Assembly (NCBI RefSeq): GCF_000429945.1
Contig: NZ_AUCV01000029.1
Span: forward strand, 1 to 64,000
From: Desulfogranum japonicum DSM 18378
GTDB lineage: Bacteria; Desulfobacterota; Desulfobulbia; Desulfobulbales; Desulfobulbaceae
Reading direction: 5' to 3'
Length of the DNA stretch: 64,000 nt
Below the pieces are notes generated by a model. That model was not told where the DNA came from. It worked only from the letters and a program-made list of their open reading frames with translations, and did not search any database. The translations under genes were made by a program, and so were the position numbers. Position 1 is the first letter of the stretch; every line of letters starts with the position of its first letter. Below, piece by piece: positions 1 to 64,000 of the stretch.

Positions 1-171
1 CCTGTCGAGCTATTCTGGAAATGGATAAAACCCAAAGTATACGGATTTTCAGCGTTAGGGGGACTTTCAGAATTAATTACCAGATTTCGAAAATTGGTCT
101 GGCATTATAATCAAGGCATGATAGAAAACCCGATCCAATTCAGCTTTAAGGCATACAACTTGTTGTTATAG
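1..171 (+). mobile_element. Transposase C-terminal fragment (IS630-like), cut by window edge
   Basis: The first forward frame is open from the window edge to a TAG at 169-171. It begins PVELFWKWIKPK, which resembles the end of IS630/DDE-superfamily transposases (NPVE-x-xW-x-W-x-K, carrying the last catalytic Glu). About 56 residues are visible. It runs into the TonB-receptor remnant that follows in another frame, which suggests the element inserted into or next to that gene. The family assignment rests on this one motif, so it is tentative. Confidence 0.4.
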
Positions 172-185
172 TTATTTTTGTCAAT

Positions 186-560
186 ATGCTTAGCACTGAT
201 ATAGAGCTGAATTATGTATTTCAGGATACGGAAAATAAAGATAACGGCAAAGAGTTAAGCTATGCTCCAATGCATTCTGTGAAGTGTATTTTCAAGACGC
301 AGTTTGCAACTAAAACCCGCCTTGAGTGGACCACCCGCGGGTATTCCAAGCAGTACTCGGATATCGAGAACACAGAGGCTGAACGACTTGATAGCTACAT
401 TACAACAGATATAAAATTGAGCCAGCCTATTACCATGTGGGAAAAACAAGGCCTGGTATTCGCGGATGTTCATAACCTTTTTGATGAGGATTACTCTTCT
501 CATTATGGATATCCCGATGACGGCATAACTTTTGAGGTCGGTATGAGTCTCAGTTTTTAA
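186..560 (+). pseudogene. TonB-dependent receptor, C-terminal remnant
   Basis: About 124 residues with the alternating pattern of an outer-membrane beta-barrel. They include VHNLFDEDYSSHYGYP followed by TFEVGMSLSF with a terminal Phe. This is the usual last strand of TonB-dependent receptors (N-LF-D-x-Y ... P-G-x-F ... F). A full receptor has 600-800 residues, so the plug and most of the barrel are missing. Upstream, the same frame is closed by a stop near 110, within the transposase-like sequence. It is most likely a remnant left by an insertion, not a functional receptor. Confidence 0.6.
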
Positions 561-715
561 TACCGGATTTTATTCCCCAGGTAATTTCCTTTATAAATCA
601 GGCTTGAGAAAAGTTGTGAATTACGATTTGTAAACTTCCAAGCATGTCGTTGAACTTGCCTAGACTGATAAGACGATTGGAACTCAGGCTAACACTTGAT
701 AATTCGTAATTATTT

Positions 716-1996
716 ATGAGCAAAAAACTGTCAACAAATATAGATATCATCTTATTTCAAAGTGGCCCAGCTTGGCATAGGATTACGTCGTCAAAAAACA
801 AATTAATTACTGGACTTGTTGACTTCCTGAAATCTATTCCCTCTAGTTCTGGCCCATTAATTGCTGATGATATTTCAACGGATAGAGCAGCCAGAACAGC
901 TATTTGGATGCTTGATCGTCTCGTTTCCCCAAGTCAATCTGAAATATTTTCTGACTTGGGTGAGAGTCAAAAATTCCATAATAATCAATGGCTGATTTAT
1001 GCATGGGCAAGACGCAAAAGCAAGCAAGAGTTTGAAGGCATATTCCAGCAATCATGGATCAATTTAGAAAAAAGTCACCAAGGAGCATTGATGGCATGGA
1101 TTGATGTCGTCAATACCAATAATCCTGGAAAGTTATTAGAGTGGTGGAAGTTGGTTAAAAGATCATGCATACCAATACGTGATGATTGGTTTTACACTCC
1201 TTTGTTAATTGAAGATTATTCCAAAAAAATCAAAAATAATAGGGAGAGGCAAGCTAAACTACTGGAGCTTGTATTCTCTGGCACAGATAAATTCAACTTG
1301 CTTAACCCGATCCATAACAGTTGCCTCCGGCTTATAATTCGTGATATTGCAAGCGAAGTTCCAGAATATGTAAACCAAATGCCAGAAACCGACAAGGGAT
1401 GGTTTGCCTTTCTATACAATATGTTAGGTCAACTTGGGTTCCAGGATATTTCTAAAATCTGTCAAGAGGCGTATGTTCCAAATGAAGGTTATGGCGCTAT
1501 CTTGTCATGTGCAAAATTGTTGTGGGTTTATAGCAATTTTAGCCATTCATTAATTCGCCTGATTGATAATTTAGATACAGTTGAAGATATCTGTCCGTAT
1601 GATAGCTTGAGACTCATGACAAAATTGGTTCCAAAGAGCAAGGTTGAAATTTGGGATATTGTTCTCGACTATCCTGAACGAGGATTATTTCCAATGGTTG
1701 CATTTTGCAAATGGTTAAAACCTTCATATAGAGATTCATTGTTCCCTTACTTCGGACACTACGATAACGAAATTGCATCCTGCGCATATCAAGCCTATTT
1801 AAACAAAACGCCCCGCACTGTTGTAAACTTTTTATGGAAAAATAACGGGTTCAAGCAACCAATGTGGCAAGAGATAATTTTAGATAGACACCTCTTTGCC
1901 CCAAAAGAGATAAAGCCACCTTCAGTTGTTGAGGATGTACAATCTGTTGAGTATGATATGCGCTTATATGATCCATTAAATATAAGGAGATTTTAA
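716..1996 (+). CDS. Orphan protein of unknown function, 426 aa
   Basis: Open from ATG at 716 to TAA. I recognise no family. The protein has no signal peptide and no obvious membrane segment. It is rich in Trp and aromatic residues (WLIYAWARRK, LLEWWKLVKR, GWFAFLYNM) with helical periodicity, suggesting an all-alpha, possibly repeat-type fold. Base composition is more AT-rich than the core genes further on, and it lies just downstream of a transposase/TonB remnant, so horizontal acquisition is likely. No convincing Shine-Dalgarno precedes the ATG. Confidence 0.6.
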   Translation: MSKKLSTNIDIILFQSGPAWHRITSSKNKLITGLVDFLKSIPSSSGPLIADDISTDRAARTAIWMLDRLVSPSQSEIFSDLGESQKFHNNQWLIYAWARRKSKQEFEGIFQQSWINLEKSHQGALMAWIDVVNTNNPGKLLEWWKLVKRSCIPIRDDWFYTPLLIEDYSKKIKNNRERQAKLLELVFSGTDKFNLLNPIHNSCLRLIIRDIASEVPEYVNQMPETDKGWFAFLYNMLGQLGFQDISKICQEAYVPNEGYGAILSCAKLLWVYSNFSHSLIRLIDNLDTVEDICPYDSLRLMTKLVPKSKVEIWDIVLDYPERGLFPMVAFCKWLKPSYRDSLFPYFGHYDNEIASCAYQAYLNKTPRTVVNFLWKNNGFKQPMWQEIILDRHLFAPKEIKPPSVVEDVQSVEYDMRLYDPLNIRRF

Positions 1997-2187
1997 GGAA
2001 AGATGACTCGATAATGAAATCCAGGCAACGGGAGAAAGCGCACTGGCACTGATTTCACCAATCTTCTTATCCCGGGAACACGGAGCTTGACCAACACTAT
2101 AAATGTAACAATCAATCTGCGCTTGCCTGCGCTGCTAACCACCTGGTCAACCCCCGAGATGAGGCAAAAATTAATGGGAATGTGGGA

Positions 2188-2757
2188 ATGAAATACATAC
2201 GCATTCTTTATGCTATATTTTTTATTGGAACTATTTCAAATTGTTCAACTCCTCTCTATGAGATTGAATCGATAGTTTCAGATAAGCACTATGAAAAATC
2301 GCTTGTTTTAGATCTACCGTTTGAAGAGGTAAGGCAAGGCTGCTTGGAGGCACTGTCTTTGGATTATCAATTGAAGCATAAACTCGGTTTGGAGCGATGG
2401 GGAACTAGTACTTGGTCAGTTGAAGTTATGGAAGACCAATTATTTTGCAAGGACATATTCCAGAAAGAAAATACAAATTACGATGTCTGTTTTAACAAAT
2501 TCTCAGAATACTGGTATTCAAAATCCTATATGGTAAACGGCAATCCTTCGTTAGCAACAGGGAAGTTTCATATTCATTTTGAAAAACTTGAAAATAATGC
2601 CACAGAATTATCGGTTAATATTGTAAATCATCGAGTAGTAAACGGACTTGAATGTTGTGGCCCACATGGTCGATATGTTCGATTAACTCCAGTGGATTCG
2701 ACAGGTGCAGATGAATATCAGGTTTTAAAGTATTTGGCAGATTATTTTAAAAAGTGA
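2188..2757 (+). CDS. Putative lipoprotein of unknown function
   Basis: The ATG at 2188 follows GGGAA at about 8 nt; a GTG two codons earlier is the alternative. The N-terminus MKYIRILYAIFFIGTISNC is a lipoprotein signal peptide, with the acylated Cys about 19 residues in. The mature part is about 170 residues, mixed alpha/beta, with several cysteines, including a Cys-Cys pair (LECCGPHG). No family recognised. It is AT-rich like the preceding gene and probably belongs to the same acquired segment. Confidence 0.6.
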   Translation: MKYIRILYAIFFIGTISNCSTPLYEIESIVSDKHYEKSLVLDLPFEEVRQGCLEALSLDYQLKHKLGLERWGTSTWSVEVMEDQLFCKDIFQKENTNYDVCFNKFSEYWYSKSYMVNGNPSLATGKFHIHFEKLENNATELSVNIVNHRVVNGLECCGPHGRYVRLTPVDSTGADEYQVLKYLADYFKK

Positions 2758-2848
2758 TAAAAGAAAAAAGCGAATTTACACATAAGGGTCCGAGGATTTT
2801 TTACAGGCTTAAGGACGTATATTCAAATAAAACAGCCTAGGTGATGTG

Positions 2849-4786
2849 CTACTCTTGCTGTTTTTGCACACTCCTCATCTCAAAAAACTCAGTGGGAGAT
2901 TCCTTACCTGGCGTTACGGTATAGTATGCCTTGAGCACTTTGTAACCAGCGGCTTGCATTACCAGTTCATATTCACCTGCACGTAAGCCGAAAAAACGGA
3001 ACCATCCTCGATAACAGTAGTCAGTACGCGATATTTCCTGATCTTCCCAATTGAAATCTTTCTCTCCACAAGAATCAAGAGAACGCGAAATTCCGTTTCC
3101 TTTCAATGTTATCCTCTCCACAGAAATCGGGTTGTTTTGAGGTATCTGTTCCCACTCCGGCATACCGACGACCTTGTCTTCCTCGGGAAGAGCTTCGATG
3201 ATATATCCTGATATCGTGCCATCGGGTGTCAATGCAAATTCAAGATTACTGGTATTGTTGGCTCTGATGGTTATGGGCACCCATTCTTTCTTTGTTTTGA
3301 AGCCTCCTAGATATAACCTGGCCAGGTAGTTGCCTGTCGGAAAAGGGCCTATCGCATTCCCTTTATCCTGAGGCCGCAGGGTGATTGTTGTTTCCGCCTT
3401 GTTATCCTCAGTAGATCTGAGTGTGAGATTAGGCCATGGCGTAATATATTCTTGCGGCTGGTCAAAAGCAAATTGTACTCTGATTGAGCCTCCAGATGGT
3501 TGCTGTGCAGCGTTTTGAGTACCTGCATAGCTGTTGAGTATGGCATTATATTGTTCCATTACCTCTTTACTCTGCATAATGCTGGCGTGATCCTCATTAA
3601 AACCGTAAAGCATGTCTGCTTCACTCTGCGCCCTGCGATCCAACAGGCTGGAAAGGGTGATGGTACCATCGTTGTTCGAACGAAAGGGATTACGGTTGCC
3701 TGCATGACCAAAAAAAATATAGAAGCCTACTGGATCCGGCAGTTCGCTCTGAAACAGCGACTGGATGAACCTACCTTCCGGTTGCATATCCAGCCAGCAG
3801 GGTATAACTGCGGGAGATTGTTTGACCCCGTATTCGGCCATTTTGTCACCGCCCCATGGCGTAGCCAGGGAAATCAGCAGCTTCACATATGGGGTATCGC
3901 GTCCAAAATCCATGATAAATGAGCGGGCTATCAACCCGCCCATGCTGTGTGCCGTAATATAGAGTTCTTTGAACCGGTATTTTACCTGAAGATTGGTCAG
4001 CTTCCACAGCAGCAGATGAGACATGCTCCTCATCCTGGCACCTGATGGATAGTAGAAGAACCATGGCTGGAAACGCTCTCGATCGATATTGTCAACGAAA
4101 TATTTCCATCCCCTTGGAGTTCCCCCTGCTCCATGTATAAAGAGTAGGGGGATCTTGTGTGGATCATATTCTTCCAGAAAGTAGATGGTTCCTCCGAATT
4201 GTTTATAAAAGGAAACCGGTTCCCAGAATCCCTGTCCACCGTATTCATCAAGAAAAATTTCATCATCCAGAGTTGTTATTGAGCCGGCAAGTCTGCTATG
4301 GAATGCATGTTTTGTGATATCTGCAATTTTTTTGCCGATCGGCCAATCAATGGCTGTCGTTATCTCTTGGATGAAGATTTCAATATTTTGGACAATGCCC
4401 CCGGACGGTGCAAATATCAGGTCTGGAGCGCCAAATTGGGCTGCGGGTTCACCCTTGTCATAGACGAGGTTGCTGTTTGTATCGACATAGGCGAATACAT
4501 GGTACTCTCCCTTTGTGACCATCAGCTCAAATTCGCCGTAATCATCGAGAACCGTATAGTGTGACACAAGCCGTTCGCCATTTTGTGTATTGTAGGCGAC
4601 AACGACAAGTGGGCTGTTCACCGCTACACGGCCGAAAACATGACCGATCAGTATGGTTGATGTTTCGGTGGCATCCACTTCCTGTCTGAGTTTTGTAAGC
4701 GTGCAGGACGAAAGTATCAGGCATACTATTGCAACGATGGCCGCTGTTTTCGGATTTTTTGGGTGCAAAGGATTTCTGCTAATCAT
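2849..4786 (-). CDS. Alpha/beta-hydrolase lipoprotein (lipase/esterase-like)
   Basis: I start it at the ATG at 4786, preceded by AAGGG; an in-frame TTG four codons upstream is the alternative. A signal peptide ends in the lipobox LSSC (Cys about residue 28), so the protein should be membrane-anchored outside the cytoplasm. A beta-sandwich-like region (residues about 45-140) precedes an alpha/beta-hydrolase core with the oxyanion strand LLFIHGAGG (about 214-222) and nucleophile elbow AHSMGG (about 279-284), as in class-2 lipases and PGAP1-like esterases. The last 200 residues look like Ig/carboxypeptidase-regulatory-like domains. The substrate is unknown. Confidence 0.8.
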   Translation of the reverse strand: MISRNPLHPKNPKTAAIVAIVCLILSSCTLTKLRQEVDATETSTILIGHVFGRVAVNSPLVVVAYNTQNGERLVSHYTVLDDYGEFELMVTKGEYHVFAYVDTNSNLVYDKGEPAAQFGAPDLIFAPSGGIVQNIEIFIQEITTAIDWPIGKKIADITKHAFHSRLAGSITTLDDEIFLDEYGGQGFWEPVSFYKQFGGTIYFLEEYDPHKIPLLFIHGAGGTPRGWKYFVDNIDRERFQPWFFYYPSGARMRSMSHLLLWKLTNLQVKYRFKELYITAHSMGGLIARSFIMDFGRDTPYVKLLISLATPWGGDKMAEYGVKQSPAVIPCWLDMQPEGRFIQSLFQSELPDPVGFYIFFGHAGNRNPFRSNNDGTITLSSLLDRRAQSEADMLYGFNEDHASIMQSKEVMEQYNAILNSYAGTQNAAQQPSGGSIRVQFAFDQPQEYITPWPNLTLRSTEDNKAETTITLRPQDKGNAIGPFPTGNYLARLYLGGFKTKKEWVPITIRANNTSNLEFALTPDGTISGYIIEALPEEDKVVGMPEWEQIPQNNPISVERITLKGNGISRSLDSCGEKDFNWEDQEISRTDYCYRGWFRFFGLRAGEYELVMQAAGYKVLKAYYTVTPGKESPTEFFEMRSVQKQQE

Positions 4787-4830
4787 TTGGCCCTTCAAAG
4801 TTTAACTCAATTTTTCCGTGAAAAAAGGGG

Positions 4831-6852
4831 TTACGATGTAATTGTCAGGCGCTGGTCATCCAGGTTTATCAGAATGCCTTCACAGCTTTCTGCCGTTGGA
4901 TTGATGAAGCAATGAAATTTAGTGCGTGCCTTGGCTGATCCTATGGTGGCAACCAGATCTCCCTGGGCAAAGAGAAAATCAGGCCCTGGATTTACAGAGA
5001 GATCCTGGTCGCGGATAATACCTACCACGGAGACACCTGTTATTTTACGGAGCTCTGTCTCGGCAATGGTATGGCCGATGAGTGGATTACCCGTTTGCAG
5101 TTCGGTCCACTGCAGATCGAATTGCTGTTCTGCTGACCGAAGCTGTCCAAGGGTCTGGTATTCCTCAGTGGAATTACTTTCCGCAATAAGCATCTTATGT
5201 CTCAGTTCTTCTGTGTAGAGCTGGATCTCTGGAACAGGGATGCGGAGATAGAGCAAAACCTGTCGGATCATTTCAAGACCTGCTTCAAATTCAGGAAAGA
5301 CGAGATCCTTAACATGCATTTCCTGGAAGACAGAGAAGAAATCCGGGTCGGAAATTCGGGCTATGACTTTCAGGTCTGGGTTGGCTTCCAATGCTTTTTG
5401 CGTAATGGTGGTGGCCATAACGATGCTTGGAAGCGTCACTACAAGCAGCGCCGCTGTATCAATGTGCAGGGCTTCCTGCACTACTTCATGGCTGCCGTCA
5501 CCATATATCATGGGATATCCAGCCTGTTGCCCTATTTCCACACGGTACTGATCTATTTCCACTACAACAAAGGGGATACCGATTTTTTGTAAAACCTGGC
5601 CAATCTGAAAGCCGATGCGACCACATCCTGCTATGACAATATGGCGGTTCAAGCCTGTTTCCGGAAAGTTGATGGTTTCAACCGGTTCATGGTTAAACCA
5701 TTTTTTCTTTAATGCATAGAGCCTGGCTGTACGTCCTGAAATCAGTGGTGTCATTACCATGGAAACAACAGCGGTGGTGAGAATAAGGTTATAGAAATCA
5801 TTACTTATGGATTCGCTTGCAAGGCCTACTCTGGCAAGCACAAAGGAGAATTCGCCAATCTGAAACATTCCCAGGCCGAGAGCAAGGGGCACCACGTTTC
5901 GATACCGAAAGATCCAGGCCAGTGAAGAAAAAATGATACCTTTTCCCAGGCAGACAACGGTGACCAGGAAAAAGATTTCTCCGTAATGCTCAAAGAGAAA
6001 TTTGGGGTCAAGCAGCATTCCCACAGACGCGAAAAAGAGCAGGCCAAACAAGTCCCGAAGCGGGATAATGTCGCTGAGAGCCTGGTGGCCATAATCGGAT
6101 TCACTGAGAACCATACCTGCAATGAATGCTCCAAAGGCAAAAGAGAGGCCGAACAGGTGGGTCAGGTAACCGATGCCCAGCCCAATGGTGGTAATGGCAA
6201 GCAGGAACAGTTCCCTGGACCCAAGTCGTGCTATCCTTTTCAGGAGAAAAGGGAGCAGTCGTGTACCCAGCAGGAACATTCCCAGGAGAAATACAACTGC
6301 CTTGACCGCTGCAAAGCCTATGGCACTCAGTCCTGTGGCAGGATCATTCAGTTGTGGCAGAATAATCATTAACGGAACAACTGCCAGGTCCTGGACAATG
6401 AGCATTCCCACCATCACCTTGCTGGAAAGAGTCCCAAGCCACCCCTGATTCATCAGGGTTTTGAGGATCACCATGGTCGAGGACAGGGAGATAAGCGCAC
6501 CAAACCAGAGTGAAGTTTGCCAGGGCCATGACATTATCTGGCCAATGAGGAGACCAAAACCGATGCTCAAAAGCATCTGGATGGGGGTACCTATCAGAGC
6601 AATGCCCTTGACAGGTTTGAGGTCTTTCAGGGAAAATTCAAGCCCCAGCGCAAAGAGCAGCAGGGCGACGCCTATTTCAGCGACAAGTTCAATGTGGTGG
6701 ATTTCTGAATCTACGATCAGTCCTGAATGTGGACCAAGGATAATGCCTGCCAGAATGTATCCAAGAATCAATGGTTGATGCAGTCGCTGCATGAGAAGAC
6801 CACAGACAAAGGCTGTGGCCACAAGAAGAATGATACCGGTTACTATACCCAT
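4831..6852 (-). CDS. CPA2-family K+/H+ (Na+/H+) antiporter with TrkA-N and TrkA-C domains
   Basis: A protein of 673 aa with three parts. About 380 N-terminal residues form a dozen hydrophobic segments typical of the Na+/H+ exchanger fold ([28 protein letters not shown]). A TrkA-N (RCK) domain begins at [11 protein letters not shown] and binds a nucleotide. A C-terminal TrkA-C domain (PLIGHTIAE) follows. It resembles KefB/YbaL proteins, which exchange K+ or Na+ for protons under ligand control. The gene is monocistronic with weak initiation signals. Repeat B1 lies upstream of the start. Confidence 0.9.
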
Positions 6853-6977
6853 GAAATTCGCACGTAGAAATAGAGGAAAATTTGAAAATAACCCAACACT
6901 TTAACTAGCCTATTTTTCTGAAACACCATTGTTTTTCAAACGTGTTCAGGACATGCTAGTAATCCAACCCGGGTTAA

Positions 6978-7137
6978 GGGTCACGGAAAAAATAAACTAT
7001 CCAATCTCGCTTGTCTTTCAATTCGCTAACGTCGTCGCGTCAATGGCTCAATACGCCAGTATGGAACCATTGACGCGACGACGTTACCAAACCGATATCC
7101 TACGCAATTTTTGGATATTTATTATTTTCCGCGACCC
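6978..7137. repeat. Repeat family B, copy 1 (160 bp nested palindrome)
   Basis: The ends are GGGTCACGGAAAA and TTTTCCGCGACCC, an imperfect inverted pair. Inside is a perfect 20-bp inverted repeat (7027-7046 with 7067-7086, core ACGTCGTCGCGTC) separated by 20 nt. Near-identical 160-bp copies lie at 10489-10648 (opposite orientation) and 44821-44980. No coding capacity; MITE-like. Confidence 0.9.
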
Positions 7138-7200
7138 TAAAAAGATGTACGTAGGTGCTGACTATACCAAATACTTGAGACGTAAAGCAATGTTAACGTC

Positions 7201-7893
7201 TCAATCATCCAGGGTCGCAATCAGGGGAAGATGATCAGACGCAAGTTTACTGAGATTTGTCTGGTGCCGCCAGATTTTCTGTATCCTGGAAGCCGGACGT
7301 ACCCATATACGGTCAAGTTTCATGAGTGGCATGTGTGCTGGGAAGGTCGCGGGCGTGGGAGGGTGAAAGTTCTGGGTAAACATATTTTTGAGCCTTTGTA
7401 AAGATCGGCTCCAGGGCAACCATTCATTGAAATCACCCATGAGAACAACTATGTCTGAGTCAGTGCTGTTGAGTTTTACTGATAATTTTTGCACCTGTTG
7501 TCTTCGCTCTTTTGTACTCAGCCCCAGATGAGTGGCAAAAAGAGTGAGAGAAGTGTGCCGGCCTTTCATTGTAACTTCGATTAATCCACGAGGTTCCCGA
7601 TGGGGGATACTCAGATGATATCTGTGAAACGACTCCGGTGCCGTCCTGGTGAGGATAACATTACCATATCGACTTTCCCTATCCATGAGAGTGAATCCGG
7701 AAATTGCGGTATAGCCAAGGGATGCTGTGACGCGGTGTAGGAAATCGGCTGGAAAAGAATAATGTGAGGCGACTTCCTGTAACGCAACAATGTCAGCATC
7801 AATTTCCTGCAAGACAGAGACAATACGACTCTGTGATATTTTTTTATCCAGGCCGATGCATCTGTGAATATTGTAGGTGGCGATTTTGAGCAC
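7201..7893 (-). CDS. Endonuclease/exonuclease/phosphatase (EEP) family protein
   Basis: 230 aa. It starts with LKIATYNIHRCIG, followed by DADIVALQEV, LMGDFNEW and SDHLPLIATL. These are the ordered metal- and phosphate-binding motifs of the DNase I/exonuclease III fold (Asn, Glu, Asp-x-Asn, Ser-Asp-His). It lies 6 nt downstream of the phospholipase D gene and begins with GTG preceded by AGGAAG, so the two are co-transcribed. The same pairing of an EEP protein with a PLD/VTT protein occurs elsewhere in Proteobacteria. The substrate could be a phospholipid headgroup or a nucleic acid; the sequence does not decide. Confidence 0.85.
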   Translation of the reverse strand: MLKIATYNIHRCIGLDKKISQSRIVSVLQEIDADIVALQEVASHYSFPADFLHRVTASLGYTAISGFTLMDRESRYGNVILTRTAPESFHRYHLSIPHREPRGLIEVTMKGRHTSLTLFATHLGLSTKERRQQVQKLSVKLNSTDSDIVVLMGDFNEWLPWSRSLQRLKNMFTQNFHPPTPATFPAHMPLMKLDRIWVRPASRIQKIWRHQTNLSKLASDHLPLIATLDD

Positions 7894-7899
7894 AGAGGT

Positions 7900-10029
7900 T
7901 TAGCTTCCTGTATTTCGCTGTTGTTTTTTGTTTTTGAGCCATTTACGTAGACCATATAAACCAAGGCCTGAACCCACAAATACTGCCATTAGCGTACCGA
8001 TGCTTCCAAAATCCGGAGTTTTCAGTGAGCGGGCAATCTGGTCGGCAACCAGCGTAATGGTAATTATCCCTGGCAGCAGGCCAATGAATGTACCCAGAAT
8101 AAAATCCCTTCGAGAGATATTTGAGGCGCCAGCTACCAGATTCACCACGGAGAAGGGTGCCACAGGAATAATTCGAAAGGTTATTACAGCTGCTATGCCG
8201 TTTTCTGAGAGGCGTTTATTCACCCTGTTCAGGATACTTCCTGCCATACGTTGTACAGTGCTTCGTCCCAGATGGCGGCCAAGTATAAAAAGAATCAAAG
8301 CGCTGAGTTCCGCCCCTAAAATAGCGTACAATGGCCCTAGCCAGGGGCCGAACAATACCACCGTGGCAATAATCATTAAGGTAATGGGAAAGACAGCCAG
8401 CCCTCCAACAATGAAGGCCAGAGGAACCATGAGAGGTGCCAGAGGTTGTTGCTGCACCCATTTGCCTGCCTCCAGCACACTTTCCACTGTAAGAAACTGG
8501 TTAAGAGGAGTCCAACGCCACAGGGCTGTTATGCCAAGAAGAATAACCAGGCCTGAGACTATTTTTAGCAGGTGGCGGTACGCAAATACCTGATCTCTTG
8601 GTTTGATCAGATAATTGAAAAATTCATCCGGTTCCAATGGCTTTTCCGGGTCAAGGAGTTTGGATTCAGGTACCCACTGGTCGATTTCTTTGTTTTCATT
8701 TTCATCTACAGGGATAAGGGTCCGCTCTTCGTCTCGCAGTGCTTCTATGGCCGCGATAGGTGTTGCATGTTTGTGCATTGCCAGGGTTACTTCCTCTTGC
8801 TTTTTTCCCAGATGTTCCGCCAGAAGGCGGTTGCGAAAGGTTGCAATGGTTTCACTCTGCTCAGTTTCAGATTCGGCTGCCAGGGCCAGGTCGCATTCAG
8901 AGTCAAGGCCCAGTGAACGGTTACTGAGATTTGAAGAGCCTATATGGATAAAGGTATCGTCGATGATCATAACTTTGGCATGCACCATGAGACTTACCTC
9001 TGGGTTTATTCCTACCCGGGGATAGTATACGCGCAATCGATCATGTCTATCGGCTTCTTTAAGCTTCCTGAGGATACGGCCCCGTAAAATATCCATGGTG
9101 TGCTGCTCGAGCCACCCTCCTGTTTTTTGGGGCATAACTGCGATGATTTGGGGCCCATTTTTTTCAAGAAGTCGTTTTTTCAGGGCTTCTCCGATGATGT
9201 ATGAGCTGAGATACTGGTTTTCGATGTATATGTAATGCTTTGCTGCAGCAATGGAGTCCAGATACAGCTGTTCCACCTCTCGGATTTCAGGGTAATCTTT
9301 GTATTTTGGAAAAGTGCGTGCTATGACAACCCGATGGTTGGCGAACAGTGGGGGAATGCTTTCTGGCCAGGGGATATTCGGATGCGCATGGGATGGAGAA
9401 GGCAGGACGTTCCCTGTTGCTCGTTGCCAGCGCTGTCTGACCAGTTCCCCCAGGGCCTGGGCCGCAGCACCTGATACAACCATCTGGATATCATGAAAAG
9501 GTGGGTAGGCATCTCCTTCCGGTGCAACCCGAAGCGGATTCTCCGGAAGGTGCTCTGAAGTGTCCCAGCGCCATTTACTTATATCCAGTCCCCCACAGAA
9601 CGCAACCTTGTCATCGATTACCACGACTTTTTGATGTTGTGAGGCGCCAATCGGATGCTCACCATCCAGACAAAATTGAATACGTCTGTGCGTACGCCAT
9701 TTTAATTTGTAACGTGGGAAAAACTCACGTTCCATCGCATAAATCATGGCAAAATCCCAGCTCAGGAGGAATATCTTAAGGTGCTTGTTTTTCCGGGCAA
9801 GTGTGTTGAGAAATTTACCAAGCTTGGTAGGGAGTTCTGATGGAGTATCCCCACGGATGAGCTGAACCTCGCTATGCAGATCCCAACCAGTTATCAATAT
9901 GGACTCCTGTGCCATCTGCATGGATTCGTGAATTGCCTGATAATAATCTGCTCCATCAACGATAATAGAGACTTGATCCGCCTGAACTGTTTTCCAACAG
10001 TTTTTTCCAGGAGTAAAAGAGACTGTCAC
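7900..10029 (-). CDS. Phospholipase D/cardiolipin synthase-like protein fused to a VTT (SNARE-associated/DedA) membrane domain
   Basis: GTG start with AGGAAGA 8 nt upstream; 709 aa. Two HKD motifs are visible: HQKVVVIDD (about residue 132) and HAKVMIIDD (about 343), each followed by the GG or SSN element of phospholipase D enzymes. After about residue 480, hydrophobic segments and GPWLGPLYAILGAELSALILFILGR plus FRIIPVAPFSVVNLVAGAS mark a VTT/TVP38 domain. The likely role is phosphatidyl transfer or hydrolysis at the inner membrane. The VTT part may act as a lipid scramblase, as shown for some relatives. It is first in a two-gene unit with the EEP protein. Confidence 0.88.
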   Translation of the reverse strand: MTVSFTPGKNCWKTVQADQVSIIVDGADYYQAIHESMQMAQESILITGWDLHSEVQLIRGDTPSELPTKLGKFLNTLARKNKHLKIFLLSWDFAMIYAMEREFFPRYKLKWRTHRRIQFCLDGEHPIGASQHQKVVVIDDKVAFCGGLDISKWRWDTSEHLPENPLRVAPEGDAYPPFHDIQMVVSGAAAQALGELVRQRWQRATGNVLPSPSHAHPNIPWPESIPPLFANHRVVIARTFPKYKDYPEIREVEQLYLDSIAAAKHYIYIENQYLSSYIIGEALKKRLLEKNGPQIIAVMPQKTGGWLEQHTMDILRGRILRKLKEADRHDRLRVYYPRVGINPEVSLMVHAKVMIIDDTFIHIGSSNLSNRSLGLDSECDLALAAESETEQSETIATFRNRLLAEHLGKKQEEVTLAMHKHATPIAAIEALRDEERTLIPVDENENKEIDQWVPESKLLDPEKPLEPDEFFNYLIKPRDQVFAYRHLLKIVSGLVILLGITALWRWTPLNQFLTVESVLEAGKWVQQQPLAPLMVPLAFIVGGLAVFPITLMIIATVVLFGPWLGPLYAILGAELSALILFILGRHLGRSTVQRMAGSILNRVNKRLSENGIAAVITFRIIPVAPFSVVNLVAGASNISRRDFILGTFIGLLPGIITITLVADQIARSLKTPDFGSIGTLMAVFVGSGLGLYGLRKWLKNKKQQRNTGS

Positions 10030-10488
10030 GATTGTTCTTCCTATTGCTTAGCCCGGAGAAACATAATTTTTTTTGGTGATTTTCCCAGGCGGATGTTTGT
10101 TAGGTCATTTGCCTTGTTACCCGTATTTACAGGTTCACACCCTGTCCAATAACAGGCGAAGACTTGGTCAGCTTTCCGCAGTTGCAAAAACATGCTTGAG
10201 AGAAACCCGGAACCATACATTGAGAAAAATCATAGAGTATCTCGACAATGGATCATGTTATGAACATAACAGAAAAAGATGTGTCCAATCTCCTTGGATG
10301 TCAAGATCCTGTATATTCACGTAATTTGTTGAAAACACCTCGGGCAGAATAAACAGATAGTGCCTGCCGAGGCTTTGGTTCAATGCATTGGCATAAGCTG
10401 TATCATGCGGATAATCTGGCAGTCATGGCTAGAAAGTGGTAATTTAAGTGTCTCTATTTCAGGTAATACCACAAGGTGACAAGAAATA
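10030..10488. other. Intergenic stretch without a recognised gene
   Basis: I see no convincing coding frame. The segment separates the minus-strand PLD operon from repeat B2. It contains the upstream region of the PLD gene (GTG at 10029). Confidence 0.5.
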
Positions 10489-10648
10489 GGGTCGCGGAAA
10501 GAATAAATATCCAAAAAATACGTAGGATATCGGTTTGGTAACGTCGTCGCGTCAACGGTTCCATACTGGGCGCATTGAGTCATTGACGCGACGACGTTAC
10601 CGAGTTGAGAGACAGGCAAGATTGGATAATTTATTTTTTCCATGACCC
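10489..10648. repeat. Repeat family B, copy 2 (reverse orientation)
   Basis: 160 bp, the same element as 6978-7137 but inverted: it begins GGGTCGCGGAAAG and ends CCATGACCC. A 19-bp perfect inverted repeat (10537-10555 with 10583-10601) forms the inner stem. It lies 10 bp before a family A element. Confidence 0.9.
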
Positions 10649-10658
10649 ATATATGAAC

Positions 10659-10817
10659 GTAACTGCTCGCCGTGCACGGAATCTTTCCGCGATCAGATTG
10701 GCTTATGCATGATCCAATACGCTGCGCCAGCCTGCTTGTGTAAAGCTCAGGCACCTTGTAACCAGTTACAAATACAGGGGCGTTTCACGTTTATCCGTTT
10801 CCCCAAAGGGTAGTTAT
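10659..10817. repeat. Repeat family A, copy 1
   Basis: An element of about 159 bp that starts GTAACTGCTCGC and ends GGTAGTTAT, with the family core TTTCCGCGATCAG, the CTGCGCCAGCCTG block and the internal palindrome GTAACCAGTTAC. It ends about 30 bp upstream of ilvB, so it lies in the promoter/leader region of that operon. Confidence 0.85.
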
Positions 10818-10848
10818 ATATGAACTTTACAGGGAGTGAGATTGAGTT

Positions 10849-12552
10849 ATGAATAATGCGCAGATTTTGGCGAAAAGTTTGATTGATTTAGGTGTTGAGC
10901 ACATCTTTGGTTTTTCAGGGGCCACGATTCTGCCTGTTTTTCATGCCATTGCAGAAACTTCGCTGAACATAACCGTTTGTGCCAATGAGCAAGCCTGTGC
11001 CTTTGCGGCTGAAGGGTATTCGCGGTCCAGTGATCAGGTCGGCATTACGGTGGTTACTTCCGGCCCGGCTATCACCAATACCTTGACAGCGGTGGCAGAT
11101 GCACACGCTGATTCCATTCCCATGCTTGTTTTTGCCGGTCAGGTAGCCCAAACAAAAATGGGAACCGATGAGTTTCAGCATATTGATGTGCAGGGTGTTT
11201 TTGCCAATGCGGCAAAAAAAGTGATACTGGTCAATGAATTACAGAAAGTCGAAGAGATTGTAAAAGATGCCTATTACTATGCAAAATCCGGTAAGCCGGG
11301 GCCGGTTGTTATCGATTTTCCCTATGATATTCAGCTGGCAGAAGGGGAATATGAAGGCGTTGCCATAGAACGTTTTGCTCAAAAGTATGACGAAGAGCGT
11401 CATCTTGGCGAGAATCAGTGTCGTCAGTTTTTTGACCTGTTGAAAAGTGCAAAACGCCCACTTCTCTATATTGGCGGAGGTATGAACTCGCAGGCTGCCA
11501 GTGACCGTATTCGGGCTTTTAACCGGAGATTTGCCGTTCCTTCCATAAACAGTCTGATGGGAAAAGGGATTCTGGATGAAACCGCGTACTGGGCACTGGG
11601 AATGCTCGGTATGTACGGTGTACCATGTGCCAACAAAGCTATTCAGGAAACCGATCTTTTTGTCGCTTTCGGGGTCCGATGGGATGATCGGGTCAACCAG
11701 AAAGTAGGTGAATCAGGATTACAGGCTGATATCGCCTACTTTGACATCAACCCGGAGAAGGTGCAGGAAGTCCGTTTTGCCAGAAACCCAAAGTTTTCCT
11801 TTATTGGGAAGGCAGAGACAGCACTGGACGATCTTCTTAATTATGCTGTTAAGAATGATATTCAGCTCGACATCGGAGAATGGCAGGAGCATATCAAAAG
11901 TTTAAAAAAGAAGTATGTACTGAATTTTAACAGAAGTGCACAAGAAATTCAGCAGGCGGAAGTGATGGAGTTGCTGGCAGGATTTATCACCGATGAAACC
12001 AGGGTGACGACCGGGGTAGGGAATCATCAGATGCTTGCTGCCCAATACCTGACCATGTTCAAACCAAAATCATTTCTTACTGCCGGGGGCTTTGGCCCCA
12101 TGGGCTTTTCCCTACCCGCATCCATCGGGGCATATCATGCCAACCCTTCAAGTAAGATCCTGGCAATTGATGGTGACGGCAGCCTTTTGATGAACCTTGG
12201 CGAACTGTTTACCATTGGGCGTTATAAGCTGCCCATTAAGGTTTTGCTGCTGAACAACCGGGGGGACGGCATGGTTCGTAATCTGCAGGATGTCTTGTAT
12301 AACGGCGACCATGTGGCGACCAATAAGGATTCAGATGTCGATTTTTCTGCAGTGGCAAGGGATATGGGGTTCCCGTTTGCACAGAGGGTAACGCATCGAG
12401 CTGAATTGAAAACACGTCTTGCCGATTTCATGGCTGCCACAGGGCCGTCTTTTCTGGTGGTGGAATGTGATGTCAATGAGATGATATATCCTCGTATACC
12501 CGCAGGATCTGGATACAAGGATATGGTTTTGGGCCCGTATATGGAAGAATAA
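10849..12552 (+). CDS. ilvB: Acetolactate synthase, large (catalytic) subunit
   Basis: 567 aa, the normal length for the thiamine-diphosphate enzyme that condenses two pyruvates (or pyruvate and 2-oxobutyrate) in branched-chain amino acid synthesis. Visible features are the N-terminal TPP PYR domain with catalytic Glu in CANEQACAFAAEGYSR, the central domain, and the C-terminal PP domain with GDGSLLMNLGELFTIGRY, the GDG(S)-x(n)-N motif. The ATG at 10849 has GGGAG upstream. The regulatory subunit follows after a family A repeat. Other TPP enzymes of this superfamily are possible in principle, but the adjacent small subunit supports this call. Confidence 0.9.
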   Translation: MNNAQILAKSLIDLGVEHIFGFSGATILPVFHAIAETSLNITVCANEQACAFAAEGYSRSSDQVGITVVTSGPAITNTLTAVADAHADSIPMLVFAGQVAQTKMGTDEFQHIDVQGVFANAAKKVILVNELQKVEEIVKDAYYYAKSGKPGPVVIDFPYDIQLAEGEYEGVAIERFAQKYDEERHLGENQCRQFFDLLKSAKRPLLYIGGGMNSQAASDRIRAFNRRFAVPSINSLMGKGILDETAYWALGMLGMYGVPCANKAIQETDLFVAFGVRWDDRVNQKVGESGLQADIAYFDINPEKVQEVRFARNPKFSFIGKAETALDDLLNYAVKNDIQLDIGEWQEHIKSLKKKYVLNFNRSAQEIQQAEVMELLAGFITDETRVTTGVGNHQMLAAQYLTMFKPKSFLTAGGFGPMGFSLPASIGAYHANPSSKILAIDGDGSLLMNLGELFTIGRYKLPIKVLLLNNRGDGMVRNLQDVLYNGDHVATNKDSDVDFSAVARDMGFPFAQRVTHRAELKTRLADFMAATGPSFLVVECDVNEMIYPRIPAGSGYKDMVLGPYMEE

Positions 12553-12554
12553 TA

Positions 12555-12711
12555 GTAACTGCTCACAGCGAACCGGATTTTTCCGCGATCAACCTGGTTT
12601 ATATATAGGCAAATACGCTGCGCCAGCCTGGTTGCGAAAACCTCAGGCACCCTGTAACCAGTTACAGATACAGGGGGATACGTTTATTCGTCTCCCCCAA
12701 TGAGTAGTTAC
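12555..12711. repeat. Repeat family A, copy 2, inside the ilvB-ilvN intergenic space
   Basis: GTAACTGCTCAC to GAGTAGTTAC with all internal family blocks. It begins 2 nt after the ilvB stop codon and ends 67 nt before ilvN. It sits inside what is otherwise a standard operon and would be transcribed as a structured intercistronic RNA. Confidence 0.9.
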
Positions 12712-12778
12712 CGTCTGTTTATAAATAGTCTGCAGTAGCCGTCTAAACTTACTCGAAACTCTGCATTAGAGGTCTGAT

Positions 12779-13297
12779 ATGGAAGAAAAAGTGTATATCC
12801 TGACCATGCTGGTGGCAAATAAGCCATCTGTAACAGCTCGAATAACCGGACTTTTTTCCGGTCGTGGTTACAACATACAATCTATCTGCGGTGCCCCGAC
12901 TCATAATCCTGATATTTCTAGAATCACCATAAAAACACAGGCTTCTCCCAAGCAGTATGATGAAATCATGAAACAGGTCAGTCGGCTCATTGATGTCATC
13001 AAGCTCCGTGATATGACCGAGGATGATGCCGTGAAAAGGGAAATGGCATTGATAAGTGTCGGGGTGACGCCTCAAAATCGTACAGAACTTATCCAGACAG
13101 TGGATATATTCAACGCCAAAGTCGTCAATGCTGGAATTGATTCGTATATCATTGAGGTGACAGGGACAGAGAAAAAAATTGATGCCATGGTGGAGATTCT
13201 TCGTCCCATGGGGATAAAGAAGTTAACCAGATCTGGTGTTCTTGCACTGTACCGGGAGTTGGAGGAAGATCATCTGGAGCAAAGCACTCCGGCCTGA
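12779..13297 (+). CDS. ilvN: Acetolactate synthase, small (regulatory) subunit
   Basis: 172 aa. The N-terminal ACT domain begins EEKVYILTMLVANKPSVTARITGLFSGRGYNI, typical of IlvH/IlvN. A C-terminal dimerisation domain contains IIEVTGTEKKIDAMVEIL. It binds valine and activates the large subunit. AGAGGT precedes the ATG. Length and order match the long IlvH type. It is separated from ilvB by 226 nt, mostly filled by a family A repeat. Confidence 0.92.
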   Translation: MEEKVYILTMLVANKPSVTARITGLFSGRGYNIQSICGAPTHNPDISRITIKTQASPKQYDEIMKQVSRLIDVIKLRDMTEDDAVKREMALISVGVTPQNRTELIQTVDIFNAKVVNAGIDSYIIEVTGTEKKIDAMVEILRPMGIKKLTRSGVLALYRELEEDHLEQSTPA

Positions 13298-13457
13298 TAC
13301 TGAAAACAGCCTTGCTTTACTGAGTTGCTCAGTTTCTTCGGTTGAGTAGTGTGCAGCAGCTTTGTTGTCGCGGAGTTGTAATAATGTGCTACGGTAGTAC
13401 CCTCGTTGCCTCGGTGATAGCGCTGCTGCCGCAAATATGTCTGATACGGCCTGTAAC

Positions 13458-13610
13458 CTATTGTTCTTTTTCTTTTTTAGTCAATCGTGGTTTCAGGTAT
13501 AATTTGACAGCATAGTACCCTATGATGGGCGCAGTACAAATGGTGAGCATGCCGAAAGGATCCTGAATATACAGGTTGATTTTTTCCATAATGAGAGTCA
13601 GTTGATCCAT
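13458..13610 (-). CDS. Small single-pass membrane protein, 50 aa
   Basis: ATG at 13610 with GGAGAG upstream, stop TAG at 13458-13460. The frame reads MDQLTLIMEKINLYIQDPFG, then a hydrophobic segment (MLTICTAPIIGYYAV), then a basic tail (KPRLTKKEKEQ). This is typical of a small inner-membrane protein with the positively charged end inside. A longer overlapping frame on the same strand (13477-13704) lacks such features. Function unknown; it is encoded divergently from ftsH. Confidence 0.6.
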   Translation of the reverse strand: MDQLTLIMEKINLYIQDPFGMLTICTAPIIGYYAVKLYLKPRLTKKEKEQ

Positions 13611-13908
13611 GTTTTCTCTCCACAGAAATATGATTAATTGTATTCAACAGCTGGAAAGCTGTCCAATGACAAGAAGATATATTCAAAATTGTATCTTCTT
13701 GCACGTTTTTTCAGATTCCTGCCTGTGAACTCTTCAGTATTCCCATAACGTGCACCCCCTGTCTATAGGTAGTCATACTATTGCCGGTGAAGTTCATATA
13801 TCGCAACTGATTTTTGAATTACCCGAAAACTCCCTGTTTTTTTCTAGTTTAAAGACTATGTTATAGAAGACTGCATACAGATTATGGAGTGTATAGGCCG
13901 GTTGAAAA

Positions 13909-13949
13909 CGTGACTGTTCACTGTGCACTTGATCCTTCCGCGACCCTTT
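13909..13949. repeat. Family A repeat, 5' half only
   Basis: GTGACTGTTCACTGTGCAC followed by CTTGATCCTTCCGCGACCC matches the left end of family A. The right half is missing. It lies 85 nt upstream of ftsH. Confidence 0.55.
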
Positions 13950-14033
13950 CTTGAACAGAATGCTTTGTAGAGTTGGACATTGGGTCTTTCAAGCCAGGCA
14001 TTGAATCAAACAGAGAAAACAACACAGGAAAAA

Positions 14034-15863
14034 ATGGATAACAAGGTTCGTTTTAATCTCATTTATGCGTTTATCGCATTGTTTGGCATTCTCATGCTGC
14101 ATGAGTTTTGGGTGCAGCAGCAGACTATTCAGCTTGTACCTTACAGCGAACTGGAAAAGTTACTTTCCGAAGGTAAAGTTGAAGAGTTGAGTATTCGTGA
14201 AAACTATATCTCCGGACATTTGAAAAAGCCTGATGAGCATGGCAAAACAGTTGTCCTTGCAAATCGTGTTGACCCTAAACTGGCAGAACAGCTTTCCCGG
14301 TATGATGTCCCTTTTACCCAGGTGAGGGAGAGTAAATTCCTGGCAACACTTTTATCCTGGGTGGTTCCCGCTCTGGTCTTTGTTGGTATCTGGTTTATCC
14401 TGATGCGTAAATTTGCTGAAAAGCAGGGCTTGGGCGGTGGATTTATGAACATTGGAAAATCTAAAGCCAAAATCTATGTTGAACAGGAGACAGGGGTATC
14501 TTTTGAAGATGTGGCTGGCGTCGAAGAGAGCAAAGCAGAACTGGAAGAGATTATCAATTTCCTGAAGACACCTGAACAATATGGCCGCCTTGGAGCCAGA
14601 ATGCCTAAGGGTATTCTTCTGGTAGGCCCTCCAGGTACAGGAAAAACTCTTCTGGCACGGGCAGTTGCAGGAGAGGCTTCAGTACCTTTTTTTTCCATCA
14701 GCGGTTCAGAGTTTGTTGAGATGTTCGTGGGGGTTGGTGCTGCCCGTGTACGAGATCTCTTTGAACAGGCAAAAAAATCCGCGCCGGCCATTATCTTTGT
14801 TGATGAGCTTGATGCCTTGGGGCGCGCTCGTACCGCAGCTGGCATGGGGGGGAATGATGAACGTGAACAGACATTGAATCAGCTGCTGGTAGAACTCGAT
14901 GGTTTTGATCCCACCAGTGGCTTGGTGCTTCTTGCAGCTACCAACCGTCCGGAAGTGCTCGATCCTGCGCTTCTTAGGGCAGGTCGTTTTGACCGGCAGG
15001 TACTGGTTGATAGACCGGATAAGGTTGGCCGGGTGGCTATTTTAAAGGTTCACATGCGTAAGGTGAGCGTTGGCGATGATGTGGAAGCTGAGAAAGTGGC
15101 TGATCTGACTACAGGTTTTTCAGGGGCAGATCTTGCCAATCTGGTAAATGAAGCAGCACTCCTGGCCACAAGGAGATCTGCAGACCAAGTGAGTATGGAT
15201 GATTTCACCAATGCCATAGAGCGTATTATTGCCGGGCTGGAAAAGAAAAATCGTCTGCTGAATCCCAGGGAACGAGAGATTGTGGCCTACCATGAGGTCG
15301 GACATGCTCTTACGGCCCTTGCACTGCCAGGTATGGATCCTGTGCATAAGATCTCCATAATTCCCAGAGGTATCGGGGCATTGGGCTATACGATGCAGCG
15401 TCCAACCGAAGACAGATTTCTCATGACCAGGGAGGAACTGCTCAACAAGATTGCTGTTCTTCTGGGTGGACGAGCTGCCGAGAAGCTTGTTTTCGATCAT
15501 CTTTCCACCGGTGCATCCGATGATTTACAACGGGTGACGGATATCGCCCGAAACATGGTAACCAAGTACGGTATGGATGAGCAGATCGGTCATGTTGTTT
15601 ATGAGGATTCCCATCAAAACTTTCTTGGCCAGGAAGGGCATCCATACGGTGGGGGATGCTCGTTGAGCGACCAGACAGCTGAGCGAATTGATGCGGCTGT
15701 TCGCCGCATTATTGATGATATGTTCAGTAAAACCGTAAGCATCCTGGAAAGCAATCATTCCCTGCTTGAGGAATGTGCTCTATACCTGCTGGAGCATGAA
15801 ACTCTGTTGGAAGATGATCTGCGCCAGATGACCACAGGTATAATAAAATGTGGAGAGAATTGA
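14034..15863 (+). CDS. ftsH: ATP-dependent zinc metalloprotease FtsH
   Basis: I place the start at ATG 14034 (AGGAA upstream), giving 609 aa; an in-frame TTG at 13980 is less likely. Order of parts: N-terminal membrane segment (about residues 9-25), periplasmic region, second membrane segment (about 103-123), AAA+ module with Walker A GPPGTGKT (about 197-204), Walker [12 protein letters not shown], second region of homology, and the peptidase zinc site HEVGH (about 420-424, where most FtsH have HEAGH). It degrades membrane and short-lived cytosolic proteins. It is monocistronic and ends with a relatively short C-terminal tail. Confidence 0.95.
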
Positions 15864-16063
15864 GTATTGCCTGGGAGGCTGTTGTGGAGAGGTATTATTT
15901 TCTGTGGTTCTTACTTTGGAATAATAATGCTCGCCATATCAAGTGAATGGAAGTGCTTGTTTTTCTGTAATGCCTTGGTCTGAGTGTTTGTCTGAAGACA
16001 AATGATAGAAACTGTGTTCCAGGTAAAATGCAGCTGTGCATTTTACCTGGGAAAATGCTGTTT

Positions 16064-16741
16064 TCAAGGGCGCTGGGGAAGGTAAGGCTCAATATCTTTC
16101 ACATATTTGGTTGCCACCTTAAACCCTGCTTTTTCAAGGGCAATGACCGATTGTGCCCCATCTTCACCGTCAATACGCATGACCAGCTGTATTATCCCCG
16201 GATGATTTTTTACAGGCCAGCTGATAAGACTCTGTATATTGATATCAGCTTCTTGGAAAACATCGGTAATTTTGGCAAGCTCTCCAACATTATCTTGTAC
16301 GTACAACGTGAGACGTACACTGCTCTCACTCATTCCAATGGCCTCAAGCAGTGTGCCCATAACATCAGTACTTGTGATAATCCCCACAAGATTCTCTCCG
16401 TCCTTGACAGGGAGGCAGCTGATATTGTTGGTTTGCATGATGTAGGCGGCCCGTTCAATGGTGGTGTCCGGAGAGGCGGTGATGACCGTTTTAACCATGA
16501 TCATGCCCACCTCCACCTTTTCCAGCAGATAATTAAGCTCATGTGTGGACAACGCTGTAGCTGGCGAAGCCCAGTTTTGTTTCAGGTCACGATCAGAGAT
16601 CACCCCTACCAGCTGGCCTTTGGTATTTACTACCAGAAGGTGGTCTACATCATTTTCAGCCAAGATATCACGTGCTTCAACGAGGGTGGTTTTCGGCTGA
16701 ACCGTGATTAAATCCGTGTGCATTATCCTGCCGATATACAT
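16064..16741 (-). CDS. acuB: CBS-pair plus ACT domain protein (AcuB-like)
   Basis: 225 aa. Two CBS domains (residues about 1-125, GRIMHTDLITVQPKTTLVEARDIL and VKTVITASPDTTIERAAYIM) are followed by an ACT domain (about 138-210, SSVRLTLYVQDNVGELAKI). This is the architecture of AcuB. CBS pairs bind adenine nucleotides and ACT domains bind amino acids, so it is probably a small-molecule-sensing regulator. AAGGAG stands 7 nt before the ATG. The original Bacillus role in acetoin use should not be assumed here. It stands alone. Confidence 0.85.
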   Translation of the reverse strand: MYIGRIMHTDLITVQPKTTLVEARDILAENDVDHLLVVNTKGQLVGVISDRDLKQNWASPATALSTHELNYLLEKVEVGMIMVKTVITASPDTTIERAAYIMQTNNISCLPVKDGENLVGIITSTDVMGTLLEAIGMSESSVRLTLYVQDNVGELAKITDVFQEADINIQSLISWPVKNHPGIIQLVMRIDGEDGAQSVIALEKAGFKVATKYVKDIEPYLPQRP

Positions 16742-16863
16742 CCTGATCTCCTTCTCTGGTTTAATGTTTTATCAGCTCCGGGAACGGAACTCGGATACGA
16801 GTTATATTTTACTTTATACGTATAGTAGCTTAAATATCAGGTGCGGGCCATAGTGATATGTTA

Positions 16864-17244
16864 TCAGTGGATTTTTTTCGTGATCATGGCCTGGTTACCT
16901 GGATGTCTGTACCGGATTTCACCCTGGAGTTGCCCGGGCGAGACAGGTTTTGAAAATTGCATGCTGATCGTGTAGCTGCCGCTTCGAGGTTGCTTGAAAA
17001 GCCATTTTGCAGAGGAACTGCCTAAGCCATTGACGGGTTTGGGGGTGGCAGAAACCAATTTCACCCCTGGAGGGGCCGTCTGCAGAATGATAAACGCCAT
17101 GGGAGCCGGTGATCCGACTTTGACACTGATAGTGGCAGAGTTTCCTTTGCCCTGGTAATTTGCGGAGACCTCCGGTTTTGCCAGGCTGAAGGTCGGCTGT
17201 AACAGGAATAGGCATGAGAACAGGAATGTAAGATAATACTTCAT
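16864..17244 (-). CDS. Secreted protein of unknown function, 126 aa
   Basis: I start it at ATG 17244, which has GAGAGGAG just upstream; an ATG at 17259 overlaps the stop of the preceding gene (ATGA). A clear signal peptide (MKYYLTFLFSCLFLLQPTFSLA) precedes about 105 residues that look beta-rich and Ig-like (KVGSPAPMAFIILQTAPPGV). It is translationally coupled to the membrane-anchored XRE regulator upstream, so it may act with it in the periplasm. No family recognised. Confidence 0.7.
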   Translation of the reverse strand: MKYYLTFLFSCLFLLQPTFSLAKPEVSANYQGKGNSATISVKVGSPAPMAFIILQTAPPGVKLVSATPKPVNGLGSSSAKWLFKQPRSGSYTISMQFSKPVSPGQLQGEIRYRHPGNQAMITKKIH

Positions 17245-17255
17245 GGAAGCTCCTC

Positions 17256-18251
17256 TCATTGTTGGGGCTGTGGCTGAAAGGTTTTTGTGTTTTCATCCCA
17301 AAAATATCGCCCAGCCAGCCATAGAGTTTCTGCCTCGCTGAAATCAAAACCAATGCTTCCTGGGATGGTGTATTCTTCGTAAGCCTTTAATATTTCGTTG
17401 TCTGTGATGATGTAATTTCGGTCAACATCAGCCCAGTGAAAAGGGGCGATGGCAACAACGGATTGACCTGTTATTTTTTCTCCATGTTGATGCGTTTCTC
17501 CTGACATGCAATTTCCAAAAAAACGGATCGTGTCTGTGTGGGTTGTTTTTGCATCGGGAATGACCATGTATAAAAATGCAGCTTTACCATCTTGTAATTT
17601 CCCGATCCATCGTGGTTTGGTCTCAAATTGATGATTGCGGGATTTCCCTGAAAGGCTTTCTGCGGTTGCATAGCCCTCTATTTCTTCCCGCAAGAGAATC
17701 GGCAGTTCGAGATCTTTATCGCCCCGGACACGTACAATGACTGGAAATGGCTGGTTCGGACCGGTGTGTGTAGGAGCGGTACGTACCGCAGTAATATTAG
17801 GCGAAGTGGTATTGTCCCTGGTCAGATTCAGTGCAAGCAGGAGGGCGATAATGCAGAGAAGGAGTATTATTATTCCTGAAAATATCATCGTCCTTTTGGA
17901 AAAATGAGTTAAAAAAGAAGAGTTCTTTTCCAACGGAGCTTCAGCATCATCCTGTTTTTCACCCTGTTCGTCTTCCTGCAGAATTTCCGGGCTCTCTACG
18001 TCGGTTGTCTGCTCTTCCTGCTCCTCATACTTTTCTTCATTGTCTGCATCAAGGATTTGATCAATTTCTACCTCCAGCGCCTGGGCAAGTTTTTCGGCAT
18101 TCTCAAATTTTATAGAGGGGTATTTGCGGTTTTCCCATCTGGAAATGGTATCGGTGGTCACACCAACGACAGTGGCCAGGTAAAGTTGGGTTAATCCTTT
18201 TTCTTCCCTCAGGGAGCGAACTGCATCACCATCAATTTGCACACTACTCAT
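17256..18251 (-). CDS. Membrane-anchored XRE-type helix-turn-helix regulator
   Basis: I start at the ATG at 18251 (MSSVQIDG); an in-frame start at 18329 gives an extra 26 residues without family character. Residues about 8-65 form an XRE/Cro helix-turn-helix (LREEKGLTQLYLATVVGVTTDTISRWENRKYP). An acidic linker (about 70-115, rich in Glu/Asp) is followed by one membrane segment (IFSGIIILLLCIIALLLALN) and a 170-residue periplasmic domain containing a calcium-binding-like DVDRNYIITDNE. This layout, with DNA binding inside and sensing outside, resembles ToxR/CadC-type one-component signalling with an XRE head. Candidate operators lie directly upstream. Confidence 0.75.
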   Translation of the reverse strand: MSSVQIDGDAVRSLREEKGLTQLYLATVVGVTTDTISRWENRKYPSIKFENAEKLAQALEVEIDQILDADNEEKYEEQEEQTTDVESPEILQEDEQGEKQDDAEAPLEKNSSFLTHFSKRTMIFSGIIILLLCIIALLLALNLTRDNTTSPNITAVRTAPTHTGPNQPFPVIVRVRGDKDLELPILLREEIEGYATAESLSGKSRNHQFETKPRWIGKLQDGKAAFLYMVIPDAKTTHTDTIRFFGNCMSGETHQHGEKITGQSVVAIAPFHWADVDRNYIITDNEILKAYEEYTIPGSIGFDFSEAETLWLAGRYFWDENTKTFQPQPQQ

Positions 18252-18489
18252 AGGTAACGATCCTGCATGGTTGGGGCTGATACAGAGATCCAGGAGGATG
18301 TCTGAGAGTACCCTTTTTCCACAGCTCAAAGCGTTTTAGGAAAATAATGCCCACAATATGCCGTATATGGCTGGGCCGATTTTTCTGAAATGTCTTGATC
18401 TGAGTAAAAATGCTACTTCCCTGATAACCTTCTGGTTCATTTAGAGAAATGTGTGGCCGTGCTATTTTGCTCATCAGTTTTTTCCTTGT

Positions 18490-18520
18490 GGACATCCTGG
18501 TGTCCGTGTCCGTATGGACA
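18490..18520. promoter_or_regulatory. Candidate operators: GGACA-N6-TGTCC and TGTCC-N4-GGACA
   Basis: Two perfect inverted repeats of TGTCC/GGACA lie next to each other at 18490-18505 and 18507-18520. They sit in the divergent region between the XRE regulator (minus strand) and the small secreted protein gene (plus strand). This is a natural location for autoregulation, but binding is inferred only. Confidence 0.5.
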
Positions 18521-18625
18521 TGTCGCGATGCAAGCTAAAACAATGAGGTTCCACAACGGCGCATCCCTGAATCATTCTGCTTTGTATATACCCTATATTT
18601 TTATAAAGTGTTGATATTATGTGGT

Positions 18626-18677
18626 TACGTCGGGTCGACATCACCCTATGTCGGGTCCGATGTCCATATATGTCGGC
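18626..18677. promoter_or_regulatory. Second cluster of TGTCGG/GACAT half-sites
   Basis: The segment holds GTCGGGTCGAC (palindromic around GGT), then TATGTCGGGTCCGATGTCC and TATATGTCGG. It has at least four TGTC or GACA half-sites in about 50 bp, matching the half-site of the 18490-18520 cluster. It lies 90-140 bp upstream of the 18765 gene. Confidence 0.45.
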
Positions 18678-18764
18678 TGACAGGCAATGACCAATCCCTT
18701 ACAGTGGAATCACAAACGAGGCAAAAAATGTAATCACACAAATACTGACTAAGGAGGAAGCCTC

Positions 18765-18977
18765 ATGAAAAAAACATTGGTCGTCACTCTGGTAACTTTT
18801 GTATCTGTTTTCATCTCAACAGCGGTCATGGCAAAATCCCAAATCTGTGAGATCACTGCCATTGAAGGTGAGCAACTCACCTTGCAATGCGATCAGGTTG
18901 AAGGGCTTTCCACGGGTGATACCGTCAAATTGAAAACAAAATCCAAAAAAACAACATCAGCAGTCGAAGGATGTTAA
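18765..18977 (+). CDS. Small secreted protein, 70 aa
   Basis: AAGGAGG lies 7 nt before the ATG. A signal peptide (cleavage after VMA) is followed by about 46 residues with two Cys in a short beta-rich stretch (QICEITAIEGEQLTLQCDQVEGLSTGDTVKLK), reminiscent of OB/KOW-like mini-barrels, and a Lys-rich tail ending in Cys. Function unknown. It is followed after 38 nt by another secreted protein on the same strand; a shared terminator ends the unit at 19520. Confidence 0.75.
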   Translation: MKKTLVVTLVTFVSVFISTAVMAKSQICEITAIEGEQLTLQCDQVEGLSTGDTVKLKTKSKKTTSAVEGC

Positions 18978-19015
18978 TGAGTTCATTCCCGTAAGACAAG
19001 GAAATAGGTGAACAA

Positions 19016-19459
19016 ATGAAAAGATATCTTAAGACATTAAGTGTTTGTAGTGTGTTTGCAATGGCTATCTGGGCTGCGGTTCCAGGCGCAGCAGAAGCAG
19101 GACATCATCATAAAGGTGTAAGCGTATCCATTAATGCTCCTGAACTTGGCATGAGTATGGTTATTGATGATTCAGGCCGGGGACCGCATTTTCGTCCGAT
19201 GCACAGACCCAAGCCACATCGCAGGCCCCAGGTAACAACCACAACGACCACTACTACCACCACAACAACAACCTATCATGGGCGTCCTCACGGGAAGCCC
19301 GGATATTATAATGGCAGGGATTACAGGCCTGACCACAGGTACCCTACCCAAAATCAGTGGCATAGACCTCCACATCATGGTCAGGGACAGCATTTTGTAC
19401 ATTATCCCCCTCCTCCTCCCCAGGACTGGCATAGGGGACGTCTTGATCGCTGGAGATAG
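19016..19459 (+). CDS. Secreted low-complexity protein (His/Pro-rich, poly-Thr tract)
   Basis: A signal peptide of about 28 residues ends AAEA. The mature chain starts GHHHKGVSV, then holds a run of 13 Thr (about residues 74-86), and continues rich in His, Pro, Gly and Tyr with no Cys. Disordered; possible metal-binding or wall/matrix-associated protein, but this is inferred from composition only. The Thr codons are mixed ACA/ACC/ACG/ACT, so it is not a simple slipped repeat. It probably shares an operon with the preceding gene. Confidence 0.7.
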   Translation: MKRYLKTLSVCSVFAMAIWAAVPGAAEAGHHHKGVSVSINAPELGMSMVIDDSGRGPHFRPMHRPKPHRRPQVTTTTTTTTTTTTTYHGRPHGKPGYYNGRDYRPDHRYPTQNQWHRPPHHGQGQHFVHYPPPPPQDWHRGRLDRWR

Positions 19460-19485
19460 TAATTCTCCCTTGAAAAGATAATACA

Positions 19486-19520
19486 AAGGCTGCAGATCCA
19501 TCGGATCTGCAGCCTTTTTT
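19486..19520 (+). terminator. Rho-independent terminator
   Basis: A perfect 14-bp stem, AAGGCTGCAGATCC/GGATCTGCAGCCTT, with a 3-nt loop, followed by a T run, 27 nt after the 19459 stop. Confidence 0.92.
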
Positions 19521-19872
19521 TAATCTGGACGAAGCAGGACACGAGAGGACTGTCTTGTACTGTCGTTAACGTCTATCTGTTTGATTTAGTTTGATTTCAT
19601 AATTTTTTCTGAGACGGGCTTGCGTAAGTGGCTGTATATATGTTTGTATGTAAAGTTAGGTGCAGAAGTTATAGCGTAAATTGAGCAGCTGGCCTGAATA
19701 TCTGTTAATTCGTTTGAGTTTTCCTGAACTCCCTCCCTTTTTCTGAACCGGGCAATGCAGAATATGTCTTCACATGATGAACTCATGTTTAAAAATGTTT
19801 GATCAATTTGGGAAAGTTCTCAAGATTTTACGGCAAGGCTGTTGGAAATCGAGTCTTTCAAGTGAACATGCC

Positions 19873-20271
19873 ATGTATGTCTGTGTCGATTTTGATGGAA
19901 CCATTGTAGATCATCAGTTCCCCAGATTGGGAGAACCGGTGCCCGGTGCAATCAGATGGTTGAAACGGTTTATTGAGCTTGATGCCAAACTGATCCTGTT
20001 TACAATGCGGTCAGATGGAATGCCCTATGGGGATGTTCTTACAGAAGCTGTTCAGTATCTCCAGCAAGAGGGAGTAGTGCTGTTTGGCATCAATCATAAT
20101 CCTTCTCAGGATTCCTGGACTTCAAGTCCAAAGGCGTATGGAAATGTCTATATAGACGATGCCGCTGTAGGATGTCCGACTATCCATCCCCAGGGGTTTT
20201 CCAGGCCATGCGTTAACTGGAACATGGTTGGCCCATATGTGGAATCCATGCTGTTGACTCCACGGCAGTAG
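19873..20271 (+). CDS. HAD-like hydrolase/phosphatase
   Basis: From ATG 19873 the protein is 132 aa and begins MYVCVDFDGTIVDHQFP, the HAD motif I (D-x-D-G-T), at the position where the family normally starts. An upstream ATG at 19774 would add 33 residues without family character. LILFTMRSD is motif II (Thr/Ser). YIDDAAVG supplies the acidic motif IV. It is short, without a large cap domain, like small phage-type or BT4131-type HAD phosphatases. The substrate is not predictable. It stands alone between stretches with no gene. Confidence 0.78.
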   Translation: MYVCVDFDGTIVDHQFPRLGEPVPGAIRWLKRFIELDAKLILFTMRSDGMPYGDVLTEAVQYLQQEGVVLFGINHNPSQDSWTSSPKAYGNVYIDDAAVGCPTIHPQGFSRPCVNWNMVGPYVESMLLTPRQ

Positions 20272-20587
20272 TCTGATGTTTTTAGAATAGCGTTAACGAC
20301 TTCAATCTTGTAAATATTCATAGGGGTAGTGAGTAAGCTTGGCAACTCCCCTGTCTTTGAGAAGTTACTTAATCTTCTATATTCTGTGGTGGCGGTGGTC
20401 TAAAACAGAGTGGTTTCAGCCAGGTTATCTTACGGCTATATTTTGCTGTGGAGGTGAGGCCCTGTGTACGTGTACAGGTCTTTGTGCAGGTTGTGGTAGA
20501 CTACTCTGTGAAGGATTGTAAAATGCCCTTAAAGACAGGTGCTTAATTCAAGAATAAATACTAATGAAGAAGGTGTGTATTGGAATT

Positions 20588-21256
20588 ATGAAAAAAATAT
20601 TTTCCTGGGTTATTGTTTTTTGCAGCCTTTTGGGGAGCCAGTACTGTATTGGTGAGGAAAATACCGATTGGAATCTGTTTCTGCCTGGTATTATTGGTTC
20701 TAAAAAGGACTGTGCTGGAGTGATTGGCGGTACTGCCTATCTGGACAATTGTGATATCTGCGTTGGCGGCAACACCGGCAATACGCCGTGTACGCAGGAT
20801 TGTTCCGGTGTCTGGGGGGGCACTGCGGCCATTGATAATTGCGGCGTGTGTGTGGGCGGCACTACGGGACAAATCGCATGTACTCAGGATTGCAATGGGG
20901 TCTGGGGAGGGACCGCCACTGTCGATAGCTGCGGGATTTGCGGTGGCGATGGAACAACGTGTGACAATTTGAACCTGGGAGTGACATGTTCAGGTACTTG
21001 CGGACCTAGCTCTATTTGTCAATACAAAGATGTCGTCGGTGCCGAGGAATGTAGTGGCTCAGAACTTGACAGGCCATGCATAGGAAGTAGTGCAGGCATG
21101 TATTGTTCTGACTCCTGCTTAACAGACAATGATTGTGCAAATGGAAATATTGACATGAAATGCCTGAATAATTGTCCAGGTGCCCCTGAAGAGTATCTGG
21201 GAGTCTGCTGGAGTGAGTCGGATTATGCCATCATTAAAGGATGGTACTGTAACTGA
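20588..21256 (+). CDS. Secreted cysteine-rich tandem-repeat protein
   Basis: I start at ATG 20588, where a normal signal peptide begins (MKKIFSWVIVFCSLLG); ATG 20564 is the alternative. Three tandem repeats of about 26 residues follow, each with the pattern D-C-x-G-V-x-G-G-T-A-x2-D-x-C-x-x-C-x-G-G. They resemble the DCNG-W-GG-A-DDCGVC repeats of extracellular surface proteins in marine bacteria. The C-terminal 110 residues hold a further 16 or so Cys, probably all in disulfides. Likely a cell-surface or exported structural protein. Confidence 0.7.
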   Translation: MKKIFSWVIVFCSLLGSQYCIGEENTDWNLFLPGIIGSKKDCAGVIGGTAYLDNCDICVGGNTGNTPCTQDCSGVWGGTAAIDNCGVCVGGTTGQIACTQDCNGVWGGTATVDSCGICGGDGTTCDNLNLGVTCSGTCGPSSICQYKDVVGAEECSGSELDRPCIGSSAGMYCSDSCLTDNDCANGNIDMKCLNNCPGAPEEYLGVCWSESDYAIIKGWYCN

Positions 21257-21289
21257 TCGTTTCCTGTAGCAAATTTCCATACTCTCCAT

Positions 21290-21399
21290 GTAACTGCTTA
21301 CAGCGGATCTAAAGTTTTCGCAAATTGGCTGGCACAGTATGTTGGCCCACATGTAAGCCAGTTTGATCGCCGAAAGATCAGAGTGCTGTGAGTGGTTAT
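21290..21399. repeat. Degenerate family A-like element, 110 bp
   Basis: It begins GTAACTGCTTACAG and ends CTGTGAGTGGTTAT, an inverted pair, with AGCCAGTTTGATCGC near the right side. It lacks the CTGTAACC-GGTTACA block of full copies, so it is a shortened or rearranged member. Confidence 0.55.
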
Positions 21400-21513
21400 C
21401 TCTTAAAAAAAGTTGCTTCTTCAGGCCTGTTGCAAGCATCTTCCTTCCCATGCCTGTTTCGAAGGCGCAATACGGTCAGCACGACCCCATGGATCAGCCA
21501 TGGGGGCTGGCCG

Positions 21514-21867
21514 TTATCCTGCCCAATTTTTCGTGAACTCATATTCTCCTTTACATGTGAGATGAATGACATGGTGGCCATAGGCATGCCCTTGGAGGGT
21601 AAATGTACCCAACTCTTGATCAAGTTCACCTTCCATGTAAAAAGTCGCTTCCTTGAATTTTCCTAAAGGTGCGTAGCCATTTGCTGTTCCTTGGGTGATG
21701 GTTAACACACCATTGATACACGCCTTTTTTACAGGACTGATTTGCCCCCGGATTGTGTATCCCTCTCCATTTCCTTCAATTTTTCCTTCCAAAATCTGTA
21801 CAGTGTTGTTTATACAATTCTGATTCCGAGATTGTAAGTGTAAGCGGTAGTGTCCGTTTATAAGCAT
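21514..21867 (-). CDS. GrlR-like small protein, 117 aa
   Basis: An all-beta protein of two half-repeats: INGHYRLHLQS ... GKIEGNGEGYTIRGQI and ATFYMEGELDQELGTFTLQGHAYGHH. The x-G-x-Y-x-L start and paired G-G-x-Y-x-x-x-G strands resemble the GrlR/lipocalin-like regulatory protein family found outside the LEE island in many environmental bacteria. No strong Shine-Dalgarno is visible. The family call is tentative. It follows a zinc-ribbon membrane protein on the same strand, 25 nt away. Confidence 0.5.
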   Translation of the reverse strand: MLINGHYRLHLQSRNQNCINNTVQILEGKIEGNGEGYTIRGQISPVKKACINGVLTITQGTANGYAPLGKFKEATFYMEGELDQELGTFTLQGHAYGHHVIHLTCKGEYEFTKNWAG

Positions 21868-21891
21868 TTGTTAAAATATTTCGAGGAAGAG

Positions 21892-22155
21892 TTATGTGGG
21901 TTCATGACAGTATGGACAGCGCTGGTCATCGGCCTTTCTTGGCTTTCCGCAATTGGGGCAGGAAAGAGACACGGTTTGAGTAATGGTATTCGTACCTCTG
22001 AAGCTACACCGATTTTCCAATTGCTCCAGACGGGAGCGCAGCCCACAGACTTCTTTTCGGTATTGAGAAACTCGGTATTGCATGAACAGTGTGTATCCGG
22101 CAAGTGCACCGAAACAGACGAACAACAGATAAAACCATCCACCGATTAACTGCAT
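21892..22155 (-). CDS. Membrane protein with C-terminal zinc ribbon
   Basis: GGAGGAT precedes ATG 22155. One N-terminal membrane segment (GGWFYLLFVCFGALAGYTLF), a short coiled-coil-like linker (YRKEVCGLRSRLEQLENR), and a C-terminal zinc ribbon CPNCGKPRKADDQRCPYC. 87 aa. Such small membrane zinc-ribbon proteins are common and uncharacterised. Likely co-transcribed with the GrlR-like gene. Confidence 0.7.
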   Translation of the reverse strand: MQLIGGWFYLLFVCFGALAGYTLFMQYRVSQYRKEVCGLRSRLEQLENRCSFRGTNTITQTVSLSCPNCGKPRKADDQRCPYCHEPT

Positions 22156-22355
22156 GGGATATCCTCCATAAAAAAATCATGGGCGAAAACGTGCAGCAAC
22201 GCTTCTCGATAAACATGAAACGTGCTCATGCTGAACGGGCAGTTTTGTGTTTATGGCGTGGGTTACAGATGAGTTGTTGTGTATGCTAACTGCCTTAGAT
22301 GTTACATCATTTATCCACAGACAGGTAGAGATAAAACAGATGGAGCGAAGGCGGG

Positions 22356-22589
22356 CTAAACGGAGAGTTTTGTAACCGTTATAATCACACCATAATTACG
22401 TTCTTCGCGGTAAAGTATTTCTCCACCTTCATTGGCAATGATTGCATCCATGCCGTCAGCCATGAGCGGTACGCAGAGAAAAGTGAATTGCTGCCTTGGG
22501 GTCATATCTGTTAGACGTGCCCGCACGTCCGTGTATCCCCATCAGCAATCTTTTCGGTAGTCTATATCAATGCGTATTCGTTTTCTCAT
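22356..22589 (-). CDS. Predicted TusA/SirA-family selenoprotein with in-frame TGA (Sec16)
   Basis: Read from ATG 22589 to TAG 22356-22358 there are 77 residues with one in-frame TGA at 22544-22542 (codon 16). This is exactly the length of TusA/SirA/YedF proteins. The chain starts RIRIDIDYRKDC, then Sec, then WGYTDVRARLTDMTPRQQF. The second half (DGMDAIIANEGGEILYREE, then VIITVTK) has the family's helix-strand-strand order. Aligned to the family signature R-G-L-x-C-P-x-P, the TGA falls on the catalytic cysteine. A 7-bp hairpin starts 11 nt after the TGA, in the position expected for a bacterial SECIS. TusA-type proteins carry sulfur or selenium as persulfide. The alternatives are a pseudogene or a shorter protein starting after the TGA. 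No good ribosome-binding site is seen. Confidence 0.6.
22513..22530 (-). promoter_or_regulatory. Candidate bacterial SECIS hairpin of the TusA-like gene
   Basis: On the minus strand GGACGTG-CGGG-CACGTCT forms a 7-bp stem (one G-U) with a G-rich 4-nt loop. The loop begins 18 nt after the TGA, close to the spacing in Escherichia coli fdhF. Confidence 0.5.
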
Positions 22590-22720
22590 ATTTTTTTGAG
22601 TTATCCGTTTTTTTTGAGGTCGCTGCAGCAACATTCATTTAAAATTCTGGAAAAACAATATATTATCCAGCCTTGTTGACTTGTTGCGAAATTTTGTGGT
22701 GCTTATTATTTTCCATACCC

Positions 22721-25700
22721 TTAACTGTCCAGTGCATCCCTCACTGCTTTTCCTAACCTTTCGATGTTGTATGGTTTTTTTAGAAAACCTCGGGCTCCTA
22801 GGGCCAGTGCATTTTTAACTGCGCTGCTTTCAGAAAAGCCGCTTATGAGTATTGCTTTTTGCTCAGGGTTGCGGTTGTGGATCTGGTTGAAAGTTTCTTC
22901 ACCTGAGATCCCTGGTCCAAGGATCATATCAATGATGACCAGATCGGCGGTGTTGCTTGTAAGCCATTCCAGGGCCTGTTCACCTGTTTCTACCCCTGTA
23001 GTTTCATATCCGAGATGGTCCAGCATACGTGTCGCAATATCACGGGGCTGACGTTCATCCTCCACCACAAGAATGTGTTCGCCACTTCCTGATGCGGAGA
23101 AGGCTTCTTGCTCGGTAATGGGATGCGGCACGGCAGGCTTATCAGTACTTGGAAAATACAATTCAAAGCAAGCACCTTTATCAGGGGTGTTGGAAACAAT
23201 GGCTGCCCCCTGGTGATCTTTCATTGTATTCCATACCACAGACAGTCCCAGGCCTGAACCACTTTTGGTTCCCATTGCCTTTTTACTGTAAAAAGGCTCA
23301 AAAATGTTTTCCATGTCCTGCTTGGCGATTCCCTTACCTGTGTCAACCACCCTGAGTACGGCATATTCACCCGGCTCCAGGCCATAACGTTGCAACAGTG
23401 CCTCCCCAGGGGTAACTCTCTGGGTAGATATATGTACTTTTCCTGGCTCTTCAATTGCTTCAGCAGCATTGGAAACCAGGTTCATAACACATTTTTTCAC
23501 GTGGACAGGAGAACACTGTATAAGGGGAAGGTAGTCCTCGTAACTGAAAGTAAAACGTATGTGGGGACTGTTGGATTTCAGCTTGATAAACTCCGGTGAA
23601 CCCAGGTATTCATTGACAAGATCATTCAGGCTGCGTACTTCCTGCACTCTGGCTACACCCCGTGCAATGGTGAGAAGATCGGCAACAACAGCGGCGGAAC
23701 GCTCGCCAGCTTCTTTGAGTGCAAGGACTGGTTCTCGCAATTCGCTGTTTTTCGGCAGCTTCAACAATATGAGCTCCGGATACCCGGTAAGGGATGTTAA
23801 AATATTATTGAGATCATGGGCAACACCTCCGGCCATCAAGCCTATGGCCTCCATTTTTTGAGCACGTTGCAGCCGTTTTTCCATGACCAGTTTTTCATTT
23901 TCAGCCTGTTTTTGTTGAGTGAGGTCGTTAAAGACGAGTACTATTTCACAATTGGGCAATCGGTACACCCTTGTGTCACGCCAGCTGTCGATGTTTTTAT
24001 CATGGTAATGACAAGTTGGATGTTGCTGGGGAACTCCTGTTTCCCATACCTTGCGCATCAACGGAAGTAGGCCTATATCTTCCGCAAAGGGATAGAGGTC
24101 CAGGATTGTCATACCTGCAAGGGTATTCCTTGACAGGTTGTTCATATCCATGCCTGCCTGGTTCATTTCCCTTATGCGAAAATTTCTGCCTCTGTCAACA
24201 GCTTCACACAGGGCAAGCCCGCTGCTTGAGTGTTCAAATATCTGACGAAAGAAGGCTTCATTCAGTCTGCTTGATTCCTGGGCAAGTTTCAGCTCGGCAA
24301 GGTCAAGGTCAACGCAGTAGATAGTTTTGCTTTGGTCGCTGTTCACCTGCATAACAGGTGAGGAGTAGACTGGTACCGTATTGCCGTTTTTGTGGAGGAG
24401 TTCCTGCTCAGAGGAAGGAAAAATAATACCGTGCTCGAACCAGTTGGTGAACTGAGACATACTCTGGGGACGTTGAGCAGGAGGAAGAAGCAACTCTTCA
24501 ACTTTTTTGCCAAGGGCCTCGTCTGAGGTGTAGCCGTAGAATAATTCACAGGCTTTGTTCCAATAGACGATGCTTCTTGTTTCATCTAGTCCCCGTACAG
24601 CGAGTTTGGGAAGGTCGTTGACCAGATGGCGAAAACGCTGCTCACTGGCAGCAAGCTCTGCGGTACGTTTTTCCACTTCCTGTTCAAGGTTATTGATCAG
24701 GTTTTTAAGGCGCAATGCCATTGCATTAAAGATTTTACTTAACTGGCCGATTTCGTCGGTGGAATAGATCTGTACCTGGTTATCAAGCTCACCCATTGCA
24801 AATTTTTGCGCAGTATTGGTAAGCAGCAGAATATTTTTTGTAATTGTTGTGTGGGTCAGTTTGGCAATAAAGAAAAGAATCAGCGCGGAAATAACGGCAG
24901 CTGCCAGCATGACCACGCCGGTGACCAGCTTAAGTTGCTGAATAACCGTTTGAGAGGAGTTTATTTGATGTTGAACGTATTCGGTGAGCTTTTTAGACAA
25001 GGGACGGACTGTTTCTTCCTGGAGTGCAAAATCCCGAATTTTTCCCTCAAGTTCTTGATCAACATCGAGTAATGCATTGGAAAGTTTTTTCTGCTCAATA
25101 AAGAGTTGATATAACCTTTCAGCATCCTGCAGCTTGAGAGATGCGTGCCGCAGAGTGACCTGGATCTCTTCAAGTGCATTTGTTGAAGACTGCATGAGGT
25201 AGCGCTGGCGGCTCAGCAGGTAATCCTTAAAATACGAGAATGCTTCTCTATGCATGGCCCGTAGATCCGGATATTTACCAAGAGCCTTGTCGAGTTCTAG
25301 GTAGACATTGTTCAGTCTGGTTTCCAGGCCGCGTTCAGGAGCCACTTTTTGTGTAATCAGCTCCACCGCCTCAATGGATGTTGCCGCAAAGCGATTGGCA
25401 GAGCTGAGATAGAGGTTTAAATCAGCCCTGCTGATCGTTACCTTCTGCTCAGGTGTCTGCGAATATAAAAGGGTCTTCAGGCGTGTGCTGATACGTATGA
25501 CTTCAGCGATTTCCCTTATGGCTGGCTGGGCATATTGTTCATGGGCTTTTTGGAGGCCAAGATAGGGGTAGTGAATAAGAAAATTGGCATGTAGCCTTTT
25601 CGCTCTTTCAAGGCCACGGTCCATTTGCAGAACCAGCTGGCCTATTTTCATGCTGTTATGAATTTTCATTTCTGCCCGGTGAATATGGCGAAATGCAATA

Positions 25701-25807
25701 AGGCCTGTGCCGATTATAAGGAGAATAAGCAGGAAGAGCAGAGAAAAAGCCAGACTGAATTTGGTTGTTATACCCAGATCATTCCAATTCAGTCGCTGTT
25801 TTTTCAT
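22721..25807 (-). CDS. Hybrid sensor histidine kinase (HAMP-PAS-PAS-HisKA-HATPase-REC)
   Basis: I start at the ATG at 25807; a TTG six codons earlier is possible. Order: membrane segment (about residues 11-33), long helical periplasmic sensor, second membrane segment (about 305-325), HAMP, coiled coil (EQEVEKRTAELAASEQRF), two PAS domains, a HisKA H-box GGVAHDLNNILTSL, an ATPase domain with GKGIAKQDMENIFEPFYSKK and GSGLGLSVVW, and a C-terminal receiver (ILVVEDERQ, phospho-acceptor in LVIIDMILG, KKP). It ends 3 nt... its start lies about 20 nt after the stop of a substrate-binding lipoprotein gene, which suggests that protein feeds the sensor. Confidence 0.9.
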   Translation of the reverse strand: MKKQRLNWNDLGITTKFSLAFSLLFLLILLIIGTGLIAFRHIHRAEMKIHNSMKIGQLVLQMDRGLERAKRLHANFLIHYPYLGLQKAHEQYAQPAIREIAEVIRISTRLKTLLYSQTPEQKVTISRADLNLYLSSANRFAATSIEAVELITQKVAPERGLETRLNNVYLELDKALGKYPDLRAMHREAFSYFKDYLLSRQRYLMQSSTNALEEIQVTLRHASLKLQDAERLYQLFIEQKKLSNALLDVDQELEGKIRDFALQEETVRPLSKKLTEYVQHQINSSQTVIQQLKLVTGVVMLAAAVISALILFFIAKLTHTTITKNILLLTNTAQKFAMGELDNQVQIYSTDEIGQLSKIFNAMALRLKNLINNLEQEVEKRTAELAASEQRFRHLVNDLPKLAVRGLDETRSIVYWNKACELFYGYTSDEALGKKVEELLLPPAQRPQSMSQFTNWFEHGIIFPSSEQELLHKNGNTVPVYSSPVMQVNSDQSKTIYCVDLDLAELKLAQESSRLNEAFFRQIFEHSSSGLALCEAVDRGRNFRIREMNQAGMDMNNLSRNTLAGMTILDLYPFAEDIGLLPLMRKVWETGVPQQHPTCHYHDKNIDSWRDTRVYRLPNCEIVLVFNDLTQQKQAENEKLVMEKRLQRAQKMEAIGLMAGGVAHDLNNILTSLTGYPELILLKLPKNSELREPVLALKEAGERSAAVVADLLTIARGVARVQEVRSLNDLVNEYLGSPEFIKLKSNSPHIRFTFSYEDYLPLIQCSPVHVKKCVMNLVSNAAEAIEEPGKVHISTQRVTPGEALLQRYGLEPGEYAVLRVVDTGKGIAKQDMENIFEPFYSKKAMGTKSGSGLGLSVVWNTMKDHQGAAIVSNTPDKGACFELYFPSTDKPAVPHPITEQEAFSASGSGEHILVVEDERQPRDIATRMLDHLGYETTGVETGEQALEWLTSNTADLVIIDMILGPGISGEETFNQIHNRNPEQKAILISGFSESSAVKNALALGARGFLKKPYNIERLGKAVRDALDS

Positions 25808-25828
25808 ATCAGGTTTGATCCACAAGGT

Positions 25829-27091
25829 TTAAAGGTGTTCTGGATAGGTATAGAGAACGTTTTTTTCAAGACCTTTTACACCGGCGCTCGGGTCTTCCAG
25901 GCGAAGAATGTTGAATACGGAGGTTCCGCAATCCCCATATCTGTCGCAGGTAAGTGAGCCGCTTACGGCATCATAATTGGCTATGGAATGAAGCATATTC
26001 CGCAAGGCTTGTCTGCCAATGTACAGGCTGCCGTCAGGCGAGGTTACTGATATGTTTTTTATGGCATAGAAGAGCATGTCCGCGGCATCATATGCCGTGA
26101 TATAATAGCTGGTGGACGGAAGGGAGCCGAATTTTTGCAGGTATGCCGTTGTGAGCTGTTCGGTTTTTGCCCCTTCCGGAGGGCGTGGACCAACAAAGTA
26201 GAGGCCAATACCCCTATTGCCCACCGTATCAATGAAACTTTGTTCTATAAGGGCACCGTCGCTCATCAATATCAGATCTGATAGCTCGGGACTGGCTTTT
26301 GCCTGTAGTAATATTAGGTTGCCTTCAGGTTGAAATAACGGAAAAAAAAGGAGCTCGGCACCGGCTTGAGAAACCGCAGCAAGGACAGGCTGCATTTCGG
26401 TTTCCCCTTTGGCGATGGCTGCTCCCAAGACAATTTCACCGCCCAGCTCGGCAAAAGAATTGCTGAAACTCATGATCAGCCCTTTGCTGTAAATGTCTCC
26501 GTCATTGAGCGTAGCTGCTTTGCGAACCCCAAGTTTGTTAAAGGCAAAGAATGCAGCTGCTTTACCTGCGTTTTCTTCATTGCTAGCAGTGCGGAAAAAT
26601 CCAGGCTGCCAATGTTGGCCAGCGACTCCGTTGACAGACGTCAGGTGTGGAGATGAATTGTTTCCTGATATCATGGTGAGCCCTGCGTCGGACATTACCT
26701 GGGAAGCCGTCATAGCCGCCTGTGAGCATGTTGTTCCAAAAATGGCAACGCTTTGAGGGTCAGCAATGATTTTAAGGGCGGCATTGGCACCACCTTCTGC
26801 GGTGCAACCTGTATCTTCAACCTGCAAGGCGATAGGATGGCCTAAAAGAATATTATTGTGTTTTTCCAGGGCCAATTCCAGCCCATGCAATTGTGCGAGG
26901 CCAAGGGGGAGAACTTTGGCGTGCAGCGCCTGGAGCACACCGATTTTTATCGGTTGGCCGGGGCCTACATGAACGCAGCCGAGTTTATCTGTGCAGGTAA
27001 ACTCTTTTTCAGGTTGCCGGCAACCGTTCAGTGTGACAAGTATGAGGATGAATATAAGGAGAACGCAGGGAGTGCGATGGGCTGTCTGCAT
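25829..27091 (-). CDS. ABC-type branched-chain amino-acid-like substrate-binding lipoprotein
   Basis: 420 aa. The lipobox is LNGC at about residue 24. The mature chain (IKIGVLQALHAKVLPLGLAQLHGLELALE, TGCTAEGGANAALKIIADPQSVAIFGTTCSQAAMTAS, YYITAYDAADMLFYAI) is a type I periplasmic-binding fold of the LivJ/Peripla_BP_6 class. No permease or ATPase genes are nearby. It is the gene immediately upstream of the hybrid kinase on the same strand, so it is more likely a sensory ligand-binding partner than a transporter part. GGAG lies 8 nt before the ATG. Confidence 0.85.
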   Translation of the reverse strand: MQTAHRTPCVLLIFILILVTLNGCRQPEKEFTCTDKLGCVHVGPGQPIKIGVLQALHAKVLPLGLAQLHGLELALEKHNNILLGHPIALQVEDTGCTAEGGANAALKIIADPQSVAIFGTTCSQAAMTASQVMSDAGLTMISGNNSSPHLTSVNGVAGQHWQPGFFRTASNEENAGKAAAFFAFNKLGVRKAATLNDGDIYSKGLIMSFSNSFAELGGEIVLGAAIAKGETEMQPVLAAVSQAGAELLFFPLFQPEGNLILLQAKASPELSDLILMSDGALIEQSFIDTVGNRGIGLYFVGPRPPEGAKTEQLTTAYLQKFGSLPSTSYYITAYDAADMLFYAIKNISVTSPDGSLYIGRQALRNMLHSIANYDAVSGSLTCDRYGDCGTSVFNILRLEDPSAGVKGLEKNVLYTYPEHL

Positions 27092-27260
27092 GGGCAGAAC
27101 TCCAGTAAAAGGCTGTTTTCCTTTTTAAAAGGTATATGAGCTTGATTTGATACACCATACTGGAGAAAATGTATTCGGTCAATCGAAGTGTTTTTCATGT
27201 ATGGTCTCCCTTTGGCAGGGGAGCGGAATCTGTCGGTGATATCCTAAAGGCGAGGAGGGC

Positions 27261-27294
27261 AAAAGGGACACTGCTTTGACAGTACCCCTTTTTT
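27261..27294. terminator. Rho-independent terminator (between cytochrome and binding-protein genes)
   Basis: AAAAGGG-CACTG...CAGT-CCCCTTTT forms an interrupted stem with A and T runs on both sides, so it could act in either direction. It lies 23 nt downstream of the octaheme cytochrome stop and upstream of the binding-protein gene. Confidence 0.65.
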
Positions 27295-27316
27295 GTGTGT
27301 CCTAAACAGGCGGGGA

Positions 27317-28606
27317 TTATTCGATTTTTCCTGCAGCCATGCGTTGTTTGTAGATGTGCTTCAGTTCATAGAGATCCTGTTGCAGCTCAAATACTCCATG
27401 CCAATGGGCATAGTCGGGTCCTCCCATGGCTGCACCATGACGCATGCGCCGTCCCTGATGATGCCACAGGTGGTAGTATATTTTTTGGAATTCATCATCC
27501 CACGGATTCTTTTTAACCAGCCCTTTTTCCTTGAGTTCCTTTAGCATTTTGTCTGCCACATCGAAGTAGCCTTCATTGTAGAGCTCTATATGATTATCTG
27601 TCTGCTCAAAGAAGTTGTCGGTGTGGGTTTTGGTGTGGCAGTTGCTGCACACCTGTTTCATCAAGGCGCGTCCTTTTTCACCATCGCCGGTTAACATGCT
27701 GAGCGGATCTGAAGAGTTTCTGATATTTGATCTTTTTGCCCACAAATTCCATTTCAATCGTTCTGAAATGTTGTGGGTGCTTTCAAGTTCACCAATGCCG
27801 CTCTGATGACACACTGCACAGGTAGGTGCGCGGTAGTCGCCAGGTTCCCAGGAAGCCGTTGGGCTGGAATAATTCCATTCACCGCCTTCGCTGTTATAGA
27901 TATGGCCGTGTTTGCTGTTGTTGTATACCTCTATGTCAGGATGGTCTGGTCCCAAGTGACAGCTTGCACAGGCTGCAGGTTTTCTTGCTTCAGCAAGGTT
28001 GAAACGGTGCCTGGTATGGCAGACTACACAGTTGCCAACAGAACCATCTGGGTAGATTGTGCCTATTCCTGCGGCAGGCCATCCTTCTTTATTCGGCCTG
28101 TTGTCGGCTCCCAGTGTAACGACTGATCCATGACACTGCATGCAGCCCGTCATATCCGCAGCGTTTTTGAACTTTTCAATACCCTGGCCTTCGTGGGTTT
28201 CCATGAGGGCTTTCATACTTTTATAGTTACGTCCGTCTTCGGCATGGTATTGCAGGCTCGCCCGATAGTGCCCGCTGGCATTGAATTGTTCAACTTGCTC
28301 ACTATGACAGTTGGCACAGACATTTGGTGTAACTGCCACTGTTATGTACGTTGCTGTTCCTTTTACTCCGGGACATGCTTGTGACGCCAGCGGGGAGTCG
28401 GCATCAACACTGTGGCAATCAATGCAGGAGACGCCCTCCTCACTGTGCCGACTGTTTTTCCAGTCTGTCACAATGCCGGGTTGCTTTTCAGCATGACATG
28501 TAATGCATTTTTGTCCTTCCACTTCAGTTGCGTTGGCAGCGCTTCCTGTCAAAAAGAAAGCAGCAGCCAGGCTGAGAGTGAGGGCTCCTGAGGTACGTAG
28601 TCGCAT
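27317..28606 (-). CDS. Octaheme c-type cytochrome, hydroxylamine oxidoreductase (HAO)-like
   Basis: I start at the ATG at 28606, which has CAGGAGGAG 4 nt upstream and opens a clean signal peptide (cleavage after ANA). The mature protein carries eight CxxCH motifs (CITCH, CIDCH, CANCH, CMQCH, CVVCH, CASCH, CAVCH, CSNCH) and many extra His ligands. W-x-x-S-R-H-x-x-G-V-x-C-I-D-C-H is the HAO family signature. Family members oxidise hydroxylamine or hydrazine, or in non-nitrifiers reduce nitrite or hydroxylamine. The direction here cannot be read from sequence. Periplasmic. No quinol-oxidising partner is adjacent. Confidence 0.85.
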   Translation of the reverse strand: MRLRTSGALTLSLAAAFFLTGSAANATEVEGQKCITCHAEKQPGIVTDWKNSRHSEEGVSCIDCHSVDADSPLASQACPGVKGTATYITVAVTPNVCANCHSEQVEQFNASGHYRASLQYHAEDGRNYKSMKALMETHEGQGIEKFKNAADMTGCMQCHGSVVTLGADNRPNKEGWPAAGIGTIYPDGSVGNCVVCHTRHRFNLAEARKPAACASCHLGPDHPDIEVYNNSKHGHIYNSEGGEWNYSSPTASWEPGDYRAPTCAVCHQSGIGELESTHNISERLKWNLWAKRSNIRNSSDPLSMLTGDGEKGRALMKQVCSNCHTKTHTDNFFEQTDNHIELYNEGYFDVADKMLKELKEKGLVKKNPWDDEFQKIYYHLWHHQGRRMRHGAAMGGPDYAHWHGVFELQQDLYELKHIYKQRMAAGKIE

Positions 28607-28728
28607 GTACTCCTCCTGTGTTTTCGGTTTATGGATGATGGCTATGGGGATTGCCCCAAGGTACTGATAGCGCTGTGGCAGAAAATGAACCAATGAAAGA
28701 AAAAACATCATCTATGGAAAGACTCTCA

Positions 28729-29961
28729 CTATGGCCTCCATGTAGGTTTTTTACCTGTGTTTTTGTATAGGGGTTTGTTGAATTGGTCACGTTTTGAGCT
28801 GAAATAATAAATTGTTTTAGGCATATAAAGGTCGTGCTCTGGAAAAAAATCTACAAAATATTCTTTGCAGGATGCCTGAAAATCCATGAGTTTAAGATCT
28901 GGGAAATAGTGTTGAGCGCATTGTATCAAAGGCTCAAAGAAATGGTGTCCCATGAACATGTCATAGGTAATACTGAGAAATTCTCCAGATTCCATGCGAT
29001 TGTACATGTTGCAAGTATCACTGGATATGCCCCTGTCACGTCGGCGACGCATATCTATACCAACACTGAGATCACGGTGGACGATACGTTGAATGTGACC
29101 TGTATCGCTTACTTCCAGCAGGATATTCTGGCCATGGGGTTCAAGCATGTAGCCCAGCTGGAGAAAACACTCTATCCAATGGCGAATGATGGGAAACATG
29201 ATGTTATCGAGAAGGTATTGTGATGGAGAACAGGTATCGATGAGGTCCAGCAGGAGAGGTTTCTTTTCGGGATTAAAGGTCTGGGTACCGTATAAAGCAA
29301 AACCTGGTATCAGGAATTTTTGTTTTCCTGGGCAAGGGGGAAAAGGCGTCATTTCACGAATGAGGTAGCCCCACTGCTCTCTGGTTTTTACGGTTTCATC
29401 GTGAAGAGCCGTTTTTTTAATGGAAACGCCAATAACTTCTCTTAAAAAAGCAAACTGAGTATCCAGTGATGGTATGCTCTGTTCCAATTCGTGGGAAACA
29501 TTGATTGCCTGCTCAATGACCTCGTCACGCATTTTACGGCTATACCTGGATACCTTGAATGGAAAGTGAACCTTGGCAGCATGGGGAGGAAGCCCGGAGT
29601 GCTTTACATACAGTGTTCTGGTAGAAGAACTTGGCTCTACGCATAGTGGCTGCAGCCGGGTTCCATAATTTTTTACGATGCGAAGATATGCATCATTATC
29701 AAGCGTCTGCAGAACCTGCGGGTGAATACAGAAAAGAATTTTGTTGTCACCCGGCATGTAAAAATCGAGTAGAGCCGGATCTGGATTTGCCGTATACGTA
29801 TGCACCTGTTCACAATCCAGTGCAAACAGCGTGAGGTCAAAGCAGGGTGTGGCAGAGTTTGGTTGAAATTGTGTCTGGGCTTCGGTGTATGCCGATTGGT
29901 CGGAATAGGCTCTTGTGCCCTCGTTGTAATAACGGTCCAGATGTGCAAGAGATGGGAACAT
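28729..29961 (-). CDS. IucA/IucC-like (NIS siderophore synthetase-related) protein, short
   Basis: 410 aa. KVHFPFKVSRYSRK, LEPHGQNILLEV and RIVHRDLSVGIDMRR match the ATP-grasp-like C-terminal core of NRPS-independent siderophore synthetases (H-G-Q-N and the R-D loop). Typical enzymes have about 580-620 residues. The N-terminal citrate/substrate lobe (E-x-H-P-x-H-P-x-x-K) is absent or reduced, so this may be a truncated or divergent amide ligase. GGAG lies 8 nt before the ATG. No other siderophore genes are adjacent. Confidence 0.65.
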   Translation of the reverse strand: MFPSLAHLDRYYNEGTRAYSDQSAYTEAQTQFQPNSATPCFDLTLFALDCEQVHTYTANPDPALLDFYMPGDNKILFCIHPQVLQTLDNDAYLRIVKNYGTRLQPLCVEPSSSTRTLYVKHSGLPPHAAKVHFPFKVSRYSRKMRDEVIEQAINVSHELEQSIPSLDTQFAFLREVIGVSIKKTALHDETVKTREQWGYLIREMTPFPPCPGKQKFLIPGFALYGTQTFNPEKKPLLLDLIDTCSPSQYLLDNIMFPIIRHWIECFLQLGYMLEPHGQNILLEVSDTGHIQRIVHRDLSVGIDMRRRRDRGISSDTCNMYNRMESGEFLSITYDMFMGHHFFEPLIQCAQHYFPDLKLMDFQASCKEYFVDFFPEHDLYMPKTIYYFSSKRDQFNKPLYKNTGKKPTWRP

Positions 29962-30102
29962 TGGCGTAACTCCTGCGCTGTAGAGTATCAGGTTGAATTC
30001 TCTGGTAACCAGTATACGCCAAGTTACATGGGGAATCTATGAAAAGAGGCAAAATGATAAAAAATTATGATGAAGATATGACTGGGCCTGTATGCATACA
30101 AT

Positions 30103-30260
30103 GTAACAGCCCACAGTGTAGCTGATCTTTCCACGTTCAGCCTGGTTTACGTATAATACAATACGCTGCGCCAGCCTGCTTGCGAAACCTCAGGTCACCT
30201 GTAACCGGTTACAAAGACGAGAGACTTTCAAGCTTATCGGTTATCCCTGTGAGTAGTTAC
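30103..30260. repeat. Repeat family A, copy 3
   Basis: GTAACAGCCCACAG to GAGTAGTTAC, with the CTGCGCCAGCCTG block and a perfect internal palindrome TGTAACCGGTTACA. It ends 6 nt after the stop codon of the MFS gene on the opposite strand. Confidence 0.85.
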
Positions 30261-30266
30261 CATAAA

Positions 30267-31523
30267 CTATTGTTTATCGGTCTGATATAAAATGAAGCCT
30301 CCAAGCACAAACAAGAGAAGGATGCTCAATATTCCCCAGCGTGTTTCCCCTGTCAGACGAGCCACGATGCCCATCAGTAGCGGGCCGCTGATAGCGGCGA
30401 ACTTGCCGAATACATTGTAAAATCCAAAGAATTCAGCACTTTGATCAGCGGGAATGAGTTTGGCAAAGTAGCTGCGACTCAAAGCCTGAATACCGCCCAT
30501 GGAGGAGGCAACCATGGTGGCGATGATCCAGAACAGAGTGACCTGGCTGCCATGACCAGCGAGTGAGGGGAGAAAAAAAGCCAAAAGGGTGACCAGAGAG
30601 TAGACAGCAATACCGGCAAGAAGCATATTGCGGGCGGAAAAATGGGCTGCAAGTTTGCCATAAAGCAGGGCGAACGGGAAGGCTACAACCTGGATATAAA
30701 GAAGGACCGCTATCAGCAGGGTACTGTCAAAGCCCAGGTCGTATCCATAGGCGGTGGACATGCTGATGATGGTTCCTACGCCATCGATATAGAAAAAATA
30801 GGCAAGAAGGAAAATAAAGACCTGACGGTGCTGTCTGATGTGTTTGATTGTTTGATAAAGTCTGGAAAAACTTTCTTTAAGCGGTGAATCAGGGGCGGGA
30901 AGGGCGTGTACCTGACGGACTGTGCACAGAGTCGGGATGGAAAGGAGCAGCCACCACACTCCGACGATAACAAAGCCGATTTTTACTTCATCGGGTGGGA
31001 GTGTGCTCCCCTGAAGGCCTGCAGACAGGACAAGGCCAATGACTGCTATGAAGGGAATGACACTCCCTATGTAGCCATACCCATATCCTCTGGCTGAAAC
31101 CCTGTCCATACGTTCTGGAGGAGAAACATCCACCAGCAGTGCGTCATAGAAAACATTGGCGCCTGCCCAGCCGACCCGTGCGGCAACAAAAAGACCCAGG
31201 CAGAGCAACCATTGTCCTTGAGTGATAAGCGCCAGGCAGAAAGTAAAGAACAGGCCAATGCAAAGAAAGAAAGCGAAAAAGGAGACTTTTCGCTGTTTGT
31301 AATCTGCAAGGCTTCCAAGGATTGGTGACAGCATGGCCAGGATAAAAGAGGCTGTGGAGTTTGCAAAACCCCAGTTGGCCGTACTTACCGCATCAGGGAG
31401 ATCAGCTGCTGCGTATTGTTTAAAAAACAGGGGCATGATGGCTGTGACCATAACCAACACAAAGGCTGAATTGCCAGCGTCATAAAGTATCCAGCTTTGT
31501 TCTGCGATTGCTTTTTTTTTCAT
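30267..31523 (-). CDS. MFS transporter, UMF1/Atg22-like
   Basis: 418 aa and about 12 membrane segments. The N-terminus WILYDAGNSAFVLVMVTAIMPLFF with a D-x-x-N-S-x-F signature is typical of the UMF1 branch of the major facilitator superfamily. VARVGWAGANVFYDALLVD and PERMDRVSARGYGYGY are further family signatures. The substrate is unknown; relatives export amino acids from vacuoles in yeast. Repeats of family A flank it on both sides (30103-30260 and 31719-31873). Confidence 0.85.
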   Translation of the reverse strand: MKKKAIAEQSWILYDAGNSAFVLVMVTAIMPLFFKQYAAADLPDAVSTANWGFANSTASFILAMLSPILGSLADYKQRKVSFFAFFLCIGLFFTFCLALITQGQWLLCLGLFVAARVGWAGANVFYDALLVDVSPPERMDRVSARGYGYGYIGSVIPFIAVIGLVLSAGLQGSTLPPDEVKIGFVIVGVWWLLLSIPTLCTVRQVHALPAPDSPLKESFSRLYQTIKHIRQHRQVFIFLLAYFFYIDGVGTIISMSTAYGYDLGFDSTLLIAVLLYIQVVAFPFALLYGKLAAHFSARNMLLAGIAVYSLVTLLAFFLPSLAGHGSQVTLFWIIATMVASSMGGIQALSRSYFAKLIPADQSAEFFGFYNVFGKFAAISGPLLMGIVARLTGETRWGILSILLLFVLGGFILYQTDKQ

Positions 31524-31718
31524 GTACCACCATGTGTAGTCCGTATTTTCCAGGGCCTTTTAAAGTGGACTTGAAAACCCGTTTGTTGTTCAGGGAAATT
31601 CAAAAAAATCGCCCAAATTTGGCGATCTGCTTTGTTGCTGAACGTTAGAAGTCAGCCGCTGGTTCACTTTGGCCGGATGTCCGATGCCTGTTATAAATTC
31701 GGGATAGGTCTATTTTAA

Positions 31719-31873
31719 GTAACTGCTTACAGTGCCCCTGATCTTTCCGTGAATATCCTGGCTTACGTATGGGGCGTTACGCTACGCCAGCCTGCTAATA
31801 TCTCAGCCACCCTGTAGGCAATTATCAAGCAGGAGAGTTGCCAGAGTTAGTCACTGACCCTATGCGCAGTTAC
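31719..31873. repeat. Repeat family A, copy 4
   Basis: GTAACTGCTTACAG to GCGCAGTTAC, with GATCTTTCCGTGAATATCCTGG and CTACGCCAGCCTG blocks. It lies in the divergent space between the MFS transporter and hdrA. Confidence 0.8.
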
Positions 31874-32177
31874 CATTTTGATTACTGTGTACTTTACAGT
31901 CTGTGTGTCCTGAATGCCCATCTTTTTCACGTCGAACGATTAAAATACGTATTTTGTATGGATGTGCTTCTGCATTGCCTGCCCAGGTAATCAATACATT
32001 CTTTTCTGCTCATCTGGTCCAACAAGTATTCCAGTCACATTCATATTCTTTCTTGGTTTTATCAATTGAATTTATATGTGCTTACTGTGCTTAAGCAACG
32101 AATATGTGGTCTATTCTTTATAACATTCTGAAATAGTTTAAAGTTATACAATTCTATCTTTTTTCAAGTGTTCTAAT

Positions 32178-32193
32178 TTGTGCTTTTGCACAA
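32178..32193. promoter_or_regulatory. Candidate operator upstream of hdrA: TTGTGC-N4-GCACAA
   Basis: A perfect 6+6 inverted repeat with TTTT between, 265 bp upstream of hdrA. A second TTGTGCAAA half-site pair, GTGCCAATTGTGC, follows at 32232-32245. The layout resembles Rex sites (TTGTGA-N6-TCACAA) with the sixth base changed, but the regulator is not identified. Confidence 0.45.
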
Positions 32194-32457
32194 AACGAAT
32201 TAGTCTTAATTATTAAATTGTCAAAATTTGATGTGCCAATTGTGCAAAAAAACAGTTGCGAGATTTTTACAGGCTGGATACTAGAAAAGGAGCGATTTTA
32301 AAAGGACTTAGTATCGAAATGACAGATGTTATTGTTCAGTTTTTTTGATGAATGCTTTTCAAGAGTATACAAGGGGGAGATTTTTAAGCAGTATTTTCGT
32401 TGTTTAAGGGATCATATTCTTTAGGGAGTAATTCAATAGACCAATAAGGAGGCCCGT

Positions 32458-34467
32458 ATGGCAAAAGTCGGCGTGTACGTATGTCATTGTGGTTCAAACA
32501 TTGCCGGCGTGATCGACGTAGAGGCGGTTCGTGATTTTGCAGCAACTCTCCCGGACGTCGTTATCGCACGAAAAGACCTGTTCATGTGTTCTGATTCAGG
32601 GCAGGAAATGGTTAAGCAGGATGTACGTGATGGATTGGTAGACAGGGTGGTAGTGGCGGCTTGTACACCGCGTACCCATGAACCGATCTTTCGGGCGGCA
32701 ATAGAGAAGGCAGGATTGAATAAGTATCTTTTTGAGATGGCCAACATTCGTGATCAGGCAAGTTGGGTGCATGGCCATGATCATGAGGGGGCGACTGAAA
32801 AGGCTAAAAAAGTGGTTGCCTCAGCTGTGGCGAAAGCCCGCTATCTGGAATCTTTGGAAGATAAATATGTCGACGTTACCGACGCAGCCCTGGTTATTGG
32901 TGGCGGTATCGGAGGAATCAGCGCAGCGCTTGAATTGGCCAATATGGGGCATAAGACATATCTGGTGGAAAAACAGCCATCCATTGGCGGGGTCATGGCT
33001 CAGCTGGATAAGACCTTTCCTACCAATGACTGTTCAGCCTGTATCCTGACCCCAATGATGGTTGAAGCCTATAATCATCCAAATATTGAGACCATGACCT
33101 ATTCAGAGGTGGATGATGTCTCCGGCTATATAGGGAATTTTACCGTCAAGGTACGACAGAAGCAGACCTATGTGGATTGGGCCAAGTGCACCGGTTGCGG
33201 CGACTGTGCAACCAAATGTCCTGCCAAAACTCCAGATGAATTTAATGCGGGTTTATCTGAAAGACGCGCTGCTTTCATAATGTTCCCCCAGGCTGTTCCC
33301 AAAAAAGCTGTCATTGATATGGCTCACTGTCTGAACTGTGCCGGAAGAGAAATAGGGACTATCCCCAAGGTCAATGCCAAGACGGGAAAACAGATTTTGG
33401 CCCCCTGTGAAAAGGTGTGTCCGGCTAATGCCATTGATCGGTCCATTGCCCATGATCCCAAGGGCGCGATTAAAGAAATAGAGGTGGGGTCGATTGTAGT
33501 GGCTACAGGGTATAAAGTGATGGAGAAAGAATGGTTTAAGGAGATGGCTCCCAGTTCTCCCAATGTGATCACAGCGCTTCAGTTGGAACGTTTGATCAGT
33601 GCCACCGGCCCTACAGAGGGCAAGCTGTTGCGGCCCTCTGATCATCAAAAACCAAAGACTCTTACCTTTGTTTCCTGCATGGGATCACGGGATAAGAAGT
33701 TCCATACCTACTGCTCCCGTTTTTGTTGCATGTACATGATTAAGCAGGCCCGACTGTTGAAAGAAAAATATCCGGATCTGGTTATTAACATGCACTTTAT
33801 TGATGTGCGTACGGCTGGCAAGGATTACGACGAGTATTATACCGGCGCACGCAATATGGGAATCAACTTTTTTAAAGGAAAAGTGGGCGGGCTTGAAATG
33901 CTTCCTGAGGATAAGCTCCGCGTGCTTGCCTATGACATGGAGTCTGCAACCAATATTGAATATGAGTCTGACCTTGTCATATTAGCTACAGCTGTCGAGC
34001 TTCCCGAAGATGCAACTTCCCTGGCTCAAAAGCTTGGTCTGCAATTCTGTGGTTCAAAATTCTTCCGTGAATTACATCCAAAATTAGGTCCAGTCGAAAC
34101 ATCAACCGAAGGCTTGTTCCTGGCTGGATGCTGTCAGGGGCCAAAGGATATTCCCGATACAGTTTCCCAGGCAAAAGGAGCAGCGGCAGCAGCAGCGGTT
34201 CCGTTGGCCCAGGGCAAGGTCAAGATCGAACCTATTATTTCAGAAGTGCGCACCGAGGTGTGCAGCGGCTGTGGCATCTGTGTTCCGCTTTGTCCATATA
34301 AGGCGATTTCCATGCGTGAGTTCGGTGGCGAGTTGCGGGCACATATTGAAATATCAGCATGTAAAGGATGCGGGGTGTGTACTTCTGCCTGTCCTTCGGC
34401 TGCTATCGTGCTTCATGGCTATGAAGAAGATCAGATTTTTGCACAGATCGCTGCATTGACAGCCTAG
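32458..34467 (+). CDS. hdrA: Heterodisulfide reductase-like subunit A (HdrA, flavin and FeS)
   Basis: AAGGAGG lies 5 nt before the ATG. 669 aa. Order: N-terminal domain with VCHCGSNIAG, FAD-binding Rossmann motif VIGGGIGG (148-153), the HdrA signature DCSACILTP (191-199, Cys in the place where some archaeal HdrA have Sec), an inserted 4Fe4S motif CTGCGDCATKCP (244-255), and a C-terminal pair of ferredoxin motifs CSGCGICVPLCP and CKGCGVCTSACP. In HdrABC-Mvh complexes this subunit bifurcates electrons from hydrogenase between ferredoxin and a disulfide. It heads an operon of six genes. Confidence 0.95.
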   Translation: MAKVGVYVCHCGSNIAGVIDVEAVRDFAATLPDVVIARKDLFMCSDSGQEMVKQDVRDGLVDRVVVAACTPRTHEPIFRAAIEKAGLNKYLFEMANIRDQASWVHGHDHEGATEKAKKVVASAVAKARYLESLEDKYVDVTDAALVIGGGIGGISAALELANMGHKTYLVEKQPSIGGVMAQLDKTFPTNDCSACILTPMMVEAYNHPNIETMTYSEVDDVSGYIGNFTVKVRQKQTYVDWAKCTGCGDCATKCPAKTPDEFNAGLSERRAAFIMFPQAVPKKAVIDMAHCLNCAGREIGTIPKVNAKTGKQILAPCEKVCPANAIDRSIAHDPKGAIKEIEVGSIVVATGYKVMEKEWFKEMAPSSPNVITALQLERLISATGPTEGKLLRPSDHQKPKTLTFVSCMGSRDKKFHTYCSRFCCMYMIKQARLLKEKYPDLVINMHFIDVRTAGKDYDEYYTGARNMGINFFKGKVGGLEMLPEDKLRVLAYDMESATNIEYESDLVILATAVELPEDATSLAQKLGLQFCGSKFFRELHPKLGPVETSTEGLFLAGCCQGPKDIPDTVSQAKGAAAAAAVPLAQGKVKIEPIISEVRTEVCSGCGICVPLCPYKAISMREFGGELRAHIEISACKGCGVCTSACPSAAIVLHGYEEDQIFAQIAALTA

Positions 34468-34478
34468 GGGGGGACTTT

Positions 34479-34982
34479 ATGAAAATCGAACAGAAGAAAA
34501 TCGATGAGGCTGTGCAGACCATTACGGGGTATGGCGGACACGGTATTCTCAACTGTGTACAGTGTGGTGCCTGTTCTGCTGTCTGTCCCGGTGTGAAAGC
34601 GGGCTTTTCGCTGCTGTGCAGAAATCTTATCCGGCATTTGCTTAATGGAGAGTTGGAAGAAATCATTGAAGATCCTTCATCCTGGGGCTGTCAGGCGTGC
34701 AACCGCTGTACTGAAATTTGTCCTCAGGATGTGAGGCCACAGGAGGTTGTTTTTGCCTTTCGGCGCTATCAAGCCAACGAGATGGCTTTTTCCACCTCTG
34801 CCGTAACCAGTCAGATGAACCTGTACGAAACCGGCCATGCCGTTTTCACCGATGCTCGGGAGTTGCGTAAGAAGGTCGGGCTGCCTGCAGAACCACCTAC
34901 GTCTGCATATAATGAAAAGGCGCAGCGGGAAATTCAGGCATTGATTAACAGCGGGCCCATGGGTGAGTTGGGCTTATTTTAA
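34479..34982 (+). CDS. hdrC: Heterodisulfide reductase-like subunit C (ferredoxin-like)
   Basis: 167 aa, 11 nt after hdrA, with GGGGGGA upstream. Two 4Fe4S motifs, CVQCGACSAVCP (about residues 24-35) and CQACNRCTEICP (about 71-82), transfer electrons from HdrA to HdrB. VRPQEVVFAFRRYQ after the second cluster is a family signature. Confidence 0.93.
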   Translation: MKIEQKKIDEAVQTITGYGGHGILNCVQCGACSAVCPGVKAGFSLLCRNLIRHLLNGELEEIIEDPSSWGCQACNRCTEICPQDVRPQEVVFAFRRYQANEMAFSTSAVTSQMNLYETGHAVFTDARELRKKVGLPAEPPTSAYNEKAQREIQALINSGPMGELGLF

Positions 34983-34997
34983 GGGAGGCAGTCATTC

Positions 34998-35915
34998 ATG
35001 GAAAAGATAGGATTATACCTGGGGTGCAATATCCCCATGAAAGCACCGGATATTGAGCAGTCGTTTCGCAACATACTGCCTGAATTCGGTTATCAGCCTG
35101 TAGATCTTGAGGGTGCTACCTGTTGTCCTGCCTGGGGTACTGCCCCTTCCTTTGATATGGATACCTGGTGTGCTGTTTCCAGCCGTAATATTACCATCGC
35201 TGAAGAAAAGGAGGTGGATGTCATTACTGGCTGCAACTCCTGTTTTGGTGTGCTTTCGGAGGCGAAACATTTTCTTGAAGACAAAGCCCGGCGTACTGCG
35301 GTCAATGCAAAGCTTGCAGAAATCGGCCGAGAATTTAAAGGAACTTCCGATATCTATCATATTGCCCATTTGTTGCATAACAAGGTCGGTGTAGACAGGA
35401 TTCGGGATAAGTTGAAATACAGTTTTAAAGGAATGAAAATAGCGGTGCAGACCGGCTGTCATACTCTCTGGCCAAGTGATGTGTATAAGGTGAAGGAAGA
35501 AAATCCCTATTACCCGACCATCCTTAAAGAGCTGTGCGAAGCCACGGGCGCTGACGTCCCCCATTATTCCCGCCTGGAAGCATGTTGCGGGATGGGCGGT
35601 ATGCGGTCCACAGATGTGGAAAAGTCACTGAAGCTTTTTGCTGAAAAGTTGTTCTCCATCAAGGAAGAGGTTGATCCGGATATTATTGTGACAACCTGCT
35701 CATCCTGTTTTCTGCAGTTTGATATGTCTCAGCCTATTTTGAAAGAACGCGGAGTCATAGACTTCGAACCAATCCCCACCTTTTATTATACTCAGATTCT
35801 GGCCTTAGCCATGGGATTTGATCCTGCGCAGGTTGCCGCGATCTCCCAGATTGACAGGAGTCAGATCATTGCCGATATGCAAAGTGAACGACGATTGGTC
35901 AAGGAGGTAGCCTAA
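34998..35915 (+). CDS. hdrB: Heterodisulfide reductase-like subunit B (CCG domains)
   Basis: 305 aa with two cysteine-rich CCG domains. The first has GATCCPAWG and CNSCFGVLSEA, the second has TGCHTLWP, LEACCGMGGMRS and CSSCFLQFD. These bind the two noncubane 4Fe4S clusters that cleave a disulfide in methanogen HdrB. Both sets of ligands look complete, so the subunit should be active. The physiological acceptor in a sulfur bacterium is unknown (not CoM-CoB). AGGGAGG precedes the ATG. Confidence 0.94.
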   Translation: MEKIGLYLGCNIPMKAPDIEQSFRNILPEFGYQPVDLEGATCCPAWGTAPSFDMDTWCAVSSRNITIAEEKEVDVITGCNSCFGVLSEAKHFLEDKARRTAVNAKLAEIGREFKGTSDIYHIAHLLHNKVGVDRIRDKLKYSFKGMKIAVQTGCHTLWPSDVYKVKEENPYYPTILKELCEATGADVPHYSRLEACCGMGGMRSTDVEKSLKLFAEKLFSIKEEVDPDIIVTTCSSCFLQFDMSQPILKERGVIDFEPIPTFYYTQILALAMGFDPAQVAAISQIDRSQIIADMQSERRLVKEVA

Positions 35916-35917
35916 CC

Positions 35918-36331
35918 ATGTCATTTAGTCCGAATATTGTTGGATTTGCCTGTCAGTGGTGCACCTATGCGGGTGCAGATTTAGCCGGAAACCTGCGAGC
36001 TAAATATCCTCCTACGGTGAAACTTATAAAAGTTCCCTGTTCCGGGAGGGTTGAGCCTGAACATGTCCTGGAAGCCTTTGCCAATGGTGCAGACGGTGTA
36101 TTGATTGGCGGCTGTCACTTTGGGGACTGTCATTATAAAACCGGTAACTATAAAACCAGCCGGCGGATCGCTATTTATGAGAAACTTCTTAAAGATAGCG
36201 GCTTTGAAGCTGATCGCCTTCGCTTGGAGTGGATATCCGGAGCTGAAGGATACCGTTTTGCTGAGGTGATTGAGGAGTTTACCAAACAGTTGCAGGAAAT
36301 GGGGCCCAGCCCAATGAATGGAGGGGTATGA
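35918..36331 (+). CDS. mvhD: Methyl-viologen-reducing hydrogenase delta subunit (MvhD)
   Basis: 137 aa, 2 nt after hdrB. FACQWCTYAGADLAG and GGCHFGDCHYKTGNYKTSRR are the MvhD signature, with Cys ligands for a 2Fe2S cluster. It links the hydrogenase small subunit to HdrA. Its stop codon overlaps the mvhG start (ATGA). Confidence 0.94.
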   Translation: MSFSPNIVGFACQWCTYAGADLAGNLRAKYPPTVKLIKVPCSGRVEPEHVLEAFANGADGVLIGGCHFGDCHYKTGNYKTSRRIAIYEKLLKDSGFEADRLRLEWISGAEGYRFAEVIEEFTKQLQEMGPSPMNGGV

Positions 36332-37341
36332 CGATGGCTGAAAAAGTAAAAACAGCATTTCTGCTGGCAGGAGGGTGTGCTGGTTGTGAAATGAGTGTCG
36401 TTGATCTGTCCGAGGCTCTTGTGGGTGCATTGGAGCATCTGGAAATCGTGTTTTGGGCACCTACCGTCGCTGATGTAAAGTATAAGGATCTCGAAGATAT
36501 GCCGGATAAATCCATTGATCTGGCCTTTGTCGACGGCATGATTCGTAACAGTGAAAATGAGCATACTGTAAAGGTGCTCCGGCAAAAATCCAAGGTTCTG
36601 GTTGCTTTTGGTGCCTGTGCATCATTGGGGGGCATTGCCGCTCTTGGTGATTTACACACCAAGGAAGAGCTTTTCAAACAGGCCTATAAGGATTCTTTTT
36701 CCACTGATAATCCGGAGGGAATCTATCCCACCCCAGAGTATCTCCTGGATGGCAAATACAACCTGACTATCCCAACGTTTCTTGATAGGTGTTCCACCAT
36801 TGATCAGATCGTTGATGTGGAATATTACGTAGGGGGCTGCCCGCCTCACCCGTCTTTTGTAGGAAAGCTTATTGAAGCTATTTTAGCTGGAAATCTGCCA
36901 GCTCCCGGATCCTGGCTGACCAGTGGTAAGGCTGTCTGTGAAAGCTGCTCCCGCAACCCTGCTAAAGATGGTGTTGAAAGGTTGCCCGTGGGTGACATCA
37001 AGCGCACCATAGATGGTACTCCGGATTCAGATAAGTGTCTTCTGCAGCAGGGCTATATGTGTTTTGGTCCCGTTACCCAGGGTGATTGCGGCGGCTCGTG
37101 CCTTAATGTGAATATCCCCTGTCGAGGCTGCGGTGGCCCCATACCAGGCGTAAAGGATTTTGGTGCCCGCTGTGTCAGTATGATAGCTTCCAGTCTGGCA
37201 GATGATGCGACAGCGCAGAAGTTCATCGATCAATATAATGATATGGCAAAGATGTTTTATCGCTATAGTCATACTGCAAACAGACTGAATCACAAAATTG
37301 CCGGGATGAAAGAACAAAAGGTGTCTGAGGCGTGTAAGTGA
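36328..37341 (+). CDS. mvhG: [NiFe] hydrogenase small subunit (MvhG, group 3c)
   Basis: 337 aa, overlapping mvhD by 4 nt; a second ATG two codons in is also possible. LAGGCAGCEMSVVD (Cys17, Cys20) and FGACASLGG give the proximal cluster; GCPPHP and the Cys-rich region CESCSRNPAKD, CGGSCLNVNIPCRGCGGP bind the other clusters. No signal peptide, so the enzyme is cytoplasmic. It is the only small subunit in the window and may serve both large subunits. Confidence 0.92.
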   Translation: MTMAEKVKTAFLLAGGCAGCEMSVVDLSEALVGALEHLEIVFWAPTVADVKYKDLEDMPDKSIDLAFVDGMIRNSENEHTVKVLRQKSKVLVAFGACASLGGIAALGDLHTKEELFKQAYKDSFSTDNPEGIYPTPEYLLDGKYNLTIPTFLDRCSTIDQIVDVEYYVGGCPPHPSFVGKLIEAILAGNLPAPGSWLTSGKAVCESCSRNPAKDGVERLPVGDIKRTIDGTPDSDKCLLQQGYMCFGPVTQGDCGGSCLNVNIPCRGCGGPIPGVKDFGARCVSMIASSLADDATAQKFIDQYNDMAKMFYRYSHTANRLNHKIAGMKEQKVSEACK

Positions 37342-37357
37342 AAAGGTAAGCTGGAGA

Positions 37358-37422
37358 CCTTGAATAATTGTTATTAGCAAAATAAGCGTTATGCGTATAT
37401 TGAACAATCATAGTATTCAAGG
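37358..37422 (+). promoter_or_regulatory. Inverted repeat in the mvhG-mvhA spacer
   Basis: CCTTGAATA (37358-37366) and TATTCAAGG (37414-37422) are perfect complements, with ATTGTT and AACAAT as a second inner pair. The only sizeable gap in the operon (161 nt) holds this stem. It is not followed by a T run, so attenuation or RNA processing is more likely than simple termination. Confidence 0.4.
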
Positions 37423-37502
37423 CTCCTATTTATCTGCAGAGGCATGTTATACCCGCCTGGCCATGGGCCAGTGCAGAGAAAGAGACTGCAAGGAGCAGCA
37501 AC

Positions 37503-38969
37503 ATGAAGAAGATCGAAATTAATCCCATTACTCGTCTCGAAGGTCACGGGAAGATAGCTATTTTTCTTGATGACCAGGGCAATGTAGACGATGCTTTTTT
37601 CCAGACCGTGGAATTTAGAGGGTTTGAAAAATTCCTTCAAGGGATGCCTATGGAAGAAGTGCCACGCACTGTTTCGACAGTGTGCGGTGTGTGCCGTGGT
37701 GTTCATTATATGGCTTCGACCAAAGCTGCTGACGGTGTTTTCGGGGTCACGCCTCCATCAGCAGGTCGTAAATTGCGTGAGCTGTTTTTCAATGCCCATT
37801 ATGTTGAAGATCATGCTGTTATCCTCTATGCCCTCGGCTTTCCCGATTTTGTGGTAGGCCCGGAAGCCAACCCTGCAGAGAGGAACGTGGTCGGCCTGAT
37901 TAACGCTGTGGGGGCGGAGGTCGGCAAGGAAGTCCTGCGAAAACGGGGGCTTGCCGTGAAGATTTTTGAATTGCTCGGCGGAAAACCCAACCATGCGGTG
38001 GCAGCCCTGCCCGGTGGGTGGTCCAAAAGCCTCAATGAAGAAGAGCGTAAACAGATTGAAGAGTGGTCCAAGGAGTTGGTTGAGCTTGGCGAACTTACGC
38101 TGAAAATATTTGACGATGTGGTCCTGCAAAATGATGACTACATGAAGCTGGTAACCGGTGATGTTTTTAAAGTGGAAGTCGGTTACATGGGCTCCGTCAA
38201 TGATAAGGATCAGATAACCTACTATGACGGCACTCAGAAGATCATTGACAGTGCCGGTAAGCCGGTGGGCAGTTTTACTGGAAAGGAATATCTCGATTTT
38301 ATTTCCGAACGTGTGCAGCCATGGACCTATTTGAAATTTCCCTACCAGAAAAAAATCGGTGACTGGCAGGGAATAGTTGAGGGGCCGGGTACCAATATTT
38401 ACAGTGTCGGGCCATTGGCCAGGTTGAATATTGTCAAAGAGATGGATACACCCAAAGCCCAGGCTCATTTTGAAAAGTTCCACGCAACTTTCGGGGCCAA
38501 GCCTGTGCACAACATTCTTGCCTACCATTGGGCACGCGCCATAGAGTTGCTCAACGCTGCTGAGAAGTGCCTGGAGCTGTCCCGTGATCCGGAAATTACC
38601 AGTAAAGACATCTGGAATAAACCCACTTCCTGCCCTGGTGAAGGTGTTGGCGTCATCGAGGCACCGCGCGGAACTCTTATTCATCATTACTGTACTGATG
38701 ATAAGGGGATCGTGACAGATGCCAACCTTATTGTGGCAACCACCCACAATAATGCGCCCATTAATCTTGCTGTAAAGAAGGCAGCCAAGCATTTTATCAA
38801 AGGTGGTGAAGTGCCTGAAAGCATGTTGAACTATGTGGAGATGGCATTCAGACCGTATGATTTATGTCTTGCCTGTGCTACCCATACGGTAACAGGTGGG
38901 CAAACTCCCATGGAAATCGAGATTTATGACAGCAAAGGCGGGTTGTACAAATCAATGAAAAATTTCTGA
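37503..38969 (+). CDS. mvhA: [NiFe] hydrogenase large subunit (MvhA, cysteine form)
   Basis: 488 aa with CAAGGAG upstream. The N-terminal L1 motif is TVCGVCRGVH (Cys61, Cys64); the usual Arg two residues before the first Cys is Thr here. The C-terminal L2 motif is DLCLACATH (Cys455, Cys458, His461), followed by a 27-residue tail that a maturation protease should remove after His461. All four nickel-ligand cysteines are present. Together with mvhG it forms the H2-oxidising unit of the Hdr complex. A selenocysteine-containing paralogue is at 58702. Confidence 0.93.
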   Translation: MKKIEINPITRLEGHGKIAIFLDDQGNVDDAFFQTVEFRGFEKFLQGMPMEEVPRTVSTVCGVCRGVHYMASTKAADGVFGVTPPSAGRKLRELFFNAHYVEDHAVILYALGFPDFVVGPEANPAERNVVGLINAVGAEVGKEVLRKRGLAVKIFELLGGKPNHAVAALPGGWSKSLNEEERKQIEEWSKELVELGELTLKIFDDVVLQNDDYMKLVTGDVFKVEVGYMGSVNDKDQITYYDGTQKIIDSAGKPVGSFTGKEYLDFISERVQPWTYLKFPYQKKIGDWQGIVEGPGTNIYSVGPLARLNIVKEMDTPKAQAHFEKFHATFGAKPVHNILAYHWARAIELLNAAEKCLELSRDPEITSKDIWNKPTSCPGEGVGVIEAPRGTLIHHYCTDDKGIVTDANLIVATTHNNAPINLAVKKAAKHFIKGGEVPESMLNYVEMAFRPYDLCLACATHTVTGGQTPMEIEIYDSKGGLYKSMKNF

Positions 38970-39106
38970 TATGTATTTTTCATCCGGGAAATGGGGGATG
39001 AACTGGATTTCGTAAATATTGATACGAAAAATACGGGATAGATGACCCATAGTCAGGAGGCCGGGCGTTTCATGCACGGCCTCTCCTCTTGATTTGGAGT
39101 GCTTGT

Positions 39107-39589
39107 ATGAGCGAAAAATGTGTTGTGGTAGGTATCGGTAATCCGTATCTGCAGGATGATCGCGCTGGCGTGGTAGTTGTGGAGAAGCTTGAAGAACAAG
39201 GGGTTCCCTGTAATACGGAGATAGTCTATACCGTGGGTTTCGAAGTTATGGACAAGGTAAAAGGCTATGATCGGGCGATCATTGTGGATGCCTGTATGCT
39301 GGGCAATGAACCTGGATCCATTCTGGAAGTAACCATGGACGATATTTTTACCACCAGTTCATTGGTTAATTCCCATGCAATCACTTTGGGAACAACTCTG
39401 AAAACAGGGTATCTTTGTTTTCAGGAAGAAATGCCAAAAGAAATTCAGATTGTTTTGATTGAAGTCAAGGATATCAAGGAGTTTACTCAGGTGATGTCAC
39501 CGGAAGTGGACAAGGCGGTCGAGGTAGTGGTGGATCGTATCAAGTCATTGGTTTGTCATTGGCACACTGCAATTCCCAGTGGTTCCTGA
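39107..39589 (+). CDS. Hydrogenase maturation protease (for MvhA)
   Basis: I start at ATG 39107 (TTGGAGTG upstream); an in-frame ATG is not found nearer. VVGIGNPYLQDDRAGVVVVEKL and IIVDACMLGNEPGSI carry the Gly-x-Gly-Asn and two acidic Ni-sensing residues of the HycI/HybD family. The endopeptidase clips the C-terminal tail of the large subunit after nickel insertion. It follows mvhA by 137 nt. A hairpin (39601-39638) lies just after the stop. Confidence 0.88.
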   Translation: MSEKCVVVGIGNPYLQDDRAGVVVVEKLEEQGVPCNTEIVYTVGFEVMDKVKGYDRAIIVDACMLGNEPGSILEVTMDDIFTTSSLVNSHAITLGTTLKTGYLCFQEEMPKEIQIVLIEVKDIKEFTQVMSPEVDKAVEVVVDRIKSLVCHWHTAIPSGS

Positions 39590-39600
39590 GACTGTGAGAA

Positions 39601-39638
39601 ATGATTCAGGGAATCTGTATCAGGATCCCCTGAATCAT
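39601..39638 (+). terminator. Stable hairpin after the hydrogenase operon
   Basis: ATGATTCAGGG and CCCTGAATCAT form a perfect 11-bp stem (loop 16 nt) 11 nt after the protease stop. There is no T run, so it may be a Rho-type or RNA-stability element and not a classical terminator. Confidence 0.5.
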
Positions 39639-39710
39639 GGTGCTGCGGGGCGCAATACCCTTGAGAGGATCGCGCTGTAAGTGGTTTTTATATGATGTCC
39701 TGTGTTTGTT

Positions 39711-39908
39711 TTACCCGTTTACTGCCACCAGGGTCAGGCCCAGTTTCTCTTCTGCTTCTTTAATCTTTGCCACTTGTTCTTCGCTCAGTTCGGCAGCGCT
39801 CAGAGCATTGCATGAATACGCGAGGATAGGTCTTCCTAAATCTTTTTCCAGGTCATTGATGGCTTTCAGGCTGTCCTGTGCTACATCCGGTGCTATTGAA
39901 CAAAGCAT
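39711..39908 (-). CDS. Small conserved-looking protein, 65 aa
   Basis: ATG at 39908 with GGAGAA upstream. A soluble mixed alpha/beta sequence (SLKAINDLEKDLGRPILAYSCNALSAAELSEEQVAKIKEAEEKLG) with one Cys and strongly helical, charged second half. It has normal coding composition and no shadow gene on the other strand. I do not recognise the family. It lies convergent to the hydrogenase operon. Confidence 0.65.
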   Translation of the reverse strand: MLCSIAPDVAQDSLKAINDLEKDLGRPILAYSCNALSAAELSEEQVAKIKEAEEKLGLTLVAVNG

Positions 39909-40094
39909 AGTGCATTCTCCGTGTTGTGTTGGGGGGATTACTTGTTATTTCTTATCGATATAGTAAGTGGTAATCAGGGTTACAGCAATACGGGACTGTT
40001 GATGGTAAAATGACGGGTGAAAACTATCAGTTTTGCAGCTCAGCTACGTCTGGTGTCTGGCACCTGTTGCAGGGGATGTCTGTAGGAATTCGGG

Positions 40095-40997
40095 CTAGTC
40101 TGTCAAGCGCATGAGATATGATTGTAAATTGGTGTTGGTATTGTTCAGGCCCAGCTTTTTTCTGAGGTTACGGCGGTGAAAGTTGACAGTGGTAATACTG
40201 AGATTGAGAATGTCGGCTATTTCTTTGCTTCTTTTTCCCTCGCGTATGAAGTTTGCGATCTGAATTTCCTGTGGAGTCAGTACTGTTTCCACTGCCTGTA
40301 ACCGTTTGAGAAAATGTCCGGATAATTCGCTAAGCCTGCTTCGCAGGCTACTTAGCAGAAGCAGAGCCTGACCCGCCAGAGGAAATTGCTCCAGCTGTTC
40401 AAGAATGGGGAATACCGTTTGCCTGAGGTTGTCGAGAGTTCGGGTTTCCATTTCTTTCTGATCCCGTTCCCGTTGCTGAAGAAGCACTTTGAGTGCTGTG
40501 TTGGATTCCTGGAGTTTCAGTTTTTCTTCGCGCAATGCCTGTTCGGTTTTATGCTGTTTTTCTTCGGCGAGCTTGAGCGCAGTGATGTTTTCGTGGCTTA
40601 CCACTATTCTGATAGGACCTGATTCCGGAGACCTGGTCACGCGCATGTAGAACCACCGTTTTTCAGTGGGAGAATGGCATGGGTAGTCTTGTACGAACTC
40701 GTCAATTTTCCCATCAATCACATCCCGAATGCCCTTGGCTACGGAGTGGGATTCATCAGCTGAATACCCATCGGCGGTATCGCAGATATTCAGATAGTTA
40801 ATTTTGAGTGTTCCCGGTCTCATTTGGAATTCATTTTCTTCAGCAAATTTTTTCCAGGACCTGTTGGTCTCCAGTATGTAGCCTTCTTCATCCAGGATCG
40901 CAACATGGGCAGTAAGAGAATTGAGAATAGTTCGGGCAAGGAGTTCGGGGTGATTGCCCAGAGGATGACTGGGGGGATCCTCATTGTGTTTTTTCAT
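40095..40997 (-). CDS. PAS domain protein with LuxR-type helix-turn-helix
   Basis: From ATG 40997 the protein has 300 aa; an in-frame start at 41039 is possible. A PAS fold (about residues 20-140, ILDEEGYILETNRSWKKFAEEN) is followed by a coiled coil and a C-terminal LuxR/GerE domain (LTPQEIQIANFIREGKRSKEIADILNLSITTVNFHRRNLRKKLGL). It is a soluble one-component or response-type transcription factor with PAS sensing. No kinase partner adjoins it. Confidence 0.85.
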   Translation of the reverse strand: MKKHNEDPPSHPLGNHPELLARTILNSLTAHVAILDEEGYILETNRSWKKFAEENEFQMRPGTLKINYLNICDTADGYSADESHSVAKGIRDVIDGKIDEFVQDYPCHSPTEKRWFYMRVTRSPESGPIRIVVSHENITALKLAEEKQHKTEQALREEKLKLQESNTALKVLLQQRERDQKEMETRTLDNLRQTVFPILEQLEQFPLAGQALLLLSSLRSRLSELSGHFLKRLQAVETVLTPQEIQIANFIREGKRSKEIADILNLSITTVNFHRRNLRKKLGLNNTNTNLQSYLMRLTD

Positions 40998-41282
40998 GGA
41001 AAGTGCCTGATATTGTTGGCTATGCCAAGAGCTGACCAAAGTGCTGTGTTTATCGAAATTGCATGTTATGCAGAGTTAATGGATTGGATTTATATGATTA
41101 TTTCGAATCTAGGGGAGCACTCCGAAATCCGCCAAGAGAGGAGGAACTCAAAAGGCTCAGTGGCCAGTTTCTGCCCATAAATGAAGATTTTTATGTAACT
41201 GATCACGGGGTTAACAACACTGATATCTCAATTATTTCTGAGTCGTAACTGGTCACAGATGCTAGGCAGTTGACCCATTGAA

Positions 41283-41885
41283 TTACGCGTTGAGAATCTC
41301 TTTAAGGCTATTTTCACCTTTGTAAACGAGCAGTTCACCTTTACCTACTGGTACTAATGAAATACTTAGATTGTCCTGAATGTTTAACCAGGCTATGAAT
41401 TCTTCAAGCTCGCTACGATGAGAAGTGGCATTGTCGCAGACGAGTAAACCACCATTCTTAAGTAAGTTACATAATTGTTCTGCTAAAGTTGTATACGTTT
41501 TGCGATCTGCATCAAGAAAAATGAAATCCACGTTTTCGGGAACTTCATTTAAGACTTCACTGACGTCACCCACAAGCTGAGTGATCTTTGAATTGACCTT
41601 AGCTTTATCAAAGTTTACGGAGGCTTCCGCGACTTTCTGAGGATTGGCCTCTATTGTGTAAACCATCCCGTTCTCTGGGAGTGCTGACGCCAGCCAAAGT
41701 GTCGAATATCCATTTGATGTGCCAATTTCAAGGATCTTCTTTGCGCCTGTAGCCTTGACAAGTACAAATAAAAACTCACCAGTATCTCTTGTTATATTAA
41801 GGTATTTCTTAGATTTAACAGACTGATTCTGGTCGTTTTCGGTGCCAAGTTTTTCTAGGTCATCCATGATTTTTTGAAGTACCAC
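41283..41885 (-). CDS. O-methyltransferase (class I SAM-dependent)
   Basis: GTG start with AGGAGAC upstream; 200 aa. KKILEIGTSNGYSTLWLASAL is the SAM-binding motif I and DFIFLDADRKTYTTLAEQL carries the acidic metal and SAM contacts of the COMT/caffeoyl-CoA type (Methyltransf_24/3). The substrate is unknown. Expressed alone. Confidence 0.85.
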   Translation of the reverse strand: MVLQKIMDDLEKLGTENDQNQSVKSKKYLNITRDTGEFLFVLVKATGAKKILEIGTSNGYSTLWLASALPENGMVYTIEANPQKVAEASVNFDKAKVNSKITQLVGDVSEVLNEVPENVDFIFLDADRKTYTTLAEQLCNLLKNGGLLVCDNATSHRSELEEFIAWLNIQDNLSISLVPVGKGELLVYKGENSLKEILNA

Positions 41886-41930
41886 ATTGGTCTCCTTGGG
41901 GATATGTGTTTATCAAAAGGATGTTCGTGT

Positions 41931-42099
41931 CCGTCCATAAATGGTCATTTTACCCAATTTTTGCGTTATGCTCAAAATCTAATCCTTGAAGCTAAGCGAA
42001 GACTCCGATATCCATCAAATGTCTGCGGAAAAATCTATCGCATGCCTCGGAGTCTACGCTTACCTAAACTTAAGCAAAAATAATCATTTATGGATAGAC
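41931..42099. repeat. Repeat family C, copy 1
   Basis: Inverted ends GTCCATAAATGG and CATTTATGGATAGAC, with internal GCATGCCTCGGAGTCTACGCTTACC and TTTTTGCGTTATGCTCAAAAT blocks shared with 46277-46466. Non-coding. Confidence 0.75.
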
Positions 42100-42100
42100 A

Positions 42101-42670
42101 CTAACTCAGATTCCAATACGGATAGTCCATTTGTTGCGCAATGCGGCGTCGAGCATCGGCACCTGCTAACCGTTCGACAAGGAAGAGTCCTAGGTCAATG
42201 GACGATGATACTCCTCGCCCGGTAATCACGTCACCTTCATCAACTACACGCTGATCAACTACAGATTGGCAATAGGGTTCGAGTTCATTAAAGGCAATTG
42301 GATGGGTAGTTGCACGCTTTCCTGCAAGAAACCCGGCGGAACCCAATAAGAGAGCTCCGGTGCAAACGGAAACTTTCAATTTTGCAGAACTGGCTGTTTG
42401 TATCCAGGCTGTAAACTCAGTATCAAACTGGAGAGATCTTGTCCCAAAACCACCGGGAACAAAGATGAGATCGTACTCACCCAGGGGCTCTCCTGCCGTA
42501 TCCGGAAAGAATCGAAGCCCTCTATCGTCGGCTACCTTCTGGGTGAGAGAACACATATCCCATTCAAATTCGGGAAGAATGTTCATTGACTTCAGTCGGG
42601 TAAGTGGATCATAGGCCCCGATCAGATCCAGCGTAGTCATCTGGTCAAAAATAATAAATGCCGCTTTCAT
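42101..42670 (-). CDS. DJ-1/PfpI family protein (isonitrile-hydratase-like)
   Basis: I start at the ATG at 42670, with GGATGGAG upstream; it gives 189 aa starting MKAAFIIFDQMTTLDLIGAYDPL, the natural family start. VSVCTGALLLGSAGFLAGKRATTH carries the nucleophile-elbow Cys and a His; DLIFVPGGFGTRSL the Gly-Gly loop. The subgroup with C-T-G and ATTH resembles isonitrile hydratase and AraC-domain relatives. Substrate unknown. Confidence 0.85.
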   Translation of the reverse strand: MKAAFIIFDQMTTLDLIGAYDPLTRLKSMNILPEFEWDMCSLTQKVADDRGLRFFPDTAGEPLGEYDLIFVPGGFGTRSLQFDTEFTAWIQTASSAKLKVSVCTGALLLGSAGFLAGKRATTHPIAFNELEPYCQSVVDQRVVDEGDVITGRGVSSSIDLGLFLVERLAGADARRRIAQQMDYPYWNLS

Positions 42671-42809
42671 GTTGCTCCATCCAATGTATGCGGATACCTT
42701 GTAATCAATGTTATGCCAAGCCTTAATGAACAACCATACATCACCAAGCTCTATTCATAATCCATCTGGACGATGTTCCGTATTCGGGGATGGCTGTATA
42801 TCATATACG

Positions 42810-43322
42810 TCAAGCAATAACATTCAGGTAAGACAGCTTGTCGGTCAATTGATTTTTTTCCTGAATATATTCAATAGACTGTCTTGCAATCAATGCGTCG
42901 TAAGATTCTCCATGTATTTGTTCGTGAATTTCTGCATAGGTAGGTCCCTTTCCTTGTTCATAAACCGCAATATCATAGCCGGCTTTTTTCAAGGTAGAGG
43001 AAAATATATCAGTGTCACCATGCACCTTATCCCATAAACCTGCAAGTGCAGAATCCTGAAACGTGGCAAAATTTTCTTGAGATATAGAACCGACGATCGT
43101 ACCATCCCTGGTTATTACCATAGATTGCTCTTGCTTCCCTTGAATACTGAGCTGATTTTGATAGGCTGCCAGGTTGGGTAAGGCGAAATTCTCACTGTTG
43201 CTAGATGGAGAATCGTCTTTTTGTAAAGTGAAAGTTTCAGTATTAATATGTGTTGCTGTTTTTTGAGTTGTGTTTCTTGTTGCAATCGTTACTGGGGTTG
43301 TAGGGATTGGATTGAATTGCAT
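42810..43322 (-). CDS. Unknown protein with disordered N-terminus (170 aa)
   Basis: AGGAG precedes ATG 43322. The first 60 residues are Thr/Ser/Gln-rich and look disordered; residues about 68-170 look ordered, with a beta start (MVITRDGTIVGSI) and a helical end containing EIHEQIHGESYDALIARQ. Similar architecture (disordered head, compact tail of 80-100 residues) is seen in the three neighbours at 43373, 44290 and 48617. No family recognised. Confidence 0.6.
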   Translation of the reverse strand: MQFNPIPTTPVTIATRNTTQKTATHINTETFTLQKDDSPSSNSENFALPNLAAYQNQLSIQGKQEQSMVITRDGTIVGSISQENFATFQDSALAGLWDKVHGDTDIFSSTLKKAGYDIAVYEQGKGPTYAEIHEQIHGESYDALIARQSIEYIQEKNQLTDKLSYLNVIA

Positions 43323-43372
43323 AGCAACTCCTTTTTGAGATATGCTTCACCTGTATATGTTTATCGAACCAC

Positions 43373-43846
43373 TTATGTATGATTCGCCTTGGCGATTGTG
43401 TCTATATTGCTAAGTATGTTCAAAATTCTTTTGTCGTTTTCGGCGTATGCACGTTCCCCATGTTGCTCGTGTAATTGTAATTGTTGTTCCCAATGTGCAA
43501 TAAAATCTTTCGGTATATCTGCTTGGTGTATATTCTCATTGGAGCTAAACCCGAGTTCAGGCTGAAAAGACAAGAGAGCATGATCTTGGAAAGAAATAGC
43601 TCCTTTTTGATACAGTTCTTGACTCATATCTGACATTTCTCGCGGTGACATATTTCGAATATTGTATTTTTGAGCAATATCGGAAAGAGATTCAGCCGTG
43701 TCCAAGTTAATTTTTTCAGAACGAGATGAAGCTGAATTTACCTCTGTTGCTGAATTCGGCAAATTCTGGCCGTCTTTATTTCCAGCAACGGTAGAAGGTG
43801 TCGTGGAAAGAGCTTGCGTCTGTGGTTGTTTCACACTGGTCATCAT
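43373..43846 (-). CDS. Unknown protein with disordered N-terminus (157 aa)
   Basis: The start is at the double ATG 43846, GGGAGAT upstream. A Ser/Thr/Asn-rich head precedes a helical tail containing IAQKYNIRNMSPREMSDMSQELYQKGAISFQDHALLSF. I have a general impression that this tail motif occurs in uncharacterised proteobacterial proteins, but cannot name a family. It lies 50 nt upstream of the 42810-43322 gene on the same strand. Confidence 0.6.
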   Translation of the reverse strand: MMTSVKQPQTQALSTTPSTVAGNKDGQNLPNSATEVNSASSRSEKINLDTAESLSDIAQKYNIRNMSPREMSDMSQELYQKGAISFQDHALLSFQPELGFSSNENIHQADIPKDFIAHWEQQLQLHEQHGERAYAENDKRILNILSNIDTIAKANHT

Positions 43847-44124
43847 GTTGTCTATCTCCCTTTTGTTCCGTAAGTGAGTATAGGGGGCCATATGTGCAAG
43901 ATCGTGATAGCCCGTATAGGTAGACTGACGGAGTCTACGCTTACCTGCGAACAATCACGCTTGCATAAGCTTGAACCACCTGAAATCACTTGCAAGTAAG
44001 ATATAGGTGAAGGCCGGAAGGTATGTCCCCCATGATCAGTGACTTTGTTCCTACTGCAGGCATGAGAATGGGGATGCCCTCTTCGCGTGATTTTGTTACG
44101 ACCTCTAACAGTATCCTTCTAGCA

Positions 44125-44284
44125 GTAACTGTTCACATTGCCCCTGGTCTTTCCGCGATCAGCCTGGTTTATGTATGGGCAATACGTTGCCTCAGTTTGC
44201 TTGCTAAAATTCCAGGCGCCCTGCAAGTGGTTACAAGTACAAGAGAGTTTCCCCTGTTTAGTCACTTGCCCTATGAATAGTTAC
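44125..44284. repeat. Repeat family A, copy 5
   Basis: GTAACTGTTCACATTG to GAATAGTTAC with TTTCCGCGATCAGCCTGG and an intact size of 160 bp. It sits 5 nt beyond the stop codon of the 44290-44736 gene. Confidence 0.85.
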
Positions 44285-44289
44285 TTCTA

Positions 44290-44736
44290 TCATGCACGCT
44301 CATTAACTCCGATTGTTTTCCCTTGCGCTGTGTGCATGAGTTCTATTGCCATTTGTAATTTATCGGCCAAATCTTGATCATTGCGCGACAATGCCCCCTC
44401 GATTCCGAGACGGGCTTTTTCGATAAAATTGATGCGCGAAGTGTCTGTAGCCATATCTACCGGTTGCTGACCTGCCGCTACCGGAATCTTTATTGTCATC
44501 CCCATGAAAGGTGAACTTTCATCGAGCGACATATTCCCACTGCGGATTTCGTTGTTCATCCAATCGAACATATCCTGGCGGGTCATGCTGGTAAAATCAG
44601 CCTGTTTGACAGTAGAGTTTTCGGCAGTGGCTGCTGCCAATTTGGCTGAAAACGACGTTGGGTTCGACGTCTTGGTGGCGGGTATCTGTGTATGTTGGCT
44701 CGTGTAAAGTTGGTTGGCATCTGCACCGATCTTCAT
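44290..44736 (-). CDS. Unknown protein with disordered N-terminus (148 aa)
   Basis: AGGAGGAG precedes the ATG. After a 45-residue Thr/Ser/Ala-rich head come FTSMTRQDMFDWMNNEIRSG and SPFMGMTIKIPV, then helices ending in QGKTIGVNERA. The tail is a compact alpha/beta unit. No family name available. It is the third of a group of small proteins with similar layout in 42.8-44.7 kb. Confidence 0.65.
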   Translation of the reverse strand: MKIGADANQLYTSQHTQIPATKTSNPTSFSAKLAAATAENSTVKQADFTSMTRQDMFDWMNNEIRSGNMSLDESSPFMGMTIKIPVAAGQQPVDMATDTSRINFIEKARLGIEGALSRNDQDLADKLQMAIELMHTAQGKTIGVNERA

Positions 44737-44820
44737 GGAATTCTCCTCCTGTTGCCTGGGCTATACAGATATAACGTAATAAATACCAGTTTGGCCGGTA
44801 CCTCATGTATTACGTGTTAA

Positions 44821-44980
44821 GTCCACGGAAAAAATAAATTATCCAATCTTGCTTGTCTCTCAACTCGGTAACGTCGTCGCGTCGATGGCTCAACACGGCC
44901 AGTATGGAACCATTGACGCGACGACGTTACCAAACCGATATCCTACGCAATTTTTGGATATGTATTATTTTTCGCGACCC
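44821..44980. repeat. Repeat family B, copy 3
   Basis: 160 bp, same orientation as copy 1. Ends GTCCACGGAAAA and TTTTTCGCGACCC; inner 17-bp perfect stem at 44867-44883 with 44915-44931. Confidence 0.9.
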
Positions 44981-44984
44981 TTAA

Positions 44985-45347
44985 AGGGGGTCTTGGAATA
45001 GGGATCTTGTTTCGTTAATCATTCCAATCATGATTTTACTGAGACTTCAGTTGTGTTTGCTGTTGATTGTTTTGTTGAAACAGTGGCGTTATAGATGCGA
45101 ACCATATCCTCTAACAGGTTGTTGAAGAAACTCTAAAAACCTACTCCTAACCAACCTCATAATGTGCTAAGGATTTACGGAAGAGTACTATGTGGTATGC
45201 CTTTATCAGCAGCCTGCTAAATGGTTTCCTGTCGCTATTCGTTTCATCGGTCGCTACCCGATGGTTACTTATCGGAAATTTGCCAAGACCACTTTAATAA
45301 AGATTTGCAGCAGGGCAAAAGGTCAGCTATAAACAAGGGTAGGAGTC
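44985..45347. other. No recognised gene
   Basis: About 360 bp with stop codons in all frames after short stretches. The segment at 45116-45330 looks like decayed sequence next to the element at 45348. I cannot name it. Confidence 0.4.
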
Positions 45348-45487
45348 TGTCGGAGTAAGCTCTTTTTCCCCCATATTTGTGTTGCTTTTTTGAAAGTCGA
45401 TGCTCCCAATATCAACTATATGGCTGTGCTTGATTTCCTGAAAAAGCCTTAATCTGAGAATAAATAACAAGGCTCCTACAGACTGCC
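45348..45487. repeat. Small element with terminal inverted repeats
   Basis: Starts AGTCTGTCGGAGTAAGC and ends AAGGCTCCTACAGACT, which are imperfect inverted copies (AGTCTGT-x-GGAG). About 140 bp without a gene; it looks like a deleted insertion-sequence relic, and it truncates a family A repeat on its right. Confidence 0.55.
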
Positions 45488-45490
45488 TAG

Positions 45491-45580
45491 TGTCCTGTTT
45501 GCGCAAACTTCAGGTACCCTGTAACCAGTAACAAATGCGGAAGATTTCCAAGCTTATTCGTCTCACCTGTGAGTAGTTAT
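45491..45580. repeat. Repeat family A, right half only
   Basis: Contains CAGGTACCCTGTAACCAGTAACA and ends GAGTAGTTAT as in full copies; the left 65 bp are missing, replaced by the element at 45348-45487. Confidence 0.7.
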
Positions 45581-45701
45581 TTCGCTGAAAGATTACCTAT
45601 GTCATCTTGAAATGTCCTAAATTATCCATCAATGCTGCCATAACAGTATCTTTTCGTGGGAAATGTAGATTGTTGGTGTTGAGGTGCTGGCTATTTTACG
45701 T

Positions 45702-46211
45702 TCAGTATTCCCATTTGCGATACTTTTCATCCTTATCTTTCATCGTCTCATACAACCAGACCATTCGATCCAAATACCAACTTTTTCCAAGGTAGGCCAA
45801 GGCTATGCCAAGAATAGCGGCCCAAACTGAATAGTAGACAATTGCCCAAAGCGACAGCACCATACCGATGAAAGAAATTGTATTGAGAATGTTATACAGG
45901 GGCGTTTTATGAATGTCAGGAATCTCAACATTGTCTCTATTGCGATAAACTCTTTCTCCCAACACAGATTTTGAGGCCCAATTTTTTGTCGATTTTGGTT
46001 TGTTGAAAAAAACAGGATTGAAAAACATCCAGAGAATAGACCCTATTCCTGGAACCAAACACCACCAGCCTATTAAAGCCCGGCTCCAAAAACTGATCAC
46101 AATCAATGGAAGAACTGAATATCTTGTCCAGACGCTCCACGGATTGGAATGTTTCATCCAATTCTCGTCTGTCAATCGGAATATCTTTGCTACTGTTCTT
46201 TCTAGGGTCAT
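45702..46211 (-). CDS. DUF6653-like membrane protein
   Basis: 169 aa with two to four membrane segments. ENWMKHSNPWSVWTRYSVLPLIVISFWSR, GWWCLVPGIGSILWMFFNP and WASKSVLGERVYRNR resemble an uncharacterised membrane family I associate with DUF6653. Function unknown. No clear Shine-Dalgarno. It stands alone in a repeat-rich stretch. Confidence 0.65.
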   Translation of the reverse strand: MTLERTVAKIFRLTDENWMKHSNPWSVWTRYSVLPLIVISFWSRALIGWWCLVPGIGSILWMFFNPVFFNKPKSTKNWASKSVLGERVYRNRDNVEIPDIHKTPLYNILNTISFIGMVLSLWAIVYYSVWAAILGIALAYLGKSWYLDRMVWLYETMKDKDEKYRKWEY

Positions 46212-46276
46212 ACTGTCATTTTGTGTGAATGTACGAATAGGTTGACCTTCAGCAACAGTGGTTACCTGGTACCTCT

Positions 46277-46466
46277 GTTCATAAATGGTCTTTTCAGAGT
46301 CTCGTCCCTCGTTTACCCGCCTAATTTTTACGCTATGCTCAAAATTTTATCCTCGAAGGCAAGCGAAGACTACGATATCAACTATATGTCTATGGTGCAA
46401 TTTATCGCATGCCTCGGAGTCTATGCTTACCTAAACTTGAGCAAAGAGCCTCATTTCTGGATAACT
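46277..46466. repeat. Repeat family C, copy 2
   Basis: GTTCATAAATGG to CATTTCTGGATAAC, with the blocks TTTACGCTATGCTCAAAAT and GCATGCCTCGGAGTCTATGCTTACC. It lies next to the DUF6653-like gene. Confidence 0.75.
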
Positions 46467-46634
46467 ACCTGACGGCTGAATAATAACTACAGTTTTCATG
46501 TTTACTCCTTGGCCATGAGGAGTGTTACCCAATACGATACTCTGCAATTCCTTGATGTTCCCTTATTGACGAAGTTTGGAGCATCTAAGCAAATTCGAAT
46601 AATTCACTTTGTGAAGAGCAGAAAGAAATAGGCA

Positions 46635-47477
46635 TTAGCGTAAAAAGTCATCTTTGTTGTATTCAGGATCGGGGTAGGTGTAAAATCCTTGCCCTGACTT
46701 TACGCCCAGTCTTCCTTGTTTTACGTATTGCTGAAAAAAAATGATCCCTGGTAGCCGTAACGGATTTTTTCTTGCACGAACCTTTGTTACTTCAAGGGCA
46801 GTATCCAAGCCAATGGCATCAAGCATACCAAAGGGACCGATCTGCATTCCAGTATTGCCCATCCAGGCTCTGTCAATATCTTCTGCATCTGCCACCCCCC
46901 TGATAACCAGTTCCACAGACTTGTCCATGATTGCATTAAGGATATTGTTATACACATAGGCACTGTGTTCCTTGCGAAGGACAAGGGGGATAAGCCCTAT
47001 TTCCCGGGTAAAGTCAGACAACAGGAGAGGGATCTCATGGTCTGTTTGTTTGTGGGGCATGATATCAACAATATTGGCTCCATTCATGGGCGCATGAAAA
47101 TGGTAGGCGCAGAACCTGTGCCGCAGTCGCATTTTTCTGCTCAATTTTGACGGCAGCAGGTCAGAGGTGTTGGAGCAGATAACCATACGTTCGTTATCGA
47201 AATAATCTTCAATCCAGGCCAGAACGGCCTGCTTAATTTTCATGTTTTCTGTGACAGATTCAATGATCAGATCCGGATTTTTTGAAAGCGCTTGCGTGTC
47301 ATCACAATAGCGAACTGAATTTCTGCCGCAATACTGCTCAATGGCTTTCCGGGCTATACGTAATTGCTCTTTGGAGGTGTCATACACTTCAACATGGATC
47401 CCATGCCTTGCTATCTGTCCAGCGATCTGGATCCCCATGGTTCCTGCGCCAATAATCAATATGTTATTGAAAGTCAT
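46635..47477 (-). CDS. 3-hydroxyacyl-CoA dehydrogenase
   Basis: 280 aa. ILIIGAGTMGIQIAGQIARHG is the NAD Rossmann motif; VICSNTSDLLPSKL and FHAPMNGANIVDIMP contain the catalytic Ser, His and Asn regions of HAD/FadB-type dehydrogenases. The C-terminal domain (YVYNNILNAIMDKSVELV) is complete. It oxidises or reduces 3-hydroxyacyl-CoA. It lies downstream of a tetR gene on the same strand, which may control it. Confidence 0.9.
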   Translation of the reverse strand: MTFNNILIIGAGTMGIQIAGQIARHGIHVEVYDTSKEQLRIARKAIEQYCGRNSVRYCDDTQALSKNPDLIIESVTENMKIKQAVLAWIEDYFDNERMVICSNTSDLLPSKLSRKMRLRHRFCAYHFHAPMNGANIVDIMPHKQTDHEIPLLLSDFTREIGLIPLVLRKEHSAYVYNNILNAIMDKSVELVIRGVADAEDIDRAWMGNTGMQIGPFGMLDAIGLDTALEVTKVRARKNPLRLPGIIFFQQYVKQGRLGVKSGQGFYTYPDPEYNKDDFLR

Positions 47478-47552
47478 TTCTCATCTTTGTTTGTAGAAGT
47501 TTATGAAAAGATTCGTAACTGATCACAGCACAGGTTACGTAATCCCTTACTT

Positions 47553-48131
47553 TCACCTGTGATCCTTTGCGAAGATTCCATACAAAAACTGGTGTACTGT
47601 TCGATCAATCAGGCTTTGGTTTAATTCAACGTAGCCGTTAAGAGATATGCCGATATAGGTATTGGTCATGCCGAGAAAAGTTGCGGCATATGTCTGATGT
47701 TGTTCTTTCATGCTTTGGTTTTGCTCTGCAGCATCGATAAATAGTTTCTCCAATAGCTCCTGCTGTCTGAGACTAAACCCCAATGCCACCTTAAATGCCT
47801 CACTGTGTACAGGGGCAAACCACATGGAAAGCTGCAAGCGGTAAAAAACAGGATTCTTTTTAGCAAAATGAAAATACGCAGAGACAACCCTGCTTAAGCT
47901 CTCCTGTAAATTGCCATTTTTTGCGGTCGCTTCTTCAAGAAGCTGAAACAGCTCACCAAATTTGTTTTCCAGCAAAGCGAGCAATAATCCCTTTTTACTA
48001 CCGAAATAATGATACAGTGTGGGTTTGGTGACCTTGGCCGCGGCCACAATACTTTGCACGCCAACCGCGTCATATCCGTGCAGGGCAAATAACTCCAAAG
48101 CTGAAGATAATATTTTGGCTTGATTATTCAT
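47553..48131 (-). CDS. TetR-family transcriptional regulator
   Basis: 192 aa. ILSSALELFALHGYDAVGVQSIVAAAKVTKPTLYHYFGSKKGLL is the TetR DNA-binding domain; the rest is the helical ligand domain. The upstream region carries a 20-bp palindrome (48167-48186), a likely operator. The 3-hydroxyacyl-CoA dehydrogenase gene is 75 nt downstream, so an acyl-CoA-like ligand is plausible. Confidence 0.92.
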   Translation of the reverse strand: MNNQAKILSSALELFALHGYDAVGVQSIVAAAKVTKPTLYHYFGSKKGLLLALLENKFGELFQLLEEATAKNGNLQESLSRVVSAYFHFAKKNPVFYRLQLSMWFAPVHSEAFKVALGFSLRQQELLEKLFIDAAEQNQSMKEQHQTYAATFLGMTNTYIGISLNGYVELNQSLIDRTVHQFLYGIFAKDHR

Positions 48132-48166
48132 TTTTCCACATCGTGTTTGAGATCAATTTTTAAAAG

Positions 48167-48186
48167 TATACTGACCGGTAGGTATA
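48167..48186. promoter_or_regulatory. Candidate TetR operator, TATAC-N2-ACCGGT-N2-GTATA
   Basis: A 20-bp inverted repeat with 16 of 20 bases symmetrical (both arms TATAC, centre ACCGGT), 36 bp upstream of the tetR start. Location and length fit an autoregulatory operator; binding is inferred. Confidence 0.6.
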
Positions 48187-48189
48187 GTG

Positions 48190-48616
48190 TCAATGTATTT
48201 TTATTCCGTCGATGAATTACAAATCTTGTAATTACCACCAATCCTCAGTATGGGATAACGGACATTGAGGGATAGGAGTGTTAAGTCGTATTAACCGGCA
48301 CCTGGTCTTTTTCTCTATTTTTAATCAAACCGTCTGTATAGACCGGGTTGGAGCATATACACGTGTTATAGAGTAAATGATGAGCGGGTAACGGTTGCCG
48401 ACATAACAAAGGTTGTGCAGTTGTGAGAGAGGGGCTCTCTTCCAAGCTCATTGTAATACGCAAGGCTTGGGATCAGGTAGCTGCTGATGTTCGCAACCAG
48501 TCAATAGCGGTAAATCAGTGATCAGTTCAAGATTGCTGTGATTATTTTGGTGCGTTTGCAGGCTCTGCAGTGATGGGTATTCTGCGATTTACACCAGTTT
48601 ACCTTAATCGGACGTC
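48190..48616. other. No recognised gene
   Basis: Stop-rich in all frames apart from one 60-codon frame without family character. No repeat copy recognised here. Confidence 0.4.
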
Positions 48617-49468
48617 CTACACGTTATAGCCGTATTTAGCAAGGATATCACCTACAGCATCGCTGTTGATAAAGCCCTTGTGTACTTCGCTGATAATAGT
48701 TTGAACAGCACTCTCAGCACTGTTCATCTCTCCATAGCGTGCATCGTCGGGTGTAAGCATGATATAGCTGTGATCGGTGTGGCTATAAACAAGCTTCACA
48801 TCGTTCCCGTACGATTCTTTTAACTGTCGCTCGACGTCGACAACTGCCATGTATTCCTCTGTTTTCCTGCGATAGTAGTCGTCGTCAGATCCTTCAGTTG
48901 TCGGCCTGGACAGAGTGTCTTCAGTCCATTGCCCTGCAGGTGTGAAGAGATCTATATCCATGTATGAGGATGTGGCTCCGGCGGGCAGAGGACCAAGAGC
49001 TATGGATTCAATGACCGTCATGCCCGGAGCGTTCTGTACACTCCCTGGGTCATCGCCGGATACCTTTGCCCCTGGTTCATATGTCTGGGCAAAGGCGGCT
49101 AGCTGTGAAAAAATGCTCTGGCTTTCGGTTGCGGAAACGGTCTCCAGAAGTGATATACCTTCCCGACGGTCCAAACTGTGTCCAGTTGTAATAACGGTTA
49201 TGCCATCGATAAGAACGCTTGTTGGTTCTTGTTCTGCCTGGGTCATAACTGTATTTGCTTCTGCATCCACTCCTTCCACATCATTCTGAATGCTGGAGGC
49301 ATCACTGTTAACTGAGGGCGTGCTGTCTTTTGACGGGGCCATCTTTTGTTGTTCAATCACTGTTTTTTGCAAGATAGTGCCAAAATTTTCAATCGGTTCA
49401 GCTTTTTTCCTGGTAGGGGATGAAGCTGAAAATAGACCGGCAGTGGCACTTGTTGTGGAAATCGTCAT
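48617..49468 (-). CDS. Unknown protein with disordered N-terminus (283 aa)
   Basis: AAGGGG precedes the ATG. Residues 1-80 are low-complexity with Ser/Thr/Ala/Gln; the rest is moderately ordered with acidic patches and ends in KGFINSDAVGDILAKYGYNV. Together with 42810, 43373 and 44290 it forms a set of proteins with the same general layout; direct sequence similarity is low. No signal peptide. Function unknown. Confidence 0.6.
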   Translation of the reverse strand: MTISTTSATAGLFSASSPTRKKAEPIENFGTILQKTVIEQQKMAPSKDSTPSVNSDASSIQNDVEGVDAEANTVMTQAEQEPTSVLIDGITVITTGHSLDRREGISLLETVSATESQSIFSQLAAFAQTYEPGAKVSGDDPGSVQNAPGMTVIESIALGPLPAGATSSYMDIDLFTPAGQWTEDTLSRPTTEGSDDDYYRRKTEEYMAVVDVERQLKESYGNDVKLVYSHTDHSYIMLTPDDARYGEMNSAESAVQTIISEVHKGFINSDAVGDILAKYGYNV

Positions 49469-49806
49469 GACAATACCCCTTAATTATTAGCAATGATGTA
49501 AAGTGTTGCAGGGTCAGGGTAAAAGGGAACATACGCGGAAAAAGTTTCTCCGGCACTTTTTTGATAGTGCAGACAGCGCTGACCTGTTGGGCTTATCGGC
49601 TACGAAATAAAATTCTTTATGGAGGGGAACAATTTAGAGGTGTGAGGAGCATCAGGATATTAGGTTGGATAGCCAAAAGAAAATAAAGGTCTATTACATA
49701 AACCTGTTGTCTAAGCTATGCCAGGTACTGTAAGGTACAGCGTATTAAGGGGGAAGGGTGTATAAAAGCTGTAGTGTCAGCGCTATGTTTATGGGAATAC
49801 AACCTT
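49469..49806. other. No recognised gene
   Basis: Intergenic between divergent genes; I see no convincing frame or repeat copy. Confidence 0.4.
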
Positions 49807-50316
49807 ATGACCGCCTTTTTTGCTTCACAACTTTTGGTCGGCCTGGCTATCTGCACGGATTTGCTGTCCTTTCAATTCAAAGAGCGTGAACGGGTTCTTT
49901 TTTGCCTGGTCATTTCCTGTGTCCTGGTCTCTTTTCACTTCATGCTACTGGGACATTGGACGGCAGCGTGCCTGGGATTGCTCGGGTGTGTGCGTTTTAC
50001 AGTATGCTGTTTCACCACTTCCACCCGTTTCATGTTGCTTTTTCTTGTTGTTTCCTTGGGCATAAGTCTCCTGACATGGGCAGGGACGTTGAGTTTATTG
50101 AGCACTGCCGCTGTGGCCTGCAATACTATAGGTGCGTTTTGTGGGAATGACCGCCGCTTACGCGAAGTGATGTTTGCCGGTACCTTGCTGTGGTTGATAC
50201 ATAATTGTCTGGCTGGATCTCCGACAGCCGTATTACTTGAAACAATTTTTATAAGCAGCAATATCATTGGTTACTATCGTTATTATTTGCGTAAACCAGA
50301 GTATACCATTGCGTAG
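49807..50316 (+). CDS. YgjV-like inner-membrane protein
   Basis: From ATG 49807, 169 aa (an upstream in-frame start at 49774 adds 11 residues). Four to six membrane segments; LLSFQFKERERVLFCLVISC and the LGHWTAACLGLLGCVRF region match the YgjV family of unknown function. Monocistronic, followed by a small unknown gene after 98 nt. Confidence 0.75.
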   Translation: MTAFFASQLLVGLAICTDLLSFQFKERERVLFCLVISCVLVSFHFMLLGHWTAACLGLLGCVRFTVCCFTTSTRFMLLFLVVSLGISLLTWAGTLSLLSTAAVACNTIGAFCGNDRRLREVMFAGTLLWLIHNCLAGSPTAVLLETIFISSNIIGYYRYYLRKPEYTIA

Positions 50317-50414
50317 TTTATACACTCTCTGCTGTTATCGAGGCGCAGGCATGCGGCAGTTGGTATCTTAGCGGTAACCATGCAAAATCTATCTGAAAAT
50401 CTTGAGAGGGAAAT

Positions 50415-50648
50415 ATGCTGCATGATGCGCTTTTGGAGCGATTGGATATTGAATTTTATACCAATCTCAAAGAGCTTTTTATCGTTGCAGTGGGTGTAGA
50501 GCAAGTACCGAAAGATTCACTCGTTGCCATAGAGAACCATGCTACGGCCAAGCATTGGTTTGATTCGTTGGACATTGAAGCAAAACAACGGGTGATTGCG
50601 TATTTAACCTGCAAGAGCAGCTGTTCGACCCGGTTTTGTACGTTGTAA
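50415..50648 (+). CDS. Small unknown protein, 77 aa
   Basis: GAGAGGGAA precedes the ATG at 6 nt. Composition is normal and mostly helical (LLERLDIEFYTNLKELFIVAVGV, HWFDSLDIEAKQRVIAYLTC) with three Cys near the end. No family recognised, but the start signal and length support a real gene. Confidence 0.5.
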   Translation: MLHDALLERLDIEFYTNLKELFIVAVGVEQVPKDSLVAIENHATAKHWFDSLDIEAKQRVIAYLTCKSSCSTRFCTL

Positions 50649-50862
50649 GTGTTAAAAGAGATTTTGTTAAAGGATTGCAACCCATCCATTCGTGTCTATA
50701 GTGTCTCTACTGAGATGTCTTTCTATATAGTGCTGACCGGAATCTAAAAACGGTATATCTCTGTTGTTCATGTCGGCTATAACTGGCAGTTCTTCATGTT
50801 CAGGCGTTGGGATACCGCAGGTCGGTTTCTTATTCAGGGCTTCAATGAGACAGGAGGTGGCC

Positions 50863-51306
50863 ATGCCCGGATGTAATGTATTCAATCAGGAACATCAGAT
50901 GCTCCTGGTGCATTTTTACGGCATTGTAACAGCGGACGATCTCGAATTGCAGGCAGTATCTGTACTTTCAAATCCAGACTTTACTCATTCCACACGAGAA
51001 TTAATCAGTTTTGCAGATGTTGAGGGTTTTGCTCCGGATGTTGATATTGAACGATTAGCAGAAATCATTGCCCTGCATAAGAAACAGGTAGAAAAATATC
51101 CCGATATTCAAGTAGCCATTTTTGCCCCGGGAGGATTGGCGTTTAACTTGGCGATGCTTTATAAGCAGCAATCGGAACGTCTTGGAAGCAAAGGGGAAAT
51201 AAAGGTTTTCACAGAAAGAGCAGAGGCTGTAACTTGGCTTGGCGGAAGCCCTGCGGAGTGGAATCTCCTGCTCGACAGAATGGTGAACATCTGTACTTTT
51301 CGTTAG
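50863..51306 (+). CDS. STAS/SpoIIAA-like protein, 147 aa
   Basis: AGGAGGTGGCC precedes ATG 50863; earlier in-frame starts lack one. The beta-alpha pattern (MLLVHFYGIVTADDLELQAV, ELISFADVEGF, VAIFAPGGLAFNLAMLYKQQ) is like the SpoIIAA/STAS-related small domains that bind anti-sigma factors or lipids. The family is uncertain. It ends 5 nt before a family C repeat. Confidence 0.6.
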   Translation: MPGCNVFNQEHQMLLVHFYGIVTADDLELQAVSVLSNPDFTHSTRELISFADVEGFAPDVDIERLAEIIALHKKQVEKYPDIQVAIFAPGGLAFNLAMLYKQQSERLGSKGEIKVFTERAEAVTWLGGSPAEWNLLLDRMVNICTFR

Positions 51307-51310
51307 CATC

Positions 51311-51503
51311 TGTCCATAAATGGTCCTCCCGGAGTCTTGTTCCTCGCTCCCGGAACGGTAGCTGTGTTACCTGCAAAATTATATCTTCGAAGGTAAACGT
51401 TGACTTGGTGTCAATTTTATGCCTGCGATACAATTTATCGCAGGCATGTATCACAATTCCAGCCAATTGCTCTCTGGCAACGAGGCTTGCCGGGAGGTAT
51501 ACC
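51311..51503. repeat. Repeat family C, copy 3 (divergent)
   Basis: Starts TGTCCATAAATGG with CTCCCGG, ends CCGGGAGG; an inner hairpin GCCTGCGATA-N5-TATCGCAGGC at 51421-51445 matches the GCAATTTATCGCATGCC region of copy 2. It reaches to the lipoprotein gene on the right. Confidence 0.65.
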
Positions 51504-51934
51504 TATTTCATGATGAGATCTTTTGAGTTTATATTGTAATTAAGGAGATATGCTTTCTCATCTTGGATTCTAAACAGAAAGGATTCTTTAGCTTGCCCCT
51601 CTTGAAATGTTGTCTCTTGTGTTAAAGATACGTAGGTTTTCAGATTATGGGTGTTAACTTTCCACCCTACGTTTTTACTCTCTGTTTCTTCCCCAAGTTT
51701 TTGGCGGACAACCATCATAAAGTCGAGAAACTCTTTTCTTGGTGTTGATTTCTTAAAATCTTCATGTGCCTGATCATAAATCAGTTCAAAATTTGGCGAA
51801 TTATAGTTCCTATAAAATTCAGCTAAAGCTTGTTCTGCTTTTGGTTTACCTTCAGAAAAATTTGAACAGGAAGATATAAAGAGGGAAAGTATCAGTATGA
51901 TTGACGTTGATAAGAGTGTGGGTGTCAGTCTCAT
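51503..51934 (-). CDS. Putative lipoprotein, 143 aa
   Basis: ATG 51934 has AAGGA 6 nt upstream; an ATG at 51949 lacks one. A lipobox ISSC follows a hydrophobic stretch. The mature part (AEQALAEFYRNYNSPNFELIYDQAHEDFKK, KVNTHNLKTYVSLTQETTF) resembles the NTF2-like DUF3887/DUF4019 families of extracellular proteins. Function unknown. Confidence 0.65.
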   Translation of the reverse strand: MRLTPTLLSTSIILILSLFISSCSNFSEGKPKAEQALAEFYRNYNSPNFELIYDQAHEDFKKSTPRKEFLDFMMVVRQKLGEETESKNVGWKVNTHNLKTYVSLTQETTFQEGQAKESFLFRIQDEKAYLLNYNINSKDLIMK

Positions 51935-52866
51935 TTCATTCCTTGTCATTGGTCACGGGGTATAATAACAGTATTTTTCCATTTATCGTAACTGTTCAGG
52001 TGGGGTACGAATAAGCTTGAATAACTCCCATATTTGTAGCCAGTACCATTGCGTATCAGTATTCCTTTTGTAATTGTGCAGCTTTTCCTTTTTTTGCATT
52101 ATTAAAAATCGGCAGACAAAATAAATATAATGATTCCAGAGTCTGCATTTCCTTCAACCCTCCCTAGGAGATCCATCACAACAAAAAATGCCGATGAGAT
52201 TAAGGCAAATACCGACTAAGAACATCAATATTCTTTCTACTGGCTCTCAGTTTTTGCCAGATTGTTTATCTTTCAATTTTCAGAATTTTTTTAAGCATAG
52301 TAAAATAAACGTTTTTCTCCCTCTTAAGAAAAAGTCGGTTATTTGTCACGATGAAAATTTTGGAAAGCTGGTGGTGTGTTGGCTGTATAATGTCGGTATC
52401 TCGTTGAAAATACGGGTAAAGTGGCCTGAATGCACTGTGCGGAGCAAAATAACTGTGGAAGCACCTGCACTGCGGTGGCAATAAATGTAGCATTTCCCTG
52501 TCTTCAATGTGTTCAGTCTCTTGCAACTCTGCAAACAATCATTTACAGTAGCTTCCGTTTCTTAGGAGCACGTTTGAATGACTGATGGTCTATCTGCCCG
52601 TAGAGAGCCCGGTGTGAACTGAGTATGTCTGGTGTGCTGGTACATCTGGAACAGTTATCAAGGAATGTGAGAATTGCGGGCCATGTTTGATTATGGAGAA
52701 GTGTTCAAGCTTCTTGTGACTGGCAGCAAAACATTCTGTGCCGTGCGCCACATCAGTATTGAACTATTTGTAACCGTTGATGAAATGATTCAACGAATCA
52801 TACTTATTGAGCATCCCCGGAGGGGAATGATATTCGGCTGCTTTCAGCCTGCACAGCATTATAGCC
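51935..52866. other. Long gene-free stretch before purU
   Basis: Two overlapping antiparallel frames (52188-52484, 52266-52538) are open but have no start signal or family character, and a 67-codon frame runs into purU. I see no repeat copy or RNA gene. It may be decayed accessory sequence. Confidence 0.4.
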
Positions 52867-53748
52867 ATGGAAAATAATGATACAGGCGTTAAGCCATCTT
52901 CTGCCATACTTCTCATTCACTGCAGTGACAGCAAAGGTATTATTGCTTCTGTAAGTGAGTTTATTTTTAAAAACAACGGGAATATCACCAATCTGGATCA
53001 ACATGTCGATACGAGCCAAGGCGTTTTCTTTATGCGTATCGAATGGGATCTGGAAAATTTTATCATTCCGGATGATAAAATAGGAGAATACTTCCAAGTC
53101 CTGATAGCCAGCAAATATAATATGCAGTGGAATCTGCATTTTTCTCATTATGTGCCGAAAATGGCATTGTTTGTGTCTAAATTACCCCACTGCTTTTATG
53201 ACATCCTCGCCCGTTGGCAATCCAACGAAATTACAGTGGATATCCCACTGGTTATCAGCAACCATAAGGATATGCAACCGGTTGCCGAGCAGTTTGGTAT
53301 TCCTTTTTATCATTTTGCCGTCAACGGTTCCAGTAAGAAGGAGATTGAGGAAGAGCAGCTTGCGCTTCTTGAGGAGTATGATGTTGATTTTATTGTTCTT
53401 GCCCGCTATATGCAGATACTGTCAGCAGATTTTGTGGGACATTTTAGAAATAAAATCATCAATATTCACCATTCCTTCCTGCCAGCTTTCCCCGGCGCCA
53501 AGCCCTACCATTCAGCATTTGAACGTGGCGTAAAAGTTATCGGCGCAACCAGCCACTACGTTACAGCAGATTTGGATGGAGGACCGATCATTGCCCAGGA
53601 CGTCATACAGGTCAGTCATGCGGACTCTGTACATGATTTGGTGCGTAAAGGAAGGGATCTGGAAAAAGTGATTCTGTCACGTGCCATTTATCATCATCTT
53701 AAACGACAGACTCTGGTCCATCAGAACAGGACCATTGTTTTTACCTGA
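52867..53748 (+). CDS. purU: Formyltetrahydrofolate deformylase
   Basis: 293 aa. N-terminal ACT domain (AILLIHCSDSKGIIASVSEFIFKNNGNI, about residues 13-85) and a C-terminal formyltransferase fold with NIHHSFLPAFPGAKPYHSAF and GATSHYVTADLDGGPI, which hold the catalytic Asn, His and Asp of PurU. It hydrolyses 10-formyl-tetrahydrofolate to formate, feeding PurT or one-carbon balance. No ribosome-binding site is clear before ATG 52867. Confidence 0.92.
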   Translation: MENNDTGVKPSSAILLIHCSDSKGIIASVSEFIFKNNGNITNLDQHVDTSQGVFFMRIEWDLENFIIPDDKIGEYFQVLIASKYNMQWNLHFSHYVPKMALFVSKLPHCFYDILARWQSNEITVDIPLVISNHKDMQPVAEQFGIPFYHFAVNGSSKKEIEEEQLALLEEYDVDFIVLARYMQILSADFVGHFRNKIINIHHSFLPAFPGAKPYHSAFERGVKVIGATSHYVTADLDGGPIIAQDVIQVSHADSVHDLVRKGRDLEKVILSRAIYHHLKRQTLVHQNRTIVFT

Positions 53749-53881
53749 CCGGGCTACTCTTTGTACCTGATCACAGACTCCACGGAGTCTACACTTAGCT
53801 GCGTAAAATATGAAGTACCTGTAGTCAGTTACAGTGCTGAGGCATGTGAAATCAAGAAGAGACAGTCTCTGTGATGAGTCG

Positions 53882-54166
53882 CTACTCTTGTGTCGAGAGT
53901 GTCTGCTCCTCAAAGGCGTGAAACTCAAGAGTTCCGTCGAAAAGTTGAAAACTTCCGAGGTAGTGGCCAGGGTCATCTGGTAGCTCCGTCCCTGTTGCGT
54001 ACAGGGCCAGACTTTTGAGTTCTGTATCCTTTTCCGGGTCAACCAGTGCCCAGAGAACCGGCGTATCCTCTCCTTTCGCATCTACGCCAAGTATACGACT
54101 TCCTGTGGGGAGTTTAATGGTCTGGTGTTTGTTGGGCTGGAGGTGATATTTACGTATGGTTTTCAT
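53882..54166 (-). CDS. DUF7352-like small protein, 94 aa
   Basis: A beta-rich sequence: KTIRKYHLQPNKHQTIKLPTGSRILGVDAKGEDTPVLWALVDP and HYLGSFQLFDGTLEFHAFE. This resembles an uncharacterised family (DUF7352) seen in phages and bacteria. No clear Shine-Dalgarno. Stands alone, divergent from transketolase. Confidence 0.6.
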   Translation of the reverse strand: MKTIRKYHLQPNKHQTIKLPTGSRILGVDAKGEDTPVLWALVDPEKDTELKSLALYATGTELPDDPGHYLGSFQLFDGTLEFHAFEEQTLSTQE

Positions 54167-54428
54167 TGCGTATTATGTACGTGGAGGTTCATGAATGGAA
54201 TTCCGATATTCCTGTATACCAGAATCCTATTGAATATACAGAGGTTTTTTTGCGCACATTGCCTGGAGCAATACGGTCTGACCAAAAAGTGCAGATCTCT
54301 TTGATTTGGCAGAAAAACCTTGTTGCGGATTTTGATATTTCTGGTATCAGTGCTGTTACTTGTATTCCGTAGGGAATCCCGAGAGAGCATCTACTCTGTA
54401 TCTTTTTATTTACCCCATAGGATGGATT

Positions 54429-56318
54429 ATGACTTTTCCCATTGATTTATCAACATATACTCCGCTTGAATTCAATCTGACTCAACAGGGCTTGAGCGAC
54501 GAACAACGAAGTGCTTTGCTCAGTAATATCAACCTTGTTCGCGATTCCATCGTGTTTTTTACAGCCCTTGCAAATACGAAAGGACTTGGCGGCCATACAG
54601 GTGGTGCATATGATATCGTTCCTGAATTGCTTATCGTTGACGGATTCATGCGCGGAACCGATAGCTGTTACCCCGTGTATTTTGATGAGGCTGGTCACCG
54701 GGTTGCCATCCAATACATGATGGCTGCACTTAACGGCCACAATACCATTGAATCTCTGCTGCATTATCGGGAATTCAATCAGGGATTGTATGGGCATCCG
54801 GAGCGTAACGATGAAGATGGTATCTTTTTCAGTTCCGGCAGACTGGGGCATATGTGGAGCTATGTGAACGGTATAGCTGAGGCCAATCCGGATAAAACCG
54901 TCTTCATGTTTGGCAGTGATGGTTCCCAGCAGGAGGGTGATGATGCAGAGGCTGCCAGGTATGCTGTGGCACGTAAACTCAATGTCAAATTGCTCATCGA
55001 CGATAACGATGTAACCATTGCCGGGCATCCCACTGAGTATATGCAGGGCTACGATGTCATGGCAACCCTTGGTGGACACGGCCTGTCCGTGCAAGAGTGT
55101 GCAGGTGAAGATATCGATGCGCTGTTTGCCAGAATCCAGGAAGCCATCGCCGGTCAGGGACCCGCGGCTGTGGTCTGCAAAAGACTGATGGCAGTTGGTG
55201 TGCCCGGCATTGAAGGGCTGCCCAAGGGCCATGATGTAATACCTGTGGATATGGCCATCGAGTACCTGAAGAGCAAAGGGCATGATGCGGCTGCGGCCAT
55301 GCTGGAAGCCGGTGCCCCGAAAAAAGAGAAAGCTGTGTATCTTGGCAGTAGCGAAGAGTCTGGAAAAAATAGGGATGCCTTCGGCAAGATCATCTGTGAT
55401 ATTGTTGCCGGCATGGACGATCCCAAATCCAAGGTCATTGTTGTGGATTCAGACCTGGAAGGTTCCTGTGGCTTACACCATATTCGTAAAAATGTTCCTG
55501 AGATTTATGTGCATGGCGGAATCATGGAGCGCAATAATTTTTCCGTGGCCGCTGGTTTTGGCGCGGAAAAAGGCAAACAGGGTATTTTCGGCACCTTCTC
55601 CGCTTTTCAGGAGATGGTTATCTCCGAAATCACCATGGCCAGGCTGAACAATGCCAATGTTCTTGCTCATTTTTCTCACTCGGGCGTGGATGACATGGCG
55701 GATAACACCTGTCATTTCGGAATTAATAATCTGTTTGCCGATAACGGCCTTGCCGAGCACGATACAACACGGTTGTATTTTCCGGCAGATACCCTGCAAC
55801 TTGAAGCGGTGTTGAAAACCGTTTTCCATGATAGTGGCCTTCGGTTTATTTACTCCACCCGATCTGCCACCCCTTACATCCTGAACGAAGCAGGTGAAAA
55901 ATTCTATGGCGAAGGCTATACCTTCACCCCTGATAAGGATGAGGTAGTACGAGAAGGTGATGCCGGATACATCATCTCTTATGGAGAGATGCTCTACCGC
56001 TGTCTGCATGTAGTCGAAGAACTGAAAAAAGAAGGCATCAATGTAGGACTGATAAATAAGCCCGTTCTCAATGTTGTGGATGAGGAGATGCTGGCCAAAG
56101 TTGGTTCCAGCCCGGCAGTGCTGGTTGTGGAAACCCAAAACGCAAAAACAGGATTAGGCAGCAGAATGGGCTCCCAGCTGCTTGAGCGTGGTTTGTGCCC
56201 TAAATTTGCACATCTGGGTACCTGGAAAGATGGCGCTGGCGGATTATCAGAACAGATTCCATATCAGGGTATGGGAACCGACGATATCAAAGAGAAAATT
56301 CTCAGCCTTATCAAATAA
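54429..56318 (+). CDS. tkt: Transketolase
   Basis: I start at ATG 54429, with AGGATGGATT upstream, for 629 aa. Thiamine-diphosphate motifs: GLGGHTGGAYDIVPELL near the N-terminus, GSDGSQQEGDDAEAARYAVARKLNVKLLIDDND (G-D-G-type motif), then the Pyr domain (VHGGIMERNNFSVAAGFGAEKGK) and the C-terminal domain. It links the pentose phosphate and glycolytic pools. The 629-aa length is normal. A strong terminator follows at 56456. Confidence 0.92.
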   Translation: MTFPIDLSTYTPLEFNLTQQGLSDEQRSALLSNINLVRDSIVFFTALANTKGLGGHTGGAYDIVPELLIVDGFMRGTDSCYPVYFDEAGHRVAIQYMMAALNGHNTIESLLHYREFNQGLYGHPERNDEDGIFFSSGRLGHMWSYVNGIAEANPDKTVFMFGSDGSQQEGDDAEAARYAVARKLNVKLLIDDNDVTIAGHPTEYMQGYDVMATLGGHGLSVQECAGEDIDALFARIQEAIAGQGPAAVVCKRLMAVGVPGIEGLPKGHDVIPVDMAIEYLKSKGHDAAAAMLEAGAPKKEKAVYLGSSEESGKNRDAFGKIICDIVAGMDDPKSKVIVVDSDLEGSCGLHHIRKNVPEIYVHGGIMERNNFSVAAGFGAEKGKQGIFGTFSAFQEMVISEITMARLNNANVLAHFSHSGVDDMADNTCHFGINNLFADNGLAEHDTTRLYFPADTLQLEAVLKTVFHDSGLRFIYSTRSATPYILNEAGEKFYGEGYTFTPDKDEVVREGDAGYIISYGEMLYRCLHVVEELKKEGINVGLINKPVLNVVDEEMLAKVGSSPAVLVVETQNAKTGLGSRMGSQLLERGLCPKFAHLGTWKDGAGGLSEQIPYQGMGTDDIKEKILSLIK

Positions 56319-56455
56319 TCTGCAGATATGGACTTTCAGAAGGATGAAGCGTGAGGAGGGGACAAGCAGGATGGTGTTACCCTGCTCCTTGTAAAAGTTT
56401 GTTCTGAGTTTCGTTCCTCTGAAAGTAGGCGTGAAGTCTGTACTGTTGAAGCTGA

Positions 56456-56488
56456 AGGGCATCCCGTAAAAGGGATGCCCTTTTTTTT
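56456..56488 (+). terminator. Rho-independent terminator after transketolase
   Basis: AGGGCATCCC-N6-GGGATGCCCT, a perfect 10-bp stem followed by TTTTTTT. Confidence 0.92.
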
Positions 56489-56533
56489 ATCTGGCAATAT
56501 CCACATTGGGCAACAGCATTTGCCTATATGCTG

Positions 56534-56707
56534 CTATTTGTTATCGGAATCCGGTTTGTATGAAGTAAGATCCGTTTTAGGTCTGTTGTGCTGTATTTCA
56601 AAGGAGTGGGAGATGTCACCTTCGCCGGACTGCTGAATTTTTCTAGGGATTCTCATAATTCCCTGGCCAACTTTAATGATAATGCTATCTGCAATTTTTC
56701 CTTTCAT
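56534..56707 (-). CDS. Small basic protein downstream of hsp20, 57 aa
   Basis: Frame from ATG 56707 to TAG 56534-56536: starts MKGKIADSIIIKVGQGIMRI and ends with a hydrophilic, charged tail. An AGGAG-like site lies 15 nt upstream, which is long. It lies on the same strand, 112 nt after the Hsp20 stop, so it could be its operon partner. No family recognised. Confidence 0.45.
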   Translation of the reverse strand: MKGKIADSIIIKVGQGIMRIPRKIQQSGEGDISHSFEIQHNRPKTDLTSYKPDSDNK

Positions 56708-56818
56708 AATTGTGTTACTGTACTCCTTCCCTGAAGGGGACTGCTTGATTGTTTACTCTGTGTTGTGACTTGCCACCGGTGCATCAGATGTCTATTGATG
56801 CACCGGTGAAAAATATGT

Positions 56819-57385
56819 TCAGTTTATCTGGATTTTTTTTGTCTCACTTTGAGGAAGGCTTTTTCTCGGCATCGTAATGGTCAAAATACCATTGTTAAAG
56901 GTCGCTTTGATGTTGTCTTGGTCAGCGTCGTCCGGCAGTGAAAGTACCCTTTGGAAAGAGCCGTATGAACGCTCGACACGATAATAATTTTTGTCCTTCT
57001 CTTCTTTTTCCTGCTTCTTTTCCCCGCAAATGGTCATGGTATTATTGGTAACTTCCACCCGGACATCCTTTTCGGCAACACCAGGTACTTCAACGGTGAT
57101 GGAATACTCTTTTTCTGTGGCACCGATATCTACTTGGGGCTTTAAGAAGCCTGTGTTTTCCATTGTGGGGAATGCATGTGTTCTAAAAGGGGACATGCCG
57201 AATCCACGGAAAGCTTCTTCAAAAAGTCTGTCCATTTCGTGATGAACATGTGCTAAGGGGTGAGATCCACCCTTGTTCGAGTAAGTGGGGGAAATGTTGG
57301 ACCGCTGCACTATGGGGATAGTGGCATTTGGTTCCTCTTCTTCTTTTTTAAACCAGTTCCATGGCGCAAATTTTTTGATATCCAT
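56819..57385 (-). CDS. Small heat shock protein, Hsp20 family
   Basis: ATG 57385 with AAAGGAGG upstream (188 aa). The alpha-crystallin domain runs from about residue 85: FLKPQVDIGATEKEYSITVEVPGVAEKDVRVEV, ending with FNNGILTITMPRK. The C-terminal I-x-I is QIN-like. It holds unfolded proteins under stress. The N-terminal arm contains the hydrophobic, dimerisation-promoting segment. Confidence 0.93.
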   Translation of the reverse strand: MDIKKFAPWNWFKKEEEEPNATIPIVQRSNISPTYSNKGGSHPLAHVHHEMDRLFEEAFRGFGMSPFRTHAFPTMENTGFLKPQVDIGATEKEYSITVEVPGVAEKDVRVEVTNNTMTICGEKKQEKEEKDKNYYRVERSYGSFQRVLSLPDDADQDNIKATFNNGILTITMPRKSLPQSETKKIQIN

Positions 57386-57976
57386 GCTTGACCTCCTTTT
57401 CATATTGTATTTTGCAATACATCAAAAATGGAAATGCATCCGATTTCGCGTAATTTGCGTATCGTGCTGTTATTGAAAGTAAAATTTTTTTATATCTGCT
57501 GCGTGAACAGTTGTGTTTTTTCATTAACAGCTGGGCTTGGTTCATACCTTCGCACTTCAAAAAATAGCCATCAATTGTTGTAAGTCAACGGGATGGGTTG
57601 TTTTCTGTTCTTCAATACGTTGCACTACTTTTTGCTGTAATTTTGCAAGAGGAATGAGGGGCGGTGCTGCTTGTTGGCAATATGGTAAAGAGTCTGGATT
57701 TGCCACCGGCGTACCCAGGGCCGCGGAAAAAAGAACTTAGTGAGAGTTCTCCGGACCCCTTAGAAGACATGATTGTTCTCAAGGGCTGTTTTTTTTCTCA
57801 TTTTCCGGTATATCACATGGAGAAGATCCTTGTATTGAGATAGATATGTACGGAGAACATCTTCCGTAAGTCATCACCTTACACCATATTTGCATGTTCG
57901 TGATAGCCCGTGTGGACAGCTTACAAAAACGATTATAAAAAAAAAGTGTTTGCAGACAAAACAGTGCGAGATGTTG
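57386..57976. other. Gene-poor stretch before the second hydrogenase locus
   Basis: On the minus strand a frame with no ATG runs 57557-57736 and reads NPDSLPYCQQAAPPLIPLAK and EEQKTTHPVDLQQ before its stop, which looks like the tail of a lost gene; I cannot identify it. Nothing else seen. Confidence 0.4.
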
Positions 57977-58495
57977 ATGAAATGTTTTACCTCTGAGACT
58001 TTTTCCGGCAAAGGTATTGCTCCGGATGTGGTCATTTTTGGCTGTGGCAATATCTATCTTGGTGATGATGGATTTGGACCGGCGGTAGCCAATGCCTTGA
58101 ATAGTGACTATAATCTTCCTGAAAAAGTGGAGGCCATAGACGCTGGGACATCCATACGGGATACGTTGTTTGATTATTTGCTGGCAGAAGAGCTGCGTCC
58201 CAAACATATCATTATTGTTGACTCAATCGACAGTGAGAATCATATTCCGGGAGAAGTTTTCTGCATTGATCCTGGCGGTATTTCCGCCAGCAAGGTTCAT
58301 GATTTTTCCCTGCATCAGTTTCCAACCGTCAATATGTTGCAGGAACTGCAAGAGTTTACGGAAATGAAGGTGTCCATAATCGTCGCTCAAATCAGTAAAC
58401 CTGCCAGAGAAGTTTCCAAAGGACTTTCACCAGAGATTAAACAGGCAATACCTCTAGCATGCCAGGTGATAATGGACATGGTGCTTGCTGCGTGA
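57977..58495 (+). CDS. Hydrogenase maturation protease (for the Sec large subunit)
   Basis: I use ATG 57977; upstream in-frame starts extend to 57890. VVIFGCGNIYLGDDGFGPAVANAL is the Gly-x-Gly-Asn region with the acidic Ni-sensing residues, and HIIIVDSIDSENHIPGEVF the second acid motif. It resembles the FrhD/HycI proteases of cytoplasmic group 3 hydrogenases. The large subunit gene starts 206 nt downstream on the same strand, so it should trim the 27-residue tail of that protein. Confidence 0.88.
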   Translation: MKCFTSETFSGKGIAPDVVIFGCGNIYLGDDGFGPAVANALNSDYNLPEKVEAIDAGTSIRDTLFDYLLAEELRPKHIIIVDSIDSENHIPGEVFCIDPGGISASKVHDFSLHQFPTVNMLQELQEFTEMKVSIIVAQISKPAREVSKGLSPEIKQAIPLACQVIMDMVLAA

Positions 58496-58701
58496 AAATA
58501 AGGTGTTACAGTATTACGTTGCAGTTATCAGCTGGTTAACGCCGAGGTATACCGGACATGAACAGGCTACCAACGACTCTGATAATTCTCTACGGCTGCA
58601 TGTCTGGTGCCTCGCGTCTACTGTAAGAAATGAGAAAGCAGGATGAAAGAGTATTGTATGCGTAACGAGACCAAGATATTTGCTTTCAATGAAGAGGTGA
58701 T

Positions 58702-60159
58702 ATGAGCATGGGAAAGGTAATCACGATTCAACCCGTCACCAGAATCGAGGGACATGCCTCCATTGCCATTGAACTTGATGACAACGGCAATGTCAGTGAT
58801 GCCAAGATGCATCTGACATCGTTGCGTGGGTTTGAAAAATTTATCCAGGGAAGACCTGCAGAAGAAGTCCCTCGCATTGTCAACCGGATTTGCGGTATCT
58901 GTCCATGGATGCACCACCTGGCCTCCAACAAAGCTGTTGATGGCTGTTTTGGCGTAGTTCCTTCTCCCGCCGGACACAAGCTGCGTGAACTTTGTCAGGC
59001 CATGGCGCATATCAATGATAAGATTCTGCATTTCTTTTTTCTTGCAGCCCCGGATTTTATGATCGGTCCGGACAGCGATTATTCTGTACGCAACGTTATG
59101 GGTATCGTCAAGCAGGCCCCTGAGCTGGCGAGTCAGGTTGTGCGCATGCGTCAGCTTGGCCAGATGATGATCGAAAAGTTTGCCGGTAAGGCTATTCATC
59201 CCATTGCAGCTGTTACCGGAGGGTTTGCAAAGCCCATACTTGAAAGTGAGCGCCAGGAAATGCTTCAGGCATGCCGGACTCTGCTTGATTTTTCCTGCTT
59301 TGCCCTGGATTTTGCCAGAAAAAATGTCTTCAGGCAGTTCCAAGACGTGATCCAGCAGGTGGGAGTTATTCATACCGGGTTTCTGGGTACTGTGGATGAT
59401 ACAGGTGGGCTTAATATTTATGACGGCAAACTTCGCCTGATGAAAGGCTCTGGCGAGTATGTCGAATTTGCGGCTGACAGATATGCTGACTATATTGGCG
59501 AACATGTCGAACCGTGGTCTTATGGGAAGATGCCTTATGCCAAGGTTTGGGATGAAGGGTTTTCCATGGATCTGGATCAGCCAAAGGGTATTTACCGCTC
59601 CAATACCCTTGCCCGCCTGAATGTGTGCGACCATATCGGCACCCCGAAGGCGCAGGCTGCGCTGGAGGAATTTCGCAGTGCCTTTGGCCGTTATCCACAA
59701 TATACATTACTCTACCATTATGCCCGTCTGATTGAATTGATCTACGTCTGCGAACGTTCGCTGGAACTGCTCAGTGATGCATCCATTACCGACACCAATG
59801 TCCGCAGCAAAGTGGAACCGAAAGCTGGCAGGGGGGTGGGCATGGTTGAGGCACCTCGGGGCACCTTGATCCATGACTACGAGACCGATGATAACGGTTG
59901 TATCGTCAACGCCAACATGATCGTCGGCACCACCCATAATGTGGCGCCCATGAACATGAGCGTCAAACAGGCTGCAACCTCGCTCATAAAAGACGGTGTG
60001 TATGATCAGGGACTCCTGAATAAGGTGGAAATGGCGGTGCGCGCCTATGACCCGTGAATTTCGTGCGCAACACACCACCTGGATGGTGGTGCACCTTTAT
60101 CTGTTACCATTTTTAACGCCAGGGGAGAAGAATTAGCAAACCTGTCAAACATTGAGTAA
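58702..60159 (+). CDS. [NiFeSe] hydrogenase large subunit, MvhA/VhuA-type, Sec452 encoded by TGA
   Basis: GAGGTGAT precedes ATG 58702. The frame meets TGA at 60055-60057 after 451 codons, right after RAYDP, where the family needs the first Ni-binding Cys of L2. Beyond the TGA the same frame reads ISCATH, completing DPUISCATH, and goes on to a TAA at 60157-60159: 485 residues, matching the 488-aa cysteine paralogue. The tail after His458 has 27 residues, as expected for the protease-cleaved extension. L1 is RICGICPWMH (Cys64, Cys67). A hairpin 15 nt after the TGA fits a bacterial SECIS. Termination at the TGA would remove two of four Ni ligands. No small subunit gene adjoins, so it probably pairs with MvhG. 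Confidence 0.92.
60063..60094 (+). promoter_or_regulatory. Candidate bacterial SECIS hairpin of the hydrogenase gene
   Basis: CACCACC (60073-60079), loop TGGAT, GGTGGTG (60085-60091): a perfect 7-bp stem, extendable by GTGC/GCAC. The loop starts 22 nt after the TGA and holds GG, as SelB-binding loops do. Confidence 0.75.
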
Positions 60160-60339
60160 GAAATATGTGGGCTGCACAGGCAGCCCATTCTTATGAAGTG
60201 CAGGGGGCCTTTCTGCCCATCATTCAAAATTTCATCAAAGCTGTTTCCACTACAGCTGTCATACTGGGCGCTGTTTTACAGTAATATCCATAAAAAATAT
60301 GCCCCTCTTTCAATACGTTACTCCTTCTTTTCGAGGAGC

Positions 60340-60500
60340 GTAACTGCTCGGAGTGTCCATGATCTTTCCGCGATCAGGCTGGCTTGCCTATGGAGCAATA
60401 CGCTGCACCAAGCCTGATTGCGAAAGCCTCAGGCACCCTGTAAGCAGCTACAAATACCGCAGAGTTGCCAGGTTTAGTCACTAGCCCTATGAGTAGTTAT
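60340..60500. repeat. Repeat family A, copy 6
   Basis: GTAACTGCTCGG to GAGTAGTTAT with CTTTCCGCGATCAGGCTGG; 161 bp, just upstream of the DUF134 promoter. Confidence 0.85.
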
Positions 60501-60531
60501 CTGGAGACAAGGATTTTTTGTGTGATCATTT

Positions 60532-60597
60532 TGCTCATTTGAGCATTTTGTGATTGACGAGGGGTGTGGATGGTCTTATTATGCTCATATGATCATA
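60532..60597 (+). promoter_or_regulatory. DUF134 promoter with palindromic operators
   Basis: TTGACG (60554-60559), 17 nt, TATTAT (60577-60582) is a good sigma-70 promoter. TGCTCA-TT-TGAGCA (60532-60545) lies just before it and TATGCTCATATGATCATA (60580-60597) overlaps the -10 box; the shared half-site TGCTCAT suggests autoregulation by the DUF134 protein. Confidence 0.55.
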
Positions 60598-60616
60598 AAA
60601 AATGTGGGAAGAGCAT

Positions 60617-60958
60617 ATGCCAAGACCAACAAAAGTACGATTAGTAGCTGCGGATCCAACCACCAAGTCGTTTGGGCCTCGTGATATGAACGCCACTGGC
60701 AGTGTCTGTATTACGGTGGAGGAATTCGAGGCTATTCGCTTAAGCGATTATAAAGGGATGGATCAGGAAAGCGCTGCCGCAATGATGGGAGTTTCGCGGC
60801 ATACCTATGGAAGATTACTTGCCAGGGCCCGTTCAACGATAGCGCGGGCGCTGGTGAATGGGGAAGAACTCCGCATTGAAGGCGGTAACTTTCAATTTTG
60901 CGGCCATGGAAGAAAGCGTTGTCGCCGTGGCCAGGGTGGCGGTGGACGCTGTCGATGA
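60617..60958 (+). CDS. DUF134 DNA-binding protein
   Basis: ATG 60617 with GGGAAGAG upstream; 113 aa. PRPTKVRLVAADPTTKSFGPRD and ITVEEFEAIRLSDYKGMDQESAAAMMGVSRHTYGRLLARAR are diagnostic of DUF134, a helix-turn-helix family. The C-terminus is Arg/Gly-rich with a CGHG and RC. Family members sit next to dinitrogenase-cofactor-like NifX/B and DUF5320 genes. The flanking glycine-rich genes match that habit. Confidence 0.9.
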   Translation: MPRPTKVRLVAADPTTKSFGPRDMNATGSVCITVEEFEAIRLSDYKGMDQESAAAMMGVSRHTYGRLLARARSTIARALVNGEELRIEGGNFQFCGHGRKRCRRGQGGGGRCR

Positions 60959-61015
60959 ACACCGCAAACGAAACAGTATGATTTTGCTGCGGCAAAATAT
61001 TGAGGAGATGTGGTT

Positions 61016-61201
61016 ATGAGACAGAGAAAGAGTATGCGTGATAACGGGCAGGGGCAACAGCAATCAGATCGGGCAATGGAAACAGGCGGTGGGTGTGGAC
61101 AAATGGGATCTGGAAATCAATGCGGTCGTTCTCGAGGTATGTGTGGTGGGCGTCAACAGGGAAACGGAAAGGGACAAGGTTCAAGAGGCAACGGTCGGTA
61201 A
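61016..61201 (+). CDS. Gly/Gln/Arg-rich small protein
   Basis: ATG 61016 with GAGGAGATG upstream; 61 aa. It is almost entirely Gly, Gln, Arg, Met and Cys (CGQMGSGNQCGRSRGMCGG), a composition common in genes downstream of DUF134. No structure predicted. Third party to the DUF134-DUF5320 run. Confidence 0.6.
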   Translation: MRQRKSMRDNGQGQQQSDRAMETGGGCGQMGSGNQCGRSRGMCGGRQQGNGKGQGSRGNGR

Positions 61202-61354
61202 CATCCGCATGTATGGACAGACACTGACCGGGAATCTGTTAACTGTTTGAATTCTACGGAATGCCAGCAATATGTGCAAAAAGAAAGAATTGAAATAGCT
61301 ATGTGACAGGAAAAACCTGTCATGAGATACAACTCATAGAAGTGAGGTGATAGT

Positions 61355-61678
61355 ATGCCAGGATTTGATGGATCAGGACCTGTGGGACAGGGATCAATGA
61401 CCGGAAGAGCAATGGGACGATGCAACCCTGCAGCCGCAGAGAGTAGTGCTGGTGCGTGGTCCGGTTATGGCCGTGGTATGGCTTGCCGCCGCGGAAGAGG
61501 AGGGCGTGGAGGTTTTGCCGGGCGTGGTATGGGCATGGGACAAGGGTGTTTCCAGGGTAATACCCAAGGATTTCAGGTGGATGAGAAAGAAAGCCTGAGA
61601 GCCCAGGCCAGTCAGTTGCAGGAATCGCTGCAGGCCATACAAAAACGGCTTGATGACCTTGAGCAATCGGATAAATAA
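61355..61678 (+). CDS. DUF5320 family protein
   Basis: AGTGAGGTGATAGT precedes ATG 61355; 107 aa. MPGFDGSGPVGQGSMTGRAMGRC is the DUF5320 start; Gly/Arg-rich middle; and a C-terminal coiled coil (ESLRAQASQLQESLQAIQKRLDDLEQ). Usually near dinitrogenase-cofactor biosynthesis proteins; function unknown. Confidence 0.85.
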   Translation: MPGFDGSGPVGQGSMTGRAMGRCNPAAAESSAGAWSGYGRGMACRRGRGGRGGFAGRGMGMGQGCFQGNTQGFQVDEKESLRAQASQLQESLQAIQKRLDDLEQSDK

Positions 61679-61699
61679 GTATTGTCAGACCGTACATGG

Positions 61700-61735
61700 C
61701 AGGACGTATATATATATGCATATACGTCCTGTTTT
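61700..61735 (+). terminator. Terminator after DUF5320
   Basis: CAGGACGTATA and TATACGTCCTG form a perfect stem followed by TTTT, 22 nt after the stop. Confidence 0.75.
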
Positions 61736-62029
61736 AATTCAACCTTTATATTTTTACAGGCGTTGCTGGATGATTCTGGCATGTGTATGTGTAGCGGCTT
61801 GCAAACAGAGCAAATCTCGGCTCGAATTAAACGCCAATAAGAAGTAGAAACAGGATGTTTCTCTCCTATTGGCCAACTACAGGGGGATTCCTGCAGCCAA
61901 CAATTCATTCTGTATCTCCTGAGTTGAGGTACGGAATCGATTCCTACAATATCACGCAACAGGAAAAAATTAACGGCTCGTATTGTATGAGTAATCAATA
62001 AGATAAGGGCGCATCTAAAAAACAAAAAA
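61736..62029. other. Gene-free, mobile-element flank
   Basis: No gene recognised; the stretch borders the resolvase remnant and may be part of a decayed transposon. Confidence 0.4.
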
Positions 62030-62229
62030 TTAAAGTGTGATACACTCATGTTTTTGCAAATATTGATAAAGGGTTTGCCGACTAATCCCAAAATCACGAG
62101 CGATTTCTGCTTTTTTATCACCAGCCATAATCCGTGACTTCACGACATCTATGTCGGCGTCGGAAAGTGCTCTCTTTCGACCATGATATGCACCGCGTTG
62201 TTTGGCTAACGCAATTCCTTCCCTTTGGC
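62030..62229 (-). pseudogene. Serine resolvase C-terminal remnant (helix-turn-helix)
   Basis: In the frame ending at TTA 62030-62032 the minus strand reads QREGIALAKQRGAYHGRKRA, then a helix-turn-helix with KAEIARDFGISRQTLYQYL. This is the end of Tn3-type resolvases and invertases (Q-R-E-G-I-x-x-A-x-x-x-G-x-Y-x-G-R-K). The catalytic domain is missing. It is out of frame with the transposase that runs into it, so the end of that reading frame past about 62229 is spurious read-through. Confidence 0.8.
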
Positions 62230-63818
62230 AATTCCAACGGTTGATTTGATCTCATCTGGATGTTTCTTTCTTCGCTTTGCATTCGCTTGACCCATTGACT
62301 ATACGCCCAGTTATAAAAATGAACCCAATCACCGTTAAGCTCAATACACCTCAGGTGAAGTAACGCTTCAGCTCGTTCAGGTTTCCAACGCATCCCAGAG
62401 CAATCCAACCGTTCGCCGATCACATTACGAACCGCTCCTTCCATCATCCCGCTTCCAATCGGCAAATCTTCCTCGATATATTTCTGGTAGTTCATCATTC
62501 CCACTCGAGTTTGCATGTAAGTAATAGCTTTAACGACGGTTTCTCTGACCGCTTTATCTCGATTGGCCTTGGGTGACAGGGTGCGTCTTACTTCCTTCAA
62601 TAACTCAAGAAGATTTTCCACTTCGCCGTCGTATAGCTTGGCACGCAAGGTATCGACCAATTCCTCCCGGTTCTTTCGGTTCATTTTATCGTCGGGATAA
62701 AAGGCTCTGCCAAATTTCCAGAGATACTCTTCAACATGACGAATATCCAAACAAAATGTAGCATTCGGAAAGAGCTTTGCCAGGCCATCCCTGAGACAAG
62801 GTTCACCATCAACTACTATGTGAACATGTTTGTGTGTATCTGGTGAAAACCCCCGTTTTGTTGCTTGCCTGCGAGTCCATTCAAGCATTACTTTTCGGGA
62901 AGCAAAAGATCCCCAAACCTTTTTATTGATCGGGCCGTGCAAACGTCCGTCTGTGCCTCTTTTGAGGCTGTACATTACAGCCAGTGTGGCGCTTCGACCA
63001 TTCTTACTGAAATCGTTTGCCTGACGACGAACACGTTTGGTCCGCTTACGACATGCCTTACCCCTGTGGCGACGACAGCAGGAAACTTTTGGTAGCTTTC
63101 GGCTCCTTTTTCGCTTTGCAAGTTCTGTGTCAGTCAGAGTAGCTATTGCCTTTCCATCAACTTCGATGACCAACACATCTCCTTCATCCTCCGCAAAATT
63201 AGCAGTCTCCATGTAACATGATGCCTCTTTGCCAATCCCCAGCACCATATCCTGGATACTTTCCTTGCCAGGTGACCAGCCATAAAAAGACCGCAGCAGA
63301 AGAACACACGTCCCGAAGCTTACGCGAGTCGCTAATTTTGTGGCCAACTTCATGACAAGCGGACTAAAGCCATCCTTGCTTAGACCAATAGCCGCGTCAA
63401 ACGGGAAAAAACCGGCAGAATCGTTTTTATGGATAAAATATCGGCGCCAGTATCTGACTCTGCCAAAGATGGTATAAATTGTTCGACCGGCAGGTTGTTT
63501 TTGCGCATAATAACGTTCTCCTTCCTGCCAGTTTGAATAGCAAAAACGTTCATGACGCGAAACAAGGTACAGTTGGCAATAGAGTCCTCCGAGCAAGAAA
63601 ATTTTATCCTGCAGTTTTTGCTCAAAGGAAAAAAACAGGCTATCTTTATCCCCGGATAGGCAAAATTCGAGAATGGATTCAAAGCATTCCCGGAGCTGCT
63701 TGTTGACGTCATCAATTGCCAGCGGTTGTTCAGCCTTTGGCTTGTGGGCTTGCCGGTTATGTTTTTTTCGTTGAGCCTTTTTGTGGTTCTGCAGCAAGGT
63801 AACTTGTCCAACCATCAT
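62118..63818 (-). mobile_element. ISKra4-like transposase
   Basis: AAAGGAG precedes ATG 63818. Conserved blocks are VIEVDGKAIATLTD, VHIVVDGEPCLRDGLAKLFPNATFCLDIRHVEEYLWKFGRAFY (DDE-like core), and a near-C-terminal PIGSGMMEGAVRNVIGERLDCSGMRW that is diagnostic of ISKra4-type transposases. About 566 codons, but the last 35 or so lie over the resolvase remnant, so the native end is not preserved. I did not find clear terminal inverted repeats. Confidence 0.8.
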
Positions 63819-64000
63819 GCTTCTCCTTTATATTGAATCGGTTAGCTATGGTTGAATACACTGCCTGAATAAAATGTCACCTTCTTTGTGTTTATATTCA
63901 AGAGGTTATGGAAATTTTTTCTGTTTATGACGCATGCGTTTCTGATACATGGTACAAATAGATTCAGGGTCACCATTCGGTTATAGTTAAAAAAAACGAC
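63819..64000. other. Window edge upstream of the transposase
   Basis: Contains the transposase ribosome-binding site. No gene recognised. Confidence 0.4.

Follow-up and report, generated by a model that had tools for sequence, protein, structure and literature searches.

An in-frame TGA predicted to encode selenocysteine in a heterodisulfide reductase-linked hydrogenase of Desulfogranum japonicum, and the break-up of its operon

In the window analyzed here, a 64,000-nucleotide stretch from the genome of the sulfate reducer Desulfogranum japonicum, a gene for a hydrogenase large subunit appears to stop short of half of its nickel ligands, raising the question of whether the TGA triplet concerned is a true stop or a codon for selenocysteine (Sec) and, in the latter case, to which enzyme the product belongs. 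The gene, referred to as mvhA(Sec), occupies positions 58702–60159 of the plus strand and starts with an ATG at 58702, or may start with the second ATG at 58708, because the matches of its homologues mostly begin at residue 3. A mechanical list of open reading frames ends it at 60057 as a product of 451 amino acids, directly behind RAYDP; in translation, the frame remains open past this TGA (codon 452, 60055–60057) up to a TAA at 60157–60159. Reading the TGA as Sec yields a protein of 485 residues with the C-terminus RAYDPUISCATHHLDGGAPLSVTIFNARGEELANLSNIE, which contains the L2 motif DPUISCATH, as compared to 488 residues for the cysteine (Cys) paralogue encoded at 37503–38969, to which it is 42% identical. 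The L1 motif C64-G-I-C67 (58891–58902) represents the N-terminal pair of nickel ligands, and the segment from C455 to H458 (60064–60075) comprises the second L2 ligand and the histidine in front of a 27-residue C-terminal tail (60076–60156), the predicted substrate of a maturation protease. In an alignment of 17 rows, C64, G65, C67, C455, T457 and H458 as well as position 452 are invariant. We assign the ligand roles of C64, C67 and the L2 residues by analogy with [NiFe] hydrogenases in general, and the tail is presumably removed after H458, as in other members of the family. Sec452 would then bind nickel together with Cys455, Cys64 and Cys67, two of which four ligands are missing from the 451-residue product. 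A preliminary description of the sequence had already pointed to the apparent stop after 451 codons, the I-S-C-A-T-H segment and tail behind it, the L2 motif in a 485-residue protein and the loss of two ligands upon conventional gene calling, all of which we find in the sequence. Standard annotation thus cuts mvhA(Sec) short, such that the H2 metabolism of the genus would be misread.

The TGA is shared by the orthologues. Among the matches listed, all 86 orthologous matches that span codon 452 at an identity of at least 60% contain exactly one internal TGA; they derive from 85 of the 257 genomes of the order, and in each of the 38 fetched as loci the TGA lies at the aligned codon 452. Also among the matches listed, three more with an identity of more than 70% are fragments that end before this codon, and the remaining ones (identity of 46% or less, E-value of 1e-60 or better) are free of stops. 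The fetched loci and named genomes together provided 107 distinct rows at the aligned codon, 85 with TGA and 22 with TGC or TGT (obtained from 138 loci after merging identical matches, with L169, L181, L183 and L184 falling short of the codon). Of 580 related stretches from a pattern scan, the best 80 were considered. In a tree of 89 rows, for which 19 close relatives were manually removed from the 107 and one paralogue from the window was added, the Sec rows, including MvhA(Sec), form a single group (SH-aLRT 96) with a single change between Sec and Cys; the tree was built by a quick method, and its distant Cys rows have long branches. Two distant large-subunit homologues (L047 and L048, 32% and 30% identity) also show one internal TGA each, which in L047 directly follows DPCISCSVH and may be a true stop.

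Bacterial Sec codons depend on a SECIS hairpin, and the preliminary description had noted a perfect 7-bp hairpin with a GG loop that begins 15 nt after the TGA. This structure is indeed present at 60073–60091 (CACCACC-TGGAT-GGTGGTG), with seven pairs and no mismatch, GG within a loop of 5 nt and a gap of 15 nt, so that it covers nucleotides 16–34 behind the UGA. With its UGGAU loop of 5 nt, its 7-bp stem, a spacing of 22 nt and a calculated energy of −11.6 kcal/mol for the isolated hairpin, it falls within the limits for bacterial SECIS elements given in passages of PMC13188914, namely a loop of 3–9 nt with a G in its first two positions, a stem of 4–16 bp, 16–37 nt from the UGA to the loop and −7.5 kcal/mol or lower. 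Taken alone, the hairpin is weak evidence for a SECIS element, because a comparable one follows about 1% of the TGA triplets in the window (24 of 2528, both strands and any frame) and because the region as a whole folds with unremarkable energy: RNAfold favours a different register for the segment 60055–60110 (z = −0.80), and 41 of 200 shuffled sequences fold equally well. An Rfam scan of 58000–61000 returned two matches far below their gathering scores, neither of them a SECIS element, and SECIS_1, being the model of the eukaryotic element, is uninformative here, with no match in the D. japonicum genome or in the control genomes.

It is the comparison between homologues that decides. Counting the TGA as nucleotides 1–3, the core of the stem consists of the pairs 21-35, 22-34, 23-33, 24-32 and 25-31, and across 82 distinct Sec sequences 407 of the 410 cells are paired, the exceptions being two A-G and one G-A combination. 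By comparison, 2000 shuffles, which ignore relatedness, gave 390 paired cells on average and 396 at most, with none at 407. Three of these five pairs vary in a compensatory manner, with at least 7, 4 and 4 changes on the tree: pair 21-35 is CG in 70 sequences, TA in 10 and TG in 2, pair 22-34 is CG in 78 and TA in 2, with the A-G mismatch in the other 2, and pair 23-33 is GC in 75, AT in 6 and GT in 1, whereas pair 24-32 only shows the single G-A mismatch. The window carries the AT form of pair 23-33, whose minimum of four changes fits three separate switches between AT and GC (in the group of the window, in L032 and in L125) and one to GT. All three compensations coincide with amino-acid changes, from Arg to His (CGC-GGC to CAC-GGT), from Gly to Asp (CAC with GGN to CAT with GAT or GAC) and from Arg to Cys together with Gly to Ser or Arg (CGC with GGN to TGC with AGT or AGG). 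The two outer pairs of the 7-bp stem are not general, as they form in only 21 and 56 of the 82 sequences. When these two are included, 484 of 574 cells are paired in the Sec rows, compared to 43 of 140 in 20 rows of Cys homologues (two of the 22 Cys rows had too little downstream sequence to be counted), and sliding the stem by one to three positions leaves 26–72% paired, with the maximum at −3 due to the GGT GGT repeat. On comparative grounds, we thus assign the hairpin at 60073–60091 as the SECIS element, a structure that is absent from the Cys homologues.

The codons behind the TGA also appear to be under purifying selection. Relative to the orthologue of 'D. marinum' (genome G002 of the same genus, operon locus L080), dN/dS is 0.034 before the TGA and 0.135 in the 33 codons after it. 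The underlying dN values are 0.062 and 0.077, and dS drops from 1.84, a value near saturation, to 0.57, the latter based on 33 codons only, which fits a constraint at both the RNA and the protein level. These data bear on the ways in which the TGA could be explained without Sec. Since 85 further orthologous matches carry it, a misread base is rejected as its source. TGA is the true stop of the Cys paralogue and of the protease gene upstream of mvhA(Sec), so the triplet is not reassigned genome-wide, and its normal use as a stop elsewhere in the window would agree with a real stop at 60055 and the production of a 451-residue protein devoid of the C-terminal ligands. However, 85 distinct rows share the frame, the motif and the SECIS element that follow the TGA, and the truncated product would be missing two of the four nickel ligands, making us regard this explanation as extremely improbable. 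It is likewise very improbable that mvhA(Sec) is a decaying orphan that has retained its TGA by chance after the loss of its operon. The protease gene is its sole remaining neighbour from that operon, and the middle operon genes have left no detectable trace at 57000–61500, as decay would predict, but the dN/dS ratios on both sides of the TGA, the intact frame into the tail and the perfect SECIS stem all argue against it. By sequence comparison, UGA 60055 is a conserved sense codon followed by a covarying SECIS element, and the premature-looking stop is almost certainly read through as selenocysteine at the metal site.

Decoding of this kind also calls for dedicated machinery, and the preliminary description had held that its reading would fail in a genome without selB or selC. 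The host genome (5.8 Mb in 124 contigs, rated 100% complete) contains both, along with selA. A tRNA-Sec gene lies on contig C53 (2701–2794; 75 bits, cut-off 47) and has the anticodon TCA according to ARAGORN, whereas contig C6 encodes SelB (144652–146559; 360 bits, cut-off 242), including the SelB winged-helix domains, and SelA (672–2036; 612 bits, cut-off 268). Because the models for tRNA-Sec, SelB and SelA also match in 14, 14 and 4 of 14 control genomes, respectively, only matches above the cut-off were counted; such matches occur in 5, 2 and 1 of the controls, as expected for a trait that is not rare. By analogy with the known bacterial pathway, SelB and the Sec-tRNA would bind the hairpin and Sec would be inserted at position 452.

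As to the class of the enzyme, the preliminary description had called for a search of the read-through product against hydrogenase families. Residues 7–476 of the 485, almost the whole chain, align to the solved structure of an Mvh/Vhu-type large subunit (9sw2_F). The nearest solved chains (9sfi, 9sw2 and 5odc) are named F420-reducing alpha subunit, F420-non-reducing subunit A and methyl-viologen reducing subunit A. The best NCBIfam family is VhuA, with 473 bits against a cut-off of 800, and the C-terminal part matches VhuU (36 bits, cut-off 70), a model of 45 positions. All nine matching NCBIfam families stay below their own cut-offs, which marks MvhA(Sec) as a relative of VhuA rather than a VhuA equivalog. 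VhuU is a separate short chain. Periplasmic HysA carries its Sec nickel ligand in a DPUxxC motif and thus has Sec as a nickel ligand in common with MvhA(Sec); an identity with HysA itself was rejected, since the score is 158 bits where the HysA model requires 780. By its sequence relationships, the enzyme is hence of the heterodisulfide reductase (Hdr)-linked MvhA/VhuA type and not the HysA usually meant by '[NiFeSe] hydrogenase'. Taken as a whole, the locus very probably encodes the catalytic MvhA of an Hdr-linked [NiFeSe] hydrogenase, with UGA 60055 as its Sec codon. Electron bifurcation has been proposed as the role of this class in passages of PMC5109826 and PMC2702500.

In close relatives, the gene is the last of a cluster in which a protease gene is followed by genes for a GlpC-like protein, a double HdrA, MvhD, MvhG and MvhA. 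In D. marinum, four genes of this operon, those for GlpC, HdrA, MvhD and MvhA, contain a TGA. The window retains only the two ends, with mvhA(Sec) standing 206 nt from a plus-strand ORF for a HycI/FrhD-type hydrogenase maturation protease (57890–58495, domain from about 58028), which comes first in the Sec operon of close relatives and would cleave MvhA(Sec) after His458. The glpC-hdrA-mvhD-mvhG-mvhA context is absent, and a search of 57000–61500 for remnants of glpC, hdrA, mvhD and mvhG gave none at the DNA level and only protein matches with E-values near 1 or worse. A gene of the UPF0236 family, whose members are often transposase-like, is located at 62118–63818, 2 kb from mvhA(Sec), and could be related to the rearrangement.

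The missing partners have counterparts elsewhere in the genome. A search with the window's MvhG revealed three MvhG-type proteins in the whole genome, one of which (C53:13161–14174) is 63% identical to the MvhG of the D. marinum operon, as compared to 31% and 29% for the others, the 31% referring to the window's own MvhG. Its gene stands alone beside one for a Crp-type regulator (L188:12411–14174), on the same contig as the tRNA-Sec gene. In a tree of 49 chosen rows, this protein sits on a long branch and joins the MvhG of a further Desulfogranum genome, G006 (100/99). Its derivation from the D. marinum operon by relocation is not supported, since a clade of it and the D. marinum MvhG alone is rejected (p-AU 0.006, with the caveat of long branches). 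In the 89-row tree, by contrast, the window's MvhA groups with D. marinum and the MvhA of G006 with the Desulfobulbus type; the locus of G006 reads protease-mvhG-mvhA(Sec) and lacks glpC, hdrA and mvhD.

The HdrA closest to that of the D. marinum operon is encoded on contig C3, shows 59% identity and has no TGA. It is adjacent to GlpC and MvhD, with Cys at all three Sec positions, and this MvhD is 64% identical to that of the D. marinum operon, the next one being at 47%; none of the genome's six matches to the MvhD family contains a stop. Behind the module come hypF and hypD. All four genomes of the genus that were inspected for this arrangement have it, and in the four stretches of 12–20 kb retrieved around it, neither mvhG nor mvhA accompanies the module. 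Two further genomes of the genus also have a close HdrA without a TGA, and one rated 68% complete has no close HdrA. In three loci, two from Desulfobulbus (L147, L177) and one from the same family (L087), a similar Cys module has mvhG, mvhA(Sec) and then hypF behind it. Because these Desulfobulbus-type loci have the pair between the module and hypF, gene order indicates that mvhG-mvhA is missing from exactly this place in the module cluster of Desulfogranum. The genome has nevertheless not lost every Sec-containing HdrA, an idea that proved wrong: contig C1 encodes a fused HdrA-MvhD (L193:6984–9623, minus strand), likely another selenoprotein of the host, whose frame includes a TGA in MDCSIUILGPK and whose MvhD part has Cys. 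Its HdrA is 43% identical to that of the D. marinum operon.

With the operon of the genus broken up, gene distribution suggests, more weakly than the comparisons above, that MvhA(Sec) may pair with the MvhG from C53 and that electrons from H2 may pass to the all-Cys GlpC-HdrA-MvhD module on C3. We tentatively propose, as a joint reading that we consider possible rather than probable, that a mosaic selenohydrogenase has formed after the break-up of an all-Sec operon, in which a Sec-containing MvhA is combined with a separately kept MvhG and a Cys-only GlpC-HdrA-MvhD module that has lost its own hydrogenase genes from the hyp cluster. Sec would have persisted longest at the nickel site because it is not cheaply replaceable there, whereas the Sec residues of the iron-sulfur and flavin partners would be replaceable. 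The clustering of the same Cys module with a Sec-containing MvhA in the three Desulfobulbus-type loci speaks for this choice of partners; the discordant grouping of the C53 MvhG (with G006) and of MvhA (with D. marinum) speaks against it, as does the existence of an alternative candidate acceptor, the C1 fusion with its TGA at the HdrA Sec position. Indeed, MvhA(Sec) could instead serve as an alternative large subunit of another Hdr module, an unlikely but serious contender. One such module is the Cys-type complex of the window, which lies about 20 kb upstream and is complete (hdrA-hdrC-hdrB-mvhD-mvhG-mvhA(Cys)-protease, 32458–39589), and into which MvhA(Sec) might be exchanged when selenium is available, like vhu and vhc of Methanococcus voltae; a replacement of this kind is raised for D. 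autotrophicum in a passage of PMC2702500. The other is the C1 HdrA-MvhD, which retains Sec at the HdrA position and whose approximate level of identity is also seen for HdrA matches with one TGA in G002, G003 and G006. However, the window's MvhG is far less similar to the D. marinum MvhG than the C53 protein, the two large subunits of the window differ at more than half of their positions, and the C1 HdrA is more distant from the operon HdrA than its C3 counterpart.

The distribution of Sec across loci is one-sided. Sec is found in MvhA at 66 of 88 loci, 54 of which have at least one readable partner, and at 14 of these 54 it is combined with at least one Cys partner; the converse, a Cys-containing MvhA with a Sec partner, occurs at none of the 13 Cys loci with a readable partner. 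The 88 loci remained from 99 (L080–L098 and L108–L187) after removal of those whose MvhA codon was unreadable or whose score and identity equalled those of another locus, and 12 Sec and 9 Cys loci among them had no readable partner; because they were picked by likeness to the Sec-containing MvhA, the proportions are no unbiased survey. An archaeal locus (L184) with Sec in HdrA and MvhD falls outside the count, as its match to MvhA stops short of the codon. Among the matches listed, a double HdrA without a TGA lies within about 5 kb of a Sec-containing MvhA in 18 genomes, 13 from one genus (code g7) and 5 from one family (code f12). Judged from these distributions, Sec appears to be kept longest at the nickel site, with MvhA the last to lose it. 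Within the order, as many as three of the four Sec positions of the predicted electron-bifurcating complex are Cys while the nickel ligand is still Sec, and this natural series allows tests of which Sec positions are catalytically necessary.

Sec in this subunit family of bacteria has been published before, as seen in passages of PMC1794560 and PMC13188914 and, for the complex, PMC2702500. According to the relevant passage of Zhang et al. (2006, PMC1794560), Syntrophobacter fumaroxidans and Desulfotalea psychrophila have a Sec-containing FrhA/MvhA in a glpC-hdrA-frhD-frhG-frhA operon. The subunit family and the Sec in the large subunit are the same as here, and the cluster of the close relatives has an identical gene order after the protease gene, but in the window's genome this operon is broken up, with Cys forms as the closest HdrA and MvhD in the whole genome and the closest GlpC in the stretches examined. 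Passages of PMC2702500 present MvhA2DG of Desulfobacterium autotrophicum HRM2 as a cytoplasmic hydrogenase that contains selenocysteine, naming no subunit for it, and that is encoded in a cluster with a Sec-containing HdrA1; its genes lie together, and with hysAB. The methanococcal VhuA/VhuU pair, with its UxxC motif (passage of PMC13188914), shares the catalytic position and the Hdr-linked enzyme class; it is archaeal, and SECIS elements of archaea are described in the 3' untranslated region, whereas MvhA(Sec) is a single chain with an in-frame bacterial element. Neither a broken-up operon nor a nested loss of Sec is described in the titles, abstract openings and passages of the open-licence literature searched, and the main text of PMC11247825, which deals with Desulfogranum among others, has no word starting with 'seleno'. 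MvhA(Sec) itself thus joins a known enzyme type, and the unusual part is the arrangement of the genome.

The Cys paralogue at 37503–38969 shows a peculiarity of its own. It contains RPYDLCLACATH, in which Leu replaces the Pro that is customary in the DPC nickel motif. The resulting DLC is common to two of its relatives (L196 and L041, 92% and 83% identity), and nine more distant homologues have DPC.
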